Source: Thermohalobaculum xanthum (GTDB lineage: Bacteria; Pseudomonadota; Alphaproteobacteria; Rhodobacterales; Rhodobacteraceae). From it: a DNA stretch of 64,000 nucleotides. The notes beneath the pieces are model-generated. The model was not told the DNA's origin. It searched no databases and saw only the letters and a list, made by a program, of their open reading frames with translations. Location of the stretch: positions 1 to 64,000 of the forward strand of contig NZ_JAEHHL010000005.1 of the NCBI RefSeq assembly GCF_016623495.1, given 5' to 3'. The translations under genes were made by a program, and so were the position numbers. Below, in pieces: positions 1 through 64,000 of the stretch; the first letter of the stretch is position 1; every line of letters starts with the position of its first letter.

Positions 1-63
1 TCCCTCCCAGAAATGAATGTCCCCTGCGACCTGCTCCGCGCCAGTGGTGCGCGCGGGCGTCAT
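1..63 (-). CDS. 5' end of an unidentified CDS, cut by the window edge
   Basis: Reading leftwards, an ATG at 63 overlaps the stop codon of the preceding methyltransferase gene in an ATGA arrangement, which is typical of translational coupling. Twenty-one codons are visible, beginning MTPARTTGAEQVAGD and ending IHFWEG, with no stop before the edge. The fragment is too short to assign to a family. Its context makes it the distal gene of a minus-strand run that contains a methyltransferase and a fatty acid hydroxylase-type enzyme. Confidence 0.6.
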   Translation of the reverse strand, partial: MTPARTTGAEQVAGDIHFWEG

Positions 64-851
64 GCCCGGCCGCCGAGAGGAATGATCTCGGGCGCGGCCG
101 GCGTCCAGGGCGTGCCGCTCCAGTCGCCCCACCACGCGTCGACGGAAAGGCCCGCATCCCCGATGCAGGCAGCGACAGTCTCGCGCCGGGAAAAGCGGAT
201 GCGCGAATGCGCGCTCAGCTCGTGGCCCGTGACGTGGCTTCGGTACACGGTGGTGTAGGTCACGATCCCCTCTGCCGACGGCCCGTCGACATCGTTCCAC
301 GCATCGAATTCGCCAAGTGCCGGGTGGCGCAGGGTGCGCCGCGACAGCGACGGCACCCATTCCTGCCATTCGGCGGCGCCGGGGTTGCGCGTGTCGAAGA
401 CGAAGCGGCCACCCGGCGCGAGATGCGCCGCGATCGTGCGACAGGCGGCGCGCATGTCGGCCTCCGTCAGGAATACCTGGAAGGCATGGCCGGTCATCAC
501 GACGAGATCGAATCGGCGCCCAAGTCGGAGGTCGCGCGCGTCGCCCGCGATCCACTCGACGCGGCCGCCGCCGTGCCGGGCTCGGGCAAGATCGAGCATC
601 GCGCCGGCGCGGTCCACGCCCACCACCTCGCCTCCACGCTCGGCGATCGCCGCGGCCAGAAGACCGGTGCCACATCCGAGGTCGAGCACGCGTGCCGCAT
701 CCTGCGCGAGGCGCAGGCAGCAGCGCGTGTCTTCGGCCCACCCGTTTTCAAGATCGTAGAAGGCAGCGAGCGCCGGATCATCGTAGAGCGCATCGCCGAT
801 CGCTTCGGGGCGCTCTGCGCTTTCCTTTTCCAATCGGGATGCCCGGGTCAC
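60..851 (-). CDS. class I SAM-dependent methyltransferase
   Basis: A 263-residue protein with the Rossmann methyltransferase signature VLDLGCGTG at residues 55-63, the acidic residue ending strand 2 at about residue 80 (VVGVD), and a later LAPGGRFVFDTRN segment typical of motif III. The start is taken as GTG at 851 because it overlaps the stop codon of the upstream hydroxylase gene (GTGA); no ATG is available near the N-terminus. The substrate cannot be read from the sequence. Coupling to the sterol desaturase-type gene upstream suggests work on a lipid or small metabolite, but that is inference. The last base pairs overlap the next, truncated gene. Confidence 0.85.
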   Translation of the reverse strand: MTRASRLEKESAERPEAIGDALYDDPALAAFYDLENGWAEDTRCCLRLAQDAARVLDLGCGTGLLAAAIAERGGEVVGVDRAGAMLDLARARHGGGRVEWIAGDARDLRLGRRFDLVVMTGHAFQVFLTEADMRAACRTIAAHLAPGGRFVFDTRNPGAAEWQEWVPSLSRRTLRHPALGEFDAWNDVDGPSAEGIVTYTTVYRSHVTGHELSAHSRIRFSRRETVAACIGDAGLSVDAWWGDWSGTPWTPAAPEIIPLGGRA

Positions 852-1621
852 TTGGCGGGGCTGCGCCGCGCCGCCTCGGTCGCGTCGAAGCGCCCCTCCC
901 ACTTCGTGACCTCGGTGTCGTAGTCCGGATGGATGGTTCCGAAGACGCGATCCCAGAGCGAGAAGAAATTGGCGTAGTTGTAGCGGAAGGCCGAATGATG
1001 CTGGTCGTGATAGACCGTGCAGATGCCGAGCCATGGCCAGCGCATGGTCGCACCCGCGAAGTGCTCGTAGCCCGAATGCCCGATGATCGCCGTGATCTGG
1101 TCGAAGAGGCGCACAAGGACGATCGACAAGAGAGGCACCGGGAGCAGGAGCGGCAGCAGCACGTAGAAGCTGTGGGTCATCGCCGTGTCGACCGCATGTC
1201 CCGAGTCGTTGCTCCAGACCGTCGGCGTCACGTTGAGATGATGCGGTTTGTGAAAACGGTAGAGCGGCCGGGTGTGGAGCAGGCGGTGCACCGCGTAGAA
1301 CCAGGCGTCGAGCAGGACGATGCCCAGGCCCGCCATCAGCGGCACGGACCACCACGTCGGCTCGAGCGGCCCCACGCCCCAGCCCGCGCGCTGAAGCGTG
1401 ATGCCGAGCGCAATGCAGGTGCAGGTCACGACGAGCTGACGGATCGAGGCCAGCATGTCGCTGATCCGATCCGAGCTTGCTTCCCGCTGCTGGATCTTGC
1501 GCTCGGGGTGACGCCGGTTGATCGCCTCGAGTGTCAAGCCGAGCGACAGGAACACCGCCACGCTTGCCGCGAAGACAAGCGCCCATGTTGCGGCGAACTC
1601 GGCGAGGAGCGTCTCGGTCAT
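848..1621 (-). CDS. sterol desaturase / fatty acid hydroxylase superfamily membrane protein
   Basis: A 257-residue integral membrane di-iron oxygenase. The three histidine clusters of the superfamily are visible: HRLLH at 112-116, HKPHH at 124-128 and HDQHH at 205-209, plus a further histidine at about 182. Hydrophobic segments lie near residues 10-30, 62-78, 94-110 and 152-172. The family uses O2 and electrons to hydroxylate or desaturate lipids such as sterols, carotenoids or fatty acids in the membrane. The substrate here is unknown, and no carotenoid or hopanoid genes lie nearby. It is followed by a coupled methyltransferase and preceded by trkH with a 67-base gap, so co-transcription is plausible. 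Confidence 0.85.
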   Translation of the reverse strand: MTETLLAEFAATWALVFAASVAVFLSLGLTLEAINRRHPERKIQQREASSDRISDMLASIRQLVVTCTCIALGITLQRAGWGVGPLEPTWWSVPLMAGLGIVLLDAWFYAVHRLLHTRPLYRFHKPHHLNVTPTVWSNDSGHAVDTAMTHSFYVLLPLLLPVPLLSIVLVRLFDQITAIIGHSGYEHFAGATMRWPWLGICTVYHDQHHSAFRYNYANFFSLWDRVFGTIHPDYDTEVTKWEGRFDATEAARRSPAK

Positions 1622-1688
1622 CGGTCGATCATCCCGGAGGCTGCAAGCGGCATGGCGCCAGTCAATGCTCTCGGGCCGCCCGGGTCAA

Positions 1689-3137
1689 TCACTTGCGCCA
1701 GAAAAGTGGTGTGAAGAGCACCAGCACGCTGAGGAATTCGAGGCGACCAAGCAGCATGCCGAAGCTGAGCAGCCATTTCGTGGCCTCGCCGAGCGGAGCG
1801 AAGTTGCCCGAAGGCCCGATCACGGGGCCGAGGCCCGGCCCGACGTTGCCGAGCGTCGCGACCGAGCCGGAGATCGCCGTGAGCGTGTCGTAGCCCATGA
1901 GCGAGAGCAGGATCGACCAGATCGAGAGGCATACGACGAAGACGAAGAAGAAGCCCATGATCGAGGAGACAACCTCCGGCTCGACCGGGCGGCCCTGGTA
2001 GTGCAGCGGGAACACGCCGTTGGGGCTGTGGATGCGCTTGATCTGCACGACGAGCGCCGCATAGAGGATCTGGTAGCGGAACACCTTGCCCGAGCAGGTG
2101 GTCGATCCCGAGCATCCGCCGATCAGTGCCCAGACGAAGAAGATCGTGACGGCGAACCCGCCCCAGCGGTCATACGCGTCCGAGGCGTAACCCGTGCCGG
2201 TCATCACGGAAGTCAGGTTGAACGACGCCTCGCGCAATGCGTCGCGCGGCAGATGATGGCCATGCCACACGAGCCAGGCAGTGACGACGCCGATGCCCAC
2301 GCCGAGGATCGCGACGAAGGCACGCGCCTGGGAGTCGCGCCACAGAGCCATCGGGGCGCCACGCATGATCTGGATGAAGCGGATGAACGGCACCGCCGCG
2401 AGGATCATGAACAGGACGCCGACGTAATGCGCCCCTTCCGAGAAATGCTCGAAACCGGTGTCGTAGTTTCCCATCCCCCCGGTCGAGAGCGTGGTCATCG
2501 AATGCACCAGCGCGTCGAAGCCGGACATGCCCGTGAGCGAGTAGCCCAGCCCGCAGGCCGCGGTGAGGCCCACATAGATCCAGGCAAGCGACCCGGCGAT
2601 CTCGGTCGCGCGCGGCACGATGTCGCCCGAGAGGTCGAAGCTTTCCGACCGGAAGAACTGCATCCCGCCGATCCGCAGTGCGGGCATGAACACGATTGCC
2701 ACCACGACGATGCCGACACCACCGAACCACTGCATCATGCCGCGCCACAGCAACATCCCGCGTGGCGCGTCGGCCAGGCCGGTGAAGACGGTCGCCCCGG
2801 TCGTCGTGAGTGCGGACATCGCCTCGAAATAGCCGTCGGTAAACGACACCCGGGGGGCACCGAACACGAAGGGAAGGGCGCCGAACACCGGCAGCACGGC
2901 CCAGACGAGGACGGTCAACATGAAGGCCTGCCGCCGCGTGAGGCCATGCAGATCGCTTCCGCGCGTGGCAGTCGAGATCGATACGCCGCATGCAATGGCG
3001 AGGAAGCCCGCCAGAAGGACGCCGTGCCAGTTCGGGTTGTTGTCCCACCAGTCGAGCCCGGCGGGCACCATCATACTGGCCCCAAGCAACGCACTGAGTT
3101 GCCCGATCAGCCGCCCTACAGGTTGGAAGTCGTGCAT
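1689..3137 (-). CDS. trkH: TrkH family potassium uptake protein
   Basis: A 482-residue polytopic inner-membrane protein of the TrkH/KtrB cation channel family. It carries the fourfold selectivity-loop pattern of the family: TTTGAT at residues 111-116, then STGGMGNYDTGF, MTGTGY and GGCSGSTTCS further on. TrkH forms the potassium-translocating subunit, which normally works with the cytoplasmic NAD/ATP-binding regulator TrkA; trkA is not in this window. The gene lies 51 bases downstream of pcrA on the same strand. Confidence 0.93.
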   Translation of the reverse strand: MHDFQPVGRLIGQLSALLGASMMVPAGLDWWDNNPNWHGVLLAGFLAIACGVSISTATRGSDLHGLTRRQAFMLTVLVWAVLPVFGALPFVFGAPRVSFTDGYFEAMSALTTTGATVFTGLADAPRGMLLWRGMMQWFGGVGIVVVAIVFMPALRIGGMQFFRSESFDLSGDIVPRATEIAGSLAWIYVGLTAACGLGYSLTGMSGFDALVHSMTTLSTGGMGNYDTGFEHFSEGAHYVGVLFMILAAVPFIRFIQIMRGAPMALWRDSQARAFVAILGVGIGVVTAWLVWHGHHLPRDALREASFNLTSVMTGTGYASDAYDRWGGFAVTIFFVWALIGGCSGSTTCSGKVFRYQILYAALVVQIKRIHSPNGVFPLHYQGRPVEPEVVSSIMGFFFVFVVCLSIWSILLSLMGYDTLTAISGSVATLGNVGPGLGPVIGPSGNFAPLGEATKWLLSFGMLLGRLEFLSVLVLFTPLFWRK

Positions 3138-3188
3138 CTGTGCAGGAAACCTTCACGCGGGCCGGCCAGTTGGCGGCGTGCCCGCGGA

Positions 3189-5573
3189 TCAGAACGGGAT
3201 ATCCTCGCTGCCACCTTGGTTTTCCGCCGGTGTGACGTAGGAGGCAACGACTTTCTTCTCGCCCGCCTTCTCGAAGGCGATGGACAGCTTGTCGCCCTCG
3301 ATGCCCGTGATCCTGCCGTAGCCGAACTTCTGGTGAAACACGCGGGTGCCGGTCTCGAAGCGGGCGGATGCGGTGGCGTTCACGACGGGTGAATGCGCCC
3401 CCCGGCCCTGGCCCGCGCCGGCGGACGCCCTGCGCTCGGCCATGCGCTTCCAGCCGGGCGAGTTGTAGGTCGAGGCTTCGGCCGCGGCGCGCTCAAGCGT
3501 CGAGCCGGTCATTTCCTGTGCCGCCGCTGCGCCGTAGCCGCCGCCATAGAGGCCCGGGGGCGTCAGCACCTCGACCGTCTCGGGGGGCAGCTCATCGATG
3601 AAACGCGAGGGCAGCGAGGACTGCCAGCGCCCGTAGATGTGCCGGTTGGCGGCGAAGCTGATCGTCAGATGCCGCCGAGCCCGCGTCAGGCCCACATAGG
3701 CGAGGCGGCGCTCCTCCTCTAGGCCCTTCACGCCGTTCTCGTCCATCGAGCGCTGCGAGGGAAAGAGGCCGTCCTCCCAGCCCGGAAGGAACACCGCCGG
3801 GAACTCGAGCCCCTTGGCGCCGTGCAGGGTCATGATCGAGACCTTCGCGCCGGCATCGTCGCGCTCGTTGTCCATCACCAGGCTGACATGCTCGAGGAAG
3901 CCCTGGAGGTTCTCGAACTCCTCGAGCGCCTGAACCAGTTCCTTGAGGTTCTCGAGGCGCCCGGGCGCCTCGGCGCTGCGGTCGGCCTGCCACATCGCGG
4001 TGTAGCCCGACTCGTCGAGAATGATCTCGGCAAGCTCGACATGGCTCACCTCGGTGCCGCGCAGCATCTCGGCCCATCGGTCGATCTGACCGACGAGTTG
4101 GCCAAGCGCCGACGCGCCCTTGCGGGTGATGCCCTCGCCGCCGCCTGCGGCGATGCGTGCCGCTTCAAGCAGGTTTGTCCCTCGCTCGCGCGCCAGTTGG
4201 TTGAGACGCTGGATCGCCTTGTCGCCGAGCCCGCGCTTGGGCGTGTTGACGATCCGCTCGAAGGCGAGGCCGTCGTCGGGGCTGACCACGATGCGGAAAT
4301 AGGCCATCGCATCGCGGATCTCCATGCGCTCGTAGAAGCGGGGGCCGCCGATGACGCGATAGGGCAGGCCAATGGCAAGAAAGCGGTCCTCGAAAGCGCG
4401 CATCTGGAACGAAGCCCGCACCAGGATCGCGATCTCGTCGAGGCTGAGCGCGTCGTGACCCCGGGTGCCACGGGCCAACGCCTCGATCTCCTCGCCGATC
4501 CAGCGGGCCTCCTCCTCGCCATCCCAATGCCCGATCAGCCGCACCCGCTCGCCCGCGTCGGCATCGGTCCAGAGCGTCTTTCCAAGGCGCTCGCGGTTCG
4601 CGGCGATCACCCCGGAGGCCGCGGCGAGAATATGCGGCGTCGAGCGGTAGTTCTGTTCGAGCCGGATGACCTGCGCGCTCGGGAAATCGCGCTCGAAGCG
4701 CAGGATGTTCCCGACCTCGGCGCCCCGCCAGCCGTAGATCGACTGGTCATCATCGCCCACGCAGCAGATGTTGCGGTGCTGCGCCGCGAGCAGTCTCAGC
4801 CAGAGGTACTGCGCAACGTTCGTGTCCTGGTACTCGTCGACAAGGATGTAGCGAAAGCGCCGCTGGTAGTCGGCCAGCACGTCGGGATGGTGCTGAAAGA
4901 TCGTGACGACATGCAGCAGCAGGTCGCCGAAGTCGACCGCGTTCAGCGTCCGCAGACGTTCTTGGTACATGCGGTAGAACTCGACCCCGCGGCCCTCGCC
5001 AAAGCCGGTCTCGTCGGCGGGCACTTGCCCGGGGCCCTGGGCGCGGTTCTTCCATCGGTCGAGCTGTGCCGCGAACATCCGTGCGGGCCAGCGCTTGTCG
5101 TCGACGCCCTCGGCATCGAGCAACTGGCGGATCAGGCGCAACTGGTCGTCGCTGTCGAGGATCGTGAAATTGGGCTTGAGCTCGACGAGTTCGGCGTGGC
5201 GGCGCAGGATCTTGACGCAGATCGAGTGGAACGTTCCCAGCCAGGGCATCCCTTCGACCGCGTTGCCCAGAAGCTGAGCCACCCGCTCCTTCATCTCGCG
5301 CGCGGCCTTGTTTGTGAAGGTCACAGCGAGGATCTGGCTGGGAAACGCGCGCTGCTGGTTGATCAGGTGCGCGAGCCGCGTGGTCAGCACCCGCGTCTTC
5401 CCTGTGCCGGCGCCGGCGAGCACCAGCACCGGGCCGTCAAGCAGTTCGACGGCTTCGCGCTGTGCTTCGTTCAATCCCGGAAGGTATGGCGGCTGAGGGC
5501 GCGCGCGCTCGGAAAGCGGTCGGCTCTCCCATGCGTCGAAGTCGTCGATCTCGCTCGGATGGGCATTTGTCAT
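3189..5573 (-). CDS. pcrA: UvrD/PcrA-type superfamily 1 DNA helicase
   Basis: A 794-residue 3'-5' helicase. LNEAQREAV (Q-motif region) is at residues 34-42 and the Walker A segment AGAGTGKT is at 53-60, followed by VDEYQDTN (motif II), CVGDDDQSIYGWRG (motif III), QNYRST (motif IV) and VGLTRARR (motif VI). The C-terminus ends in a Tudor-like module (FHQKFGYGRITGIEG), as in PcrA. The enzyme unwinds DNA in nucleotide excision and mismatch repair and removes proteins from DNA. An upstream reading-frame extension exists, but ATG at 5573 is the sensible start because the family N-terminus follows it directly. A LexA-type direct repeat lies 43-57 bases upstream, so SOS control is likely. trkH follows on the same strand. 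Confidence 0.95.
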   Translation of the reverse strand: MTNAHPSEIDDFDAWESRPLSERARPQPPYLPGLNEAQREAVELLDGPVLVLAGAGTGKTRVLTTRLAHLINQQRAFPSQILAVTFTNKAAREMKERVAQLLGNAVEGMPWLGTFHSICVKILRRHAELVELKPNFTILDSDDQLRLIRQLLDAEGVDDKRWPARMFAAQLDRWKNRAQGPGQVPADETGFGEGRGVEFYRMYQERLRTLNAVDFGDLLLHVVTIFQHHPDVLADYQRRFRYILVDEYQDTNVAQYLWLRLLAAQHRNICCVGDDDQSIYGWRGAEVGNILRFERDFPSAQVIRLEQNYRSTPHILAAASGVIAANRERLGKTLWTDADAGERVRLIGHWDGEEEARWIGEEIEALARGTRGHDALSLDEIAILVRASFQMRAFEDRFLAIGLPYRVIGGPRFYERMEIRDAMAYFRIVVSPDDGLAFERIVNTPKRGLGDKAIQRLNQLARERGTNLLEAARIAAGGGEGITRKGASALGQLVGQIDRWAEMLRGTEVSHVELAEIILDESGYTAMWQADRSAEAPGRLENLKELVQALEEFENLQGFLEHVSLVMDNERDDAGAKVSIMTLHGAKGLEFPAVFLPGWEDGLFPSQRSMDENGVKGLEEERRLAYVGLTRARRHLTISFAANRHIYGRWQSSLPSRFIDELPPETVEVLTPPGLYGGGYGAAAAQEMTGSTLERAAAEASTYNSPGWKRMAERRASAGAGQGRGAHSPVVNATASARFETGTRVFHQKFGYGRITGIEGDKLSIAFEKAGEKKVVASYVTPAENQGGSEDIPF

Positions 5574-5615
5574 GCGGCGGAGGATAGCGTTGGGCACGCA
5601 GATGGGAAAGTGCCT

Positions 5616-5630
5616 GTTCGCGACATGTTC
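5616..5630 (-). promoter_or_regulatory. candidate LexA (SOS) box upstream of pcrA
   Basis: The plus strand reads GTTC-GCGACAT-GTTC, an exact match to the GTTC-N7-GTTC direct repeat recognised by LexA in alphaproteobacteria. It sits in the 194-base divergent gap between pcrA and msrA, 43 bases from the pcrA start and about 138 bases from the msrA start. The helicase is the more likely target because uvrD/pcrA genes are common SOS genes. No lexA gene is in the window. Confidence 0.7.
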
Positions 5631-5767
5631 GCAAATTGGCCGCCGAGTTTGCAGCCGCCTCGGCGCCCCGGGCAGGCGCGCGCAACGATCACGAGTCCGT
5701 TGCAGGTCTTGCCGCGTGTCCCCCGCGAGCCATAGTTGAGCGATACCAGATACGATGGAGCGCACCG

Positions 5768-6421
5768 ATGTTCGGGATTTTCGGAGCAAAGAAGACGCTG
5801 ATGCCGGAAGCCGGGAAGGCCCTCGCAGGCCGCGCGGAGCCCATCGCCACGGCCGCGAACCATTTCATCAACGGCCGCCCGCTCATGGGCCCTTATCCCG
5901 AGGGCACCGAGATGGCGATGTTCGGGATGGGGTGCTTCTGGGGGGTCGAACGCATGTTCTGGAAGATCCCCGGTGTCTGGGTGACGATGGTGGGCTATTC
6001 AGCCGGCCAGACGCCGAACGCCACCTACCGCGAGGTCTGCAGCGGCCAGACCGGGCACAACGAGGTCGTGCGCGTGGTCTTCGATCCCACGCTGGTGCGC
6101 TATGACGATCTTCTCCGAGTGTTCTGGGAGGGGCACGATCCGACGCAGGGCATGCGGCAGGGCAACGATGTCGGCACCCAGTACCGCTCGGGCATCTACA
6201 CCTACTCGGCCGAGCAGGCCGCTGCGGCCGAGGCCTCGATGGCCGTCTACCAGGAGCAGCTTGCGGCTGCGGGCTTCGGTGCGATCACGACCGAGATCCT
6301 TCCGGCCGACGAGTTCTATTATGCCGAGGACTACCACCAACAATACCTTGCCAAGAATCCCGGCGGCTACTGCGGCGTGGGCGGCGTAGGCGTGAGCTGC
6401 CCGGTCGGCACCGGCGTCTGA
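5768..6421 (+). CDS. msrA: peptide methionine sulfoxide reductase MsrA
   Basis: A 217-residue enzyme that reduces methionine-S-sulfoxide in proteins. The catalytic motif GCFWG is at residues 55-59 (nucleophile Cys56), [22 protein letters not shown] follows in two blocks, and two candidate resolving cysteines are near the C-terminus (about Cys202 and Cys211). The start at ATG 5768 gives the usual MsrA length with a short N-terminal extension (MFGIFGAKK); the longer upstream open frame has no recognisable N-terminus. No MsrB domain is fused. There is no signal peptide, so it acts in the cytoplasm. prmA follows after 120 bases. Confidence 0.95.
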
Positions 6422-6473
6422 TCTCTCGCGACGGTCCGATCGTCTCCGACGCGGTCGCCAACAGGCACTGATG

Positions 6474-6531
6474 CCCCTTCTCTCGGCTCGCGATTGCGCG
6501 TATGCCCGGGCCCGCAAGATCGGAGAAGGGG
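6474..6531 (+). promoter_or_regulatory. inverted repeat that could occlude the prmA ribosome binding site
   Basis: CCCCTTCTC at 6474-6482 is perfectly complementary to GAGAAGGGG at 6523-6531, about 40 bases later. The downstream arm is the purine-rich ribosome binding site of prmA (ATG at 6542). Pairing would hide it. The loop also contains GCCCGGGC at 6504-6511, a self-complementary core. Whether this structure forms is unknown. Confidence 0.35.
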
Positions 6532-6541
6532 ATTGCGCCAC

Positions 6542-7417
6542 ATGCCAACCTGGACGGCATTGACCACCACCGACGGCGAGCCTTCGGCCACGGCGCTTGG
6601 CGCGGCGATGGAGGAGCTGCTCGACCCCGCGCCGACAGGCATCGGCGTCTTCGAGATCGAGGACGGCTCGGGTCGCTGGGAGGTCGGCGGCTACTTCCTG
6701 GAACGCCCTGATACGGCAGCGCTTACGGTTCTCGCGACCGTCCACGGCGCGCGCGATTTCTCCGTCAGCCGTGTCGAGGATCGTGACTGGGTCGCGCAGG
6801 TTCGGCGCGAGCTTCACCCGATCGAGGCTGGACGCTTCATCGTCTACGGGCCGCATGACGCGGCCAGCATCCCGCCCAACCGGCCGGGATTGATGATCGA
6901 GGCCGCGATGGCCTTCGGCACCGGGCATCACGGCACGACGCAGGGCTGCCTTGTCATGCTGGACCATCTGCTCCGCCACGGGCTCAAGGCGCGGCGCGTG
7001 GCGGATATCGGTTGCGGCACCGGCGTTCTGGGCATGGCGGCCGCGCGGGTATGGCGCGTTCCGGTCATCTGCGCCGATATCGATCCCGTGGCCAGTGCGA
7101 CGGCGCGGGCGAACGCCGTCGCGAACCATCTCCACCCTTGGGTCAGGACGGGCACGGCGGCAGGGTTTCGCGGGACGCTCGCGCCGTCTCGTGCGCCCTA
7201 CGACCTGGTCTTCGCGAACATCCTGGCAGCGCCCCTGAAGCGGCTCGCGCCGCAGATCGCACGGCACCTGGTCCCCGGCGGGCGCGCGGTGCTCTCGGGG
7301 CTTCTGCATGCGCAGGTGCCGGGCGTCGAGGCGGTGTTCCGCGGTCACGGCTTCACGCCCGAGAAGAGGGTCAGGCTGGACGCGTGGTCGACGCTCTTGA
7401 TGCGCCGCGGCGGTTGA
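6542..7417 (+). CDS. prmA: ribosomal protein L11 methyltransferase-like protein PrmA
   Basis: A 291-residue methyltransferase with the PrmA hallmark FGTGHHGTT at residues 125-133, the SAM loop ADIGCGTGVLG at 154-164, and FANILAAPL in place of the usual N-I-L-A segment that positions the target amine. PrmA trimethylates ribosomal protein L11. ATG 6542 is preferred over an in-frame start 48 bases upstream because it is preceded by a GGAGAAGGGG ribosome binding site and gives the usual N-terminus. Transcription likely ends at the hairpin at 7448-7468. Confidence 0.92.
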   Translation: MPTWTALTTTDGEPSATALGAAMEELLDPAPTGIGVFEIEDGSGRWEVGGYFLERPDTAALTVLATVHGARDFSVSRVEDRDWVAQVRRELHPIEAGRFIVYGPHDAASIPPNRPGLMIEAAMAFGTGHHGTTQGCLVMLDHLLRHGLKARRVADIGCGTGVLGMAAARVWRVPVICADIDPVASATARANAVANHLHPWVRTGTAAGFRGTLAPSRAPYDLVFANILAAPLKRLAPQIARHLVPGGRAVLSGLLHAQVPGVEAVFRGHGFTPEKRVRLDAWSTLLMRRGG

Positions 7418-7447
7418 TCGCCGAGTTGCCCGGCCCGGAATGCGAAA

Positions 7448-7468
7448 AGGCCGCCCGGTGGGCGGCCT
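7448..7468. terminator. bidirectional intrinsic terminator between prmA and the DUF1127 gene
   Basis: A perfect 9-bp stem (AGGCCGCCC / GGGCGGCCT) with a 3-base loop. On the minus strand it is followed by TTTT, and on the plus strand by a weaker T-containing tail (ACGCATTTCTTG). It lies between the convergent ends of prmA and the DUF1127 gene, so it can serve both. Confidence 0.75.
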
Positions 7469-7507
7469 ACGCATTTCTTGATTGACCGATCCGGGTCGAC
7501 GATGCCG

Positions 7508-7726
7508 TCAGACGCGGCCCTTGCTGATCAGCGTCTCGATATCGGCGCGGGTGAGGCCGATGTCCTCGAGCTGACGCGAGCTGAGCCCGTTCAGGATCCG
7601 CGCGGTACGGCGTGCATCGCGCCACGCCTGAGCGCGGGAGATGATGTCGGACGCCACCGACACGGCGCGGTACAGGGTGATCGCGCCGAGGGGCAGCGTG
7701 GTCTGGTTGTTTGTGGTGATCGCCAT
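7508..7726 (-). CDS. DUF1127 (YjiS-like) small protein
   Basis: A 72-residue basic protein whose C-terminal half carries the DUF1127 pattern: LNGLSSRQLEDIGLTRADIE, followed by LISKGRV. The start at ATG 7726 has an excellent AGGAGG ribosome binding site 5-10 bases upstream. Small DUF1127 proteins are widespread in alphaproteobacteria; some are stress-induced and affect RNA-based regulation (CcaF1 of Rhodobacter sphaeroides is the best-known case, stated from memory). Here the gene stands alone, divergent from ruvC, behind a good match to an RpoH promoter, which fits stress induction. Confidence 0.88.
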   Translation of the reverse strand: MAITTNNQTTLPLGAITLYRAVSVASDIISRAQAWRDARRTARILNGLSSRQLEDIGLTRADIETLISKGRV

Positions 7727-7776
7727 GGCGGCGCCTCCTCGAAAGAAACTGCACTGGGCCTTGCCCGTTGGTCGAC

Positions 7777-7808
7777 CGCAGATAGGGCTTCCGACGAACT
7801 TGAACAAT
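7777..7808 (-). promoter_or_regulatory. candidate RpoH-type promoter of the DUF1127 gene
   Basis: On the minus strand the sequence reads ATTG-N18-CCTATCTGCG. The -10 part matches the alphaproteobacterial heat-shock sigma consensus CYTATNTNNG at every defined position, and the -35 part matches CTTG at three of four, with the permitted 17-18 base spacing. A transcript starting about 7 bases downstream would have a leader of roughly 45 bases before the ATG at 7726. Confidence 0.55.
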
Positions 7809-7847
7809 TGCCATAAACGCATGGCTGAGTTGCGGTTTTGCCGGATC

Positions 7848-7895
7848 TTGTGCGGCGCACAAAAGCGACTTCTTCGCGGCCGCAAAAGTCGCTTT
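7848..7895. repeat. two abutting inverted repeats in the DUF1127-ruvC divergent region
   Basis: TTGTGC-GGC-GCACAA occupies 7848-7862. AAAGCGACT at 7862-7870 is repeated in inverse at 7887-7895 (AGTCGCTTT), and its 16-base spacer contains the palindrome GCGGCCGC at 7876-7883. The repeats lie between two divergent genes, so they could be protein-binding sites or RNA hairpins in a leader. Nothing in the sequence identifies the regulator. Confidence 0.5.
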
Positions 7896-7918
7896 CCGGC
7901 ATCTCCGTGCTGGCGGGC

Positions 7919-7933
7919 GTTCCCGTTTCGTGC
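7919..7933 (+). promoter_or_regulatory. degenerate LexA-like direct repeat upstream of ruvC
   Basis: The sequence reads GTTC-CCGTTTC-GTGC, one base off the GTTC-N7-GTTC LexA repeat, and ends 36 bases before the ruvC start. ruvCAB is part of the SOS response in several bacteria, so a weak LexA site is plausible, but one mismatch in the core makes this uncertain. Confidence 0.3.
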
Positions 7934-7969
7934 TAGTCGTTGCCGAATTGCCGCGGCGGGGGAAAAAGA

Positions 7970-8473
7970 ATGCGGGTGATTGGCTTCGATCCGGGGCTCA
8001 GGCGCACGGGCTGGGGCGTCGTGGATGTGACCGGCAGCAAGCTGGCCCATGTCGCAAATGGCTGTTGCGAGTCCGGCGAGGGCGATCTCGCGCTTCGGCT
8101 CGCGCGGCTGCATCGCGAGATCGAGCGCGTGATCGAGACCTTTGCGCCGGACTGTGCGGCCGTCGAGCATACCTTCGTCAACAAGGACGCGGCGGGAACG
8201 CTCAAGCTTGGCCAGGCGCGGGCCATCTCGCTGCTGGTGCCCGCTCAGCGTGGCATCCCCGTTGCGGAATACGCGCCGAACGCCGTCAAGAAGGCGGTCG
8301 TCGGGGTCGGCCATGCCGAAAAGGCGCAGATCCAGCACATGGTGCGGATGCTCTTGCCGGGCGTGCATTTCGGGAGCGCGGATGCCGCGGACGCGCTCGC
8401 GATCGCCATCTGCCACGCATGGAGCGCCGGGGCGGGCGCCCGGCTCGGCGCTGCGCTGGAGCGGCGGGCATGA
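7970..8473 (+). CDS. ruvC: crossover junction endodeoxyribonuclease RuvC
   Basis: A 167-residue Holliday junction resolvase. All four catalytic carboxylates of the family are present at the same numbers as in Escherichia coli: Asp7 (GFDPGL), Glu66 (VEHTF), Asp138 and Asp141 (SADAADALA). ATG 7970 is chosen over an ATG 30 bases upstream because it gives the canonical N-terminus MRVIGFDPG. The stop codon overlaps the ruvA start (ATGA). It acts with RuvAB to cut recombination junctions. Confidence 0.97.
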
Positions 8474-9165
8474 TCGGCAAGATCACGGGAAGGGTTGATT
8501 ACGTCGCCGAGGATCACGCCCTGATCGAGGCAGCGGGCGTGGGATACATCATCTTCTGTGCGCCCAACACCCTGGCGAGCCTGCCCGCGCCCGGCGAAGT
8601 GGCTGCACTCTATACAGAACTGGTGGTGCGCGAGGACCTGATGCAGCTCTACGGCTTCCGGTCGGTGGTCGAGCGCGAGTGGCATCGGCTGCTCACGTCC
8701 GTTCAGGGGGTGGGCGCAAAAGTGTCGCTCGCGATCCTGGGTACCCTCGGTCCCGACGGGGTGAGCCGTGCATTGGCGCTTGGCGATGCGGGCGCGATCC
8801 GCCGCGCGCCGGGGGTCGGGCCGAAGCTGGCGGCCCGCGTCGTGAACGAGCTCAAGGACAAGGCGCCCGCCGTGATGGCGCTGGGTGCAGGCCAGCGCGC
8901 CGTGGCTGGCCCGGTGTCGGGGGCATCGGCGCCTCCGTCGGCGGCCATGGCTGATGATCCGGGCGGCGCGCATGCCGTCGGCCCGGCGCCGGTCGAGGTC
9001 GCGGCCGACGCCAATGCCGTGGCCGATGCGCTTTCCGCACTGGTTAACCTTGGCTACGAACGGGGCGAGGCCGCCCGTGCGGTTGCAGAGGCATCGGAAG
9101 AAAGCGGCGCCGGTGCCGCGCACCTGATCAAGGCGGCCTTGAAGCGCCTTGCTCCTACCGCATAG
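8470..9165 (+). CDS. ruvA: Holliday junction DNA helicase subunit RuvA
   Basis: A 231-residue DNA-binding subunit that clamps four-way junctions. It starts [11 protein letters not shown] (OB-fold domain), carries helix-hairpin-helix segments [13 protein letters not shown] and [13 protein letters not shown] at about residues 78-120, a low-complexity Ala/Pro linker at about 137-177, and the C-terminal RuvB-contacting domain ([20 protein letters not shown]). It is slightly longer than the E. coli protein because of the linker. It is coupled to ruvC by a 4-base overlap. Confidence 0.97.
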
Positions 9166-9175
9166 GCTCGGCGCG

Positions 9176-10222
9176 ATGGCGAACCCCGATCCGATCCTGC
9201 GCGCCGATCCGCAGCCCGACGATGCCGAGGCCGAGGCGCGAGCACTGCGGCCCCAATCGCTCGACGACTTCACCGGCCAGGCCGAAGCGCGCGCCAACTT
9301 GCGTGTCTTCATCGAGGCGGCGCGCCGGCGCGGGCAGGCGATGGATCACCTGCTGCTCTACGGGCCGCCGGGCCTCGGCAAGACCACGCTGGCGCAGATC
9401 GTGGCGCGCGAGCTGGGCGTGAATTTCCGCATGACCTCGGGCCCCGTGATCGCCAAGGCCGGGGATCTTGCGGCGGTGCTGACCAATCTCGAGCCGCGCG
9501 ACGTGCTGTTCATCGACGAGATCCACCGCCTCAGCCCCGTGGTCGAGGAAATTCTGTACCCCGCGATGGAGGATTTCGAACTCGACCTTGTCATCGGCGA
9601 GGGGCCTGCCGCCCGAACCGTGCGCATCGACCTTGCACCCTTCACGCTGATCGGTGCGACGACGCGTCTCGGGCTGCTGACGACACCGCTGCGCGACCGG
9701 TTCGGCATTCCGACCCGGCTCGAGTTCTACACGCATGACGAGCTTGCGCTGATCGTCGGCCGTGCCGCACGCATGATGGGCCTGACCGCCGAGGCCGACG
9801 GCGTCACCGAGATCGCGCGGCGCGCCCGCGGAACGCCGCGGATTGCCGGGCGCCTGCTGCGCCGCGTGGCCGATTTTGCGCTGGTCGAGACCGAGGGCCG
9901 GCTCACACGGGCGCTTGCGGACCGCGCTCTCGAGCGCCTCGGCGTCGATCACCTGGGGCTGGACGGCGCCGATCGGCGCTACCTCGGCACGATTGCCGAG
10001 CACTACGGGGGCGGGCCCGTCGGGGTCGAGACCATGGCGGCCGCCCTTTCCGAGGCGCGCGACGCGATCGAGGAGGTGATCGAACCCTTCCTGATGCAGG
10101 CGGGCCTTGTCGCGCGGACCCCGCGCGGGCGCATGCTCACCCGCGGCGCCTGGCGGCATCTTGGCCTGACGCCGCCCAAGTCAGCCGAGCAGGCGGGGCT
10201 GTTCGGGGATGCAGATGGCTGA
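9176..10222 (+). CDS. ruvB: Holliday junction branch migration ATPase RuvB
   Basis: A 348-residue AAA+ motor. Walker A GPPGLGKT is at residues 63-70, Walker B FIDEIH at about 112-117, sensor 1 GATTR, the arginine-finger region PLRDRFG, sensor 2 [15 protein letters not shown], and the C-terminal winged helix ([12 protein letters not shown]). ATG 9176 is chosen over 9149 because the upstream ATG would overlap ruvA and add an unlikely extension. A gene of unknown function starts inside its last codons. Confidence 0.97.
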
Positions 10223-10889
10223 GGCCACGCCGCCGGACAGTGCCGGCCGGATCGAGGCGCTTTTCACCCGCTCGGACGGCTCGTTCCGCTTTGCCCGGTG
10301 GGGCAGGCCGCTCGCCCCCATGGTCTACGGCACGAACGACGAGGGCATCCGCATTGTCGAGGAGGCACTCGCCTCGCTCGCCGGCTTGACCGGGCTCGCG
10401 ACCGCCGAACTCGACCCCGAGCTTGGCGCGAACTTCCTTGTCTTCTTCTGCCGCGACTGGGACGAACTGACCGAGGTGCCGAACCTCGCCAAGCTCATCC
10501 CCGATCTCGACCGTCTCGTCCCGACGCTGAGCGGCGCGGGCGCGAACCAGTATCGCATCTTCGGCTTCGACGGGACCGGTGCAATCCGGATCTGCATCAC
10601 GCTGATCCGCTATGACGACGATCTTCAGCAGGTCTCGGCGCAGACGCTTGCGGTGAGCCAGTGCCTGATGGGGCTCCTGCTCTGGTCCGACCGCGCCTTC
10701 GCGGCCGAGAGCCCGATCGCGCTCATCCAGGACACCGGGCGCTGCGTGGTCAAGCCCTGGTTCCAGGCGCTGATGCGCGCGGCCTATGACGCCGCCGTGC
10801 CCGCCGCCTCGGCCGACGCGGCGCTTGCGCTGCGTCTCGCGGCGCGGGTTATGCTGATCGAGCAGGCGGAGGGCAGCGGCGCGAGTTGA
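10215..10889 (+). CDS. conserved-looking protein of unknown function coupled to ruvB
   Basis: A 224-residue acidic cytoplasmic protein with no signal peptide or membrane segment, and no family I can name with confidence. Visible features are an [21 protein letters not shown] segment (two blocks) near the start, a central [12 protein letters not shown] and [20 protein letters not shown], and an Ala-rich C-terminal helix. The start overlaps the end of ruvB by 8 bases; ATG 10215 is preferred to ATG 10209 because GGGG then lies 6 bases upstream. The tight coupling implies co-expression with ruvCAB, but a role in recombination is not shown. Confidence 0.8.
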
Positions 10890-10896
10890 GCACGCC

Positions 10897-11319
10897 TCAC
10901 CGCGCGATGCCGAGCCCCTGTAGAGCCTCGCGGCAGCCTGGCGTCATGCCAGCCGCCTTCTCGTCGACGCAGGCCATGACGCGGCCGTCACCCGGCTCGA
11001 CCGCCCCGCAGGCGAGGGCGATCTCGTCGCCGCAGGCGCGCTCGACAATGGCGAAGCTGTTCGAGAGCGCCTCGAGCGGCCGCGGCGCGATGGCAAGCGC
11101 GGAGCCGCAGCGCGGGCTGAGCGCCGCCTCGTTCTGCGCGAGGCAACCAAGGAGCCGCCCCCCGCCGGGTGCGACCCCGGCGCAATGGGTGGTAATGTCG
11201 GTGCTGCAGCTGTTGAGCACCTCGACGATGCTGTCGCCGGCGCTGTCGTCGGCCCGGGCCGACAATGCCGCCACCAGAACCAGCGTCGCCGCGCCCGCGA
11301 TACGGCCATACCCCGCCAT
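10897..11319 (-). CDS. secreted protein with two GLG1-like four-cysteine repeats
   Basis: A 140-residue protein with a Sec signal peptide ending near ALSARA (residues 18-23). The mature part contains two repeats, each with four cysteines at identical spacing: Cys38, 46, 59, 71 and Cys96, 104, 117, 129 (intervals 8, 13, 12 in both). The repeat pattern C-x-x-D/E-I-x3-C, then P-G-x-G-R and a C-terminal C-x2-A-L resembles the cysteine-rich GLG1 repeat first described in a Golgi glycoprotein. Four disulfides in the periplasm are expected. ATG 11319 has a GGAGGAGAG ribosome binding site. It converges on the gene after ruvB and diverges from ybgC. Function unknown. Confidence 0.8.
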   Translation of the reverse strand: MAGYGRIAGAATLVLVAALSARADDSAGDSIVEVLNSCSTDITTHCAGVAPGGGRLLGCLAQNEAALSPRCGSALAIAPRPLEALSNSFAIVERACGDEIALACGAVEPGDGRVMACVDEKAAGMTPGCREALQGLGIAR

Positions 11320-11410
11320 TCTCTCCTCCCCCGTCCGTTTCGTTGGCGGAGGATGACAAGTCGGGCGCGCGCCCGCAAGATGCCGGCCGACCCCGAGGAG
11401 GCCCGTTGCG

Positions 11411-11809
11411 ATGCCCCACAGCATGACCGTCCGCGTCTACTACGAGGACACCGACCTTGCCGGTGTCGTCTATTACGCGAATTACCTGCGTTTCATCGAG
11501 CGTGGCCGGACCGAGGCATTGCGTGCAGCCGGCGTCGATCAGGGGCGCCTCAAGGCCGAGGATGGCGCCGTTTTCGTGGTGCGCCGGATCGAGGCGGACT
11601 ATCTCGCGCCAGCGAAGTTCGACGACATGCTTGCGGTCGCGACGCGGGTCGAGGCGATGACCGGCGCCACCGTGACCATGGCGCAGGAGGTGGCGCGCGA
11701 CGGCGTGATTCTCTTCCGCGCGCGGGTTGTGATCGCATGCATGGGAACCGATGGGCGCCCGAGACGTTTGCCGGGGGTGGTTCGAGAGGCGCTCGCACCG
11801 CACGGCTGA
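11411..11809 (+). CDS. ybgC: YbgC family acyl-CoA thioesterase of the tol-pal cluster
   Basis: A 132-residue hot-dog fold thioesterase. The active-site segment YYEDTDLAGVVYYANYL is at residues 10-26, with the catalytic Asp at about 15, followed by RFIERGRTEAL. YbgC proteins hydrolyse short-chain or acyl-CoA/ACP esters at the inner membrane and are a constant companion of tolQRAB-pal. Here a 219-base gap separates it from tolQ, so the Tol genes may have their own promoter. It is divergent from the cysteine-repeat gene with only 91 bases between. Confidence 0.93.
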   Translation: MPHSMTVRVYYEDTDLAGVVYYANYLRFIERGRTEALRAAGVDQGRLKAEDGAVFVVRRIEADYLAPAKFDDMLAVATRVEAMTGATVTMAQEVARDGVILFRARVVIACMGTDGRPRRLPGVVREALAPHG

Positions 11810-11842
11810 AGGCCGGGGAACGCGTAACCGTTCAAGGTTGGG

Positions 11843-11926
11843 ACGCATTGCATGCGTGCTCTTGCCAATATGGTGGGTCGCCCCCTAAATCCCTCGAAAT
11901 TTCGGCCAGATTCGCGCATAAATGCG
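11843..11926. promoter_or_regulatory. two CGCAT/ATGCG palindromes upstream of tolQ
   Basis: ACGCAT-TGC-ATGCGT lies at 11843-11857 and a second copy of the same half-sites, CGCAT-AA-ATGCG, lies at 11915-11926. Both are in the 219-base gap between ybgC and tolQ, with centres about 70 bases apart. They may be paired operator sites. No regulator can be named from the sequence. Confidence 0.4.
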
Positions 11927-12028
11927 TGAGACAAAAAAGAGATGGCAAGGCCACCGCCACGGAGGCGGGGGTCGACCGCAAACAAGGCAGCCGCGCGCGC
12001 GCGGATCGAGAGCAGGGCAGAGAAAATC

Positions 12029-12799
12029 ATGGATGTACTTGGCCTCAGCACTGCGGCCATTGGCCTGGTGCAGTCGGCGGCCACAGAGGCGCCGTTGGGT
12101 CTTCCGGCGGCGGGGGAAGTCGATTTCTCGGCGTGGAGCCTCTTCCTGCGCGCGACCGTCGTCGTGCAGGTGGTGATGATCCTCCTCGTGCTCGTGTCGT
12201 TCTGGTCGTGGGCAATCATCTTCGACAAGACCATCCAGTTCGGCCGGCTGCGCCGGATGGTGGCGCAGTTCGAGGGCGACTTCTGGTCCGGCCAGCCGCT
12301 CGAGGAGCTGTTCGACCGCATCGGTCAGCGCGCGCGCTCGCCGATCGAGCGCGTCTTCGTTGCCGGAATGACGGAGTGGAACCGGTCGGTCCGCAAGGTC
12401 GGCGGGATGATGCCCGGCACGCAGCAGCGGGTCGAGCGGGCGATGGATGTCGCAATCGCGCGCGAGTCCGAGGAAATCACGAAACGCCTGCCGTTCCTTG
12501 CGACCGTCGGTTCGGTCTCGCCTTTCGTCGGGCTTTTCGGCACGGTCTGGGGCATCAAGCACAGCTTCGAATCGATCGCGATGCAGCAGTCGACAAACCT
12601 CGCCGTCGTGGCGCCCGGCATTGCCGAGGCGTTGTTCGCGACCGCGCTTGGCCTGCTGGCGGCGATCCCGGCGGTGGTGGCCTACAACCGTCTTCAGGCG
12701 GACGCCGACCGGCTGACCGGCGGGCTCGAGAACTTCGCGGACGAGTTCTCGACCATCCTGGGCCGGCAGCTCGACCGGCAGAGCGGCGGGGAGGCCTGA
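12029..12799 (+). CDS. tolQ: TolQ proton-channel subunit of the Tol-Pal system
   Basis: A 256-residue MotA/TolQ/ExbB family protein with three membrane segments: about residues 39-62 (VVQVVMILLVLVSFWSW), and two in the second half around FVGLFGTVWGI and LFATALGLLAAIPAVVAYN. The cytoplasmic loop between the first and second helix is of normal size. It forms the stator channel with TolR that energises TolA for outer-membrane constriction. ATG 12029 is chosen because the upstream in-frame extension is strongly basic and unlike the family. tolR follows one base after the stop. Confidence 0.95.
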   Translation: MDVLGLSTAAIGLVQSAATEAPLGLPAAGEVDFSAWSLFLRATVVVQVVMILLVLVSFWSWAIIFDKTIQFGRLRRMVAQFEGDFWSGQPLEELFDRIGQRARSPIERVFVAGMTEWNRSVRKVGGMMPGTQQRVERAMDVAIARESEEITKRLPFLATVGSVSPFVGLFGTVWGIKHSFESIAMQQSTNLAVVAPGIAEALFATALGLLAAIPAVVAYNRLQADADRLTGGLENFADEFSTILGRQLDRQSGGEA

Positions 12800-12800
12800 G

Positions 12801-13253
12801 ATGGGTGCAGCAGTTCAGAAGTCGGGACGCGTGAGCCGCAGGGGCCGCGCACGCACGGCGCCGATGTCCGAGATCAACGTCACGCCCTTCGTCGACGTGA
12901 TGCTGGTTCTGCTCATCATCTTCATGGTGGCGGCGCCGCTGCTCACTGTCGGGGTGCCACTCGACCTGCCCAAGACGCAGGCGCAGAGCCTGCCCTCCGA
13001 GAACGAGCCGCCGCTGACAGTGAACCTTGACGGCGAGGGGCGCGTTTACATCCAGAAGACCGAGGTTTTGCCCGAGGAGCTGATCGTGCGCCTGGCGGCG
13101 ATCCAGGCCGAGCGGACGTCGGACAAGATCTACCTGCGCGCCGACCGGTCGCTCGACTACGGCCGGGTGATGCAGGTGATGGGTGCGTTGTCGGCCGGCG
13201 GTTTCGCGCGGGTGGCCCTCGTGACGGATCAAGCCGACCGCGGCGATCGGTAA
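12801..13253 (+). CDS. tolR: TolR stator subunit of the Tol-Pal system
   Basis: A 150-residue ExbD/TolR protein: a basic cytoplasmic N-terminus, the segment [20 protein letters not shown] with the proton-conducting Asp in the single transmembrane helix (about residues 23-42), then a periplasmic domain of the TolR type ([23 protein letters not shown]). The N-terminal extension before SEINVTPF is slightly long, as in other alphaproteobacteria. It works with TolQ, and tolA follows after a short gap. Confidence 0.95.
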
Positions 13254-13298
13254 GGGAGTGTTGGCAGGCCCCTCTCGGGTGCCGCCACGGTGGAAAAG

Positions 13299-14450
13299 AT
13301 GCGAACCGGGACGATCATTTCGGGGACACTGCACGCGGGAGCGCTCATGCTCATCGTGTTCGGGGCCAATTTGTTCCCGTCGCGCGATCCCGTCACTCTG
13401 GTGATGGCGGATGTCGAGGTGATCGACGTGGCGCAGTTCGATGCCATGCTCTCGACCGAGCCCAATCGACCGGACGACAAGCCGAACGACCTGAACCAGC
13501 CGGAGGCCGACCGAGCCGCCGAGGTCGAGGCCGACAAGCAGGACCTGGCGATCACCCCGCCCGAGACGCCAACGCTGGCGAGCAAGACCGATGTTCCGGA
13601 AGGCGCGGCCGAGCGGCCCGAGATCACGCCGCCGCCCCGCGTGCGGGTGGTGCCGTCCGAGGCGCCGCGCATGACGATCGCGGATATTCCCATCCCGGAC
13701 TCGCTGCCAATTCCGCAGGCTCGCGAGCCCGAGAGCAAGCCGTCGACCGAGCCCGTGTCGGCCCTCGCCTCGGTGCCGTCGAAGATCCTGACGCCCGCAC
13801 CCGTGGCGCCGCGTCCGGTGACGCCCGAGCCCTCGCCCGACGCGGCCGAGGAGAAGCCCGAGGACAAGCCCGACCCGACCGCCGTGGCCGAGGCCTCGCA
13901 GCCCGACGCGCCGCTTGCGCCCGCGCCGCGCGAGGCGCGCCTTCCGGTCGCGCGTCCGGCGGACGTCGCGCGCGCGGCGCCCGCCACGGGCCCCGCCGAG
14001 GCGCCCGCCGAGAAGGTGGCCGAGAAGCCGAAGCCGGCCGAGGCGAAACCTGCGGAGAAGACTGCCGAGAAGCCGGCGGCGACCGACCCCAAGCCCTCGG
14101 GCGGCTCGAATTCGCGCTTTGCCGCGACCTTCAGCCAGGGGGAGAAGGACGCGCTGTCGCTCGCGCTGCGCAAGTACTTCACCTACAACGGCAATCGCGC
14201 CGATCGCAGCCTTCGCGTGACGCTGGCGATCGGGCTCGACGCCACTGGCCGCATCACGTCGGGGCCCGAGCTTCTGCGTGCCCAGGGCGGCGACGACGCG
14301 ACCCAGAGCGCGCTTTACCAGGCGGGCCGGCGTGCGCTCCTGCGTGCCATGAACGCGGGCGAGTTCGGGAAGCTCCCGGCCGACAAGTACGAGGTCTGGC
14401 GCCTCATCCACGTGACCTTCACACCGGAAGAAATCGGGTTTTCCTCATGA
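13299..14450 (+). CDS. tolA: TolA-like cell envelope integrity protein
   Basis: A 383-residue protein with an N-terminal membrane anchor (residues about 7-24, [20 protein letters not shown]), a long Pro/Ala/Glu/Lys-rich spacer at about 60-270, and a C-terminal TonB/TolA-like domain from about 280 ([30 protein letters not shown]). TolA spans the periplasm and links the TolQR motor to TolB and Pal. The spacer is Pro/Glu/Ala-rich and not the Lys/Ala-rich helix of E. coli TolA, as is common in alphaproteobacteria. A GTG at 13290 is a possible earlier start, but ATG 13299 gives the family N-terminus. Its stop overlaps the tolB start. Confidence 0.9.
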
Positions 14451-15820
14451 TCTCGTTGGTATCGCCCGCCTCGTGGCGGCCCTTCTCCCTGACGCACATC
14501 CGGCGCCTGTTCGCGCTCGGTGCGGTGCTCGCGCTCAGCGTGCTGATCACGGCGCCCCTTGCGCGAGCGCAGGGGACGCCGCTCGAGATCACCGTGGCGG
14601 GAGCCGAGTTCGAGCCGATGCCGATCGCGATCCAGCCGTTCCAGAGCGCGGATCCTTCGCTCACGTCGGTCGCGGCCGACATCGTGCAGGTGATCTCGGA
14701 CGACCTCGAGCGCTCGGGCCTCTTCAGGATCGTTCCGCGCGAGGCGCATGTCAGCCGCGCGGTTCCGTTCGACAGCATGCCGGCCTTCGCCGACTGGCGC
14801 GTGATCAATGCCGATGCCCTGGTGACGGGGCTCCTGGCGCGGGCCGAAGACGGGCGGCTGCGCGTGCAGTTCAGGGTCTTCGACACCCAGGGCGAAGAGC
14901 AGGTCGAGGGGCTGCAGCTTCTGTCGGCGCCCGAGGACTGGCGCCGCGTCGCGCACAAGGTCGCGGACGGCATCTATTCGCGCCTGACGGGCGAGGGGCC
15001 GTATTTCGACAGCCGCGTCGTCTTCGTCGACGAGACGGGCCCCAAGGGCGACCGCCGCAAGCGGATTGCCATCATGGACCAGGACGGCGCCAACCTGCGC
15101 TACCTGCCGGCAGAGGGGCTGGTCCTGACGCCGCGCTTTGCGCCCTCGGACCGCGCCATCCTTTACATCTCATATGACACGGGCGAGCCGCAGGTCTACC
15201 TGATGAGCCTCGACGGCGGTCAGCGCGAGCGGTTGGGGAACTTCCCCGGCATGACCTTTGCCCCGCGGTTCTCGCCTGACGGGTCGCAGGTCGTGCTCTC
15301 GCTGGCGCAGGACGGCAACACGGACATCTACGCGATGACCCTGGCGGGCCGCCAGATGCGCAGGTTGACGTCGCATCCGGGCATCGACACCGGGCCCTCG
15401 TTCTCGCCCGACGGGACGCAGATCGTGTTCGAGTCCGACCGCGGCGGGAGCCAGCAACTCTACATCATGTCGAACGCGGGCGGCGAGCCGCGCCGGATCA
15501 GCTTCGGCCGCGGCAGCTACGGCACCCCGGTCTGGTCGCCGCGGGGCGATCTTATCGCCTTCACCAAGATCCTCGGCGGCCGGTTCCATATCGGCGTGAT
15601 GCGCACCGATGGTTCGGACGAGCGGTTGCTCACGTCGAGCTTCCTCGATGAGGGGCCGACCTGGTCGCCGAACGGCCGGGTGCTGATGTTCTTCCGCGAG
15701 AGCCCTGGCCAGTCCGGTAGCGCCCAGATGATGTCGATCGACATCACGGGGCGAAACCTTCGCGTCGTCCCGACGCCGAACGCGGCGTCAGATCCCGCGT
15801 GGTCGCCACTCAGGCGATAG
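14447..15820 (+). CDS. tolB: Tol-Pal system protein TolB
   Basis: A 457-residue periplasmic protein with a signal peptide ending near LITAPLARA (about residue 41), an N-terminal domain containing [19 protein letters not shown], and a six-bladed beta-propeller with the repeating FSPDG motif ([50 protein letters not shown]). TolB binds Pal and TolA. The signal peptide is long because of the coupled start, ATGA with tolA. An internal ATG could be used, but none gives a better signal sequence. Confidence 0.96.
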
Positions 15821-15938
15821 GGGAATTCTTCCGCGCCACGTCGCGCCCGGGTTGCGGGGCGTCGGGGTGCGGGCGATAGTGCGCGCCGGGGCGTGGTTGC
15901 CACGGCGCAAATCCGGCTTCGAAAAGGAGATAAGCCAG

Positions 15939-16436
15939 ATGAAGATCAAAGCAGTCGCGGCCCTCGGCCTTGTGGCCCTGCTCGCGGCCTGTGCGGGCGA
16001 TGATGCGGTCGATGCCTCGGCCGGTGCAGGCGCGGGCGGTGCCGGCGTCGCGGGTCAGCCTGACCCCAGCACGATCGCCTATTTCAACCAGGTCGTGGGT
16101 GACCGGGTATTCTTCGCGTTCGACAGCTCCGAGATCGATTCCCAGGCACAGGCGACGCTGGCGCAGCAGGCCCAGTGGTTCCGGAACAACCCGGCCGCCA
16201 CGGCGACCATCGAGGGTCACACCGACGAGCGCGGCACGCGTGACTACAACCTTGCGCTCGGCGCCCGCCGTGCCAACGCGGCCCGCGCATTCCTGATCTC
16301 GCAGGGCGTGCAGGCGGACCGTCTTCGCACCGTGAGCTATGGCAAGGAGCGGCCGGTTGCGCTGTGCTCGGACGAGAGCTGCTGGGCGCAGAACCGCCGT
16401 GCGGTCAGCGTCGTCGTGGGTGCGCCCACCAGCTGA
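15939..16436 (+). CDS. pal: peptidoglycan-associated lipoprotein Pal
   Basis: A 165-residue outer-membrane lipoprotein. The lipobox LAAC places the lipidated Cys at residue 18. A Gly/Ala-rich linker follows, and then the OmpA_C peptidoglycan-binding domain with VFFAFDSSEID and GHTDERGTRDYNLALGARRANA (two blocks). ATG 15939 has an AAGGAGA ribosome binding site; the longer open frame upstream would destroy the signal peptide. It tethers the outer membrane to the cell wall and is the target of TolB. Confidence 0.97.
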   Translation: MKIKAVAALGLVALLAACAGDDAVDASAGAGAGGAGVAGQPDPSTIAYFNQVVGDRVFFAFDSSEIDSQAQATLAQQAQWFRNNPAATATIEGHTDERGTRDYNLALGARRANAARAFLISQGVQADRLRTVSYGKERPVALCSDESCWAQNRRAVSVVVGAPTS

Positions 16437-16450
16437 GCCGGATCCGGCAG

Positions 16451-16482
16451 GTTCGGGCGGGGGTGATGGCCTCCGCCCGAAC
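16451..16482 (+). terminator. pal-cpoB intergenic hairpin
   Basis: GTTCGGGCGG at 16451-16460 pairs perfectly with CCGCCCGAAC at 16473-16482 across a 12-base loop. There is no T tract, so it is more likely an attenuator or an mRNA-stabilising structure that lets pal be expressed above cpoB than a full terminator. Confidence 0.4.
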
Positions 16483-16504
16483 GTATCGAAAGGGAGACGA
16501 CAGA

Positions 16505-17389
16505 ATGCGTCCGACGAACTCCGCCCGGCCCGCACGCAGCGCCGTGAGGTTCTCCGCGCTTGCCGCCTTGATACTGACGACGTCTCTCGGCGGGGTGGCG
16601 GTGGCGCAGTCCTGGTCGGCCGCTCAGCCTTCTGCCGACGATCTGCGCTACCGCCTGAGCGTGATCGACGCCGAGGTGCAGCAGCTCAAGGCGCAGATCG
16701 GGGGCGCAGGCGTATCGAGTGGCGGCGGTACCGTGCCGGCAAGTGGCGACGCGCTCGTGCGGATCCAGAGGCTCGAGGCCGAGATCAGCCGCCTCACGGG
16801 CCAGGTCGAGGAACTCCGCTTCCGCATCGACCAGGTCTCGAATGATTCGACGCGCCGCTTTGGTGACATCGAGTTCCGCCTGACCGAGCTTGAAGGTGGC
16901 GATATCTCGGCCCTGGGTCAGACGCCGCCCGTTGGCGGCGCGCCTGCGACCGTCGGGACCAGCGACCCGGGCACGCAGCTCGCCACGACCGGTCCCGAGG
17001 TATCGGTGTCCGAGCGCAGCGACCTCGACCGGGCAATCCGTGATGTCCAGCAGGGACGCTTCGACCAGGCCGAGGACAGGCTGCGCCGCTTCCTCAACGA
17101 TTATCCCAGAAGCCCGCTCGAGAGCGAGGCTCAGTTCTGGATGGGTGAAAGCCAGTTCGTCCGTGGCGCGTTCCAGGAGGCTGCACGCAGCTATCTGGGC
17201 GGCTACGAAGTCGACCGCCAGGGCCCGCTGGCGGCGCGCAACCTCGTGAAACTGGGCGTCACGCTGGGACGCCTTGGGCAGGTCCGCGAGGCCTGCCTGA
17301 CGCTCAACGAGGTGAGCAACCAGTTCTCAAGCGACAGCCGCGCGGTCGGCGAGGCCCAGGCCGAGGCGCAGCGGCTCGGCTGCAGCTAA
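16505..17389 (+). CDS. cpoB: CpoB (YbgF) division coordinator of the tol-pal operon
   Basis: A 294-residue periplasmic protein: a signal peptide ending near GGVAVAQ (about residue 35), an N-terminal coiled coil with heptad pattern (DLRYRLSVIDAEVQQLKAQI and RIQRLEAEISRLTGQVEEL) that in relatives forms a trimer, a linker, and C-terminal TPR repeats beginning at about residue 175 (DRAIRDVQQGRFDQAEDRL, FLNDYPRSPLESEAQFWMGE). CpoB coordinates peptidoglycan synthesis with outer-membrane constriction. ATG 16505 has an AGGGAGA ribosome binding site; an in-frame ATG 39 bases upstream is less likely. Confidence 0.93.
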   Translation: MRPTNSARPARSAVRFSALAALILTTSLGGVAVAQSWSAAQPSADDLRYRLSVIDAEVQQLKAQIGGAGVSSGGGTVPASGDALVRIQRLEAEISRLTGQVEELRFRIDQVSNDSTRRFGDIEFRLTELEGGDISALGQTPPVGGAPATVGTSDPGTQLATTGPEVSVSERSDLDRAIRDVQQGRFDQAEDRLRRFLNDYPRSPLESEAQFWMGESQFVRGAFQEAARSYLGGYEVDRQGPLAARNLVKLGVTLGRLGQVREACLTLNEVSNQFSSDSRAVGEAQAEAQRLGCS

Positions 17390-17390
17390 G

Positions 17391-18764
17391 ATGCCAAGGC
17401 GCCCCCGCGCACAGGGGAGTGCGCGCGGGGACTCCGTAGGCCATGCCGCGGACGACGCGGCCGCTCGTGTCCTGTCGGATGCGGGCGAGGCGATCGCCGC
17501 GGCGCTCGACCGGCTCGCACCGAGCGGGCGCTTGGGTGTCGCGGTTTCGGGCGGCGGTGATTCCATGGCGCTGCTGGTGGCTGCGCACGATTGGGCGGCC
17601 GCGCGCGGGCGAGGCCTTTCCGTTGCTACCATCGATCACGGATTGCGACCCGAGGCTGCTGCGGAAGCGCTGCAGGTAGCGCGGCTTGCGCAAGGGATGG
17701 GGCTTTCTCACGCGACGCTGAAGGTCGCGTCCCTTCCGCCCGGCAACGTCAATGCCCGTGCGCGCGACGCGCGCCACCGGCTGCTTGCCGACTGGGCGCG
17801 CGCCGAGGGACTCGCGGCGGTGCTTCTTGGCCACACGCTCGATGACCAGGCCGAGACGGTCCTGATGCGGCTCGGTCGCGGTTCGGGCGCGGATGGGCTT
17901 TCGGCGATGGCCGAGGCGACGCAGCGCCTGGGCCTGTCCTGGCTGCGCCCGGCGCTGTCCTTGCGGCGCGCCGATCTGCGGCGCTGGCTCGAGGCGCGCG
18001 GCGTCGCCTGGATCGAGGATCCCACGAACGAGGATGTCGCTCACCAACGGGTCCGCGTGCGGCGCGCGCTCACCGTGCTTGAAGAGGCCGGAATCCACCC
18101 CGAGATGATTGCCGCGAGCGCGTCGAGGCTGCGCGCTCAGCGTCGCGTGCTCGACGGCGTGACGGCGGATCTCGCGGCAGATGCGCTCGAACTCGGCCCT
18201 GGTGGCGCGCTTCTGGTCGACCGTGCCCGCCTCGCCGCCGCAGATCCCGAGATCGCTGGCCGCATGATCGCTGCGTGCATCATGGCAATCACCGGCGCCG
18301 ACTATGCGCCGCGCGGCGCGGCGCTGGCGGCGCTGATCGCCGGGCTCAGCCTTGCGCGGCCACGGGGCGCCACGCTGGGCGGGGTGATTGCGCGCCCCGC
18401 GCGCCGTGGCAGGGTTTTGCTCTGCCGCGAGCCTGCAGCGGTCGCTCCCGAGGTCGCAATCGGGCCTCGCGGCGCGACATGGGACGCGCGCTGGCAGGTC
18501 GACCCCTTCGATGGGGCGGATGTCACGCTGGGGGCGCTGGGCTCTGCGGGCGTGCGTGACCTGCCGCCGGCGCTGCGCCCCGCTGGATGGGACGACATGG
18601 CCCATGTCGTGCGGCTGACCCTTCCGGCGATCCGTCACCGGGGCAACCTGGTGGGCGTTCCCCAGCCGCGTGGCGACATGCCGCTGGCCGAAACGCCCGG
18701 TTTCGCGGTGCTCGCGCGCAATCTGGTTCGCGAGCGGTTGCCCTTCACGCAAGACAGGCGCTAA
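17391..18764 (+). CDS. tilS: tRNA(Ile)-lysidine synthase TilS
   Basis: A 457-residue PP-loop ATPase that converts the wobble cytidine of the CAU-anticodon isoleucine tRNA to lysidine. The PP-loop SGGGDS is at residues 53-58, followed by TIDHGLRPEA, the GHTLDDQAET motif and WIEDPTNED. The C-terminal half is Ala/Arg-rich and divergent. The start lies one base after the cpoB stop, which suggests co-transcription with the Tol-Pal genes. Confidence 0.93.
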   Translation: MPRRPRAQGSARGDSVGHAADDAAARVLSDAGEAIAAALDRLAPSGRLGVAVSGGGDSMALLVAAHDWAAARGRGLSVATIDHGLRPEAAAEALQVARLAQGMGLSHATLKVASLPPGNVNARARDARHRLLADWARAEGLAAVLLGHTLDDQAETVLMRLGRGSGADGLSAMAEATQRLGLSWLRPALSLRRADLRRWLEARGVAWIEDPTNEDVAHQRVRVRRALTVLEEAGIHPEMIAASASRLRAQRRVLDGVTADLAADALELGPGGALLVDRARLAAADPEIAGRMIAACIMAITGADYAPRGAALAALIAGLSLARPRGATLGGVIARPARRGRVLLCREPAAVAPEVAIGPRGATWDARWQVDPFDGADVTLGALGSAGVRDLPPALRPAGWDDMAHVVRLTLPAIRHRGNLVGVPQPRGDMPLAETPGFAVLARNLVRERLPFTQDRR

Positions 18765-18780
18765 GTGAGGGTTTCATGGC

Positions 18781-18811
18781 CTTAACCTTGCGCCCACGCG
18801 CCCTATGTTAA
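18781..18811 (+). promoter_or_regulatory. possible RpoH-type promoter of ftsH
   Basis: CTTA-N17-CCTATGTTAA occupies 18781-18811. The -10 part fits CYTATNTNN, with the final G replaced by A, and the -35 part matches CTTG at three of four positions. Transcription would begin near 18818, giving a leader of about 50 bases to the GTG at 18867 and excluding the earlier GTG at 18819 as start. ftsH is a classic heat-shock gene, which supports the reading. Confidence 0.35.
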
Positions 18812-18866
18812 TGGCATCGTGCCGCAGTCGCGGCTGCAGTGGACCAACTTGCGGGAGCTCTCTTCT

Positions 18867-20789
<1,923 letters not shown>

Positions 20790-20822
20790 TCGTCACCTGC
20801 CGGTTGCGATGTCTTGAATTGC

Positions 20823-20851
20823 GAGGCCCGCCGCTGACCGCGGCGGGCCTC
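20823..20851 (+). terminator. terminator hairpin after ftsH
   Basis: A perfect 12-bp GC-rich stem (GAGGCCCGCCGC / GCGGCGGGCCTC) with a 5-base loop lies 33 bases after the ftsH stop. The tail is only weakly T-rich (CTGCATCTCGG). It also separates ftsH from the convergent minus-strand mini-lipoprotein gene. Confidence 0.6.
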
Positions 20852-20919
20852 CTGCATCTCGGGCTGCATCTCGGATGATCGAGCCTGCCGAAATCCCGCG
20901 ATCGGGATGCGCCGTCTGC

Positions 20920-21108
20920 TCAGTCGTAGATCTTGCGGCCGGCTTCGGTGTTCTCGCCGGGGTCGAAGGTGCCATCGTTCTCGTTGATGCCCTCGTCGAC
21001 GATCAGGCCACCGGCCGTGCCGGCGGCGACGGCGGCACAGGCGCCCAGAAGCATGCATCCGAGAAGGGCCGCAATCGGTGCCAGGCCGGGGCGGTTCGAT
21101 CCGTTCAT
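20920..21108 (-). CDS. mini-lipoprotein with AGTAGGLIVDEG motif, paralog A
   Basis: A 62-residue predicted lipoprotein. The signal peptide runs to the lipobox LGAC with the lipidated Cys at residue 24. The mature part has a Gly-zipper-like AAGTAGGLIVDEG and an acidic tail NDGTFDPGENTEAGRKIYD. ATG 21108 is preceded by GGAGAG. It is clearly duplicated: the neighbour at 21284-21454 shares AGTAGGLIVDEG, ENDGTFDP, ENTE and GR-IY in the same order. I do not recognise a named family. The length and motif suggest a small outer- or inner-membrane anchored peptide. Confidence 0.75.
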   Translation of the reverse strand: MNGSNRPGLAPIAALLGCMLLGACAAVAAGTAGGLIVDEGINENDGTFDPGENTEAGRKIYD

Positions 21109-21283
21109 AGGGTCTCTCCGTTCCTGCTTGTGCAGCGCATGAAGTTGCGCCGCGGCTAGGGGAGAAACGCGAGACCTGTGGCCGGAGTTCCGAAATTTTC
21201 CATTATAAGCAATGATGAAGGTTCGGCGAGCCGGTCCATGGCGGATCGCTTGCCAACGTCGTCGGGGCGCGCCGGGCCACGTC

Positions 21284-21454
21284 TCAATGGTAGATCTGGC
21301 GCCCGATCTCGGTGTTCTCCAGCGGATCGAAGGTTCCGTCGTTCTCGACCATGCCTTCATCGACGATCAGTCCGCCCGCGGTGCCGGCGAGGATCGCGAC
21401 ACAGCCTGGAAGAAGCATACAGGCCAGGAACAAGGCAAGGGTCACGCGCGTCAT
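21284..21454 (-). CDS. mini-lipoprotein with AGTAGGLIVDEG motif, paralog B
   Basis: A 56-residue predicted lipoprotein with lipobox LPGC (Cys18) and the mature sequence pattern AGTAGGLIVDEG, ENDGTFDP, ENTE, GRQIYH. It is the tandem paralog of the gene at 20920-21108, about 175 bases upstream of it on the same strand. The two differ mainly in the signal peptide and in a few residues of the tail, while the central block is unchanged, so the block is under selection. ATG 21454 follows a GGGAGAG ribosome binding site. Function unknown. Confidence 0.75.
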   Translation of the reverse strand: MTRVTLALFLACMLLPGCVAILAGTAGGLIVDEGMVENDGTFDPLENTEIGRQIYH

Positions 21455-21606
21455 TAACTCTCTCCCGAAGGGCCCAAGGCCCGGCTGTGCGGCCAACAGG
21501 CCAAGGGCCCGGATGACACCGGGCCCTGACTGGATGTGGGGGCTGCCGATCCCGAGATCGGCGCATTCGTCAACGCGGCACGGCCGCGTTGGTTCCCTGC
21601 CCATGC

Positions 21607-22998
21607 TCAGAAATGGATCGCTCGCCCATATGCGTCGAGCACGCTCTCGTGCATCATCTCGGAAAGGGTCGGGTGCGGGAAGACCGTGTGCATCAGGTCC
21701 TCCTCGGTCGTCTCGAGCTGACGGCCCACGACGTATCCCTGGATCAGCTCGGTGACTTCCGCGCCGACCATATGCGCCCCCAGCAACTCGCCGGTCTTGG
21801 CGTCGAAGATCGTCTTCACCATGCCTTCCGGCTCGCCCAGCGCGATCGCCTTGCCGTTGCCGATGAACGGGAAGCGGCCGACCTTCACCGCGTAGCCTTC
21901 CTCCTTGGCCTTGGCTTCGGTCAGTCCGACCGAGGCCACCTGGGGATGGCAGTAGGTGCAGCCCGCGATCGAGGCGGGCTTGACGGGATGGACGTGGCGG
22001 CCGGCAATCAGCTCGGCGACCATCACGCCCTCGTGGCTCGCCTTGTGCGCCAGCCAGGGCGCGCCGGCGATGTCGCCGATGGCGAAGATGCCATCGACGC
22101 CGGTGCGGCAGTACTCGTCCGTCACCACATGGGTGCGATCGATCTTGACGCCCAGCGCCTCGAGGCCGAGCCCCTCGGTGTTCCCGACGATGCCGACCGC
22201 CGAGATCACCGTGTCGAAGTCGAGCTTCTCGACCTTTCCGCCCTTCTCGATATGCGCCGTCACCTTGCCCTTGGCCCGGTCGAGCTGCTTGACCATGGCC
22301 TTCTCCATGATCTTCATGCCCTGCTTCTCGAACTGCTTCTTGGCGAAGGTCGAGATCTCGGCATCCTCGACCGGCAGGATGCGATCCATCACCTCGACCA
22401 CGGTGGTCTCGGCGCCCAGCGTGTTGAAGAAGCTCGCGAACTCGATCCCGATCGCCCCCGACCCGATGACGAGCAGCTTCTTGGGCATGCGTGGCGGCAC
22501 CAGCGCGTGCTTGTAGGTCCAGACGAGGTCGCCGTCGGCCTCGAGGCCCGGCAGTTCGCGCGCTCGCGCCCCGGTCGCGACGATGATCGATTTCGCGGCG
22601 AGTATTTCAGTGCCCTTGTCGGTCTTGACCGAAACCTTGCCTTTGGCGGGGATCGTGGCCTCGCCCATGATCGTCTCGACCTTGTTCTTCTTGAGCAGGT
22701 GGCCGACCCCGGAGTTGAGCTGCTTCGCGACACCGCGCGAGCGTTTGATCACTGCGTCGAGATCGAACCCGATGCCGTCCGCCTTGAGCCCGAAATCCTT
22801 TGCGCGATGCATCAGGTGAAATACCTCGGCCGACCGGAGCAACGCCTTCGTCGGGATGCAGCCCCAGTTGAGGCAGATGCCGCCAAGATGTTCGCGTTCG
22901 ACAATCGCAGTCTTCAGACCGAGCTGTGCGGCGCGAATTGCGGCGACATAGCCGCCTGGTCCGGCGCCGATCACGACGACATCGAAGCTTTTGGACAT
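21607..22998 (-). CDS. lpdA: dihydrolipoyl dehydrogenase (E3)
   Basis: A 463-residue flavoenzyme that reoxidises dihydrolipoyl groups of 2-oxoacid dehydrogenase or glycine cleavage complexes. FAD-binding GAGPGG is at residues 11-16, the redox disulfide GGICLNWGCIPTK at 39-51 (Cys42 and Cys47), NAD-binding GSGAIGIEFA in the middle, and the C-terminal dyad HPTLSE (His442, Glu447). All catalytic residues are present. No E1 or E2 gene is adjacent; sucA/sucB or pdh genes may lie outside the window. A gap of 249 bases separates it from the upstream DUF924 gene. Confidence 0.96.
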   Translation of the reverse strand: MSKSFDVVVIGAGPGGYVAAIRAAQLGLKTAIVEREHLGGICLNWGCIPTKALLRSAEVFHLMHRAKDFGLKADGIGFDLDAVIKRSRGVAKQLNSGVGHLLKKNKVETIMGEATIPAKGKVSVKTDKGTEILAAKSIIVATGARARELPGLEADGDLVWTYKHALVPPRMPKKLLVIGSGAIGIEFASFFNTLGAETTVVEVMDRILPVEDAEISTFAKKQFEKQGMKIMEKAMVKQLDRAKGKVTAHIEKGGKVEKLDFDTVISAVGIVGNTEGLGLEALGVKIDRTHVVTDEYCRTGVDGIFAIGDIAGAPWLAHKASHEGVMVAELIAGRHVHPVKPASIAGCTYCHPQVASVGLTEAKAKEEGYAVKVGRFPFIGNGKAIALGEPEGMVKTIFDAKTGELLGAHMVGAEVTELIQGYVVGRQLETTEEDLMHTVFPHPTLSEMMHESVLDAYGRAIHF

Positions 22999-23247
22999 CT
23001 GGGCCTCCCTGGGACGGTTTCGGGAACCCTAAGGCAGGAATGGCAGACAGGGCAAACGCCATGGCACCGCAGGAGCTTGCGGCAGATCGCGCGCGAAACT
23101 TTCTGAACGAAGGGGCCAGCGCACACGGTGATCCGTTGCGGCGAGATCATTCGGCGAGGCGGGGTCTGCCCCGACGGCGCCGTCCGGGCCCAAGCCCCGC
23201 GGCGACGCCTTGTTCGAGCGCGATCAGCAGTCGCGAATCGGCAACGC

Positions 23248-23814
23248 TCAGCTCATGTAGCCGCCGGCCGCCCGGTAGGCGAGTTCCGATGCCGAGTCGA
23301 TGCGACCGAGCGCGGCGTTGCGGCTTGGAAACCGGCCGAAGCGCCGGATGACGCCGCGGTGGCGGACGGCATGCGAGATGTTCTCGGCACCCGTGTCCGG
23401 CATCCGCATGACGAGGAGCGCGACGCAGAGTTCCTGATCGCTCAGCGACTCGGAATGCATCAGGGGCAGGTAGAAGAACTGGCGCTCAGGTTCGGGAACC
23501 TGCCGGTCGAGGCCATGCGCGATCGCCGTCTTGGCCCGGGCGCGCGCCGCGAGATCGGAGGCAAATGCATCAGCCGTTCCGCGGAACATGTTCCTCGGGA
23601 ACTGGTCGAGCAGGATCAGGTTGGCGAGCGCGCCCTGCGCCGTCGCCGCCCAGGCCTGGGCCGGATCGTTCCGGGCCTCGCGCCAGAGCGCACCGAAACG
23701 GGTGGTGATCTCGGTATCGATCGCTGGGTCGGCGACATACCAGCGCGCGACCCCGACCTCGTCGATCCAGTAGCCGAGGATATCGGCGATCGCGGCGCGG
23801 CGGTCCGGGATCAT
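23248..23814 (-). CDS. DUF924 family protein
   Basis: A 188-residue all-helical protein of the DUF924 family (tetratricopeptide-like fold). Family features are visible: WYVADPAIDTEI near the start, LILLDQFPRNMFRGTADAFA in the middle and FFYLPLMHSESLSDQE, followed by RHRGVIRRFGRFPSRNAALGR. Function of the family is unknown. The start overlaps the stop of the upstream MFS gene (ATGA), so it is co-translated with that transporter. Confidence 0.88.
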   Translation of the reverse strand: MIPDRRAAIADILGYWIDEVGVARWYVADPAIDTEITTRFGALWREARNDPAQAWAATAQGALANLILLDQFPRNMFRGTADAFASDLAARARAKTAIAHGLDRQVPEPERQFFYLPLMHSESLSDQELCVALLVMRMPDTGAENISHAVRHRGVIRRFGRFPSRNAALGRIDSASELAYRAAGGYMS

Positions 23815-25088
23815 GTCGCGCCCACCTGGGCCTGATCGCCCTCGCCGGCGGCCTCGATCTGTTCGACGGCCGCTTCCTGCGCGATCTCGCCCGCGACCGG
23901 GGTAGCGGCCAGCGTGATCGGCGAGATCGGCACGGTTTCGGTCGCCGGCTTCGCGCGGCGCTTGGTCATGCGGTAGAGCGCGTAGACGGTCATGGTCGAC
24001 ATCACCGCCCCGAGGAACAGCGGAAAGGCGGTCTCGCCAAAATCACGCATGAGATAGCCGACCAAGATCGGCGTCCCGGCGGCGCCGATACCATTGAGAA
24101 CGATCAGGCCGCCAGATGCGGCCGCCATGTCCTCGGGCGCGAGAAAGTCGTTCGTGTGCGCGATCAGCAGCGAGTAGAGCGGGTTCGAGGTGCCGCCGAT
24201 CAGCGTCGCCGCAATCACCAGCCAGATGAAGCTGCCCCCCGCGACCAGCGCGAGGAAGGCGGCGGCAGCCCCGATCGCGGTGACCACGGCGATGAGATGC
24301 CGCCGGTCCATCCGGTCCGAGAGCCAGCCGATCGGGTACTGCAGCACCAGCCCGCCGACATAGAAGGCACCGACGAAGATCGAGATCTCGGCCGTCGTCA
24401 TCCCGCGCAGCGTGGCGTAGACGGGCGCCATGCCGAACTGGCAGGCGAAGATCGCGCCCAGAAGGAAGGTCCCGACGCAGCCGAGCGGGGAGCTTTGGTA
24501 GAGCCGCCCGAGCGACATGGTGCGTGTCGTCTCGAACACCGGCGTCGGCCCCGCCGAGAGGAGCATCGGCGCAAACGAGATCGAAACCGCCACGGACATG
24601 ATCACGAAGAGCTCGTAGCCCGCCGCATCGGCGGTGTTGAGCAGGCCCTGCGCGGCGATGATGCCCAGCATCTGCACGATCAGGTATGCCGAGAGGGCGC
24701 GCCCCCGGGTTTCGTTCGTCGCCTGGTTGTTCAGCCAGCTCTCGGCCACGACGTAGACGCCGGAATAGCAGAAACCGACGAGAACGCGCATCAGCGTCCA
24801 GGCGATGGGATCGACGATCGCGCCGTAGATGACCAGCGCCGCCGAGATCATCGACCCCAGGGCCGCGAAGACGCGCACATGGCCGACCCGGCGCAGCATC
24901 ACCGGTGTGAGCCGTGCGCCGCCGAGGAAGCCGAGGAAGTACCCCGACATGACGAGACCCATCGTGGTCGCGTCGAATCCCTCGAGCCCGCCACGGATAC
25001 CCAGGACGGTGCCCTGCATGCCGTTGCCGATCATGAGCAGGAACATCCCGATCAACAGCGGCCAGGAGGTCTTCAGGACGGCGCGCAT
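23811..25088 (-). CDS. MFS transporter
   Basis: A 425-residue inner-membrane transporter with 12 predicted helices. The motif GFLGGARLTPVMLRRVGH between helices 2 and 3 corresponds to the MFS loop, and YPIGWLSDRMDRRHL is the matching loop in the second half. It resembles the YcaD-like branch of unknown substrate. The C-terminal tail of about 50 residues is hydrophilic and Ala/Glu-rich. It is coupled to the DUF924 gene and stands about 100 bases downstream of queA on the same strand. Confidence 0.87.
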   Translation of the reverse strand: MRAVLKTSWPLLIGMFLLMIGNGMQGTVLGIRGGLEGFDATTMGLVMSGYFLGFLGGARLTPVMLRRVGHVRVFAALGSMISAALVIYGAIVDPIAWTLMRVLVGFCYSGVYVVAESWLNNQATNETRGRALSAYLIVQMLGIIAAQGLLNTADAAGYELFVIMSVAVSISFAPMLLSAGPTPVFETTRTMSLGRLYQSSPLGCVGTFLLGAIFACQFGMAPVYATLRGMTTAEISIFVGAFYVGGLVLQYPIGWLSDRMDRRHLIAVVTAIGAAAAFLALVAGGSFIWLVIAATLIGGTSNPLYSLLIAHTNDFLAPEDMAAASGGLIVLNGIGAAGTPILVGYLMRDFGETAFPLFLGAVMSTMTVYALYRMTKRRAKPATETVPISPITLAATPVAGEIAQEAAVEQIEAAGEGDQAQVGAT

Positions 25089-25189
25089 CGGTAATCCTTC
25101 GGCTCGGCGGTCAGGCTTGCGGGCATCCTGATGCCATTTGCTAAGTCATGCCACCCCATGTGCGGCAGAAGATGTCGCGGATCCGGCGA

Positions 25190-26251
25190 TCAGCGGCGCT
25201 CGGGCACGAGCAGCGAACTGTCGCCGTAGGAGAAGAATCGATAGCCCCTTTCGATGGCATGCGCGTAGATCGCCTGCATCCGCTCGAGGCCCATCAGCGC
25301 CGACACCAGCATGAAGAGCGTGGATTTTGGCAAGTGAAAATTGGTCATCAGCGCGTCCGTGATGCGAAAGCGGTAGCCCGGGGTGATGAAGATCGCGGTC
25401 TCTCCGACCCACGGCACAATTCGCCCATCCTCGTCGGCAGCACTCTCGATGAGCCTGAGCGCAGTGGTGCCGACCGGGATTACCCTTCCGCCGGCTTCGC
25501 GCGTCGCGTTGATCGTCTCGGCCGCATCGGCGCCGATCTCGCCCCACTCGGCATGCATGCGGTGCGCCGAGATATCTTCCACCTTCACCGGCAGGAAGGT
25601 TCCCGCCCCGACATGGAGCGTGACGCGGGTCGACCCGATCCCGCTGGCGGCGAGACGCTCGACAAGCGCCTCGTCGAAATGCAGTGACGCGGTCGGGGCG
25701 GCGACCGAACCGGGGCGGCGGGCAAAGATTGTCTGGTAATCCTCGATGTCGCGCGCGTCCGCGGGCCGCTTCTGCGCGATGTAAGGTGGCAGGGGCATCA
25801 CTCCCGCGCGTCCGATGGCAGCGTCGAGCGCATCGCCTGCCTGATCGAAACGCAGCGCCGTCTCGCCCTCGCCCGGATCTCGTATCACCTCGGCCGCGAG
25901 GCCCTCGCCGAACCGGATCAGGTCGCCGGCACGCAGCCGGCGCGCCGGCCGGACCAGGGCCGACCACAGATCCGGGCCATCACGATGGATGAGCGTCACC
26001 TCGATCTTCGCGACGCCCGCGCCGTCTTGCGTCTCGCGCCGCCGCTCGCCGAAAAGGCGGGCGGGGATCACGCGCGTGTCGTTGAAGACCAGCAGATCGC
26101 CCGGGCGAAGCCAGTCGGTCAGATCGCGAACATGGCTGTCGCTGATCCGGCCTTCTGCGGCGACGAGCAGCCGCGACGCTGGGCGGGGCCGCACCGGTCG
26201 GAGCGCGATCAGCGCATCGGGAAGCTCGAAGTCGAAGTCGGAAAGCTGCAT
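25190..26251 (-). CDS. queA: S-adenosylmethionine:tRNA ribosyltransferase-isomerase QueA
   Basis: A 353-residue enzyme that builds epoxyqueuosine in tRNA from SAM. It begins [17 protein letters not shown] and shows the family blocks [47 protein letters not shown] and [17 protein letters not shown] 26251 gives this canonical start; the longer open frame upstream runs through intergenic sequence. The periplasmic cyclophilin gene lies upstream behind a terminator, so queA likely has its own promoter in the 141-base gap. Confidence 0.96.
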
Positions 26252-26338
26252 GGGCGCGCAGATAGGCGAGGGGGCCGGCCCGGTAAAGGGTCTTTGCAAC
26301 CGCGAACCGCCAGAAACCCCGCTGCGTCGGATGACACG

Positions 26339-26369
26339 AAAAAGGGCGCGGAGCCATGGCACCGCGCCC
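26339..26369 (-). terminator. intrinsic terminator of the cyclophilin gene
   Basis: On the minus strand, GGGCGCGG pairs with CCGCGCCC, continues inward through a mismatch into a GCC/GGC pairing, and is followed by TTTTT. It starts 24 bases after the stop codon at 26393 and has the full structure of a rho-independent terminator. Confidence 0.8.
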
Positions 26370-26392
26370 CGTCGTCGGATTGGGCCCGCGTG

Positions 26393-26974
26393 TTACCGGT
26401 CGGCGGCGACGGTGACCTTGATCATGCGGTCGGGGTCCGTGACCGCGCCCGAGCCGGGTGCGCCGCGCTTGATGTTGTCGACATGCTCCATGCCGTCGAT
26501 GACGCGGCCCCAGACCGTGTACTGGTTGTTCAGGAAATGGCCGTCATCGAACATGATGAAGAACTGCGAGTTCCCCGAATTGGGGTTCTGCGCGCGCGCC
26601 ATGCCAACCACGCCGCGGTCGAAGGGAACCGACGAGAACTCGGCCTTCAGGTCGGCGAGATCCGAGCCGCCCGTGCCGGTGCGAGATGGATTGTAGCCGT
26701 CCTCCATGTCGCCGAACTGCACATCGCCGGTCTGCGCCATGAAGCCTTCGATCACGCGGTGGAAGGCGACGTTGTCATACTCGCCGTCGCGGGTGAGCTT
26801 CTTGATCCGATCGACATGCCCGGGGGCGACGTCGGGCAGCATCTCGATCACCACCTCGCCGGAGCGCAGTTCGATGATCAGGGTGTTCTCGGGGTCCTTG
26901 ATGTCCACGGCGCGTGCCTCCGGTGTCGCGAATGTGAAGAGCAGGGCGGCCAGAAGGCAGAGCTTCCTGAGCAT
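26393..26974 (-). CDS. periplasmic cyclophilin-type peptidyl-prolyl isomerase
   Basis: A 193-residue cyclophilin. The N-terminus is a Sec signal peptide (MLRKLCLLAALLFTFATPEARA), so it folds proteins in the periplasm. Conserved blocks are FHRVIEGFMAQTGD, MARAQNPNSGNSQFFIMF and WGRVIDGMEHVDNI. ATG 26974 is chosen over an ATG 36 bases upstream because it has a GGAGGG ribosome binding site and yields a clean signal peptide. Queuosine gene queA follows after the terminator. Confidence 0.92.
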   Translation of the reverse strand: MLRKLCLLAALLFTFATPEARAVDIKDPENTLIIELRSGEVVIEMLPDVAPGHVDRIKKLTRDGEYDNVAFHRVIEGFMAQTGDVQFGDMEDGYNPSRTGTGGSDLADLKAEFSSVPFDRGVVGMARAQNPNSGNSQFFIMFDDGHFLNNQYTVWGRVIDGMEHVDNIKRGAPGSGAVTDPDRMIKVTVAADR

Positions 26975-27034
26975 GAAATCCCTCCGCTCGGGGTTGTTGT
27001 CGGGGATCATGCCTAGCCCGCGCGGCGGCAGCGG

Positions 27035-28972
27035 TCAAATACCCTCTCCGGCGTCGAGAAAGGCGCGCGCCTCGGCCGCCGATTCGAAGATATGCGGCGA
27101 GAGCGCCCGGTCGGCCAGGGCGTGGCCCAGCTTGAGCCGCATGAAGGCCGAGCCGGAGTAACGGCTCACGCGCGCGTAGAAGCGCTCGGTCACGTCCGCG
27201 ACCATCGCGGTGTATGCCTCCGCGATGTCCTCGTCGATGCGCGCGCCATCGTAGTTGACCACCACGTCGACGCGCCGGCCGAGCGGCGCGCAGACCTCGG
27301 CCACGCGCGCGCGGATCCGTTCGATCTCGTCGAGGCTGCGCACGCGCAGCTTCTCGAAGTTCACGAAGAGCTGTCCCGTGGCGGGATCGAGGGCAATGCG
27401 GTCCGCGAGATCGAGGTGCAAGAGGTCGGTCTTCAGCCCCATCGGCTGGTCGTGGAAGATACGCGCGTCCATCGTGATGATCTCGTCGATGACCGGCTGG
27501 AAGGCCATCTGCGCGAGGATGTCGCGCTCGATGTCGACGCCCGGCGCCACCTCGGCAAGCCGCAGGCCATCCGGCGCGAGCTCGAACACGCACCGCTCGG
27601 TGACATAGAGAACCGGCTGCCCAAGCCGCGCGGCCCGAGAGCCCGAGAAGGTGATCTGTTCGACGGCCTCTCGGAACTTCTGGGCACGGCCCTCGGTCCT
27701 GATCGCCAGCTGGCCGTCCTCGATGGCGACGTCGAGCCCGCCTGCGGTGAAGGTTCCGGCAAACACCACGCGCTTGGCCGATTGCGAGATGTTGATGAAC
27801 CCGCCGGCGCCCGCGAGCTTGGGTCCGAAGCGCGAAACGTTCACGTTGCCCGTCGCGTCGGCCTCGGCCAGGCCAAGGCAGGCCATGTCGAGCCCGCCCC
27901 CGTCGTAGAAGTCGAACTGGGCGTTCTGCGCGATGATCGCGTCGGTGTTGATCGCCGCGCCGAAATCGAGGCCCGAGGCGGGCTGGCCGCCGACCACGCC
28001 GGGCTCGGCCGTCAGGGTCATGTGCTGGGTGAGTCCTTCCTCGCCCGCGACCGCGGCGACCCCCTCGGGCATGCCGATGCCGAGATTGACGACGCCGTTG
28101 ACGGGCAGCTCGAAGGCGCAGCGCCGGGCGATCACCTTGCGCGCATCAAGCGGCATCGACTTGACGGCGTTCGCCGGGGCGCGAAAGCGGCCCGAGAAGT
28201 AGTGCGAATAGGCGGTGGCATAGGTTTGCAGGTGGTTCTCGGGGCGCGCGACCACCACGGCATCGACCAGCGTGCCGGGGATCACGACGTCGCGCGGATT
28301 GAGCGTGTGCGAGGCAGCGATGCGTTCGACCTGAACGATCACGAGGCCGCCGGAATTCCTCACCGCCATCGCCTGGGCGAGGTTGTCGAGGATCAGGGCC
28401 TCGCGCTCCATCGTGACGTTGCCCGTCTCGTCGGCGGTGGTTCCGCGCAGCAGCGCCACGTCGAGCTTCTGGCGACGATAGAAGAGCCAGTCATCGCCGC
28501 CGATCCTGATCAGTTCCACCACGACGTCGCGCGACTGCTCGTTTATCCGGCCGCCGCCGAGGCGCGGATCGACGAACGTCTCGAGTCCGATCTTGGAAAT
28601 CGCGCCGGGTCGGCCCGCGGCGATCTCGCGATAGAGCTGGCTGATCACGCCCTGCGGCAGGTTCCAGCCCTGGATCTTGCCTTCGATCGCGAGCTTCCCG
28701 ATCTTCGGGATCAACCCCCAGTGGCCGCCAATCACCCGAGCCAGAAGGCCGTCATGCCCGAGGCGGTTGAGCCCGCGCGTCTTGCCGTCGCCCTGGCCGG
28801 CAGCGAACAGGAGCCCCAGGCCCCGCGGCTCGCCCGTCTCGACGAAGCGCGCCTCGATCGCGGCGAGGAGTTCGTCTGGCACGCCGATGCCGACAAAGCC
28901 GGAAGTCGTGAGCCAGTCGCCGTCGCGCACGAGGCGGGCGGCCTCCGAGGCCGAGACGATCTTGTTTCGCAT
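27035..28972 (-). CDS. acyl-CoA:carboxylate CoA-transferase (propionate/acetate type)
   Basis: A 645-residue family I CoA-transferase with fused alpha and beta halves, as in propionate CoA-transferase and YdiF. The alpha half starts NKIVSASEAARLVRDGDWL with GFVGIGVPDELL. The beta half carries NLGIGMPEGV and TAEPGVVGGQP, whose Glu is the expected CoA-thioester nucleophile. About 120 residues after the usual C-terminus form an extension (SLDEIERIRARVAEVCAPLG, VVVNYDG, YSGSAFMRLKLG). It likely activates short-chain acids using acetyl-CoA or another acyl-CoA; the exact substrate is not clear. It is divergent from the liv operon, with 216 bases between. Confidence 0.85.
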   Translation of the reverse strand: MRNKIVSASEAARLVRDGDWLTTSGFVGIGVPDELLAAIEARFVETGEPRGLGLLFAAGQGDGKTRGLNRLGHDGLLARVIGGHWGLIPKIGKLAIEGKIQGWNLPQGVISQLYREIAAGRPGAISKIGLETFVDPRLGGGRINEQSRDVVVELIRIGGDDWLFYRRQKLDVALLRGTTADETGNVTMEREALILDNLAQAMAVRNSGGLVIVQVERIAASHTLNPRDVVIPGTLVDAVVVARPENHLQTYATAYSHYFSGRFRAPANAVKSMPLDARKVIARRCAFELPVNGVVNLGIGMPEGVAAVAGEEGLTQHMTLTAEPGVVGGQPASGLDFGAAINTDAIIAQNAQFDFYDGGGLDMACLGLAEADATGNVNVSRFGPKLAGAGGFINISQSAKRVVFAGTFTAGGLDVAIEDGQLAIRTEGRAQKFREAVEQITFSGSRAARLGQPVLYVTERCVFELAPDGLRLAEVAPGVDIERDILAQMAFQPVIDEIITMDARIFHDQPMGLKTDLLHLDLADRIALDPATGQLFVNFEKLRVRSLDEIERIRARVAEVCAPLGRRVDVVVNYDGARIDEDIAEAYTAMVADVTERFYARVSRYSGSAFMRLKLGHALADRALSPHIFESAAEARAFLDAGEGI

Positions 28973-29188
28973 CTGTCAGACCCGCTGGTTGAGGCACATT
29001 CCCGACCATGCCCCGATGCCGTGTGGACGGGCAAGACGCTCGGTTCGAGCGGTCCGGCCGCGCGCCTCTTACGGGGGCTTGTAAGTTCCATGCAGTTGGA
29101 TTTAGCTGCGAGGCATGCGGTGGTTGGGGGAGCCACCGGGCGGCATCGGTTCCGCGCAAGTCGCGGCGGATGCGTGAGAGGGGTCCGG

Positions 29189-30123
29189 ATGGAATACTTC
29201 GTTCAGCAGCTCATCAACGGCGTGACGCTGGGTTCGATCTACGGGCTGATCGCCATCGGCTACACGATGGTCTACGGCATCGTCGGGATGATCAACTTCG
29301 CCCATGGCGATATCTTCATGGTCGGCGCCTTCGTATCGCTGATCGCCATCACCGCGCTCGGACTCACCGCCTCGACCGGCCTTGGGCTGACGATCATCGC
29401 GCTGATCCTGGTCCTGATCTTCGCGATGCTGATCGCGTCGGTCTATGGCTGGACGGTCGAGCGCATCGCCTACCGCCCGCTGCGCGGATCGTTCCGCCTC
29501 GCGCCACTGATCACCGCGATCGGCATGTCGATCGTGCTCCAGAACTACGTGCAGATCGCCCAGGGCGCGCGCGTCAAGCCGCTCCAGCCGATCATCCAGG
29601 ACGGATACACGATCATGCGGCGCGTCGACGAGCAGGGCGAGTTCGTCGTGCAGATCTCGAACATGCAGATCTTCATCATCCTGCTGACCACGGCGCTGAT
29701 GGTCACCTTCTCGATGATCATCGCCAAGACGCCGCTCGGACGTGCGCAGCGCGCCTGCGAGCAGGACCGCAAGATGGCGGCACTGTCGGGCATCAATGTC
29801 GATCGCACGATCTCGCTGACCTTCGTCATGGGTGCCGCTCTCGCCGCCGTCGCGGGCCTGATGTTCCTGCTCTATTACGGCGTGATCGACTTCTTCATCG
29901 GCTTCGTCGCCGGCGTGAAGGCCTTCACCGCCGCGGTGCTGGGCGGCATCGGCTCGTTGCCGGGCGCGATGCTCGGCGGCCTCGTGATCGGCCTGATCGA
30001 GACCTTCTGGTCGGCCTATTTCTCGATCGAGTACAAGGACGTGGCCGCCTTCGCGATGCTGGCGCTGGTGCTGATCTTCCTGCCGCAGGGTCTGCTGGGC
30101 AAACCCGAGGTCGAGAAGGTCTG

Positions 30124-30124
<1 letters not shown>
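29189..30124 (+). CDS. livH: branched-chain amino acid ABC transporter permease LivH
   Basis: A 311-residue inner-membrane permease with the LivH pattern: MEYFVQQLINGVTLGSIYGL at the start, AIGYTMVYGIVGMINFAHGD in the next block, and LGGIGSLPGAMLGGLVIGL near the end. It has about eight hydrophobic segments. The open frame extends far upstream over the antisense of the CoA-transferase gene, but ATG 29189 gives the family N-terminus. It forms the transmembrane dimer with LivM. Confidence 0.95.
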
Positions 30125-31437
<1,313 letters not shown>

Positions 31438-31438
31438 G

Positions 31439-32311
31439 ATGGCTGGTGACGCCCTGCTCGAGGTCGAGCGCCTGACCATGCGCTTCGGTGGCCTGACGGC
31501 CGTCGACGACCTGTCGTTCACCGCGCGACGCGGCGAGATCACCGCCCTGATCGGCCCGAACGGCGCGGGCAAGACCACCGTCTTCAACTGTATCACCGGC
31601 TTCTACAAGCCGACTGTCGGGCGCATTACCATGCACCACGACAACGGGGAGCGTTTCCTGCTCGAGCGGCTGCCCGACTTCCAGATCCCGCGCACCGCGA
31701 AGGTTGCGCGCACCTTCCAGAACATCCGTCTGTTCGGTGGGATGACCGTGCTCGAGAACCTGATGGTCGCGCAGCACAATCCCCTGATGCGGGCCTCGGG
31801 CTACACCTTCGGCGGCGTGCTGGGGATCGGCGGCTACCGGCATGCCGAGCGCGAGGCGGTCGAGCTTGCGAAGTACTGGCTCGAGCAGACCGGCCTGCTG
31901 GCGCGCGCCGACGATGCGGCCGGGGATCTGCCCTATGGCGACCAGCGACGGCTCGAGATCGCGCGGGCCATGTGCACGGGCCCGCGGCTGCTGTGTCTCG
32001 ACGAGCCCGCAGCCGGCCTCAATCCCCGCGAGTCGGACGAGCTCAATCGCCTGCTCCTGTTCATCCGCAAGGAGCGGGGCGTGGGCATCCTGCTGATCGA
32101 GCATGACATGAGCGTCGTGATGGGTATCTCGGACCACATCGTGGTGCTCGACTACGGCGCAAAGATCGCCGACGCGGCGCCCGAGGAGATCCGAAACGAT
32201 CCCAAGGTCATTGCCGCCTATCTCGGCGTCGAGGACGAGGAGGTCGAGGAGGTCGAGCACGAGATCGAGGAAACCGCGGCTGCGGTGAGTGGCGAGGAGG
32301 GATCGCAATGA
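31439..32311 (+). CDS. livG: branched-chain amino acid ABC transporter ATPase LivG
   Basis: A 290-residue ABC ATPase. Walker A GPNGAGKT is at residues 39-46. The signature region reads LPYGDQRRLEIARAM, the LivG version of the ABC signature, and Walker B is LLCLDEPAAGL. The protein ends with an unusually acidic tail of about 25 residues rich in Glu and Val (EDEEVEEVEHEIEE) beyond the normal end of LivG. The start follows the livM stop by one base and the stop overlaps livF (ATGA). Confidence 0.95.
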   Translation: MAGDALLEVERLTMRFGGLTAVDDLSFTARRGEITALIGPNGAGKTTVFNCITGFYKPTVGRITMHHDNGERFLLERLPDFQIPRTAKVARTFQNIRLFGGMTVLENLMVAQHNPLMRASGYTFGGVLGIGGYRHAEREAVELAKYWLEQTGLLARADDAAGDLPYGDQRRLEIARAMCTGPRLLCLDEPAAGLNPRESDELNRLLLFIRKERGVGILLIEHDMSVVMGISDHIVVLDYGAKIADAAPEEIRNDPKVIAAYLGVEDEEVEEVEHEIEETAAAVSGEEGSQ

Positions 32312-33036
32312 GCGCGCACCCGCTGCTCGCCGTCTCGGAGGTCGAGACGTTCTATGGCCGCATCCAGGCGCTGCGCGGCGTCTCGCTCGACGTGCATCAG
32401 GGCGAGATCGTCACGCTGATTGGCGCGAACGGCGCGGGCAAGTCGACCCTCATGATGACCATCTGCGGCTCGCCCCAGGCCCGCTCGGGCCGCGTCCTCT
32501 ATGACGGGCAGGACATCACGACGTTCCCGACCCACCAGATCATGCATATGGGCATCGCCCAGTCGCCCGAGGGCCGGCGCATCTTCGGCCGCATGACGGT
32601 GATGGAGAACCTGATGATCGGCGCCTCGGTCGCCGATCAGAAGTTCTTCGACGAGGATCTCGAGCGCGCCTTTGCGCTGTTCCCGCGCCTCAAGGACCGG
32701 CGCGACCAGCGCGGCGGCACGCTGTCGGGCGGCGAGCAGCAGATGCTGGCAATCGCCCGCGCGCTGATGGCACGCCCGCGGCTCCTGCTGCTCGACGAGC
32801 CGTCGCTCGGGCTGGCGCCGCTGGTGGTCAAGCAGATCTTCGGTGCCATCGGCGAGCTCAATCGCGCCGACGGCCTCACCGTGTTCCTGGTCGAGCAGAA
32901 CGCCTATCACGCGCTCAAGCTGGCGCACCGGGGCTATGTGATGGTGAACGGCCAGATCACCATGAGCGGCACCGGTACTGAACTGCTGGCACGCGACGAG
33001 ATCCGGGCGGCCTATCTGGAAGGGGGCGCGCACTGA
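32308..33036 (+). CDS. livF: branched-chain amino acid ABC transporter ATPase LivF
   Basis: A 242-residue ABC ATPase with Walker A GANGAGKS at residues 39-46, the signature LSGGEQQMLAIARALM, Walker B LLLLDEPSLGLAP and the switch region VEQNAYHAL. It pairs with LivG to power uptake. It is translationally coupled to livG and followed immediately by a small membrane protein gene. Confidence 0.96.
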   Translation: MSAHPLLAVSEVETFYGRIQALRGVSLDVHQGEIVTLIGANGAGKSTLMMTICGSPQARSGRVLYDGQDITTFPTHQIMHMGIAQSPEGRRIFGRMTVMENLMIGASVADQKFFDEDLERAFALFPRLKDRRDQRGGTLSGGEQQMLAIARALMARPRLLLLDEPSLGLAPLVVKQIFGAIGELNRADGLTVFLVEQNAYHALKLAHRGYVMVNGQITMSGTGTELLARDEIRAAYLEGGAH

Positions 33037-33037
33037 C

Positions 33038-33379
33038 ATGGGCGTGATCTGGGAGACCGATTTCGTCACCTTCTTCTTCGTCACGCTGGTGATCGGCGGG
33101 GGCGCGGCCTTCATGTCCGGCCGGGCACTCGCCTCGACATGGCAGCCGATCTGGCGCCTGATCTTCTACATGGTGCTGCTGGCGGCCGCGATCAGGTTCT
33201 TCCACTTCGCGCTCTTCAGCGGGACGCTTCTGTCGGTACATTACTATCTGGTCGACGCGGCCTCGGTGATTGCGCTTGCGCTGCTCGGATATCGGCTCAA
33301 ACGTGTGAACCAGATGGTGACGCAATACGAGTGGCTCTACGAGCGCGCCGGCCCATTCGGGTGGCGTGAGCGGGGCTGA
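33038..33379 (+). CDS. DUF6867-type small membrane protein in the liv operon
   Basis: A 113-residue protein with three hydrophobic segments (about residues 9-29, 39-59 and 66-85) and a basic C-terminus (YRLKRVNQMVTQYEWLYERAG). It begins one base after the livF stop, inside the transport operon and before the binding-protein gene. I recall this family from alphaproteobacterial liv operons under the label DUF6867, but no function is known. It may assist assembly or regulation of the transporter; that is inference. Confidence 0.8.
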   Translation: MGVIWETDFVTFFFVTLVIGGGAAFMSGRALASTWQPIWRLIFYMVLLAAAIRFFHFALFSGTLLSVHYYLVDAASVIALALLGYRLKRVNQMVTQYEWLYERAGPFGWRERG

Positions 33380-33462
33380 TGGCGCAAGAAGGTTGACAAC
33401 TGGGAACGCCGCTGCGGCAGCGTGCCGACACGGCGCTTCGTAAAAAGGGGAGACGATCCGAA

Positions 33463-34563
33463 ATGAAGAAGTTCCTTTTGATGGGGACCGCGCTCTCGCT
33501 CGGTCTGATGGTCGGGCAGGGCGTCGCGCTGGCCGACATCCAGATCGCGACTGCGGGCCCGATGACGGGGCAGTATGCGAGCTTCGGTGCCCAGATGAAG
33601 GCCGGTGCCGAGCAGGCGGTCGCGGATATCAACGCCGCCGGCGGTGTGAACGGCGAGCAGCTGGTCCTGAGCATCGGCGACGATGCCTGCGACCCGAAGC
33701 AGGCCGTGGCGGTCGCGAACCAGATGGTGTCGAAGGGCGTCGTCTTCATGGCCGGGCACTTCTGCTCGGGCTCGTCGATCCCGGCGTCGCAGGTCTACGA
33801 GGAGGAAGGGATCATCCAGATCTCGCCCGCCTCGACCAACCCCAAGTTCACCGATGAAGGTGGTCCGAACGTGTTCCGTGTCTGCGGCCGCGACGACCAG
33901 CAGGGCCAGGTCGCCGGGGCGCTTCTCGCCGAGGAGTTCGCCGGCAAGCGGGTCGCGATCCTTCACGACAAGACCGCCTACGGCAAGGGGCTCGCGGACC
34001 AGACCCTCGCATCCTACGAAGCCCTGGGCGGCAAGCCCGCGATGTACGAGGCGATCACGGCCGGCGAGAAGGACTACACCGCGCTGGTCTCGAAGCTGAA
34101 GCAGGAGAACATCGACGTCGTTTACCTGGGCGGCTACCACACCGAGGCCGGTCTGATCGTGCGCCAGATGCGCGATCAGGGCATGAGCACGCAGCTGATC
34201 TCGGGCGACGCCCTCGTGACCAACGAGTACTGGTCGATCACCGGTGACGCCGGCCAGGGGACGCTGATGTCCTTCTCGCCCGATCCGCGCAAGAACCCCG
34301 AGGCGGCGGAAGTGGTGCAGAAGTTCAAGGACCAGGGCATCGAGCCCGAGGGCTATGTGCTCTACACCTATGCCGCGATCCAGGCATGGGCGCAGGCGGC
34401 CGCCGCGGCGGGCGCCACCGACATGGAGGCCGTTGCGGCGGCGCTGCACTCGGGCGAGTTCGACACCGTGCTGGGTAGTCTCTCCTTCGACGACAAGGGC
34501 GACGTCACCCTGCCGGGCTATGTCTGGTACGAGTGGAAGGACGGCAGCTACGACTACCGCTGA
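33463..34563 (+). CDS. livK: branched-chain amino acid ABC transporter substrate-binding protein
   Basis: A 366-residue periplasmic binding protein of the Leu/Ile/Val family. The signal peptide runs MKKFLLMGTALSLGLMVGQG and ends at VALA, before DIQIATAGPMTGQYASFG. Further family blocks are GVNGEQLVLSIGDDACDPKQ and FMAGHFCSGSSIPASQVYEE. It has a strong ribosome binding site (AAAAGGGGAGACG). A TTGACA at 33393 could belong to a private promoter, but no convincing -10 element follows. The gene ends at a strong terminator and closes the liv operon. Confidence 0.94.
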   Translation: MKKFLLMGTALSLGLMVGQGVALADIQIATAGPMTGQYASFGAQMKAGAEQAVADINAAGGVNGEQLVLSIGDDACDPKQAVAVANQMVSKGVVFMAGHFCSGSSIPASQVYEEEGIIQISPASTNPKFTDEGGPNVFRVCGRDDQQGQVAGALLAEEFAGKRVAILHDKTAYGKGLADQTLASYEALGGKPAMYEAITAGEKDYTALVSKLKQENIDVVYLGGYHTEAGLIVRQMRDQGMSTQLISGDALVTNEYWSITGDAGQGTLMSFSPDPRKNPEAAEVVQKFKDQGIEPEGYVLYTYAAIQAWAQAAAAAGATDMEAVAAALHSGEFDTVLGSLSFDDKGDVTLPGYVWYEWKDGSYDYR

Positions 34564-34581
34564 TCGTTCATCCGACTGAAC

Positions 34582-34615
34582 GGGCTGCGCGCGGGACCGC
34601 GCGCAGCCCTTTTTT
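34582..34615 (+). terminator. strong intrinsic terminator of the liv operon
   Basis: A perfect 12-bp stem (GGGCTGCGCGCG / CGCGCGCAGCCC) with a 4-base loop, followed by TTTTTT at 34610-34615. It lies 18 bases after the livK stop. Confidence 0.92.
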
Positions 34616-34635
34616 CGACCGGGAGGGCCGCTGCC

Positions 34636-35556
34636 ATGACCGATATCGAGCACATGAGCGCCCATGACGCCGCCGAGGATCCGCGCAACGCGAAGCTCCT
34701 CATCCACGTCAATGGTCGTCTCGTGCCACGCGCCGAGGCGATGGTCTCGGTTTATGACAGCGGGTTCATGCTGGGCGACGGCGTCTGGGAAGGACTGCGC
34801 CTGCACCACGGGCGCTGGGCATTCCGCGACGCCCATCTCGACCGGCTTTTCGAGGCGGCCAGGGCGATCGACCTCGACATCGTCCGCACGCGCGAGGACC
34901 TCGCCGCGGCGCTCGACGAGATCGCGGAAGCGAACGGCATGACTGACGACGCGCATGCGCGGCTGATGGTGACCCGCGGGGTCAAGGCGCGACCCTTCCA
35001 GCATCCCGGGCTGTCCCGTTCGGGCCCCACGATCGTGATCATCGCCGAGCACAGCCGTCCGACACTGCCCCGCGGGATCCGGTTGATGACCGTGCCCCAG
35101 CATCGCGGCTTGCCGCTGACGCAGGACCCCAAGCTCAATTCGCATTCCAAGCTGAACTGCATCCTCGCCTGCATCCACGCCGAGAAAGCGGGCGCCGACG
35201 AGGCCCTGATGCTTGACCCCTTCGGCTTCGTGAACACCACGAATTCCTGCAACTTCTTCATCGTCCGCCGCGGCGAGGTCTGGACCTCGACCGGCGACTA
35301 CTGCCTCAACGGCATTACCCGCGGCCACGTGATCGAGCTTTGCCGCGAGAACGGCATCCCGGTCTTCGAGCGCAACTTCTCGCTGGTCGAGACCTACTCC
35401 GCCGAGGAGGCCTTCCTCACCGGCACATTCGGCGCGCAAACCCCTGTCGCCGAGATCGACGGCCGGCGCATCGGCGATGGCGGGCTGGGCCCCGTGACGG
35501 CGCGCATCCGCGCGCTCTATGCCGACCTCGTGGCCCGCGACGTCAGAGCCGCCTGA
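34636..35556 (+). CDS. class IV aminotransferase (branched-chain / D-amino acid type)
   Basis: A 306-residue PLP enzyme of fold type IV. The Schiff-base lysine is Lys172 in NSHSKLNCI, preceded by SVYDSGFMLGDGVWEGLRL near residues 38-56, and followed by the cofactor-binding region ADEALMLDPFGFVNTTNSCN. It transfers amino groups between a branched-chain or D-amino acid and a 2-oxoacid. Placement directly behind the liv operon suggests a role in branched-chain amino acid catabolism, but D-amino acid transaminase activity cannot be excluded. The liv terminator and a short gap mean it is probably expressed separately. Confidence 0.9.
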   Translation: MTDIEHMSAHDAAEDPRNAKLLIHVNGRLVPRAEAMVSVYDSGFMLGDGVWEGLRLHHGRWAFRDAHLDRLFEAARAIDLDIVRTREDLAAALDEIAEANGMTDDAHARLMVTRGVKARPFQHPGLSRSGPTIVIIAEHSRPTLPRGIRLMTVPQHRGLPLTQDPKLNSHSKLNCILACIHAEKAGADEALMLDPFGFVNTTNSCNFFIVRRGEVWTSTGDYCLNGITRGHVIELCRENGIPVFERNFSLVETYSAEEAFLTGTFGAQTPVAEIDGRRIGDGGLGPVTARIRALYADLVARDVRAA

Positions 35557-35562
35557 GCGGGT

Positions 35563-35952
35563 TCAGGGCAGCGGGCGCGGCTTGCCGCCGTCGTCGATCG
35601 CGACGAAGGTGAAGACGGCCTCGGTCACCTTCACATGCTCGGCCGCCGGCATGCGGGTGATCCAGACCTCGACCTCGATCCGCATGGATGTTCGTCCCTC
35701 GGCCTCGATGCGGCTGTGGATCGACACCACGTCGCCGACCCATACGGGCCGATGGAACGTCATGCGCTCGACCGCCACGGTTGCCACGCGTCCGCGTGCG
35801 CGGCGTCGTGCCAGAACGCTGGCGCCAAGGTCCATCTGGGCCATGAGCCACCCGCCGAAGATGTCGCCATTGGCGTTGGTGTCGGCCGGCATGGCGATGG
35901 TCTGGAGCGTGACCTCGCCCTGCGGTGCCGAGCCGGTCGTCGTCTCGGTCAT
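35563..35952 (-). CDS. YciA-like acyl-CoA thioesterase
   Basis: A 129-residue hot-dog thioesterase. The conserved segment ADTNANGDIFGGWLMAQMDL sits at about residues 25-44 and is followed by RMTFHRPVWVGDVVSIHSRI. The family hydrolyses short- and medium-chain acyl-CoAs in the cytoplasm. ATG 35952 overlaps the stop codon of the upstream flavoprotein gene by 4 bases, so the pair is coupled. It converges on the aminotransferase gene with only 6 bases between the stop codons. Confidence 0.9.
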   Translation of the reverse strand: MTETTTGSAPQGEVTLQTIAMPADTNANGDIFGGWLMAQMDLGASVLARRRARGRVATVAVERMTFHRPVWVGDVVSIHSRIEAEGRTSMRIEVEVWITRMPAAEHVKVTEAVFTFVAIDDGGKPRPLP

Positions 35953-37229
35953 TCGGGCTCCTTTCGCGCAATGGGACGAGACTGGCCCACCCCGGCTGCA
36001 GCATGCAAGCCGGCGCTTTCGGTGCACCATTTCGCGGCGGCACGTCCTGCATGAAACCCCGTGGCAAGCGATGCGGTCAGAAGGTAGCCGCCGGTCGGGG
36101 CTTCCCAGTCGAGCATCTCGCCCGCGGCAAACACGCCGGGCAGGCGCTTGAGCATCAGGCCCTCGTCAAGGTCGCTCCAGCAGATCCCGCCCGCCGAGGA
36201 AATCGCCTCGGCCAGCGGGCGCGATCGTAAGACCGGAACCGGCAGCGACTTGATCGCGCCTGCAATCGAAACCGGGTCGCCCAGTGCGTCCGGGGCCAAC
36301 TCGCGCAACAGTCCCGCACGCACCCCAGCGATCCCGGCGGCCTTGCGCAGGTGGTTCGCGAGCGAGGCCCGACCCCGCGGTTTCGACAAACGCCGGATCA
36401 GCGTGTCGCGGGTCACGTCAGGGGCGAGGTCGAGGAGGAGTTCGGCCTCGCCCTGTCCGAGCGCATCGCGAAGTGCGGCGGACACGGCATAGACGAGGCT
36501 GCCCTCGATGCCCTGCCGGGTGACCACCAACTCACCCCGCGCCTGTCGCGTACCAACGCGAAGCGCGACATTCTTCACCGGCGCCCCGGCGTGCTGCGCG
36601 GCGAAATGCGCTGACCATGCAACATCGAAGCCCATGTTCGCGGGCCGGAAGGGGCGCACGCCCACGCCTCGTGCCTCCAGCCATGGCACCCAGGCGGCGT
36701 CCGAGCCGAGCCGGGGCCAGGATGCGCCCCCCAGCGCCAGAACCGCGACCTGCGCGCGGACCCGTCGTGGCCCGTGCGCCGTCTCGAAGACCAGTGCCTC
36801 CCCGTTCCAGCCCTGCCAGCGCCAGCGGGTCCGGAACTCGACGCCACTCAGCCGCTGCAGCCAGCGCCGAAGAAGGGGCGAGCCCTTCATGGCCGTCGGA
36901 AAGACGCGGCCCGACGAGCCGGTAAAGATCTCCTCGCCCAGCCCGCGCGCCCAATCCATCGCCGCGCGGGGCCCGAATGCGGCGAGCATGGGCGCGAGCC
37001 GGGCCCCATCGTCGCCGAATGCCGCGAGAAACGCCTCGGCGCTTTCGTCCTTCGTCAGGTTGAGGCCGGACTTCCCGGCCATCAGGAACTTGCGGGCGAC
37101 GCTCGGCTTGGCTTCGAAAACCACCGGGCGCAGCCCCGCTGAAAGGAGCGCCTCGGCCGCCGCGAGGCCCGCCGGCCCCGCACCGATGACCGCGGCTGTG
37201 ACAGGCTCGACGGGGCAGGGTTCTTCCAT
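35949..37229 (-). CDS. TIGR03862-type FAD-dependent flavoprotein
   Basis: A 426-residue NAD(P)/FAD oxidoreductase of the HI0933/BaiN-like group. The dinucleotide motif GAGPAGLAAAEALLSAG is near residue 16, followed by KFLMAGKSGLNLTKDE, ALGGASWPRLGSD and the C-terminal GVFAAGEMLDWEAPTGGYLL, which completes FAD binding. The reaction of this family is unknown. ATG 37229 is preferred because it precedes the Rossmann fold directly. It is coupled to the thioesterase gene and follows the amidoligase gene on the same strand. Confidence 0.9.
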   Translation of the reverse strand: MEEPCPVEPVTAAVIGAGPAGLAAAEALLSAGLRPVVFEAKPSVARKFLMAGKSGLNLTKDESAEAFLAAFGDDGARLAPMLAAFGPRAAMDWARGLGEEIFTGSSGRVFPTAMKGSPLLRRWLQRLSGVEFRTRWRWQGWNGEALVFETAHGPRRVRAQVAVLALGGASWPRLGSDAAWVPWLEARGVGVRPFRPANMGFDVAWSAHFAAQHAGAPVKNVALRVGTRQARGELVVTRQGIEGSLVYAVSAALRDALGQGEAELLLDLAPDVTRDTLIRRLSKPRGRASLANHLRKAAGIAGVRAGLLRELAPDALGDPVSIAGAIKSLPVPVLRSRPLAEAISSAGGICWSDLDEGLMLKRLPGVFAAGEMLDWEAPTGGYLLTASLATGFHAGRAAAKWCTESAGLHAAAGVGQSRPIARKEPE

Positions 37230-37255
37230 CGCCGGCGGTCGCGATCCGACTGGAC

Positions 37256-38308
37256 TCACTCGAAGCTCTCGGCGATGCGGGCGAGGCGGGCCTCGATCTC
37301 CCAACGCGGGCCCTTGGACAGGAATGTCCGGCTCAACGCCCGGATCTCGAGCGGCTGCGTCGCGAGCCGTTCGACCTCGACCCAGCGGGTCCAGTCGTCC
37401 ATCGGCCGCCATCCCGGCGCATCGATCCGGCAATCAGGCAGCCGCCAGTGGAAGGTGGGCCGGGCCGAGATCTTCTCGTCCGGCAGACGGCGACGGACGC
37501 GCGGCGCGTCGAGATGCGCAAACAGCGGCAACATGTCGAGCTCCATGTTCCGCGTGGGATTGAACGCGATGTAGTCGTCGATCAGCCGGCCCAGTTCCGG
37601 CGCGTAGCCGGCGTCGAGGATGTGCCGCGCGTAGTCGACGGCGAAGGGGTTGATGTAATTCTGCATCCGCCGGATCGTCGCGAGCCTGCTGTCCCGGCGC
37701 AGCCGCGGGGCGATCAGCACATAGGCCCGCAGCACCGAAAGCAGGTACTCGGCATCGTATGCGGCGGCCTCGACGTTGAGATGCATGCCGAAGCCGGCAA
37801 AGGTGGAATGCTCGGTCCCGGTTGCGCCGGCCGCGCGGAGCCCTGTGATCAGCGGCATCAGCGCCGGCAGATCGGGCCAGCCGACCGGTGGGGCGACCAG
37901 CTCGACCGGCATGACCAGGCCCGCAACGTCCCCCAGAAACGCCGCGGCGAGGCGCGGAAGCTCGTTATCCTCCTCGCTCTCATCCGGGTTGCCGACATGG
38001 CGGCGCAGATGTTCGGGATGCGCCCACCGCGTGTCGAGCTCGACGCGAAAGCTGCCGCGCCACGGGCTGCCTGCCGGAGGGGTGATCCGGAAGCGATGGG
38101 GGTCTTCCTCGTGCAGTGCCGAGCCCGGACCGAGCGCCCGGGTCACGGCTCGTGCCGCGTCGAAGGCGGTCAGTTGCCCGAACTCGAGCTCGACCCCGAC
38201 CCCGCGCGGGCGACCGTCTGCGCCCTCCGCGACCGGCGGCGCCACCACCTCGACCGCGTCATGGAAACGCTCGTGGGACCCGCGGCGGGACTCCTCGCTG
38301 TTCATCAT
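37256..38308 (-). CDS. amidoligase family protein (Amidoligase_2)
   Basis: A 350-residue protein of the predicted ATP-grasp-like/COOH-NH2 ligase 'amidoligase' family. The family start GVELEFGQLTAFDAAR appears at about residue 37, SFRVELDTRW follows, and a central GFGMHLNVEAAAYD carries the conserved His/Asn. These enzymes were predicted to form amide bonds with amino-acid or peptide substrates, usually beside a glutamine amidotransferase gene. No amidotransferase is next to it here; neighbours are a flavoprotein and a small HNH protein. Substrate unknown. Confidence 0.85.
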   Translation of the reverse strand: MMNSEESRRGSHERFHDAVEVVAPPVAEGADGRPRGVGVELEFGQLTAFDAARAVTRALGPGSALHEEDPHRFRITPPAGSPWRGSFRVELDTRWAHPEHLRRHVGNPDESEEDNELPRLAAAFLGDVAGLVMPVELVAPPVGWPDLPALMPLITGLRAAGATGTEHSTFAGFGMHLNVEAAAYDAEYLLSVLRAYVLIAPRLRRDSRLATIRRMQNYINPFAVDYARHILDAGYAPELGRLIDDYIAFNPTRNMELDMLPLFAHLDAPRVRRRLPDEKISARPTFHWRLPDCRIDAPGWRPMDDWTRWVEVERLATQPLEIRALSRTFLSKGPRWEIEARLARIAESFE

Positions 38309-38430
38309 GCCTGATGCTCCGCGTCGTCGCCGGGTGGCCGGCCCGTGCCTCGTAAGACAATGTGGCGTCCGCTCGGGCGCGCCGCAATGGGGACTGGCCG
38401 AGGATCACCCGCAGCGCTAGCTTCTGGGCC

Positions 38431-38736
38431 ATGACACCGGGCGAGGATCCGATCTGTCCGCTCTGCAAGCGGCCCATCCCTCCAAGGGCGAAACGATCGC
38501 TGCACCATCTGGTTCCGCGGCTTAAGGGCGGGGCCGGCGGTCCCGTCGTCCTGCTCCACCAGATCTGCCATAACGAGATCCACGCGACCCTGAGCGAGGC
38601 CGAACTTGCCCGCGGCTACGACAGCATCGAGGCATTGCGCGCCCACCCCCGCATCGCGCGATTCGTTTCCTGGGTGGCCCGGCGTAACCCGGCCTTCCAC
38701 AGCCGCAGCGACGGGCGCGGAAGACGGCGACGGTGA
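38431..38736 (+). CDS. small HNH-type nuclease domain protein
   Basis: A 101-residue protein with an HNH module: zinc ligands in CPLCKR (Cys9, Cys12), the catalytic-histidine segment LHHLVPR (His25-His26), and HQICHNEIH (His43 to His51) supplying the second cysteine and the N/H residues. It lacks any extra domain, so its target is unknown; stand-alone HNH proteins of this size occur widely and are not necessarily defence genes. ATG 38431 starts just before the zinc motif. It is divergent from the amidoligase gene. Confidence 0.85.
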   Translation: MTPGEDPICPLCKRPIPPRAKRSLHHLVPRLKGGAGGPVVLLHQICHNEIHATLSEAELARGYDSIEALRAHPRIARFVSWVARRNPAFHSRSDGRGRRRR

Positions 38737-38834
38737 TCCCGGCGGCACCGGCGCGCAGGTCGCACGCGCGCTCTGGGCGCGGGCGGCGGGCTCTGCTATC
38801 TCGACACCGGAACGAGCGAAGGCGGGGAGTTGAA

Positions 38835-39671
38835 ATGGCCGGGCCGAGAACGATCCTGATCACCGGCTGCTCGTCGGGCATCGGTCATCACGCGGCACAC
38901 GAACTCGCGCGACGCGGCTGGCAGGTGCTCGCGACCTGCCGCAAGGAGGAAGACTGCGCGCGCCTGCGCGACGAGGGGCTCGAAAGCTTTCGGCTCGACT
39001 ACCAGGACAACGCCTCGATCCACGCCGCCTTCGGGACCGCGATGGAGCGCAGCGGCGGCCGGCTCGACGCGCTGTTCAACAACGGTGCCTTCGCCCAGCC
39101 CGGCGCCGTCGAGGACCTGCCGACCGACGCGCTGCGCGCGAGCTTCGAGGCGAATTTCTTCGGATGGCACGAGCTTACCCGGCTGGTGCTGCCGGTGATG
39201 CGCCGCCAGGGGCAGGGGCGACTGATCCAGTGCTCGAGCGTGCTGGGTTTCTCGGCGCTGAGGATGCGTGGCGCCTATATCGCGACCAAGCACGCGATCG
39301 AAGGATATACCGATACCCTGCGCCTCGAGTTGAGGGGCAGCGGGATCCATGTCGTGCTGCTCGAGCCGGGTCCGATCAAGACCCGCATGCGCGAGAACGC
39401 CCAGGCCCATTACGAGCGCTGGATCGACCGCGAGAACACGCACTGGGCTGAGTTCTACCGAAGCACGCTCGAGCCTCGGCTCTACAAGAAGAACCCGCCG
39501 CCGGACGTCGGCGAGCTGTCCTGCCGGGCCACGACGGAAAAGGTGCTCGTGGCGCTCGAGGCGGCCCGGCCGCGCCCCCGCTACTACGTCACGCGGCCCA
39601 CGCATCTGGTGGGTGCGATGAAACGGCTTTTGCCCACGCGCTGGATGGATGCGATCATGGGGGTGCAATGA
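38835..39671 (+). CDS. SDR family oxidoreductase
   Basis: A 278-residue short-chain dehydrogenase. The cofactor loop TGCSSGIG is at residues 10-17, the NNGA motif at about 82-85, and the catalytic set is Ser134/135, Tyr148 and Lys152 (YIATK). The DTL and GIHVVLLEPGPIKTRM segments follow. The substrate is unknown. ATG 38835 has a GGGGAG ribosome binding site. A separate ATG upstream exists, but the leader is not protein-like. Confidence 0.92.
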   Translation: MAGPRTILITGCSSGIGHHAAHELARRGWQVLATCRKEEDCARLRDEGLESFRLDYQDNASIHAAFGTAMERSGGRLDALFNNGAFAQPGAVEDLPTDALRASFEANFFGWHELTRLVLPVMRRQGQGRLIQCSSVLGFSALRMRGAYIATKHAIEGYTDTLRLELRGSGIHVVLLEPGPIKTRMRENAQAHYERWIDRENTHWAEFYRSTLEPRLYKKNPPPDVGELSCRATTEKVLVALEAARPRPRYYVTRPTHLVGAMKRLLPTRWMDAIMGVQ

Positions 39672-39735
39672 CAAGGGACGCGACGCCGCTGCGACGCAAA
39701 CTCACCCTGTCCGTTCACATCGGGGCGCGCTAGGT

Positions 39736-39945
39736 ATGCTGTCCATGTCAGGTATCTTCTTCTATCTCGCGGCGGCGGCCTGTCTCGCGACGCTTGCCGT
39801 CCTCTTGATCGGCATCGGCGGCTTCGGGTCGGGCAAGGCCTCGCCGCGCTTCTCGAACCGCATGATGCGCTACCGCGTCATCGCGCAGGCGATTGCGATC
39901 GTGCTGCTTCTGATGATGGTCTGGTTTGCCAAGCAGGGAATGTGA
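39736..39945 (+). CDS. twin transmembrane helix small protein
   Basis: A 69-residue membrane protein with two hydrophobic helices (about residues 8-28 and 47-65) joined by a basic loop (SPRFSNRMMRYR). It matches the small HIG1-like 'twin transmembrane helix' proteins that commonly sit before a PduO-type adenosyltransferase and ETF genes in alphaproteobacteria, as here. Relatives of HIG1 associate with respiratory complexes, but no role is shown for this one. The adenosyltransferase gene starts 3 bases after its stop. Confidence 0.83.
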   Translation: MLSMSGIFFYLAAAACLATLAVLLIGIGGFGSGKASPRFSNRMMRYRVIAQAIAIVLLLMMVWFAKQGM

Positions 39946-39948
39946 CGG

Positions 39949-40521
39949 ATGGTGGTGCTCAACCGGATCTACACGCGGACGGGTGACGCGGGCGAGACGG
40001 CGCTTGGTGACGGCAGCCGCGTGGCCAAGCATTCGGCGCGCGTCGCGGCTTACGGCACGGTCGACGAGCTCAACTCGGTCGCGGGTCTCGCGCGGCTTCA
40101 TGCCGAGGGCGAGATGGACGTGAGCCTCGCGCGCATCCAGAACGATCTCTTCGACCTCGGCGCGGATCTCTGCCGGCCCAACATGGACCGCGACGCCGAG
40201 GCCGAGTACCCGCCGCTGAGGGTCGCGGCCGCGCAGGTCGAGAGGCTTGAGCGCGAGATCGATGCGATGAACACCCGCCTTCAGCCCCTGCGGAGCTTCG
40301 TGCTTCCGGGCGGATCGGCGCTGTCGGCGCATCTGCACATGTGCCGCACGGTCTGCCGCAGGGCCGAGCGCCTTACCGTCGAGCTTGCGACGACCGAAGG
40401 GGTCAACGAGTCGGCGATCCGCTATCTCAACCGCCTGTCGGACTGGTTCTTCGTGGCATCGCGCATCGCCAATGATGACGGGCGCGCCGACGTGCTTTGG
40501 GTGCCCGGCGCGAACCGCTGA
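39949..40521 (+). CDS. PduO-type cob(I)yrinic acid a,c-diamide adenosyltransferase
   Basis: A 190-residue trimeric ATP:cob(I)alamin adenosyltransferase. The ATP-binding N-terminus reads TRTGDAGETALGDGSRVAK (residues about 6-24), with YGTVDELNSV and the C-terminal helix RRAERLTVELA. It makes adenosylcobalamin, the cofactor of methylmalonyl-CoA and ethylmalonyl-CoA mutases. Placement near etfBA and 3-hydroxybutyryl-CoA dehydrogenase links it to acyl-CoA metabolism. The next gene appears to start inside its last codons. Confidence 0.93.
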   Translation: MVVLNRIYTRTGDAGETALGDGSRVAKHSARVAAYGTVDELNSVAGLARLHAEGEMDVSLARIQNDLFDLGADLCRPNMDRDAEAEYPPLRVAAAQVERLEREIDAMNTRLQPLRSFVLPGGSALSAHLHMCRTVCRRAERLTVELATTEGVNESAIRYLNRLSDWFFVASRIANDDGRADVLWVPGANR

Positions 40522-41444
40522 TCGCGGCGCGCCGCACCGACGCGGGGGGCGTCTCGCGATGCCTTCCGCGCGCCCGGCGCGCATGGGCGAGGCTGGCGGG
40601 GCTTGTCGCGCTGGCCATGATCGGCGCGCCGCTCGCGGCATCCGCCCGCCCGCCCGAGCCGCCGCCAGCCCCCTCCGTCGCGCCCGAGAGCCCGGAAGGG
40701 CTTTGCCACACCATCGAGAATGCGGCGCATGAACACGATCTGCCGCCCGAGTTCCTCGCCCGGCTGATCTGGAAGGAAAGCCGCTTCGATGTGCGCGCGG
40801 TCAGTCCGAAGGGCGCGCTTGGCGTTGCACAGTTCATGCCCGCGACCGCCCGCCTGCGGGGACTCGACGACCCCTTCGACCCGCAACAGGCGATCTCCGC
40901 ATCGGCGCGCTACCTGTCGGACCTCAAGGTGCTCTTCGGCAATCTCGGCCTCGCCGCCGCAGCCTACAACGCAGGCGAGGATCGGGTGGGCCGCTACGTC
41001 GCGCGGAGGTCCGGCCTGCCAGCCGAGACGCATGACTACGTGCTGTCGATCACCTTCCGGCCGGCCGAGTGGTTCAGGACGCCGGGACGCGAGCTCGAGC
41101 CACGCCCGCTCGATCCCGAACGCTCCTTCCGCGAGGCCTGCGCGATGCTGCCGGTTGTCCCCACGCGCGCCGCGCTGTTCGAGGGGGCGGACTGGCAGCC
41201 ATGGGGTGTGCAGGTTGCGGGGCATTTGCGGCGCTCGGTCGCGCTGAGGCATTTTTCCCGCGTGCAGGCGCGCTATGCGTCGATCATCGGCACGCGAATG
41301 CCGATGCTGGTGCGGGCGCGGGCCGCGACGGGGCCGCGCCGCATTTGGTCGGTCCGCCTTGGCGCCGACACGCGGTCCGAGGCGGCAAAGCTTTGCGCGC
41401 GGCTGCGCGCGGCCGGGGCGCCCTGTCTTGTCCGCCGCAACTGA
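40497..41444 (+). CDS. lytic transglycosylase (SLT domain)
   Basis: A 315-residue murein transglycosylase if the TTG at 40497 is the start; a later ATG at 40617 would remove part of the signal peptide. A hydrophobic export segment (about residues 31-49, ARLAGLVALAMIGAPLAAS) is followed by a Pro-rich linker and the SLT domain: the catalytic Glu is at about residue 94 in IWKESRFD, with PKGALGVAQFMPAT and AAAYNAGEDRV. The C-terminus (IWSVRLGADTRSEAAKLCARL) resembles a degenerate SPOR repeat. It acts in the periplasm on peptidoglycan. The start is uncertain. Confidence 0.82.
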   Translation: MGARREPLIAARRTDAGGVSRCLPRARRAWARLAGLVALAMIGAPLAASARPPEPPPAPSVAPESPEGLCHTIENAAHEHDLPPEFLARLIWKESRFDVRAVSPKGALGVAQFMPATARLRGLDDPFDPQQAISASARYLSDLKVLFGNLGLAAAAYNAGEDRVGRYVARRSGLPAETHDYVLSITFRPAEWFRTPGRELEPRPLDPERSFREACAMLPVVPTRAALFEGADWQPWGVQVAGHLRRSVALRHFSRVQARYASIIGTRMPMLVRARAATGPRRIWSVRLGADTRSEAAKLCARLRAAGAPCLVRRN

Positions 41445-41718
41445 GGCTCCTCGCCTGACCGTGCGGGCGCGCGGCCGATGTCTGGTGGCATGCGGGAGGG
41501 GATCGCCGCCTGCGTCAGATCGCCCCCCTTTGCGCGGGTTGCCCGTGGCCTCGCGGCTGGCGTAGGTCAGACGGGTTTCTGGCGATTCCCCGTCAATGCG
41601 CGTCGCTTTTTTCCTACGTTTGCCGTCGCGAGTGCGCTAAGGGATGCGCCGGATAGGAACAGGATGAGTGGACCCTGCGCGGTCCCGCCCCCCGAGCCGC
41701 CTGGAGGAGAGAGCGCAT

Positions 41719-42480
41719 ATGAAGGTGCTGGTGCCCGTAAAGCGCGTGATCGACTACAACGTGAAGGTCCGTGTGAAGGCGGACAACACGGGCGTCGATC
41801 TCGCCAACGTGAAGATGTCGATGAACCCCTTCGACGAGATCGCCGTCGAGGAGGCCATCCGTCTCAAGGAAGCCGGCAAGGCCGAGGAGATCGTCGCGGT
41901 CTCGATCGGCGTCAAGCAGGCGCAGGAGACGCTGCGGACCGCGCTCGCGATGGGCGCCGACCGCGCCATCCTGATCGAGGCGGCCGACGATGTCGGAACC
42001 GATATCGAGCCGCTGGCGGTGGCGAAGCTCCTCAAGGCCGTGATCGACGAGGAGCAGCCCGGCCTCGTGCTCTGCGGCAAGCAGGCGATCGACAACGACA
42101 TGAACGCGACCGGCCAGATGCTGGCCGCGCTGCTCGGCTGGAGCCAGGCGACCTTCGCCTCGAAGCTCGAGATCGAGGACGGCAGCGCCAAGGTGACCCG
42201 CGAGGTCGATGGCGGGCTGCAGGTGATCAAGGTCAAGATGCCGGCGATCGTCTCGGTCGACCTGCGCCTCAACGAGCCGCGCTACGCGTCGCTGCCCAAC
42301 ATCATGAAGGCCAAGAAGAAGCCGCTCGACACCAAGACGCCCGCGGATTACGGCGTCGACGTGTCCCCGCGCCTCGCGGTCCTGAAGGTCGAGGAGCCGC
42401 CGGCGCGCAAGGCCGGCGTCAAGGTGGGCTCGGTCGCGGAGCTCGTCGAAAAGCTGAAGAACGAAGCAGGGGTGATCTGA
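41719..42480 (+). CDS. etfB: electron transfer flavoprotein subunit beta
   Basis: A 253-residue ETF beta subunit. It starts [17 protein letters not shown], with [19 protein letters not shown], then the AMP-binding segment and the [20 protein letters not shown] block. It forms with EtfA the soluble carrier that passes electrons from acyl-CoA dehydrogenases to ETF:quinone oxidoreductase. A GGAGGAGAG ribosome binding site precedes ATG 41719. etfA starts 1 base after the stop. Confidence 0.96.
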
Positions 42481-42481
42481 G

Positions 42482-43411
42482 ATGGCTGTTCTTCTTCTCG
42501 CTGAAATCACCGATGGCGTCCTGTCGCTGGATGCGACCGGCAAGGCCGTGACCGCGGTCTCGGGCCTCGGCGACATCACCGTGCTGTGCTGCGGCGCCAA
42601 GGCGGCGGCCGCGGCCGAGTCGGCGGCCAAGATCGCCGGCGTCAAGAAGGTGCTCTGCGCCGAGGATCCGCTCTACGGCCACCGCCTGGCCGAGCCGGCG
42701 GCGGCGCTGATCGCGAGCCTCGCGGGCGACTACAGCCACGTCGTCGCGCCCGCCACGACCGACGCCAAGAACATCATGCCGCGCGTGGCCGCGCTGCTCG
42801 ATGTCATGGTGCTCTCGGACGTGCAGGAGGTGGTGGACGCCGACACCTTCGTGCGGCCGATCTATGCCGGCAATGCGATCCAGACGGTGAAGTCGGCCGA
42901 CGCGACCAAGGTCATGACGATCCGCACCGCGACCTTCGACGCGGCCGGCGAGCAGGGCGCGGTCGCGGTCGAGACCATCGCGACGGGTGCCAATCCCGCG
43001 CTGTCGGAATGGGTCGAGGACAAGGTGGTGTCGTCCGACCGGCCCGAGCTGACCTCGGCCAAGATCGTCATCTCGGGCGGCCGCGGCATGGGCTCGAAGG
43101 AAAACTTCGCCCTGATCGAGAAGGTGGCCGACAAGCTGGGCGCCGCGACCGGCGCCAGCCGCGCGGCGGTGGACTCGGGCTACGCCCCCAACGACTGGCA
43201 GGTCGGCCAGACCGGCAAGGTGGTGGCCCCCGACCTCTACATCGCCGTTGGCATCTCGGGCGCGATCCAGCACCTCGCGGGCATGAAGGACTCGAAGGTC
43301 ATCGTCGCCATCAACAAGGACGACGAGGCCCCGATCTTCCAGGTGGCGGATTACGGGCTGGTGGGCGACCTGTTCGACGTGCTGCCCGAGCTGGAGAAGG
43401 CGCTGGGCTGA
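42482..43411 (+). CDS. etfA: electron transfer flavoprotein subunit alpha
   Basis: A 309-residue ETF alpha subunit. The C-terminal FAD domain carries [38 protein letters not shown] and the [16 protein letters not shown] block with [20 protein letters not shown] (two blocks). It is coupled to etfB and followed by a strong hairpin. ETF supports beta-oxidation and related acyl-CoA dehydrogenations. Confidence 0.97.
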
Positions 43412-43434
43412 GCCCCGCGCTGCCGGCCGAAACA

Positions 43435-43470
43435 CGAAAGCCCGCGCTGAAAGGCGCGGGCTTTCGCCTT
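43435..43470 (+). terminator. terminator of etfBA
   Basis: A perfect 13-bp stem (CGAAAGCCCGCGC / GCGCGGGCTTTCG) with a 6-base loop at 43435-43466, followed by CCTTTTCGG. It lies between the convergent etfA and NYN-domain genes. Confidence 0.85.
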
Positions 43471-43482
43471 TTCGGACAAGAT

Positions 43483-43523
43483 TTTCACGCGTGAAATCAT
43501 CGTCAAGTTATTGAAATAATTGA
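43483..43523. repeat. palindrome TTTCACGCGTGAAA plus an AT-rich inverted repeat
   Basis: A perfect 14-bp palindrome TTTCACG-CGTGAAA lies at 43483-43496, and an imperfect repeat TCAAGTTATT-GA-AATAATTGA lies at 43503-43523. Both are between convergent genes, beyond the etfA terminator, where no promoter is expected. The first resembles the parS core TTTCAC-GTGAAA with two extra central bases. Confidence 0.45.
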
Positions 43524-43594
43524 TTTGCGTAGAGGTGTCTGCGTGAAAGCCATGTGCGGCGCCCGCGTCAGGGCGGGATTCGGGCGCGCTGGAT

Positions 43595-44458
43595 TCAGGT
43601 CGATTTAGGCTTCCGCTTCGCGTTCTTCGGCCGCAGGAGCCACCCCTTGACCTCGTGCCGACGCATGTCGAACCCGCCGCCTTTCTCGACGAGATCCTTG
43701 AGCTTGGTCTGACCGTAGCTGCGCGTATCGAAATCCGGCGCGATCTTGGTGATCTGGCTGCCGACGCTGGAAAGCGTTGCCCAGCCATCATCGTCGTCAA
43801 GTCCGGTCATGGCTTTCATGATGATCGGCACGGCCTTCGACGCGGGCTCCTTCGCCGATGCGGTCGGGGGCACGGCGGTGGCCGGATCAGATTTCGCGGA
43901 GGGTGAGCCTGCGCCGGGATCCGGCGAAACGGGGGCGGGCCTCTGGCGCGTTTCGATGCGCTCGGCCTCGGCGCGGGGTGGTTCGGCGGATGCTTGCGGG
44001 TCGTCGGCCGCGTCGGCGACCAGGTTCTCGACATAGATGAACTGCGAGCACGCGTTGCGGAAGGCGACCGGCGTCTTGCGCTCCCCAAAGCCGTAGACCT
44101 TTAGCCCCTCCTCGCGCAGGCGCTGCGATAATCGGGTAAAGTCGCTGTCGGAACTGACCAGGCAGACGCCATCGAGCTTGCCCTTGTGCATGAGGTCCAT
44201 CGCATCGATGACGAGCGCGATATCCGAGGCGTTCTTCCCCTTGATGTTGTTGCGCTGCTGATGCTGCAGGATCGCGAGCGCCTGCACCGGCTCGTTCCAG
44301 CCGGCGAGGTGCTGGCCCGAGAAGTCGCCGTAGATGCGCCGGACGTTCGCTTCGCCCAGCTTTGCGATCTCGTCGAAAATCGCCTTCGCGTATTTTTGGT
44401 TGGCGTTGTCTGCGTCGATGAGAACGGCGAGGCTCAGCGCCCCGGCTTCGGTTGCCAT
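43595..44458 (-). CDS. NYN-domain RNase-like protein with C-terminal OST-HTH (LOTUS) domain
   Basis: A 287-residue cytoplasmic protein. The N-terminal NYN (PIN-like) nuclease domain begins AVLIDADNANQKYAKA (conserved Asp15 and Asp17), and continues with KNASDIALVIDAMDLMHKGK and VSSDSDFTRLSQRLREEG. A Pro/Ala/Glu-rich linker (about residues 150-205) leads to an OST-HTH/LOTUS domain (DGWATLSSVGSQITKIAPDF, LKDLVEKGGGFDMRRHEVKG), a predicted RNA-binding fold. The combination suggests RNA cleavage or RNA-guided regulation. Substrate unknown. ATG at 44458. It stands alone. Confidence 0.9.
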   Translation of the reverse strand: MATEAGALSLAVLIDADNANQKYAKAIFDEIAKLGEANVRRIYGDFSGQHLAGWNEPVQALAILQHQQRNNIKGKNASDIALVIDAMDLMHKGKLDGVCLVSSDSDFTRLSQRLREEGLKVYGFGERKTPVAFRNACSQFIYVENLVADAADDPQASAEPPRAEAERIETRQRPAPVSPDPGAGSPSAKSDPATAVPPTASAKEPASKAVPIIMKAMTGLDDDDGWATLSSVGSQITKIAPDFDTRSYGQTKLKDLVEKGGGFDMRRHEVKGWLLRPKNAKRKPKST

Positions 44459-44689
44459 GAATGTATCTCCTGGAAATCTCCTGCTCCGATCTCGCCGGCC
44501 TGCGGCGATGCTGTCAACCGGCGACCCTCGTCACATGGCGAGGCGGTGGCCTGCACACTTGGTTGGCAAAAAAGCCTCGGGATGCGCCATTTTCCGTCAC
44601 ACGCGCTTGCGCCGGGCGGTGTGAACCTCATACTTGTCCGCTGCAACGCACAATCAGAGGTGCGGCACAAGAATTCGGGGGTCAGGATC

Positions 44690-45565
44690 ATGGAGATCCG
44701 CACGGTTGGCGTGGTCGGCGCCGGTCAGATGGGCGCAGGCATCGCCCAGGTCTTTGCGCAGGCGGGCTACGAGGTCAGCCTTTTCGACATCAATGCCGAG
44801 CAGGTGCAGGCCGCGCTCGGGAAGATCGAGGAAGGCTACGAGCGGCTGGTCTCGAAGGAGCGGCTTGATCCGGCCGAGGCCAAGGCGGCGATGGCGCGCA
44901 TCAAGGTGGCCGAGGTGCTGACCGACATGGGCCCGCTCGACCTGATCATCGAGGCGGCGACCGAGGACGAGCGGATCAAGAACAAGATCTTTGCCGAGCT
45001 CAGGCCGCACCTGGGCCCGCAGACCATCCTGACGACCAACACCTCGTCGATCTCGATCACCCGGCTCGCCTCGGCCACCGACCGGCCCGAGCGCTTCATG
45101 GGCTTCCACTTCATGAACCCCGTGCCGGTGATGCAGCTCGTCGAGCTTATCCGCGGCATCGCCACCGACGAGGAGACCTTCCAGCTTCTGAAGGGCGTGG
45201 TCGAGAAGATCGGCAAGACGGCGGCGAATGCCGAGGATTTTCCCGCCTTCATCGTCAACCGCATCCTGCTGCCGATGATCAACGAGGCGATCTACACGCT
45301 CTACGAGGGGGTGGGCACGGTCGAATCGATCGACACCGCGATGAAGCTGGGCACCAACCACCCGATGGGCCCGCTCGAGCTTGCCGATTTCATCGGCCTC
45401 GATGTCTGCCTCGCGATCATGAACGTGCTGCATGACGGGCTGGCGGACACCAAGTACCGGCCCTGTCCGCTGCTGGTGAAATATGTCGAGGCCGGCTGGC
45501 TGGGGCGCAAGACCAAGCGGGGCTTCTACGATTACCGCGGCGAGAAGCCGGTGCCGACGCGCTAG
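44690..45565 (+). CDS. hbd: 3-hydroxybutyryl-CoA dehydrogenase
   Basis: A 291-residue NAD(P)-dependent enzyme that oxidises or forms (S)-3-hydroxyacyl-CoA. The Rossmann motif GAGQMGAGIAQ is at about residues 10-20, catalytic His in GFHFMNPVPVMQLVE, and GKTAANAEDFPAFIVNRILL follows. ATG 44690 is preceded by GGGGGTCAGGATC. The long upstream open frame is an artefact of GC bias. Together with the nearby etfBA it belongs to acyl-CoA metabolism and acetoacetyl-CoA reduction or oxidation. Confidence 0.95.
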   Translation: MEIRTVGVVGAGQMGAGIAQVFAQAGYEVSLFDINAEQVQAALGKIEEGYERLVSKERLDPAEAKAAMARIKVAEVLTDMGPLDLIIEAATEDERIKNKIFAELRPHLGPQTILTTNTSSISITRLASATDRPERFMGFHFMNPVPVMQLVELIRGIATDEETFQLLKGVVEKIGKTAANAEDFPAFIVNRILLPMINEAIYTLYEGVGTVESIDTAMKLGTNHPMGPLELADFIGLDVCLAIMNVLHDGLADTKYRPCPLLVKYVEAGWLGRKTKRGFYDYRGEKPVPTR

Positions 45566-45713
45566 GCTCGGGCCGGATTATTGCTGTCTCGGCAATATTA
45601 AATTCCGGTGATCCGTCTGGAGAAAACTGCCATCACACTTATGTTGAGCGCGCATTCCGGCAGCGTGCCGGTATGAGTGACGGCAGTTGGACCAACGACA
45701 CCGGATACAGAGC

Positions 45714-46292
45714 ATGAAATTCCAGAGCCTTGCCCTCGCCGCGGCCTTCGCCCTCGGCGCCGTTCTTCCCGCCGCCGCCGAGCCGCATGTCCTCGACAAG
45801 AGCCATGCGAGCATCACCTTCCAGGTGGACCATCTCGGTTTCTCGACCGTGCATGGCAAGTTCCGCGAGTTCGACGCGCAGATCGAGTTCGACCCCGAGA
45901 AGGTCGAGGATACCCGCCTGCGCTTCGTCGTCATGGCCGACAGCATCGACACGGGCTGGGGCCCGCGTGATGATCATCTGAAGACCGGCGACTTCTTCGC
46001 CGCCGCCGAGAACCCCGAGATCGTGTTCGAGTCGACCTCGGTCACCCCGACGGGCAGCGACACCGCCGACGTGGCGGGCACGCTGACCATGAAGGGCGCG
46101 AGCCATCCGGTCACCTTCATGGCCAAGCTCAACAAGCTGGGGCCCTCGCCCTTCGATCCCAGCAAGACGATCGCGGGCTTCACCGCGACCGGCGAGATCG
46201 ACCGCACCAAGTTCGGCATGGACTATGCCGCGCCGGCGGTGAGCGCGGTCATTCCGGTCCGGATCGACCTTGAGATGAGCCCCGCGAACTGA
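45714..46292 (+). CDS. YceI family periplasmic protein
   Basis: A 192-residue lipocalin-like protein of the YceI family with a signal peptide (MKFQSLALAAAFALGAVLPA, then AAAEPH). Typical blocks are LDKSHASITFQVDHLGFSTV, HGKFREFDAQIEFDPE and SHPVTFMAKLNKLGPSPFD. YceI proteins bind isoprenoid quinones or polyprenyl lipids in the periplasm and often neighbour cytochrome b561, as here. ATG 45714 is chosen because it starts a clean signal peptide. Confidence 0.93.
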   Translation: MKFQSLALAAAFALGAVLPAAAEPHVLDKSHASITFQVDHLGFSTVHGKFREFDAQIEFDPEKVEDTRLRFVVMADSIDTGWGPRDDHLKTGDFFAAAENPEIVFESTSVTPTGSDTADVAGTLTMKGASHPVTFMAKLNKLGPSPFDPSKTIAGFTATGEIDRTKFGMDYAAPAVSAVIPVRIDLEMSPAN

Positions 46293-46299
46293 TCCCTTC

Positions 46300-46323
46300 C
46301 CGGCCGCGCTGTTGCGCGGCCGG
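46300..46323 (+). terminator. hairpin between yceI and cytochrome b561 gene
   Basis: A perfect 10-bp stem (CCGGCCGCGC / GCGCGGCCGG) with a TGTT loop lies just after the yceI stop. There is no run of T, so it may be an attenuator and not a strict terminator; the next gene lies 61 bases further on in the same direction. Confidence 0.4.
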
Positions 46324-46383
46324 TCTCGTCCGCGCCGGCTGCGCGCCGCACCGGGGCCGACGGCTCCGCTCAGGAGGGCTGAG

Positions 46384-46977
46384 ATGACCCTTTGGAACAC
46401 GCGCGAGGGCTGGGGCTGGCCGGCGAGGCTGCTGCACTGGTCGATCGCCGCCATCATCCTGTTCCAGCTGGGCGTCGGCTTCTACATGGTCAACGCGATC
46501 GAGATGACCGTCGACGGCATCGCGGCGCGCACCGGGCTGACGCAGACCCACAAGAGCTGGGGCTTCGTCGTCTTCGTCCTGGCGTTGGTGCGCGTCAGCT
46601 GGCGGCTTGCGAACCGCCGGCCCGAGCCGCCGGCCGGGGCGACGCCGCTCGAGAACCTGCTTGCCGAGGGCGCGCATCTCGCACTTTACGCGCTGATATT
46701 CGCCCTGCCGCTGAGCGGCTGGCTGATGGCCAGTTCCTCGCCGCTCAACGACGCGGGGGGCTACATGCCGCAGATCAGGAACATGGTCTTCGGGCTGTTC
46801 GAAATGCCCGACCCCTATCCGAAGGGCGACAAGGCGCTGTCGGAAACCTTCGGGGCGGTGCATGCCTATGCCGCCTTCGGGCTGGCGGTGCTGCTGGCGG
46901 TGCATGTGCTGGCAGCGCTCAAGCACCAGGTCGTCGACCGCGACCGGGTGTTGATGAGGATGCTGCTGGGGCGCTGA
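46384..46977 (+). CDS. cytochrome b561 family protein
   Basis: A 197-residue inner-membrane cytochrome b of the bacterial b561 type with four transmembrane helices. Candidate haem ligands are His18 in ARLLHWSIAA, a second His in LTQTHKSWGF, and two in the last helices (GAVHAYAAF and AVHVLAALKHQVVD). It moves electrons between quinol and a periplasmic acceptor. The ribosome binding site is AGGAGG, 5 bases before ATG 46384. It likely partners YceI, which can carry quinones. Confidence 0.92.
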   Translation: MTLWNTREGWGWPARLLHWSIAAIILFQLGVGFYMVNAIEMTVDGIAARTGLTQTHKSWGFVVFVLALVRVSWRLANRRPEPPAGATPLENLLAEGAHLALYALIFALPLSGWLMASSSPLNDAGGYMPQIRNMVFGLFEMPDPYPKGDKALSETFGAVHAYAAFGLAVLLAVHVLAALKHQVVDRDRVLMRMLLGR

Positions 46978-47000
46978 AGCGGCGCGCGGTTGCGCCCGCC

Positions 47001-47486
47001 TCAGGTGACGTCGATCTCCTCGGCGCCAGTGAAGCGCAGCAGGTCGGCCGGCGCGATCGGAAAGACCGCAAAGGGCGTGCCGGCCGCAGCCCAGACCGTC
47101 TCGAAGGCGTGAAGCGCGGGGTCGAACACGGTGCGCAGGGGCGCGGGGTGGCCCAGCGGCGGCACGCCGCCGATGGCGAAGCCCGTGGCCTCGCGCGCGA
47201 AATCGGCGTCGGCGCGCTCGAGCTTGACCCCGAGCTGCCGGCCGAGCCGCTTCTCGTGCACGCGGTTCGTCCCCGAGGTCAGCACCAGGATCGGCGCACC
47301 TGTCGCGGCGTCGCGGAACACCAGCGATTTCACGATCGCGCCAAGCTCGCAGCCGCAGGCATCGGCGGCGTCCGCCGCGGTCCGGGTCGAGCCCGGCATC
47401 TCGCGCACGCGCGCGTCGCTGCCCAGTGCGGCGAGTGCCGCCTGAACCCGCTGGGCCGCCGGGGGCAGCACGGCCTCGTCCTTCAT
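47001..47486 (-). CDS. YbaK/EbsC family aminoacyl-tRNA deacylase
   Basis: A 161-residue cytoplasmic protein of the YbaK fold that hydrolyses mis-charged aminoacyl-tRNA, such as Cys-tRNA(Pro). It shows the family segments AADAADACGCELGAIVKSLVF, split over two blocks, the lysine in IVKSLVF that is needed for tRNA cleavage, and AREATGFAIGGVPPLGH. It is coupled to the upstream thioredoxin-like gene (ATGA overlap). Confidence 0.9.
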   Translation of the reverse strand: MKDEAVLPPAAQRVQAALAALGSDARVREMPGSTRTAADAADACGCELGAIVKSLVFRDAATGAPILVLTSGTNRVHEKRLGRQLGVKLERADADFAREATGFAIGGVPPLGHPAPLRTVFDPALHAFETVWAAAGTPFAVFPIAPADLLRFTGAEEIDVT

Positions 47487-48172
47487 CGGATCACCTCGGA
47501 AGATACGGCGGCCGCCCGTGCGAGCCGCTGTGAATGGCCCTCGGGCGCCGCACCCGAGGCACCGCGCGTCGCGCTGTCGCGCGTCGCCGCGGCGATGCCT
47601 CGCAGGAGGGCCAGCGCCGCCTCGCTGTCCCAGTGGGCATCGCCGGTGAGCCGCGCGATCTCGCGCCCCTGCGGGTCGAGGATCAGCGTCACCGGCAGGC
47701 CCATCACCGCCGCCTGGCGGGCGAAGCGGTTGCTCTTGTCGGTATAGATCCGCAGGTTCTTCACCCCGATCTCGTCGAAGAAGGCACGCACCTTGGGCGC
47801 GCCGCCGCGATCGGTCGAGAGCGCGACCACCGCGATCCCGTCGCCGCCCACCTTGGCCGCGAGACGGTCGAGCGAGGGCATCTCGGCCCGGCAGGGGGGG
47901 CACCAGGTGGCCCACAGGTTCAGCACCACCACCTTGCCGGCGAAATCCGCGAGGCCGAGGCTGCGGCCCTCGCCGTCCTCGAAGCCCTCGGCGATGCGCG
48001 GACGGGGCGCGTCGTGGAACACGAGCTTCTGCATGTCGTCTGCGCGCATGGCCTCGAGCGCCGCGCGCTCGGAGGCATCGAGCGTGCCGGCGCGCGCCGA
48101 GTTTGCAGTCAACGCCATCGCGCCGTATAGGATGGCCGCAACCCCGAGGGCGAAAGGTCTCGGAAATGTCAT
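47483..48172 (-). CDS. TlpA-like periplasmic thiol:disulfide oxidoreductase
   Basis: A 229-residue thioredoxin-fold protein exported to the periplasm (signal peptide residues 1-28 ending NSARA). The active site is WCPPC with Cys91 and Cys94 in [16 protein letters not shown], and [17 protein letters not shown] carries the cis-Pro segment. Proteins of this type reduce substrates during cytochrome c maturation or oxidase assembly. A C-terminal Ala-rich tail of about 35 residues follows the fold. It is divergent from argH, with only 30 bases between the start codons. Confidence 0.92.
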
Positions 48173-48202
48173 GCCTTAATCCTCCGATCAGCGCGGGAAG
48201 CC

Positions 48203-49633
48203 ATGAGCGAAGATAAGCCGAATGTCGCGGGAATGAAGCCCGCGCCCACCGACACATCGAACAAAATGTGGGGAGGTCGCTTCGCGGCCGGACCGGCGGC
48301 GATCATGGAGGAGATCAACGCCTCGATCGGCTTCGACAAGCGCATGGCGGCCGAGGATATCGCCGGCAGCCGCGCGCATGCGGCGATGCTGGCGGCGCAG
48401 GGGATCATCACGCAGGCGGACGCGGCCGAGATCGACCGCGGCCTTGCGCAGGTGCTCGACGAGATCGGGAAGGGACGCTTCACCTTCTCGCGCGCGCTCG
48501 AGGACATCCACATGAATGTCGAGGCGCGGCTCAAGGAGATCATCGGCGAGCCCGCCGGGCGGCTGCACACCGCGCGCTCGCGCAACGACCAAGTGGCGAC
48601 CGATTTTCGGCTGTGGGTGCGCAAGACCATCGACCAGGTGGATGCCGGGCTGGCTGCGCTGATCCGCGGGCTGATCGCGCAGGCCGAGGCGGGGGCCGAC
48701 CTCGTGATGCCGGGCTTCACCCATCTGCAGGTGGCCCAGCCGGTCACCTGGGGCCATCACATGATGGCCTATGTCGAGATGTTCGGGCGCGACCGGTCGC
48801 GCTTTGCCGACGCGCGGGCGCGGATGAACGAGTGCCCGCTGGGCGCCGCGGCGCTGGCGGGCACCTCGTTCCCGATCGACCGCCACGCGACGGCGGCCGC
48901 GCTGGGCTTCGACCGGCCGACGGCGAACTCGCTGGACAGCGTGGCCGACCGCGATTTCGCGCTCGAGTTCCTGTCGGCAGCCTCGATCTGCGCCATGCAT
49001 CTGAGCCGCTTTGCCGAGGAGCTGGTGATCTGGTCTTCCGCCCAGTTCCGCTTCGCGCGGCTGTCGGACCGGTTCTCGACCGGATCGTCGATCATGCCGC
49101 AAAAGCGCAACCCCGACGCGGCCGAACTGATCCGCGCCAAGGTTGGCCGGATCATGGGCGCGCTGGTGGCGCTGACCACGGTGATGAAGGGCCTGCCGCT
49201 GACCTATTCCAAGGACATGCAGGAGGACAAGGAGCCGCTGTTCGACGCCGCCGAGGCGCTGATCCTGGCGATCGCGGCGATGGAGGGGATGGTCCGCGAC
49301 CTCGCGCCCGATCCCGAGCGGCTGGCCGCGGCGGCGGGCTCGGGCTTCTCGACCGCGACCGACCTGGCCGACTGGCTGGTGCGGGTGCTTGGCATGCCGT
49401 TCCGCGACGCCCACCATGTCACCGGGCGGATCGTGGCGCTGGCCGAGGCGCAGGGCGTCGACCTTTCGGGGCTCGAGCTTGCGGCGATGCAGGAGGTCGA
49501 GCCGCGGATCACGCGGGCGGTCTTCGAGGTGCTGACCCCCGCGGCGTCAACCGCCTCGCGCCTGTCCTATGGCGGCACCGCGCCCGCCCGGGTGCGCGAG
49601 CAGATCGCGCGGTGGAAGGAGATGCTGGGATGA
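48203..49633 (+). CDS. argH: argininosuccinate lyase
   Basis: A 476-residue enzyme that splits argininosuccinate into arginine and fumarate. The fumarase-family signature [11 protein letters not shown] contains the catalytic Ser loop, NMWGGRF-like [11 protein letters not shown] starts the fold at about residue 22, and [18 protein letters not shown] is the substrate-binding block. ATG 48203 follows GCGGGAAG; the next in-frame ATG at 48233 is a possible alternative start. The stop overlaps the start of the mini-lipoprotein gene. Confidence 0.96.
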
Positions 49634-49764
49634 CGCTATCGCGCTTGGTCATGGTCGTGGCCGCGGCAGCGGTTCTTGCGGCGCCGCTCTCGGCCTGCGG
49701 GCGGAAGAACATGCCCAAACCGCCGCCGCCGAAGGAAGAGAAGACCGAGCAGTCCACGAGCTGA
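49630..49764 (+). CDS. LptM-like mini-lipoprotein
   Basis: A 44-residue lipoprotein with a signal peptide ([20 protein letters not shown]) and lipobox LSAC, followed by a short mature peptide [21 protein letters not shown] shared across two stretches of Pro and Lys/Glu. In other proteobacteria the same position, upstream of lysA or dapF, holds LptM (YifL), which helps assemble the LptDE LPS translocon. The ATGA overlap with argH and a 45-base gap to lysA make an argH-lptM-lysA operon likely. The identity as LptM is inference from position and pattern. Confidence 0.75.
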
Positions 49765-49809
49765 CCGCGCACCCGTTCGCGCACGTCCCGCGCTTACCCC
49801 GGAGACCGC

Positions 49810-51078
49810 ATGGATCACTTCACCTATCGCGGCGGGCGCCTCCATGCCGAGGACGTGCCGCTCGAGCGCATCGCCGAGGCCGTGGGCACGCCCGTCTATG
49901 TCTACTCGACGGCGACGCTGGCGCGCCATTTCCGCGTCTTCGACGAGGCGCTGGCGGGCATGGATCACGTCATCGCCTATGCGCTGAAGGCCAACTCGAA
50001 CCTGGGCGTGGTGGCGACGCTGGCGCGCATGGGCGCGGGCGCTGACGTCGTGTCGGAGGGCGAGCTGCGCCGCGCGCTGGCGGCGGGCGTCGAGCCGGGG
50101 AAGATCGTGTTCTCGGGCGTCGGCAAGACCGAGGCCGAGATGCGCCATGCGCTGGACGCCGGCATCGCCCATTTCAACATCGAGAGCGAGCCCGAGCTCG
50201 AGGCGCTGTCGGCCGTGGCGTCGGCCATGGGCGTGACCGCGCGCATCGCGCTGCGGGTGAACCCGGACGTCGACGCCAAGACCCATGCCAAGATCTCGAC
50301 CGGGCGCTACGAGAACAAGTTCGGCGTGCCGATCGACCGCGCGCCGGACTTCTACGCCCGCGCGGGCGCCCTGCCGGGCATCGAGGTGATCGGTGTCGAC
50401 GTCCATATCGGCAGCCAGCTGACCGACCTCGCGCCGTTCGAGGCGGCGTTTGCCAAGGTCGCGGAGCTGACCCGGCGCCTGCGCGCCGAGGGCCACGACA
50501 TCCGCCGGCTGGATCTGGGTGGCGGCCTCGGCATTCCCTACCAGGCCTCGAACGCGGCACCGCCGCTGCCGTTCGACTATGGCGCGCTGATCCGGCGCAC
50601 GGTGGGCGACCTGGGCTGCCAGGTGGTGATCGAGCCCGGTCGATTGATCGCGGGCAATGCCGGCGTTCTGGTCTCGCGCTGCATCTACCGCAAGTCGGGC
50701 GAGGGGCGGGATTTCCTGATCCTCGACGCCGCGATGAACGACCTGATCCGGCCCGCGATGTACGATGCCTGGCACGATATCGTGCCGCTGACCGAGCCCG
50801 CGCCGGGTGCGCCGCTCACCCCGGTCGACGTGGTCGGCCCGGTCTGCGAATCGGGTGACACCTTCGCGAAGGGGCGCAGCCTGCCCCCTGTCGCGGCGGG
50901 CGAGATGGTGGCCTTCCGCTCGGCCGGCGCTTACGGCGCGGTGATGTCGTCCGAATACAACAGCCGGCCGCTGGTGCCTGAAGTTCTCGTGAACGGCGCC
51001 GAATTTGCCGTCGTCCGGCCGCGACCCACATATGACGAGATGCTGGCCCGTGATAGGCTGCCCCCCTGGGTCGGGTGA
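49810..51078 (+). CDS. lysA: diaminopimelate decarboxylase
   Basis: A 422-residue PLP enzyme of the alanine-racemase fold that makes L-lysine from meso-diaminopimelate. The Schiff-base lysine is Lys60 in YALKANSNLGV, and the family segments VYVYSTATLARHF, LDLGGGLGIPY and CESGDTFAKGRSLP (active-site Cys) follow. ATG 49810. TIGR02302 follows in the same direction after a gap of 87 bases. This step completes lysine synthesis; the intermediate is also a peptidoglycan precursor. Confidence 0.96.
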   Translation: MDHFTYRGGRLHAEDVPLERIAEAVGTPVYVYSTATLARHFRVFDEALAGMDHVIAYALKANSNLGVVATLARMGAGADVVSEGELRRALAAGVEPGKIVFSGVGKTEAEMRHALDAGIAHFNIESEPELEALSAVASAMGVTARIALRVNPDVDAKTHAKISTGRYENKFGVPIDRAPDFYARAGALPGIEVIGVDVHIGSQLTDLAPFEAAFAKVAELTRRLRAEGHDIRRLDLGGGLGIPYQASNAAPPLPFDYGALIRRTVGDLGCQVVIEPGRLIAGNAGVLVSRCIYRKSGEGRDFLILDAAMNDLIRPAMYDAWHDIVPLTEPAPGAPLTPVDVVGPVCESGDTFAKGRSLPPVAAGEMVAFRSAGAYGAVMSSEYNSRPLVPEVLVNGAEFAVVRPRPTYDEMLARDRLPPWVG

Positions 51079-51165
51079 TCGGAGCGGTTGAGAGGTGCTC
51101 CCCGTGCCGCTAGCCTGACCCGAGCGGCCCGCAGCGCCGGCGCGGCGACGGGCGGAAAGGCACGG

Positions 51166-53787
51166 ATGGCACGATTCACCTTCCGGGACGGGACACGGGC
51201 GACCAGCCTGCGGCTGCGGCGCCTGATTGCCGCGAGCCGCCGTGCGCTGGCGGCCGAGCGGCTCGCGCGCGCCTTCTGGCCCTTCACCTCGACGCTGATG
51301 GTCTCGGTGGCGCTGGTGCTGCTGGGGCTCTTCGAGCGCCTTCCGGCGCCGTGGCACACGGCCGGGCTGGCGGCGATGGGCCTGGGTCTGGCGGCCGCGC
51401 TGGTGCACGGGATCTGGCGCTTCCGCGCGCCCGGCGAGGCCGAGGCGCGGGCCCGGCTCGACGCGGACGCGCCCGAGCGGCCGCTGGCGACGCTGGCGGA
51501 CCGGCTTGCGGCCGGTGCCGGGGACGACCGGGCTCGGGCCGTCTGGCTCGAGCATCAGCGCCGCGCCGAGGCCGCGGCCGAGCGCCTCGCGGCCGCGCCC
51601 CCCGACCTGCGGCTTGCGCGCTATGACCGCTGGGCGGTCCGGCTGGCCGCGCCCGTGATGCTGATGGCCGGGATCATGGCGGCGGACGGGCGCTGGGCCG
51701 ACCGGCTCGCCTCGCTCTCGGCGCCGCCGGCGGCCAAGGCGCAGTCCGAAGGCGCGGCCGCGGCCCGCGGCCCGATGGCCGAGGCCTGGGCGACCCCGCC
51801 CGCCTATACCGGCCTCAAGACCGTCTATCTTGCGACCGACGGCGCCCCCCGGGGCGATTTCGTGCTTCCCGCGGGCACCGAGATCACGCTGAGGGTGACC
51901 GATCTCGACGAGCCGCCGGTGCTGGGCGGCGATGCCGGCATGACGACCGCGGGCTTCGTCTCGCCCGGCGCGGGCCTGTCCGAGCTGAGCGGCGTGCTCG
52001 AGCGCTCGGGCCGCATCGAGATCGAGGGCGGCGGCGAGACCCTTGCCTCGTGGAACATCGTGGTGACGCCCGATACGCCGCCCGAGATCGAGATGCCGCA
52101 GACCCCGGTCGCCGCGCTGACCGGCGCGCTCGAGGTTTTCTTTACGGCGCGCGACGACTATGGCGTCGTCTCGGCCTGGGGCGAGATCGTGCCGCCGGGC
52201 GGCATGTCCGAGAACCGCGGCGTCTCGCTCGAGCCGCTCACCTTCGCGTTGCCGCTGCCGATCACAGGCGATCCGCGCGAGGTGTCGGATTCGACGATGC
52301 ATGATTTCGGCGAGCACCCCTGGGCCGGCGGCCCGGTCGAATTGACGCTCCATGCCGAGGACGGGGCCGGCCAGGTCGGCACCTACGGGCCGGTCCGGAT
52401 CATGCTGCCGGGGCGCAACTTCCGCCATCCGTTGGCGCGCGCCCTGGTCGAGCAGCGCCGCGAGCTGGCACTGGACTTCGGCCAGGCCGGGCGGGTGCTC
52501 GACGTGCTGCAGGCGGTGACGCGCCGGCCCGACGAGGTGTTCGAGGAGAAATACGCGGCCTTCCTTGGCACGAACGCGGCGATCCGCAGGCTGGCTCTGG
52601 CGATGGTGGACGAGACGCTGGCCGCGGAAGCGCCGGCGGTCATGGAATACCTGTGGCTCGCGGCGCTCGATCTCGAGGGCGGCGACCTTGCCAATGCGCT
52701 CGAGCGGCTGCGCCAGGCGCAGGAGCGGCTGCGCGACGCGCTGGAGAACGGCACCGATGAGCAGGTCGCCGCGGCGATCGAGGAGCTGCGCGAGGCGATC
52801 CAGCAATATCTCGAGGAGATGGTGCGCCAGGCGCTCGAGAACGGGCTCGACCCGAGTCAGCAGCAGCAACAGGGCCAGCAGGGCAACGAGATGACCCAGC
52901 AGGACCTCGACGAGATGCTCGACGAGCTGCAGCGCCGCGCCGAGGGCGGCCTGCGCGACCAGGCGCGCGACATGCTGAGCCAGCTGCAGCGCATGCTCGA
53001 GAACCTGCAGGCCGGGCGGATGCAGCCCGGGCAGCAGGGCAGCCAGGGCCAGCAGGCCCTGCAGCAGCTGCAGGAACTGATCGAGCGCCAGCGCGACCTC
53101 GCCGACCGCACTTTCGGCGAGGCCCGGCGCGAGCGGCGCGAGGGCAGCGGCCAGAACCAGCAGGGCGGCCAGCAGCCGCGCCAGGGCGAGAGCGGGCGCG
53201 AGGGCGAGGGCCAGTTCGGCGACGGCCGCGGCTCGGGCGAGCAGGGCCAGGGCCGCGAGCCCGGCGGCGGCCAGCGCGACGGCGGGCGTGGCCAGCAGGG
53301 CCTCGCGGGCGAGCAGGAGGCGCTGCGCCAGTTGCTGGACGAGCTGTCGCGCGGGGTGCCCGGCGGCACCGGTGGCGACGAGCTGCGGCGCGCGCTCGAG
53401 GACGCCGGCCGGGCGATGGGCGACGCGCGCGACGACCTGCAGGACGGCGAGCCGGGCGCCGCGGTCGACGACCAGATGGAGGCGCTCGACCGGCTCAACG
53501 AGGGTGCAAGCGCGTTGGCCGAGGCGCTGCGCCAGCAGGGTCAGGGCGACGTGAACACCACCGGACGGCGTGGCCGGGGCGAGGCCGCCGACAATCGCGA
53601 GGCCGACCCGTTCGACCGGCCGGCCGGCAGTTATGGCGCGATCGACGGACGCGATACCGGCGTGCCGGACCGCTCGGCGATCGACCGGGCGCGCGAGCTG
53701 CTCGAAGAGCTGCGGCGACGGGCGGGCGAGCCGATGCGCCCGCAGATCGAACTCGATTATCTCGACCGGCTGATCGATCGATTCTGA
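51166..53787 (+). CDS. TIGR02302 (DUF4175) large membrane protein with Gln/Gly-rich region
   Basis: An 873-residue protein. The N-terminal 130 residues hold two to three hydrophobic segments (about 41-65, 66-83 and 160-176), and a periplasmic-like beta-rich middle follows. The C-terminal third is very Gln/Glu/Gly/Arg-rich (52855-53300), with coiled-coil character (EELREAIQQYLEEMVRQALE). The protein matches the TIGR02302 family of alphaproteobacteria, of unknown function. A ribosome binding site GGCGGAAAGG precedes ATG 51166. The family often sits beside lysA and argH. Envelope function is inferred from the membrane segments. Confidence 0.87.
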   Translation: MARFTFRDGTRATSLRLRRLIAASRRALAAERLARAFWPFTSTLMVSVALVLLGLFERLPAPWHTAGLAAMGLGLAAALVHGIWRFRAPGEAEARARLDADAPERPLATLADRLAAGAGDDRARAVWLEHQRRAEAAAERLAAAPPDLRLARYDRWAVRLAAPVMLMAGIMAADGRWADRLASLSAPPAAKAQSEGAAAARGPMAEAWATPPAYTGLKTVYLATDGAPRGDFVLPAGTEITLRVTDLDEPPVLGGDAGMTTAGFVSPGAGLSELSGVLERSGRIEIEGGGETLASWNIVVTPDTPPEIEMPQTPVAALTGALEVFFTARDDYGVVSAWGEIVPPGGMSENRGVSLEPLTFALPLPITGDPREVSDSTMHDFGEHPWAGGPVELTLHAEDGAGQVGTYGPVRIMLPGRNFRHPLARALVEQRRELALDFGQAGRVLDVLQAVTRRPDEVFEEKYAAFLGTNAAIRRLALAMVDETLAAEAPAVMEYLWLAALDLEGGDLANALERLRQAQERLRDALENGTDEQVAAAIEELREAIQQYLEEMVRQALENGLDPSQQQQQGQQGNEMTQQDLDEMLDELQRRAEGGLRDQARDMLSQLQRMLENLQAGRMQPGQQGSQGQQALQQLQELIERQRDLADRTFGEARRERREGSGQNQQGGQQPRQGESGREGEGQFGDGRGSGEQGQGREPGGGQRDGGRGQQGLAGEQEALRQLLDELSRGVPGGTGGDELRRALEDAGRAMGDARDDLQDGEPGAAVDDQMEALDRLNEGASALAEALRQQGQGDVNTTGRRGRGEAADNREADPFDRPAGSYGAIDGRDTGVPDRSAIDRARELLEELRRRAGEPMRPQIELDYLDRLIDRF
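52853..53305 (+). repeat. low-complexity Gln/Gly/Arg-rich coding repeat
   Basis: Within the TIGR02302 gene, CAG and GGC codons recur densely (runs such as QQQQQGQQGN and GQNQQGGQQPRQGE). It is in frame and encodes a disordered or coiled-coil region, not a separate element. Confidence 0.7.
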
Positions 53788-53861
53788 TCGGGGCGAATGG
53801 CCCGAGGCGCGGCGTTTGCGTGCGCACCCGCATACGCGCGCGAGGGAGCTCAGCTCCAACG

Positions 53862-53880
53862 CGGCTCCCCCGGGGAGCCG
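53862..53880. terminator. hairpin between convergent TIGR02302 and zinc-ribbon genes
   Basis: CGGCTCCCC at 53862-53870 pairs with GGGGAGCCG at 53872-53880; in practice the inner bases would form the loop. There is no T tract, so termination here is uncertain. It sits 75 bases after the TIGR02302 stop and 12 bases from the stop of the convergent gene. Confidence 0.4.
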
Positions 53881-53892
53881 GGGGAGGTTGCG

Positions 53893-55215
53893 TCAGAGCG
53901 CTTCCTCGATCGCCTCGTCGACCTTGGCGCGAACTTTCGCGTATTCCTCGGACGCCTTCGCACGCCAGCCGTCGATCACGGTGACATATTCGTCCATCGC
54001 CGGTCCGCTGCCGGGTACCCGGGCGACGATGTCGGCGCTGAAGGCGTAGATCAGCGTCATGCCGCCGACCACCATCGCGACGAGGCTCAGGCCGGTCGAG
54101 AAGGCGCTTGACGAGTTGCGCTCGTGTTCGGCGACCATGCGGCGGCGGTGGCGCCGTGCGTGGCGCTTGGCCAGGCGCGTGGTGTCGTAGTTGCCTCGCT
54201 GGCTGGTCTTGGCCTTGTTGTCGTGCTTCAGCAGCTTCTCGCGCAGCGGGTCGTGATAGCTGTCCTCGACCACCGGCGCGGGCGCCGGCTTGCGTGGCGC
54301 GGGTCTCGGCTCGGGCGCGGGCGGCGCGGCCGGTTCCGCGGCGAAGCCCGCACCTGCCGACGCCGCGGCGGCGGCGGTGGCAGCGGCAGCGGCGCCTTCC
54401 GCGGCGCGGGGGCCCTGCAACTCGTCGAGCATGCGGCGGATCTCGGCCATCTGAGCGTCGCGCTCGGACCGCGCGTCGTCACCAGGCTCGTCGTCGCCAC
54501 CGGCGTCGGGCTTGTCATCGTCACCGGTCGCAACCGTCGGCGCCGCCGGCGCGGCATCGGGCTTCTCGCCGCCCGCGCGCTCGGCCGCGAGGATGCGCCG
54601 CCAGGTCGGCTCGTCATCTTCCTTGGGCTGCTCGGCCTTCTCGGGTTCGGCCGTAGCTGCGGCCAGCTCGTCCGAAGGCGCGCCCGCAGAGGCGGTGGCA
54701 AAGAGCGGTGTCGGCTTGCGCTCGGGCTTGGGCCCGGTGGCGCGCAGCGGCTCGGCTGCGGGTTCCGGCTCCGCCGCGGGCTCGGGCTCCGGCTCCGGTT
54801 CCGTCGCGGTCTCGGGCTCGGTTGCCTGTTTGGCGACCGTCTCGGGTTCGGGCTGGGACTCGGGCTCTGGCTCCGGCGTCGGTTCGGGCGCGGGCTCAGG
54901 CGCGGCCGCCACCTCGGGCTCTGGCGCTGGCTCCGGCGTCGGTTCGGGCGTCGGTTCGGGCGCCGCCGCCACCTCGGGCTCTGGCGCCACCTCGGGCTCC
55001 GGCGCCCATTCGGGCTCGGGCTGCTCGGGTTTGGGCGCCGCGTCGGGCAGGCTTCGCTGCGGCCCGGTGTCATGGACGGGTGCGGCTTGCGGCACGGGTC
55101 GGGCGAGCCAGACTTCGCCGCACTTGGAACAATGTACGCGACGTCCCTCGGGCCCGATTGCCGAATCAGGCACCCGGTATTTCGCCTCGCAGGACGGACA
55201 AATGATCTCGCTCAC
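53893..55215 (-). CDS. zinc-ribbon membrane protein with long Pro-Glu repeat
   Basis: A 440-residue protein if GTG 55215 is the start, which has a GGGGGGAG ribosome binding site. The first 35 residues form an MJ0042-type zinc ribbon: CPSC and CSKC supply four cysteines ([28 protein letters not shown]). A Pro-Glu repeat spans about residues 65-170. A Glu/Ala-rich linker, a basic segment [10 protein letters not shown], one transmembrane helix (about residues 378-398, [17 protein letters not shown]) and a short C-terminal helix follow. The zinc ribbon is cytoplasmic and the tail probably periplasmic. Divergent from ftsE with a 146-base gap. Function unknown. Confidence 0.85.
54745..55030 (-). 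repeat. in-frame Pro-Glu tandem repeat of the zinc-ribbon gene
   Basis: About 280 bases of imperfect repeats of GAG-CCG type encode alternating Pro and Glu (units such as EPEPAPEPE and [11 protein letters not shown]). Two near-identical blocks around AAAPEP recur. Recombination within the block could change its length. Confidence 0.7.
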
Positions 55216-55361
55216 CTCGGGCTCCCCCCTTCGGAGATCAGCACCCCGACCGAAGCCGCGGGCACGCAATGCAGCCAGCAGATTTGGCCCCATCTTAATA
55301 TGAGTTGTCAAACCTCTGCAAATGTGTTGGTTCTCACGGACGTGCCAACGGGATCGTGGCG

Positions 55362-56039
55362 GTGATTTCGCTCGAGAAAATCAGTTTTGGATATGACGGC
55401 CGCACGACGCTGAAGGAACTCGATCTCGAGGTCCCGGCGGGCTCGTTCCATTTCCTTACCGGACCGTCAGGCGCCGGAAAAACCACGCTTCTCAAGCTTC
55501 TCCACCTCGAGCACCGGCCGGACACGGGTCGCATCGGCCTGTTCGGCGAGGACATCCAGCCCGCGGATCCGCGGCAGCGCACGCGGCTTCGGCGGCGCAT
55601 CGGCGTCGTCTTCCAGGACTTCCGTCTGATCGAGCACATGAGCGTTTCGGACAACATCGCCTTGCCCCTGAGGCTGCAGGGCAAGCCGATGGCGACCCAT
55701 GGCGACGACGTGATCGAGCTGGTCCAGTGGGTCGGCCTGACCGAGCGGGCAGATGCGCTGCCGCGCACCCTGTCGGCGGGCGAGAAGCAGCGCGCCGCGA
55801 TCGCGCGCGCGGTCATTACCTCGCCCGAGCTGATCATCGCCGACGAGCCCACAGGCAACATCGACGCCGAGATGGGAATGCGCATCCTGCGCCTGCTGGT
55901 CGAGCTCAACCGGCTGGGCAAGACGGTGATGGTGGCGACCCATGACCTAGGCCTCATCCGCGCGGCGAAGTCGCTGGTCTCGGCGCGGACGCTGCGCCTG
56001 AGCGAGGGGCGGCTGATGCAAGCGGCGAGCGATCTGTGA
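55362..56039 (+). CDS. ftsE: cell division ATP-binding protein FtsE
   Basis: A 225-residue ABC ATPase with Walker A GPSGAGKT at residues 34-41, signature [15 protein letters not shown], Walker [13 protein letters not shown] and the H-loop [10 protein letters not shown]. With FtsX it transmits ATP hydrolysis to peptidoglycan hydrolases at the septum. GTG 55362 is chosen because GGGATCGTGGCG places a ribosome binding site at good distance; GTG 55356 is possible. Its stop overlaps the ftsX start. Confidence 0.95.
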
Positions 56040-56947
56040 TGGCGGCTCTGCGCGCCATGGCGGTCCGGCTGGGGCTGGTCGCGGATGTCGATGGCGGCCC
56101 GCCGATCGTGCCGCCCAGCGGATGGTCGGCCTGGCTGACGACCCTGACCGCCTGCGCGATGGCCTTCCTCGCACTGCTGACGATCGCGGCAGGCCTGGCG
56201 GCGGGCGGGCTGGCCGAGGACTGGCAAGCCGATCTGGCCGAGGCCGCAACCCTGCGCCTGCCGGCGAGCACGGATGCGGCAACGCTCGAGCGCGTCATCG
56301 ACCAGCTGTCGGCCACGCCCGGGATCGCCTCGGCCCGGGCGCTCGATCCCGGCGAGCAGGCGGCCCTGCTCGAGCCCTGGCTCGGGCGCGGCGCGCGGCT
56401 CGCGGACCTGCCCCTGCCGGTGCTGGTCGATCTGAGGATCGAGGGGAGCGGTCCCGACGTCCCCGCGCTCGAGGCCAATCTCGGGCTGGTTACGCCGGGG
56501 GCGGTCTATGACGACCATGCCGGCGTGCGTGCGCCGCTGGGGCGCGCGGCGGAAGAGGTGCGCCGGATCGCGCTGGCCGGCACCGTGCTGGTGGTGCTGG
56601 CGGCTGCGGGCATGGTGGCGCTGGCGGCGCGCGCGAGCCTCGCGGCCAATGCCGAGCTGGTGCGCATCGTCCGGCTGATCGGCGGCGAGGACGCCTTCAT
56701 CACCCGCGCCTTCGTCGGCCGCATCGTGCGCCGCACGGCGCTGGGCGCCATCGCCGGCGCGGCGCTGGGTGCGGGCGCGTTGGCGGCCCTGCCCGTGGGC
56801 GGGCTGAGCACGGCGCTGGCGCCGGTCCTGCTGCCGGGGCCGGGGGGTCTTGCGGCGCTCGCGGCCGTGGTCGCGCTGGGGTTCGTGGCCGTCGGCTGGG
56901 GCGCGGCGCGCGCGACCCTGCGCGTCACCTTGCGCGAGATGCAGTGA
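56039..56947 (+). CDS. ftsX: cell division protein FtsX
   Basis: A 302-residue inner-membrane protein with four hydrophobic segments (about residues 32-55, 179-199, 230-260 and 272-292), a large extracytoplasmic loop after the first, and a conserved VRLIGGEDAFITRAFVGR segment before the third. The profile fits FtsX. Sequence similarity to E. coli FtsX is low, as usual. It is coupled to ftsE (ATG overlaps TGA) and plsC follows 8 bases after its stop. Confidence 0.9.
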   Translation: MAALRAMAVRLGLVADVDGGPPIVPPSGWSAWLTTLTACAMAFLALLTIAAGLAAGGLAEDWQADLAEAATLRLPASTDAATLERVIDQLSATPGIASARALDPGEQAALLEPWLGRGARLADLPLPVLVDLRIEGSGPDVPALEANLGLVTPGAVYDDHAGVRAPLGRAAEEVRRIALAGTVLVVLAAAGMVALAARASLAANAELVRIVRLIGGEDAFITRAFVGRIVRRTALGAIAGAALGAGALAALPVGGLSTALAPVLLPGPGGLAALAAVVALGFVAVGWGAARATLRVTLREMQ

Positions 56948-56955
56948 GCCCCACG

Positions 56956-57678
56956 ATGGCAATTCTGCGCCATGTCCTGTTCGTGGTCGCCGTCTATGGC
57001 CTGCTGGGGCTGATGGGGATCCTCGGCCTGCCGGTCGTGATCTGGTCGCGCGACCTTTGCTATGGCTGGATGCGGGCCTATGCGCGCGGCGTGATCCGCC
57101 TGGCGCGGCTGATGTGCGGCATCCGGGTCGAGATCCGCGGCGCCGTGCCCAGGGGCGCGGTGATCGTCGCGGCCAAGCACCAGTCGCTGCTTGACGTGCT
57201 GGTCCTGTTCGAATGCCTGCCGCGGGCCAAGTTCGTGATGAAGCGCTCGCTGCTCTATGTGCCTTTCTTCGGGCTCTACAGCTGGCGCATCGGCACCGTC
57301 GCGATCGACCGCGAGTCGCGCGGGCAGGGGGCCAAGGTGCTGCGCGAGGTCTCGGCCCAGAACCACGAGGCCGGGCAGGTGGTGATCTATCCCCAGGGCA
57401 CCCGCGTGCCGCCCGGCGTCAGCGCGCCCTACCGGCGCGGCGCGGCGATGCTCTACCGCCAGCTCGACCTGCCAATGGTGCTGGCCGCGACCAATGCGGG
57501 CGTGTTCTGGCCCAAGCACGGCGTCATCCGCGGCCCCGGGACGCTGGTCGTCGAGTTCATCGAGACCCTGCCGCCGGGCCTGCCGGGCGCAAAGGCGATG
57601 GAGCGCATGGAGGCAGTGATCGAGCCCGCCTCGGCCCGCCTGGCCGAGACCGCGATGCACGAGATGGCGCGCGCCTGA
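56956..57678 (+). CDS. plsC: 1-acyl-sn-glycerol-3-phosphate acyltransferase
   Basis: A 240-residue PlsC-type membrane acyltransferase that makes phosphatidic acid. The catalytic HX4D motif is HQSLLD at residues 75-80 (AAKHQSLLDVLVLFE). The second motif reads YPQGTR, with Gln where many family members have Glu (FPEGTR). An N-terminal hydrophobic segment is at about 5-30. It stands at the end of the ftsE-ftsX unit. ATG 56956 follows an in-frame GTG at 56944 that would overlap ftsX. Confidence 0.9.
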   Translation: MAILRHVLFVVAVYGLLGLMGILGLPVVIWSRDLCYGWMRAYARGVIRLARLMCGIRVEIRGAVPRGAVIVAAKHQSLLDVLVLFECLPRAKFVMKRSLLYVPFFGLYSWRIGTVAIDRESRGQGAKVLREVSAQNHEAGQVVIYPQGTRVPPGVSAPYRRGAAMLYRQLDLPMVLAATNAGVFWPKHGVIRGPGTLVVEFIETLPPGLPGAKAMERMEAVIEPASARLAETAMHEMARA

Positions 57679-57816
57679 ACACTCGGGTTCGCGGTTCACG
57701 CCCCGCCGACCATGCCATCCGATCGACGCACGCGGCGCTCTCCCGGTCGCGCATTGGCGATTCGAGGCGCCCTCGGCTAGGCTCGATGTGCGCGGGGGGC
57801 GATACGGAGGGGGACG

Positions 57817-58647
57817 ATGCCCGATCTCTACCTGCGCATTGCCGATCAGCCTGACGAGGTTCTCGACGCGGTCGCGGCCGCGATGGACAAGCGGGCGGCC
57901 GAGCCGGCGATGCAGGAGATCTGCGCCGATTACATGGCCGGGCTGCCGCGCGGGACCGGCCATCTGCTCGAGGTCGGTTGCGGCAACGGCGCGACCAGCG
58001 CGCTTTTGCGCGAGAACCTGGCGCCAAAGGCAATGACAGGCGTCGACCCGTCCTACGGCCTGATCGCGCGCGCCCGCCAGAGGTTCGCCGGCGAGGACGG
58101 GGTACGCTTCCTTCCCGGCGACGCGGTCAACACCGGGCAGGACGGCGCGTCCTGCCAGGCGGTGGTCGCGCACACGGTCTATTCGCATCTTCCCGATCCC
58201 GCCGGCGCGCTGGCCGAGGCGTACCGGGTGCTCGAGCCGGGCGGGGTGCTCGCGATCTTCGACGGCGACTACGCGACCAACACGGTCGAGCTCTACCCGG
58301 GCGACCCGCTGCAGGCCGCGATGGCGGCGGTACAGCGAAACCTGATCCACGACCCCTATGTCATGCGCCGACTGCCCGCGCTTTTGTCCGAGGCGGGGTT
58401 CCGGCTGCGCAAGACGCGGGCGCATGGCTACATGCAGACCGAGAAGCCCGATTACCTGCTCAGCCTGATCGCGCGTGGCGTCGACGCGGCGGCGTCGACC
58501 GGCGAGTGCGGCGACGACCTGGCGACGGGGTTCAAGAGCGAGGCCGAGCGCCGTGTGAAGGACGGCTCGTTCTACGGTGCCATCCTGTTCGTGAGCATGA
58601 TCGCCGAGAAACCGAAGGACGCGTCGCGCGCGCCCGCGGCGCGATGA
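57817..58647 (+). CDS. class I SAM-dependent methyltransferase
   Basis: A 276-residue Rossmann methyltransferase with the SAM loop LLEVGCGNGAT at about residues 50-60, an acidic end of strand 2 (GVDPS), and AEAYRVLEPGGVLAIFDGDY typical of the C-terminal half of the fold. The N-terminal 45 residues are helical and may bind the substrate. The substrate is unknown. A 138-base gap separates it from plsC; it converges on accA with 24 bases between stop codons. Confidence 0.87.
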   Translation: MPDLYLRIADQPDEVLDAVAAAMDKRAAEPAMQEICADYMAGLPRGTGHLLEVGCGNGATSALLRENLAPKAMTGVDPSYGLIARARQRFAGEDGVRFLPGDAVNTGQDGASCQAVVAHTVYSHLPDPAGALAEAYRVLEPGGVLAIFDGDYATNTVELYPGDPLQAAMAAVQRNLIHDPYVMRRLPALLSEAGFRLRKTRAHGYMQTEKPDYLLSLIARGVDAAASTGECGDDLATGFKSEAERRVKDGSFYGAILFVSMIAEKPKDASRAPAAR

Positions 58648-58671
58648 CGCCCGCCGCGGACCCGGCCGCGA

Positions 58672-59631
58672 TCAGGCGAGTGCCTTGGTGCCCATCTGGA
58701 GGAACTTGCGTCGGCGCCCGGCCTTAAGGTCCGAGGCGCTCTGGCCATCGAGCTCGCTCAGCATGGCGGCGATCGCGTCGCCTGTGCGGGCGATGGCAAG
58801 CGATCTGTCGCGCTGCGCGCCGCCCAGCGGCTCCTCGATCACGCGGTCGACGACGCCCAGCGCCTTGAGGTCCTGCGCGGTGAGCCGCAGCGCCTGGGCT
58901 GCTTCCTTCATCTTCTCGGCGTTCTTCCAGAGGATCGAGGCGCAGCCCTCGGGCGAGATCACCGAATAGACCGCGTGTTCGAGCATGGCGATCCGGTTTG
59001 CAGTGGCCAGCGCGACCGCGCCGCCCGAGCCGCCCTCGCCGATCACCACCGAGACGATGGGTGCGCGCAGGGCGAGGCATGCCTCGGTCGAGCGGGCGAT
59101 GGCCTCGGCCTGGCCGCGCTCCTCAGCGCCCTTGCCGGGATAGGCGCCCGGCGTGTCGATCAGCGTGATCACCGGCAGCTGGAACCGGTCGGCCATCTGC
59201 ATCAGGCGGATCGCCTTGCGGTAGCCCTCGGGCCGGGCCATGCCGAAGTTCCGCTCGAGCCGGGTCTGCGTGTCGTGGCCCTTCTCGTTGCCCATCACCA
59301 CCACGGGCCGGTCGCGGAACCGCGCGAGGCCGCCCACGATGGCGTGGTCCTCGGCGAAGTTGCGGTCGCCGGCCAGGGGCGTGTACTCGGTGAACAGCGC
59401 GCGGATGAAATCGAGCGCATGGGGCCGGTCCGGGTGGCGCGCCACCTGGCATTTCTGCCACGCGCTGAGGCCGTGATAGAGGTCGCGCAGCATCTCGGCC
59501 GCGCGGGACTCGAGCTGGTCGGCCTCGGCCTCGACCTTGAGGTTGGGGTTCTGGCGCGCCATCGCGCGCAGCTCCTCGGCCTTGCCTTGAAGCTCGGCGA
59601 TCCCCTTCTCGAAATCGAGATAGTTGCGCAT
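58672..59631 (-). CDS. accA: acetyl-CoA carboxylase carboxyltransferase subunit alpha
   Basis: A 319-residue subunit that transfers the carboxyl group to acetyl-CoA in fatty acid synthesis. It starts [20 protein letters not shown] and includes [61 protein letters not shown] and [13 protein letters not shown], the crotonase-fold oxyanion segment. ATG 59631 gives the family N-terminus; the longer frame upstream is not protein-like. accB, accC and accD are not in the window. Confidence 0.96.
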
Positions 59632-59863
59632 GATCCTGCCCGTGCCTGACCCTCGCGCCGCGTCCTGTCGCGGCGTCCCGGTCAGATGGACCATCCGCGC
59701 GCGAAATGCAATCCAAGGCCGCCCCGCGGCACGGCGCGGATGGACTGCATGGAAATGCCGCAGCAGGAAAATGCATCAAAATGACACGAAAAATGCTAGC
59801 GTATGCACGCATTAGTTGTGTCGCGACATTTTCGCGTGGCCATCCAAAAACGAGGGTCCAATC

Positions 59864-60373
59864 ATGACGTCACTTTCCCTGCCGGGTCTGCGCGGCCTCG
59901 GCCTCGTTCTCGCCGCCTGCGCGGCGCTCGCGCTTTCGGGCTGCGAGACGCCGGGCAAGATCGCCGAGACCTCGACCTTTGACATCAGCCAGGCTTCGCC
60001 CGACGACATCGGCAAGGCGCTGCGCCGCGACGGCAAGGTCGCGATGACCGGCGTGCTGTTCGAGACCGACAGCGCCCGCCTGAGCGCCGAGGGCAAGGAT
60101 CTGACCGCGCGCCTCGCCAACGTGCTGATCAATGACCCCGAGCTGAAGGTGGCGGTGGTCGGCCACACCGACAACACGGGCGCCTTCACTTACAACCTCG
60201 ACCTGTCGCGCCGCCGCGCCGAGGCGATGGTCAACGAGTTGATCCGCGTCCACGGGATCGCGCAGGACCGCCTCGCCCCTGTCGGCGTGGGGCCGCTGGC
60301 GCCGGTCGCGTCGAACGAGACGCCCGATGGCCGTGCCCAGAACCGCCGGGTCGAGGCGGTGCTGATCCAGTAG
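59864..60373 (+). CDS. OmpA-family lipoprotein
   Basis: A 169-residue protein. The lipobox LSGC places the lipidated Cys at residue 27 after a signal peptide. The mature N-terminal part is short; the OmpA_C peptidoglycan-binding domain spans about residues 75-165 with FETDSARLSAEGKD, VVGHTDNTGAFTYNLDLSRR and GRAQNRRVEAVL. ATG 59864 has a GAGGG ribosome binding site. It resembles Pal but stands outside the Tol cluster and is a second envelope-to-cell-wall anchor. A terminator follows. Confidence 0.93.
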   Translation: MTSLSLPGLRGLGLVLAACAALALSGCETPGKIAETSTFDISQASPDDIGKALRRDGKVAMTGVLFETDSARLSAEGKDLTARLANVLINDPELKVAVVGHTDNTGAFTYNLDLSRRRAEAMVNELIRVHGIAQDRLAPVGVGPLAPVASNETPDGRAQNRRVEAVLIQ

Positions 60374-60384
60374 CGACGTGCCCG

Positions 60385-60424
60385 GGCGCCCTCGGCCGAA
60401 GCCGGGGGCGCCGTTCTTCCTTCC
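60385..60424 (+). terminator. terminator after the OmpA-family lipoprotein gene
   Basis: GGCGCCCTCGGC at 60385-60396 pairs with GCCGGGGGCGCC at 60401-60412 (11 of 12 Watson-Crick, one G-T pair) across a 4-base loop, followed by GTTCTTCCTTCC. It lies between convergent genes. Confidence 0.72.
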
Positions 60425-60433
60425 GTAAGCGCC

Positions 60434-61414
60434 TCAGCCCGCGGCGATCAGTTCGGCCTGCTTGACGATCACCTCGGCCTGGCGGATCGAGGCCAGGTCG
60501 ATCAGCTTGCCGTCGAGCGTGACCGCCCCCGAGCCCGCCTTCTTGGCGGCCTCCATCGCCTCGAGCACGCGCTGGGCCTGGGCGATGGCGGCGTCCGAGG
60601 GGGTGAAGACCTCGTTCGCCAGCGCGACCTGGCTGGGATGGATTGCCCATTTGCCGACCATCCCCAGCGTGGCCGAGCGGCGCGCCTGGGCGCGGAAGCC
60701 CTCGGGGTCCGAGAAGTCGCCGAAGGGGCCGTCCACCGGCAGCACGCCATGAGTTCGGCAAGCGGCGACCATGGCGACCGAGACATGGTGCCAGGGGTCG
60801 GGATAGTGGACCGCCCGCGGCCCGCCATCCTCGCGCGCGTCCTCGATCATGTAATAGCCGGGCTGGGTGCCGCCGATCGCGGTGGTCTGCATGCCCATCG
60901 AGGCGGCGTAGTCGGCCGGTCCGAAGCTCATCGCCTGCAGCCGCGGCGTCGCGGCCGCGATCTCCTCGATATGCGCAAGCCCTGCCGCGGTCTCGATGAT
61001 CACCTCGAAGCCCAGCTTCTTCTTGCGTCCCTTCGCGGCCTCGACCGCCGCCACCAGCGCCTCGACGGCGTAGAGGTCGCGGGCGTTGCCGACCTTGGGG
61101 ATCATGATCAGGTCGAGCCGCTCGCCCGCCTGCTCGAGCAGATCGACGATGTCGCGATACCAGTAGGGCGTGTCGAGGCCGTTGATCCGCACCGAGAGCG
61201 TCTTGCGGCCCCAGTCGATCTCGTCGATCGCGCGGATGATGTTGGCGCGCGCCGATTCCTTGTCCGAAGGCGCGACCGCGTCCTCGAGGTCGAGATTGAC
61301 CACGTCGGCCGCGGACGCCGCCATCTTCGGGAAGATCGCCGGGCGCGAGCCGGGCCCGAACAGCTGGCAGCGGTTGGGGCGGGCGACGGGCGCGGGCTGG
61401 ACGGTGAAGCTCAT
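60434..61414 (-). CDS. mcl1: L-malyl-CoA/beta-methylmalyl-CoA lyase
   Basis: A 326-residue HpcH/HpaI-citrate lyase family enzyme, strongly similar along its length to the Rhodobacter sphaeroides Mcl1 sequence as I recall it (RPNRCQLFGPGSRPAIF, AASAADVVNLDLEDAVAP, RINGLDTPYWYRD, GMVGKWAIHPSQVALANEVF in blocks). The metal-binding Glu/Asp of FEVIIETAAG and LEDAV are present. The enzyme cleaves beta-methylmalyl-CoA to glyoxylate and propionyl-CoA and L-malyl-CoA to glyoxylate and acetyl-CoA in the ethylmalonyl-CoA pathway. It is divergent from the DUF4410-like gene, with an inverted repeat in the gap. Confidence 0.94.
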   Translation of the reverse strand: MSFTVQPAPVARPNRCQLFGPGSRPAIFPKMAASAADVVNLDLEDAVAPSDKESARANIIRAIDEIDWGRKTLSVRINGLDTPYWYRDIVDLLEQAGERLDLIMIPKVGNARDLYAVEALVAAVEAAKGRKKKLGFEVIIETAAGLAHIEEIAAATPRLQAMSFGPADYAASMGMQTTAIGGTQPGYYMIEDAREDGGPRAVHYPDPWHHVSVAMVAACRTHGVLPVDGPFGDFSDPEGFRAQARRSATLGMVGKWAIHPSQVALANEVFTPSDAAIAQAQRVLEAMEAAKKAGSGAVTLDGKLIDLASIRQAEVIVKQAELIAAG

Positions 61415-61450
61415 CGGGCGACTCCTCTGGTGCGGCGCTGATTCCGCAGT

Positions 61451-61468
61451 GCAACATAATATTATTGC
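61451..61468 (-). promoter_or_regulatory. GCAA...TTGC inverted repeat in the mcl1 promoter region
   Basis: An imperfect palindrome GCAACATAATATTATTGC lies 37-54 bases upstream of the mcl1 start, in an AT-rich island of an otherwise GC-rich gap. The half-sites GCAA and TTGC are the same short words seen in operators of ScfR-type regulators of short-chain acyl-CoA genes. Identity of a binding protein is a guess. Confidence 0.35.
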
Positions 61469-61643
61469 GCGGGTTTATCCCCGACAGGCGAATGCGTCAA
61501 TTCACGGCGTCGCCCAGCGACGCATCCGTTCGGGTGCGTCTCCGGCGCCCCGCGCCGAAAGTGCCGGATGTTGATCCTGCTCAAGGTCGCGCCGCGGCAT
61601 CATTGTTACATTTTGACGACACGCAGGAGGGATGCCCGGGACG

Positions 61644-62180
61644 ATGACCGACACCGCGCAACGACCGACCCTGACGACTGGCATGGCCGTGCTGGCGGTG
61701 ATCGGCCTTCTCGCGGTTGCGGGCTGCGAGACCCGGTCGGCCAGCACCACGGTCGCGCCGCTGGGCGGAGAGGTCGAGCGCGTGGTGATCCTCGAGCCTT
61801 GCGAGGACCGCACGGGGCTTCAGATCAGCCGCGATCTCGCGGGCGAGGCCACGGCGGCGATGGCAAAGGCGATCCGTGAAAGCGAGGTCTTCCGCACCGG
61901 CACCGGGGCGCCGCTGCGCGTGAGCTGCGATGTCGAGGGGTTCATCGAGGGCAGCGCCGTCAAGCGTTGGGTCATGCCCGGCTGGGGCGCGACCAAGGGA
62001 ACGCTGCGCGCGGCCGTCTGGCGCACCGGCGACGGCGGGGACGCGATGCTGGGCGTCTTCGAGAGCCGCGGCCAGGTCTCCAGCGGCGGGCTCTATACCC
62101 TCGGGGCCGACGACTACATCCTCGATGTCGCGGCGCGCGACATCGTCCGGCAGATGGAGGCCTGGGCCCGCGGCGTCTGA
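61644..62180 (+). CDS. DUF4410-like lipoprotein
   Basis: A 178-residue predicted lipoprotein: signal peptide, lipobox VAGC with lipidated Cys at about residue 28, then a mature domain that resembles DUF4410 (KRWVMPGWGATKGTL, SSGGLYTLGADDYILDVAA). The family is small and of unknown function. ATG 61644 is preferred over ATG 61632 because the AGGAGG ribosome binding site lies only one base before the latter, though its distance to 61644 (about 13 bases) is also long. First of four small exported proteins. Confidence 0.72.
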   Translation: MTDTAQRPTLTTGMAVLAVIGLLAVAGCETRSASTTVAPLGGEVERVVILEPCEDRTGLQISRDLAGEATAAMAKAIRESEVFRTGTGAPLRVSCDVEGFIEGSAVKRWVMPGWGATKGTLRAAVWRTGDGGDAMLGVFESRGQVSSGGLYTLGADDYILDVAARDIVRQMEAWARGV

Positions 62181-62225
62181 GTTGGCGCCCGCGTCCCGTC
62201 CCAGGCGAAGCAGAGGAGGCGCGCG

Positions 62226-62615
62226 ATGACCGCACCGACCCGAACCAGGATGGCGCGCGCGGGGCTGGCGGGCCTTGCCGCCGCGGTGCTCGGCACCGCG
62301 CCGACGCCATCGGCCGCCGACGAGTTCCCCGAGGTCGGCCGCATCGAGACCTCGCTGTCGCGCGGCGTGTCGACCCAACGCGAGGTGCAGGCCCTGCTGG
62401 GCGTGCCCGACGGGATCGGCAACTCGGTCTTCCCGCCCGACTACCGCCGCCACGACGTCTGGTTCTACGAGGATATCGAGCTGCTGGGCATGACCACCGA
62501 GGGCGAGATCACCAAGGTGGGCGTCCGACAGCAGATCCTTCTCGTGTTCTTCCACGATGGTCGCTTCGACGGCTTCGCTTGGAGTTCGAGCACGCTGCCG
62601 GGAGATGTGAAATGA
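62226..62615 (+). CDS. BamE/SmpA-like exported protein, copy 1
   Basis: A 129-residue exported protein. Its signal peptide ends near TPSAADE and carries no lipobox cysteine, so it is probably soluble. The mature part follows the pattern of BamE/SmpA-like domains: SRGVSTQREVQALLGVPDGIG, then FPPDYRRHDVWFYED and FFHDGRFDGFAWSSS. Two paralogs follow with the same blocks. Its stop overlaps the ATG of the next gene. Confidence 0.72.
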   Translation: MTAPTRTRMARAGLAGLAAAVLGTAPTPSAADEFPEVGRIETSLSRGVSTQREVQALLGVPDGIGNSVFPPDYRRHDVWFYEDIELLGMTTEGEITKVGVRQQILLVFFHDGRFDGFAWSSSTLPGDVK

Positions 62616-62977
62616 GCCCGATCGTGCGCGCGTTGCGCCCCGCCCGCGCCATTGCGCTGGTCCTTTCCCTCGGTCTGGCGGGTTGCGCGACCGATATCCG
62701 TTTCGGCAACGACTTTGACGAGACGGCTGTCACCGGTTTCGAGGTCGGCAAGACCACGCGAGCCGACGTGATCCGCGTGCTGGGCATGCCCCGCGGGCGC
62801 GGCGAGACCTATGTGCCGCGCTACGCCGCGCGGCGCGACATGATGTTCTACGAACTGGTGACCACCGATACCCAGGCGGTGGATCTGAAATTCCTGCTCA
62901 TCCTGCTCGATGGCGACCGGTACGACGGGCATTTCTGGTTCGCGAGCAGCCAGCTGGTGGACGAGGGAGGCGTGTAA
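62612..62977 (+). CDS. BamE/SmpA-like lipoprotein, copy 2
   Basis: A 121-residue lipoprotein with lipobox LAGC. The mature domain repeats the motif set of its neighbours: VGKTTRADVIRVLGMPRGRG, then VPRYAARRDMMFYE and LLDGDRYDGHFWFASS. It overlaps the previous gene by 4 bases, and the next gene starts at its TAA stop (TAATG). The order of the conserved blocks is identical to copies 1 and 3. Confidence 0.75.
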   Translation: MSPIVRALRPARAIALVLSLGLAGCATDIRFGNDFDETAVTGFEVGKTTRADVIRVLGMPRGRGETYVPRYAARRDMMFYELVTTDTQAVDLKFLLILLDGDRYDGHFWFASSQLVDEGGV

Positions 62978-63369
62978 TGGCGGACCGGGTCAAGAATGCC
63001 AAGACGCGGAACCGGCTGCACGCGATGCGTGGGCCCGCGATCGTGCGGGGCTGCCTTGCGGGGGCGGCGGCACTGCTTCTGGCTGGGTGCGAGTTCAACA
63101 TGGAGGTCGGGCGCGAGGTCGATCTCGCGGCGCTGGACGGACGGCTGGTCGCCGGCACCTCGACACGGGCCGATGTCCTCGCGGCGCTGGGCGAGCCCTT
63201 CGGCGAGGGGCGCGCGATGTTCCCGTTCCACGAGACGCCGCGCGACGTGCTTGCCTATTACTACGAGCGCGGCGATCTCGAGGACAACCGGCGGACCTTC
63301 CTGTGGGTGTTCGTCGACGACGGGCGCTATGGCGGGCACATGTGGTTCTCGAGCCTGCCGGAGGTCTGA
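62977..63369 (+). CDS. BamE/SmpA-like lipoprotein, copy 3
   Basis: A 130-residue lipoprotein with lipobox LAGC after a signal peptide with a longer basic N-region. Blocks in order are AGTSTRADVLAALGEPFGEG, FHETPRDVLAYYYE and FVDDGRYGGHMWFSSLPEV. It closes the tandem set; def follows 69 bases later. BamE helps fold outer-membrane proteins, but whether these do so is not known. Confidence 0.75.
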   Translation: MADRVKNAKTRNRLHAMRGPAIVRGCLAGAAALLLAGCEFNMEVGREVDLAALDGRLVAGTSTRADVLAALGEPFGEGRAMFPFHETPRDVLAYYYERGDLEDNRRTFLWVFVDDGRYGGHMWFSSLPEV

Positions 63370-63438
63370 GCGCGGCCCGCGGGACCGGGCGGCTGTCTCC
63401 AGCTTGACCGGCTTGGGGGCATCGCTTACGTCGTCACC

Positions 63439-63978
63439 ATGCTGCGACCCATCCTCATCCATCCCGATCCGCGCCTGAAGAAGGTCTGCGAGGCCGTCTC
63501 GGACATCGGCCCGGCCGAAGCACAGCTGGTCGAGGACATGTTCGCCACCATGTATGACGCGCCGGGCATCGGGCTCGCCGCGCCGCAGGTGGGGGTGAAC
63601 GCCCGCGTGATCGTGATGGACTGCGCGCGCCGCGAGGACGAGCCGCCGGCGCCGCAGGCGCTGATCAACCCGGAGGTGGTCTGGAGCTCGGAGGAGACCT
63701 CGGACTACGAGGAGGGCTGCCTCTCGATCCCCGAGATCTACGCCATGGTGACCCGGCCGGCCGAGGTGCGCGTGCGCTTCCTCGACCCCCAGGGGGCCGA
63801 GCGCGAGGAGAGCTATTCCGGCATCTGGGCGACCTGCGTGCAGCACGAGATCGACCATCTGAACGGCAAGCTGTTCATCGATTACCTGGGCCCGATGCGG
63901 CGCCGGATGATCACCGACAAGATGAAGAAGCTCAAGCGCGAGCGGGCCAAGGCCGGCGCCGAGCGCGTCGAGGGCTGA
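63439..63978 (+). CDS. def: peptide deformylase
   Basis: A 179-residue metalloenzyme that removes the N-formyl group from new proteins. Motif 1 GIGLAAPQVG includes Gln50, motif 2 EEGCLSIPE includes the metal ligand Cys94, and motif 3 QHEIDHLNG gives His136, Glu137 and His140. All metal ligands and the catalytic Glu are present. ATG 63439. The next ATG, 63985, is the probable start of fmt, the usual partner. Confidence 0.96.
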   Translation: MLRPILIHPDPRLKKVCEAVSDIGPAEAQLVEDMFATMYDAPGIGLAAPQVGVNARVIVMDCARREDEPPAPQALINPEVVWSSEETSDYEEGCLSIPEIYAMVTRPAEVRVRFLDPQGAEREESYSGIWATCVQHEIDHLNGKLFIDYLGPMRRRMITDKMKKLKRERAKAGAERVEG

Positions 63979-63984
63979 GGCGCG

Positions 63985-64000
63985 ATGCGCCTTGCCTTCA
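63985..64000 (+). CDS. fmt: 5' end of a probable methionyl-tRNA formyltransferase gene (partial)
   Basis: Six bases after the def stop an ATG begins M-R-L-A-F before the edge of the window. Fmt commonly starts M-R-x-x-F-M-G-T-P and often follows def. With only five codons visible, this is a guess based on position. Confidence 0.35.

Follow-up and report, generated by a model that had tools for sequence, protein, structure and literature searches.

BamE (SmpA/OmlA; PF04355) is generally treated as a single small accessory protein of the barrel-assembly machine (BAM). TpgA, the partner of the adhesin AtaA, is presumably one protein with a peptidoglycan-associated part, with which its PDB name agrees, and we take its N-terminal domain to be BamE-like. 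In excerpts from two reports, E. coli BamE is described as binding BamA and BamD and as able to dimerise (PMC13067283), and the TpgA N-terminal domain as a periplasmic domain that serves one specific barrel outside BAM and strengthens the membrane anchoring of AtaA in simulations (PMC13082670). An excerpt from a third report states that the BamE model also picks up OsmE and that P. aeruginosa has two OsmE forms beside BamE, and that excerpt reports no ordered triplet for OsmE (PMC3359395).

The locus described here is from Thermohalobaculum xanthum (Rhodobacteraceae, Alphaproteobacteria; genome of 4.05 Mb), positions 1-64,000 of contig NZ_JAEHHL010000005.1; this whole stretch of 64,000 nucleotides is called the window. 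A gene for a predicted lipoprotein (P0001) is followed by three genes for small exported-looking proteins (P0002, P0003 and P0004, or copies 1 to 3; Table 1). The three are like BamE in the fold predicted for P0003, in being small, exported-looking proteins and often predicted lipoproteins, in the start of the domain (G-x-[ST]-x-x-x-V-x-x-x-LG-x-P), and in an aromatic strand with a conserved Y. Unlike BamE, they score below the family cut-off, they occur as three copies per operon in a genome that has a separate BamE, and they end in a last strand, [YF]-x-G-x-x-W, that is present in all nine triplet proteins from three genomes, while the C-terminal block of 13 aligned alphaproteobacterial BamE proteins is missing. 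The TpgA domain would offer a likeness in role; its structure (9vnj) matches the P0003 fold weakly (Z 4.5), and TpgA did not match the BamE profile significantly (E 0.13). However, there are three separate small proteins at this locus, and no adhesin gene was noticed in the open reading frame lists beside the loci. OsmE (4dm5, Z 6.0) and BLIP-like proteins (BLIP at about Z 4-6.5) share the same broad fold but score below the leading BamE entries. The fold predicted, from a weak model, for the first protein of a related locus in MO_074.B3 resembles CsgG/HpaA/PelC/TolB-N-type proteins, but that protein has no sequence match to solved chains, and P0001, which is DUF4410-like, showed no sequence similarity to it.

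Table 1. Features of the four-gene locus and of its flanks, in window coordinates
Feature	Position	Strand	Description
HpcH/HpaI aldolase (citE-like)	60434..61414	-	flank; conserved boundary of the variable site
P0001	61644..62180	+	lipoprotein of 178 aa (AVAGC lipobox seen by eye), DUF4410-like
GAGGAGG, ribosome-binding-type site of P0002	62213..62219	+	6 nt before ATG; sequence reading
P0002 (copy 1)	62226..62615	+	129 aa; by eye, a signal peptide that lacks the lipobox cysteine; BamE-type domain assigned by alignment
ATGA, overlap of P0003 start and P0002 stop	62612..62615	+	4 nt
P0003 (copy 2)	62612..62977	+	lipoprotein of 121 aa (GLAGC seen by eye); BamE fold in the model
GAGGGAGG, ribosome-binding-type site of P0004	62963..62970	+	sequence reading
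P0004 (copy 3)	62977..63369	+	lipoprotein of 130 aa (LLAGC seen by eye); BamE-type domain assigned by alignment
Peptide deformylase	63439..63978	+	flank; other boundary of the variable site

The first-pass annotation of this DNA had placed four open reading frames at 61644-63369, and their positions were right; all four products look exported, signal peptides and lipoboxes being judged by eye throughout. Translation of P0001 could also start from an in-frame ATG at 61632. Overlapping start and stop codons, claimed for the whole set, were found at P0002/P0003 and at P0003/P0004 (1 nt, TAATG), but P0001 and P0002 do not overlap and are separated by a 45 nt spacing. The reading of copies 2 and 3 as lipoproteins, and of copy 1 as a protein without a lipobox cysteine, agrees with an inspection by eye in which LAGC was seen in both P0003 and P0004 and no cysteine at all in P0002. 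GC3 of the four genes (0.84-0.90) is that of coding DNA here, slightly below that of three flanking genes (0.91-0.94), and the GC content of the module (0.696) is close to that of the window (0.685). No promoter-like site was found for the module; one terminator-like site lies upstream at 61586, against 0.8 expected.

The proposal that the three small proteins are paralogs was borne out when P0003 was searched against its own genome at E <= 0.001: apart from itself, it retrieved P0004 (E 6.3e-15, 37% identity), P0002 (E 9.1e-6, 33%), and nothing else. Identity among the window copies is low, at 29-37%. The motifs ascribed to them held in outline. LGxPxGxG and a late W occur in all three, but GxTTR is exact in P0003 only, the other two copies having GVSTQ and GTSTR at this position, and the DGR block reads GDR in P0003.

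The fold evidence comes from P0003, copies 1 and 3 being assigned by alignment. A template-free AlphaFold2 model of the mature protein, built from the alignment of the nine triplet proteins, had a pLDDT of 89.6 and a pTM of 0.78. When the top 1000 chains from Foldseek were realigned with VIA, which is limited to that list, the top match was E. coli BamE (7nri_E; Z 9.5, rmsd 2.5, 82 residues), and rows 1-18 were all chain E of BAM-complex entries (Z 7.3-9.5). The next matches were a BLIP-like protein (Z 6.9), the T6SS immunity protein BtiO (6.8), and BLIP (6.5 downwards), and other BamE entries stood lower (Bartonella 6.4, N. gonorrhoeae 5wam 5.6, E. coli NMR models 4.7 and 4.5). Foldseek by itself returned no match at E <= 0.001, and no BamE stood among the best 50 matches listed. 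A best Z of 7 to 8 is common in VIA without kinship; a Z of 9.5 over nearly the whole domain and to a single family is good but not overwhelming support for a BamE fold in the modelled copy. Structure prediction had been suggested as a check on the BamE likeness, with an unlike structure counting against it, and the P0003 model resembles BamE.

Sequence comparison with BamE gave weaker results. Profile-profile alignment (hhalign) of the nine triplet proteins with the 13 alphaproteobacterial BamE proteins gave 96.5% (E 8e-10), a value that is partly circular, as are the profile scores of these proteins, because the 13 were chosen among the matches of the triplet's own searches, 12 of them from the profile search of the class described below; the P0003 model is independent of how they were chosen. 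An unrelated control alignment gave 0.2%, and E. coli BamE alone gave 1.9%, which is not significant. With the triplet profile, scores of 3.8 bits for E. coli BamE and 5.2 bits for the genome's own BamE fell within the range of 800 shuffles (maximum 5.8); a second BamE-type protein of the genome (L043), likewise chosen independently of those searches, scored 17.0 bits, above that range. The PF04355 cut-off of 23.2 bits was reached by none of the three window copies, for which there was also no Pfam BamE model match and no NCBIfam model above its cut-off, and the best of the six copies from other genomes reached 14.8 bits. A C-terminal T-P-x-x-G...Q-x-x-G-x-x-G block was found in 13 of the 13 aligned BamE proteins and in the genome's own BamE and is absent from all nine triplet proteins; E. 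coli BamE also lacks it, so the block defines only the alphaproteobacterial clade. Since the BamE proteins that had not been selected by these searches, from E. coli and from the genome itself, fail against shuffles and the P0003 model matches BamE, the triplet shares its fold with BamE and its sequence kinship is remote. The earlier label 'BamE-like' therefore stands for the fold, with one copy modelled, and for profile-profile similarity subject to the selection just described, but not for membership of the BamE family.

The triplet was considered as the genome's ordinary BamE and rejected, because a separate BamE is present (G000:C1:911414), with 44.9 bits against PF04355 and the usual C-terminal block of its clade.

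The triplet is rare. When 385 genomes of the class were searched with a profile of the three window copies, 57 had at least one match at E <= 0.001, and a set of three occurred only in the genome of the window and in two more (G220 and G043). The 27 single-match loci listed by this search (L009-L035) mostly looked like BamE: the C-terminal block was present in 21, replaced by a proline-rich tail in three, worn in one (L024), and unreadable because of a stop in two. Within the window's family, the triplet was found in 1 of 394 genomes at E <= 1e-6, and two other genomes had one weak match each. A phylum sample of 398 genomes yielded no new triplet and, besides the known ones, one genome with one weak match. 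A scan with the copy 3 alignment across one genome each of 84,980 species, which relies on short exact patterns that distant relatives can escape, recovered the same two genomes only, the metagenome-assembled genomes (MAGs) MO_074.B3 (JASJBI010000049.1; MO below) and KW1-S21_141 (JAPULJ010000810.1; KW below). An earlier genome scan with P0003 alone found nothing, and searches of genomes around the two MAGs (2, 1 and 2 genomes) showed no further triplet. The known triplet genomes thus number three, two of them MAGs from two other families of the class; these two are imperfect assemblies, 90 and 93% complete and with contamination of 5 and 7%. On conservation of the cluster, for which the first-pass annotation had proposed a survey of Rhodobacterales, the answer is divided: the ordered set recurs in two distant genomes, but its own family has it once. 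No such ordered BamE-type triplet was found among the papers listed from the open-licence literature, which were mostly judged by title.

In each MAG, an exported-looking protein is followed by three BamE-type proteins in the same order as in the window. With the starts chosen here, the junctions overlap by 4, 47 and 4 nt in KW, and in MO the first and the third overlap by 4 nt and the second is a gap of 4 nt; in other words, the junctions in all three genomes overlap or lie no more than 4 nt apart, P0001/P0002 of the window excepted. One of the three small proteins in each genome lacks the lipobox cysteine, as judged by eye: copy 1 in the window and in MO, and copy 2 in KW. A cysteine-free copy that varies by genome fits a complex with common anchoring. 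The identified neighbour genes differ between the two MAG loci and from those in the window, so the module itself is the common unit.

The order of the copies also appears to reflect their descent. Same-position copies were best partners in 16 of 18 comparisons, the exceptions being window copy 1, which matched KW copy 3, and window copy 2, which tied with copy 1 in MO, and for each of the three pairs of genomes the summed score was highest with the identity order (matrix added by hand). In a tree of the nine triplet proteins, with four of the 13 BamE proteins as the outgroup, the triplet proteins were split from BamE (support 99/98), and copy 3 of all three genomes formed a clade (99/99), P0004 being the copy whose counterparts are most clearly recognised. 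Copy 2 of KW and MO grouped together (93/94), as did their copy 1 (84/86). Support for copy 2 of all three genomes was 43/24, and copy 1 was not one group in the best tree, so the window copies 1 and 2 appear less clearly placed with their counterparts. An ordered triplet in two other families indicates that the duplication is old and that the copies came in, or persisted, together. The first-pass annotation had seen a locally expanded module; the ordered triplets in the MAGs, the copy 3 clade, and the low identity among the window copies speak against this, and for copy 3 it is contradicted. Judging from these alignments, the triplet is better described as an old ordered set than as a local expansion.

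The first gene is less uniform. P0001 had been called a DUF4410-like lipoprotein; the lipobox is there by eye, but the match to DUF4410 (PF14366; 21.1 bits, E 3.3e-4) lies below the cut-off of 26 bits. P0001 was not found in 100 relatives, and its matches to PDB sequences were at chance level (best E 0.14, mostly antibody and HLA chains). The first proteins of the two MAGs are homologous to each other (39%) and showed no sequence similarity to P0001 (hhalign 0.4%). A weak model of the MO first protein, made from two sequences with a mean pLDDT of 64, matched HpaA in Foldseek (1.2e-6), as well as CsgG, PelC, GNA1162, and LptE, and in VIA it matched FlgT, HpaA, and TolB at about Z 10. Folds of these types are common among outer-membrane lipoproteins and periplasmic partners. 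That P0001 has the same fold as the MAG first proteins is a guess from the order of strands and helices by eye. As the first gene is not recognisably one family across the loci, the unity of the four genes rests on position.

The module occupies a variable site. The interval between the aldolase and deformylase genes spans 61415-63438 in the window; in two congeners it measures 134 nt (G001) and 174 nt (G003), too small for such genes, and other genes fill it in G002 (a methyltransferase) and G004 (an SH3-domain protein). A search for P0003 in these four congeners gave no match. Because the triplet occurs in 1 of 394 family genomes and the site is empty in two congeners and otherwise filled in two, a transferred cassette in a variable spot is the simplest reading and a probable one, and multiple loss is possible. 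Repeats at the ends of the insert were just short, imperfect ones, none judged to frame the module, and no match to plasmids was found for P0004 or P0012. On the aldolase side of the locus, an OmpA-family gene (59864-60373; Pfam OmpA 65.6 bits) lies between the citE-like aldolase gene and a gene that we take to be accA-like. No tblastn counterpart of this OmpA-family gene turned up in the corresponding stretches from three congeners, of which two cover the distance from accA to citE.

A phage origin was considered and rejected. Full-length P0003 matched phrog_3135 in PHROGs (E 9.4e-8), a match that weakened to 0.0034 without the signal peptide; 5 of the 9 triplet proteins without signal peptide matched this family at E <= 1, and so did 13 of the 13 ordinary BamE proteins, which matched it better (best 2.9e-12). 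Two scans for viral contigs gave nothing, and tblastn of P0003 against phage records gave weak partial matches (best E 0.2). The family itself is listed as a phage family of unknown function, and from these matches it is probably a BamE-type lipoprotein family.

Computation shows that the small proteins are paralogs with overlapping frames, that copy 2 has a predicted BamE fold, and that the set is rare and keeps its order. From this we infer a location, a complex, a client, and a function, in a proposal that we regard as quite possible while short of probable. It is that the locus encodes a compact transferable envelope module, in which a lipoprotein and three non-identical BamE-fold proteins form a hetero-oligomer docking on an outer-membrane barrel. 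All four proteins would be exported across the inner membrane by Sec, those with the cysteine would be lipidated and sorted to the outer membrane, and the cysteine-free copy would be retained there by its partners. Coupling of the frames would lead to roughly equimolar products. The three BamE-fold domains, together with the lipoprotein, would associate into a hetero-oligomer bound to the periplasmic side of the barrel, which it would stabilise or help to assemble, alongside the BamE that the genome already has. A complex of this kind, with shared anchors, fits the coupled frames, the three distinct subunits, and the cysteine-free copy that shifts between genomes. A more specific form, in which an undescribed, horizontally moving outer-membrane complex that works beside BAM consists of one lipoprotein of the CsgG/TolB-N type and three BamE-fold subunits that must all differ, with the fold of an accessory subunit turned main building block, is doubtful, if conceivable. 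A set of three divergent BamE-fold proteins whose order persists in distant alphaproteobacteria, and which has apparently been transferred in one piece, would imply that the BamE fold also builds separate envelope complexes, beyond one BAM helper. The locus provides a small operon for asking what BamE-type domains recognise.

Other roles have to be weighed against docking on a separate client barrel. The three proteins could be accessory or alternative BamE subunits of BAM itself, binding BamA or BamD under some condition, as the best fold match of P0003 to BamE in BAM structures and the record of OsmE as a BamE relative beside the standard gene would allow. However, a BamE that carries the usual C-terminal block is already encoded in the genome; the triplet lacks this block and scores below the family cut-off; it is hard to fit three different copies per locus on one BamE site; and the triplet profile does not lift E. 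coli BamE or the genome's own BamE above shuffles, which leaves this role unlikely. Periplasmic inhibitors or immunity-type proteins, in which BamE/BLIP folds neutralise an enzyme or an incoming effector and the cassette is passed around, are decidedly improbable. The sporadic distribution and the variable site suit accessory cargo, and a BLIP-like protein, BtiO, and BLIP follow BamE among the fold matches of P0003, but they do so below its leading rows (6.9 vs 9.5). No PADLOC model matches any of six proteins (P0001-P0005 and P0009), and an unsystematic look at the open reading frame lists adjoining the three loci noticed no effector-like gene. Immunity proteins are expected to change fast, whereas the motifs common to the three copies are kept in three lineages. 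A client barrel is preferred over BAM, and BAM over an inhibitor or immunity role, because of the binding and dimerising of BamE and the precedent of TpgA and AtaA. As to origin, a recent expansion confined to this lineage, as first proposed, would suit the single occurrence among the family genomes, the 2 of 18 best-match tests that miss the same-position copy, and the loose placement of window copies 1 and 2; set against the ordered triplets in two other families, the firmly grouped copy 3, and the divergence of the window copies, it is very hard to credit.

Several further BamE-type proteins were noted. The genome of the window contains two candidates, one (L043, G000:C2:161096-161197) just at the PF04355 cut-off, with 23.5 bits together with its frame neighbours, and one (L071, G000:C22:53455-53787) found by phrog_3135 only (E 2e-5). 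In the same family as the window, one genome (G684) encodes a single lipoprotein with a BamE-type start motif (L047, 1498-1896), the one match in that genome. L009, L011, and L018, the three with a proline-rich tail instead of the C-terminal block, are BamE-type proteins that come from other families of the class. With E-values of 1.2e-7 and 8.3e-7, two of these proteins rank among the three best single matches to the triplet profile, so the three may be nearer kin of the triplet than BamE is.
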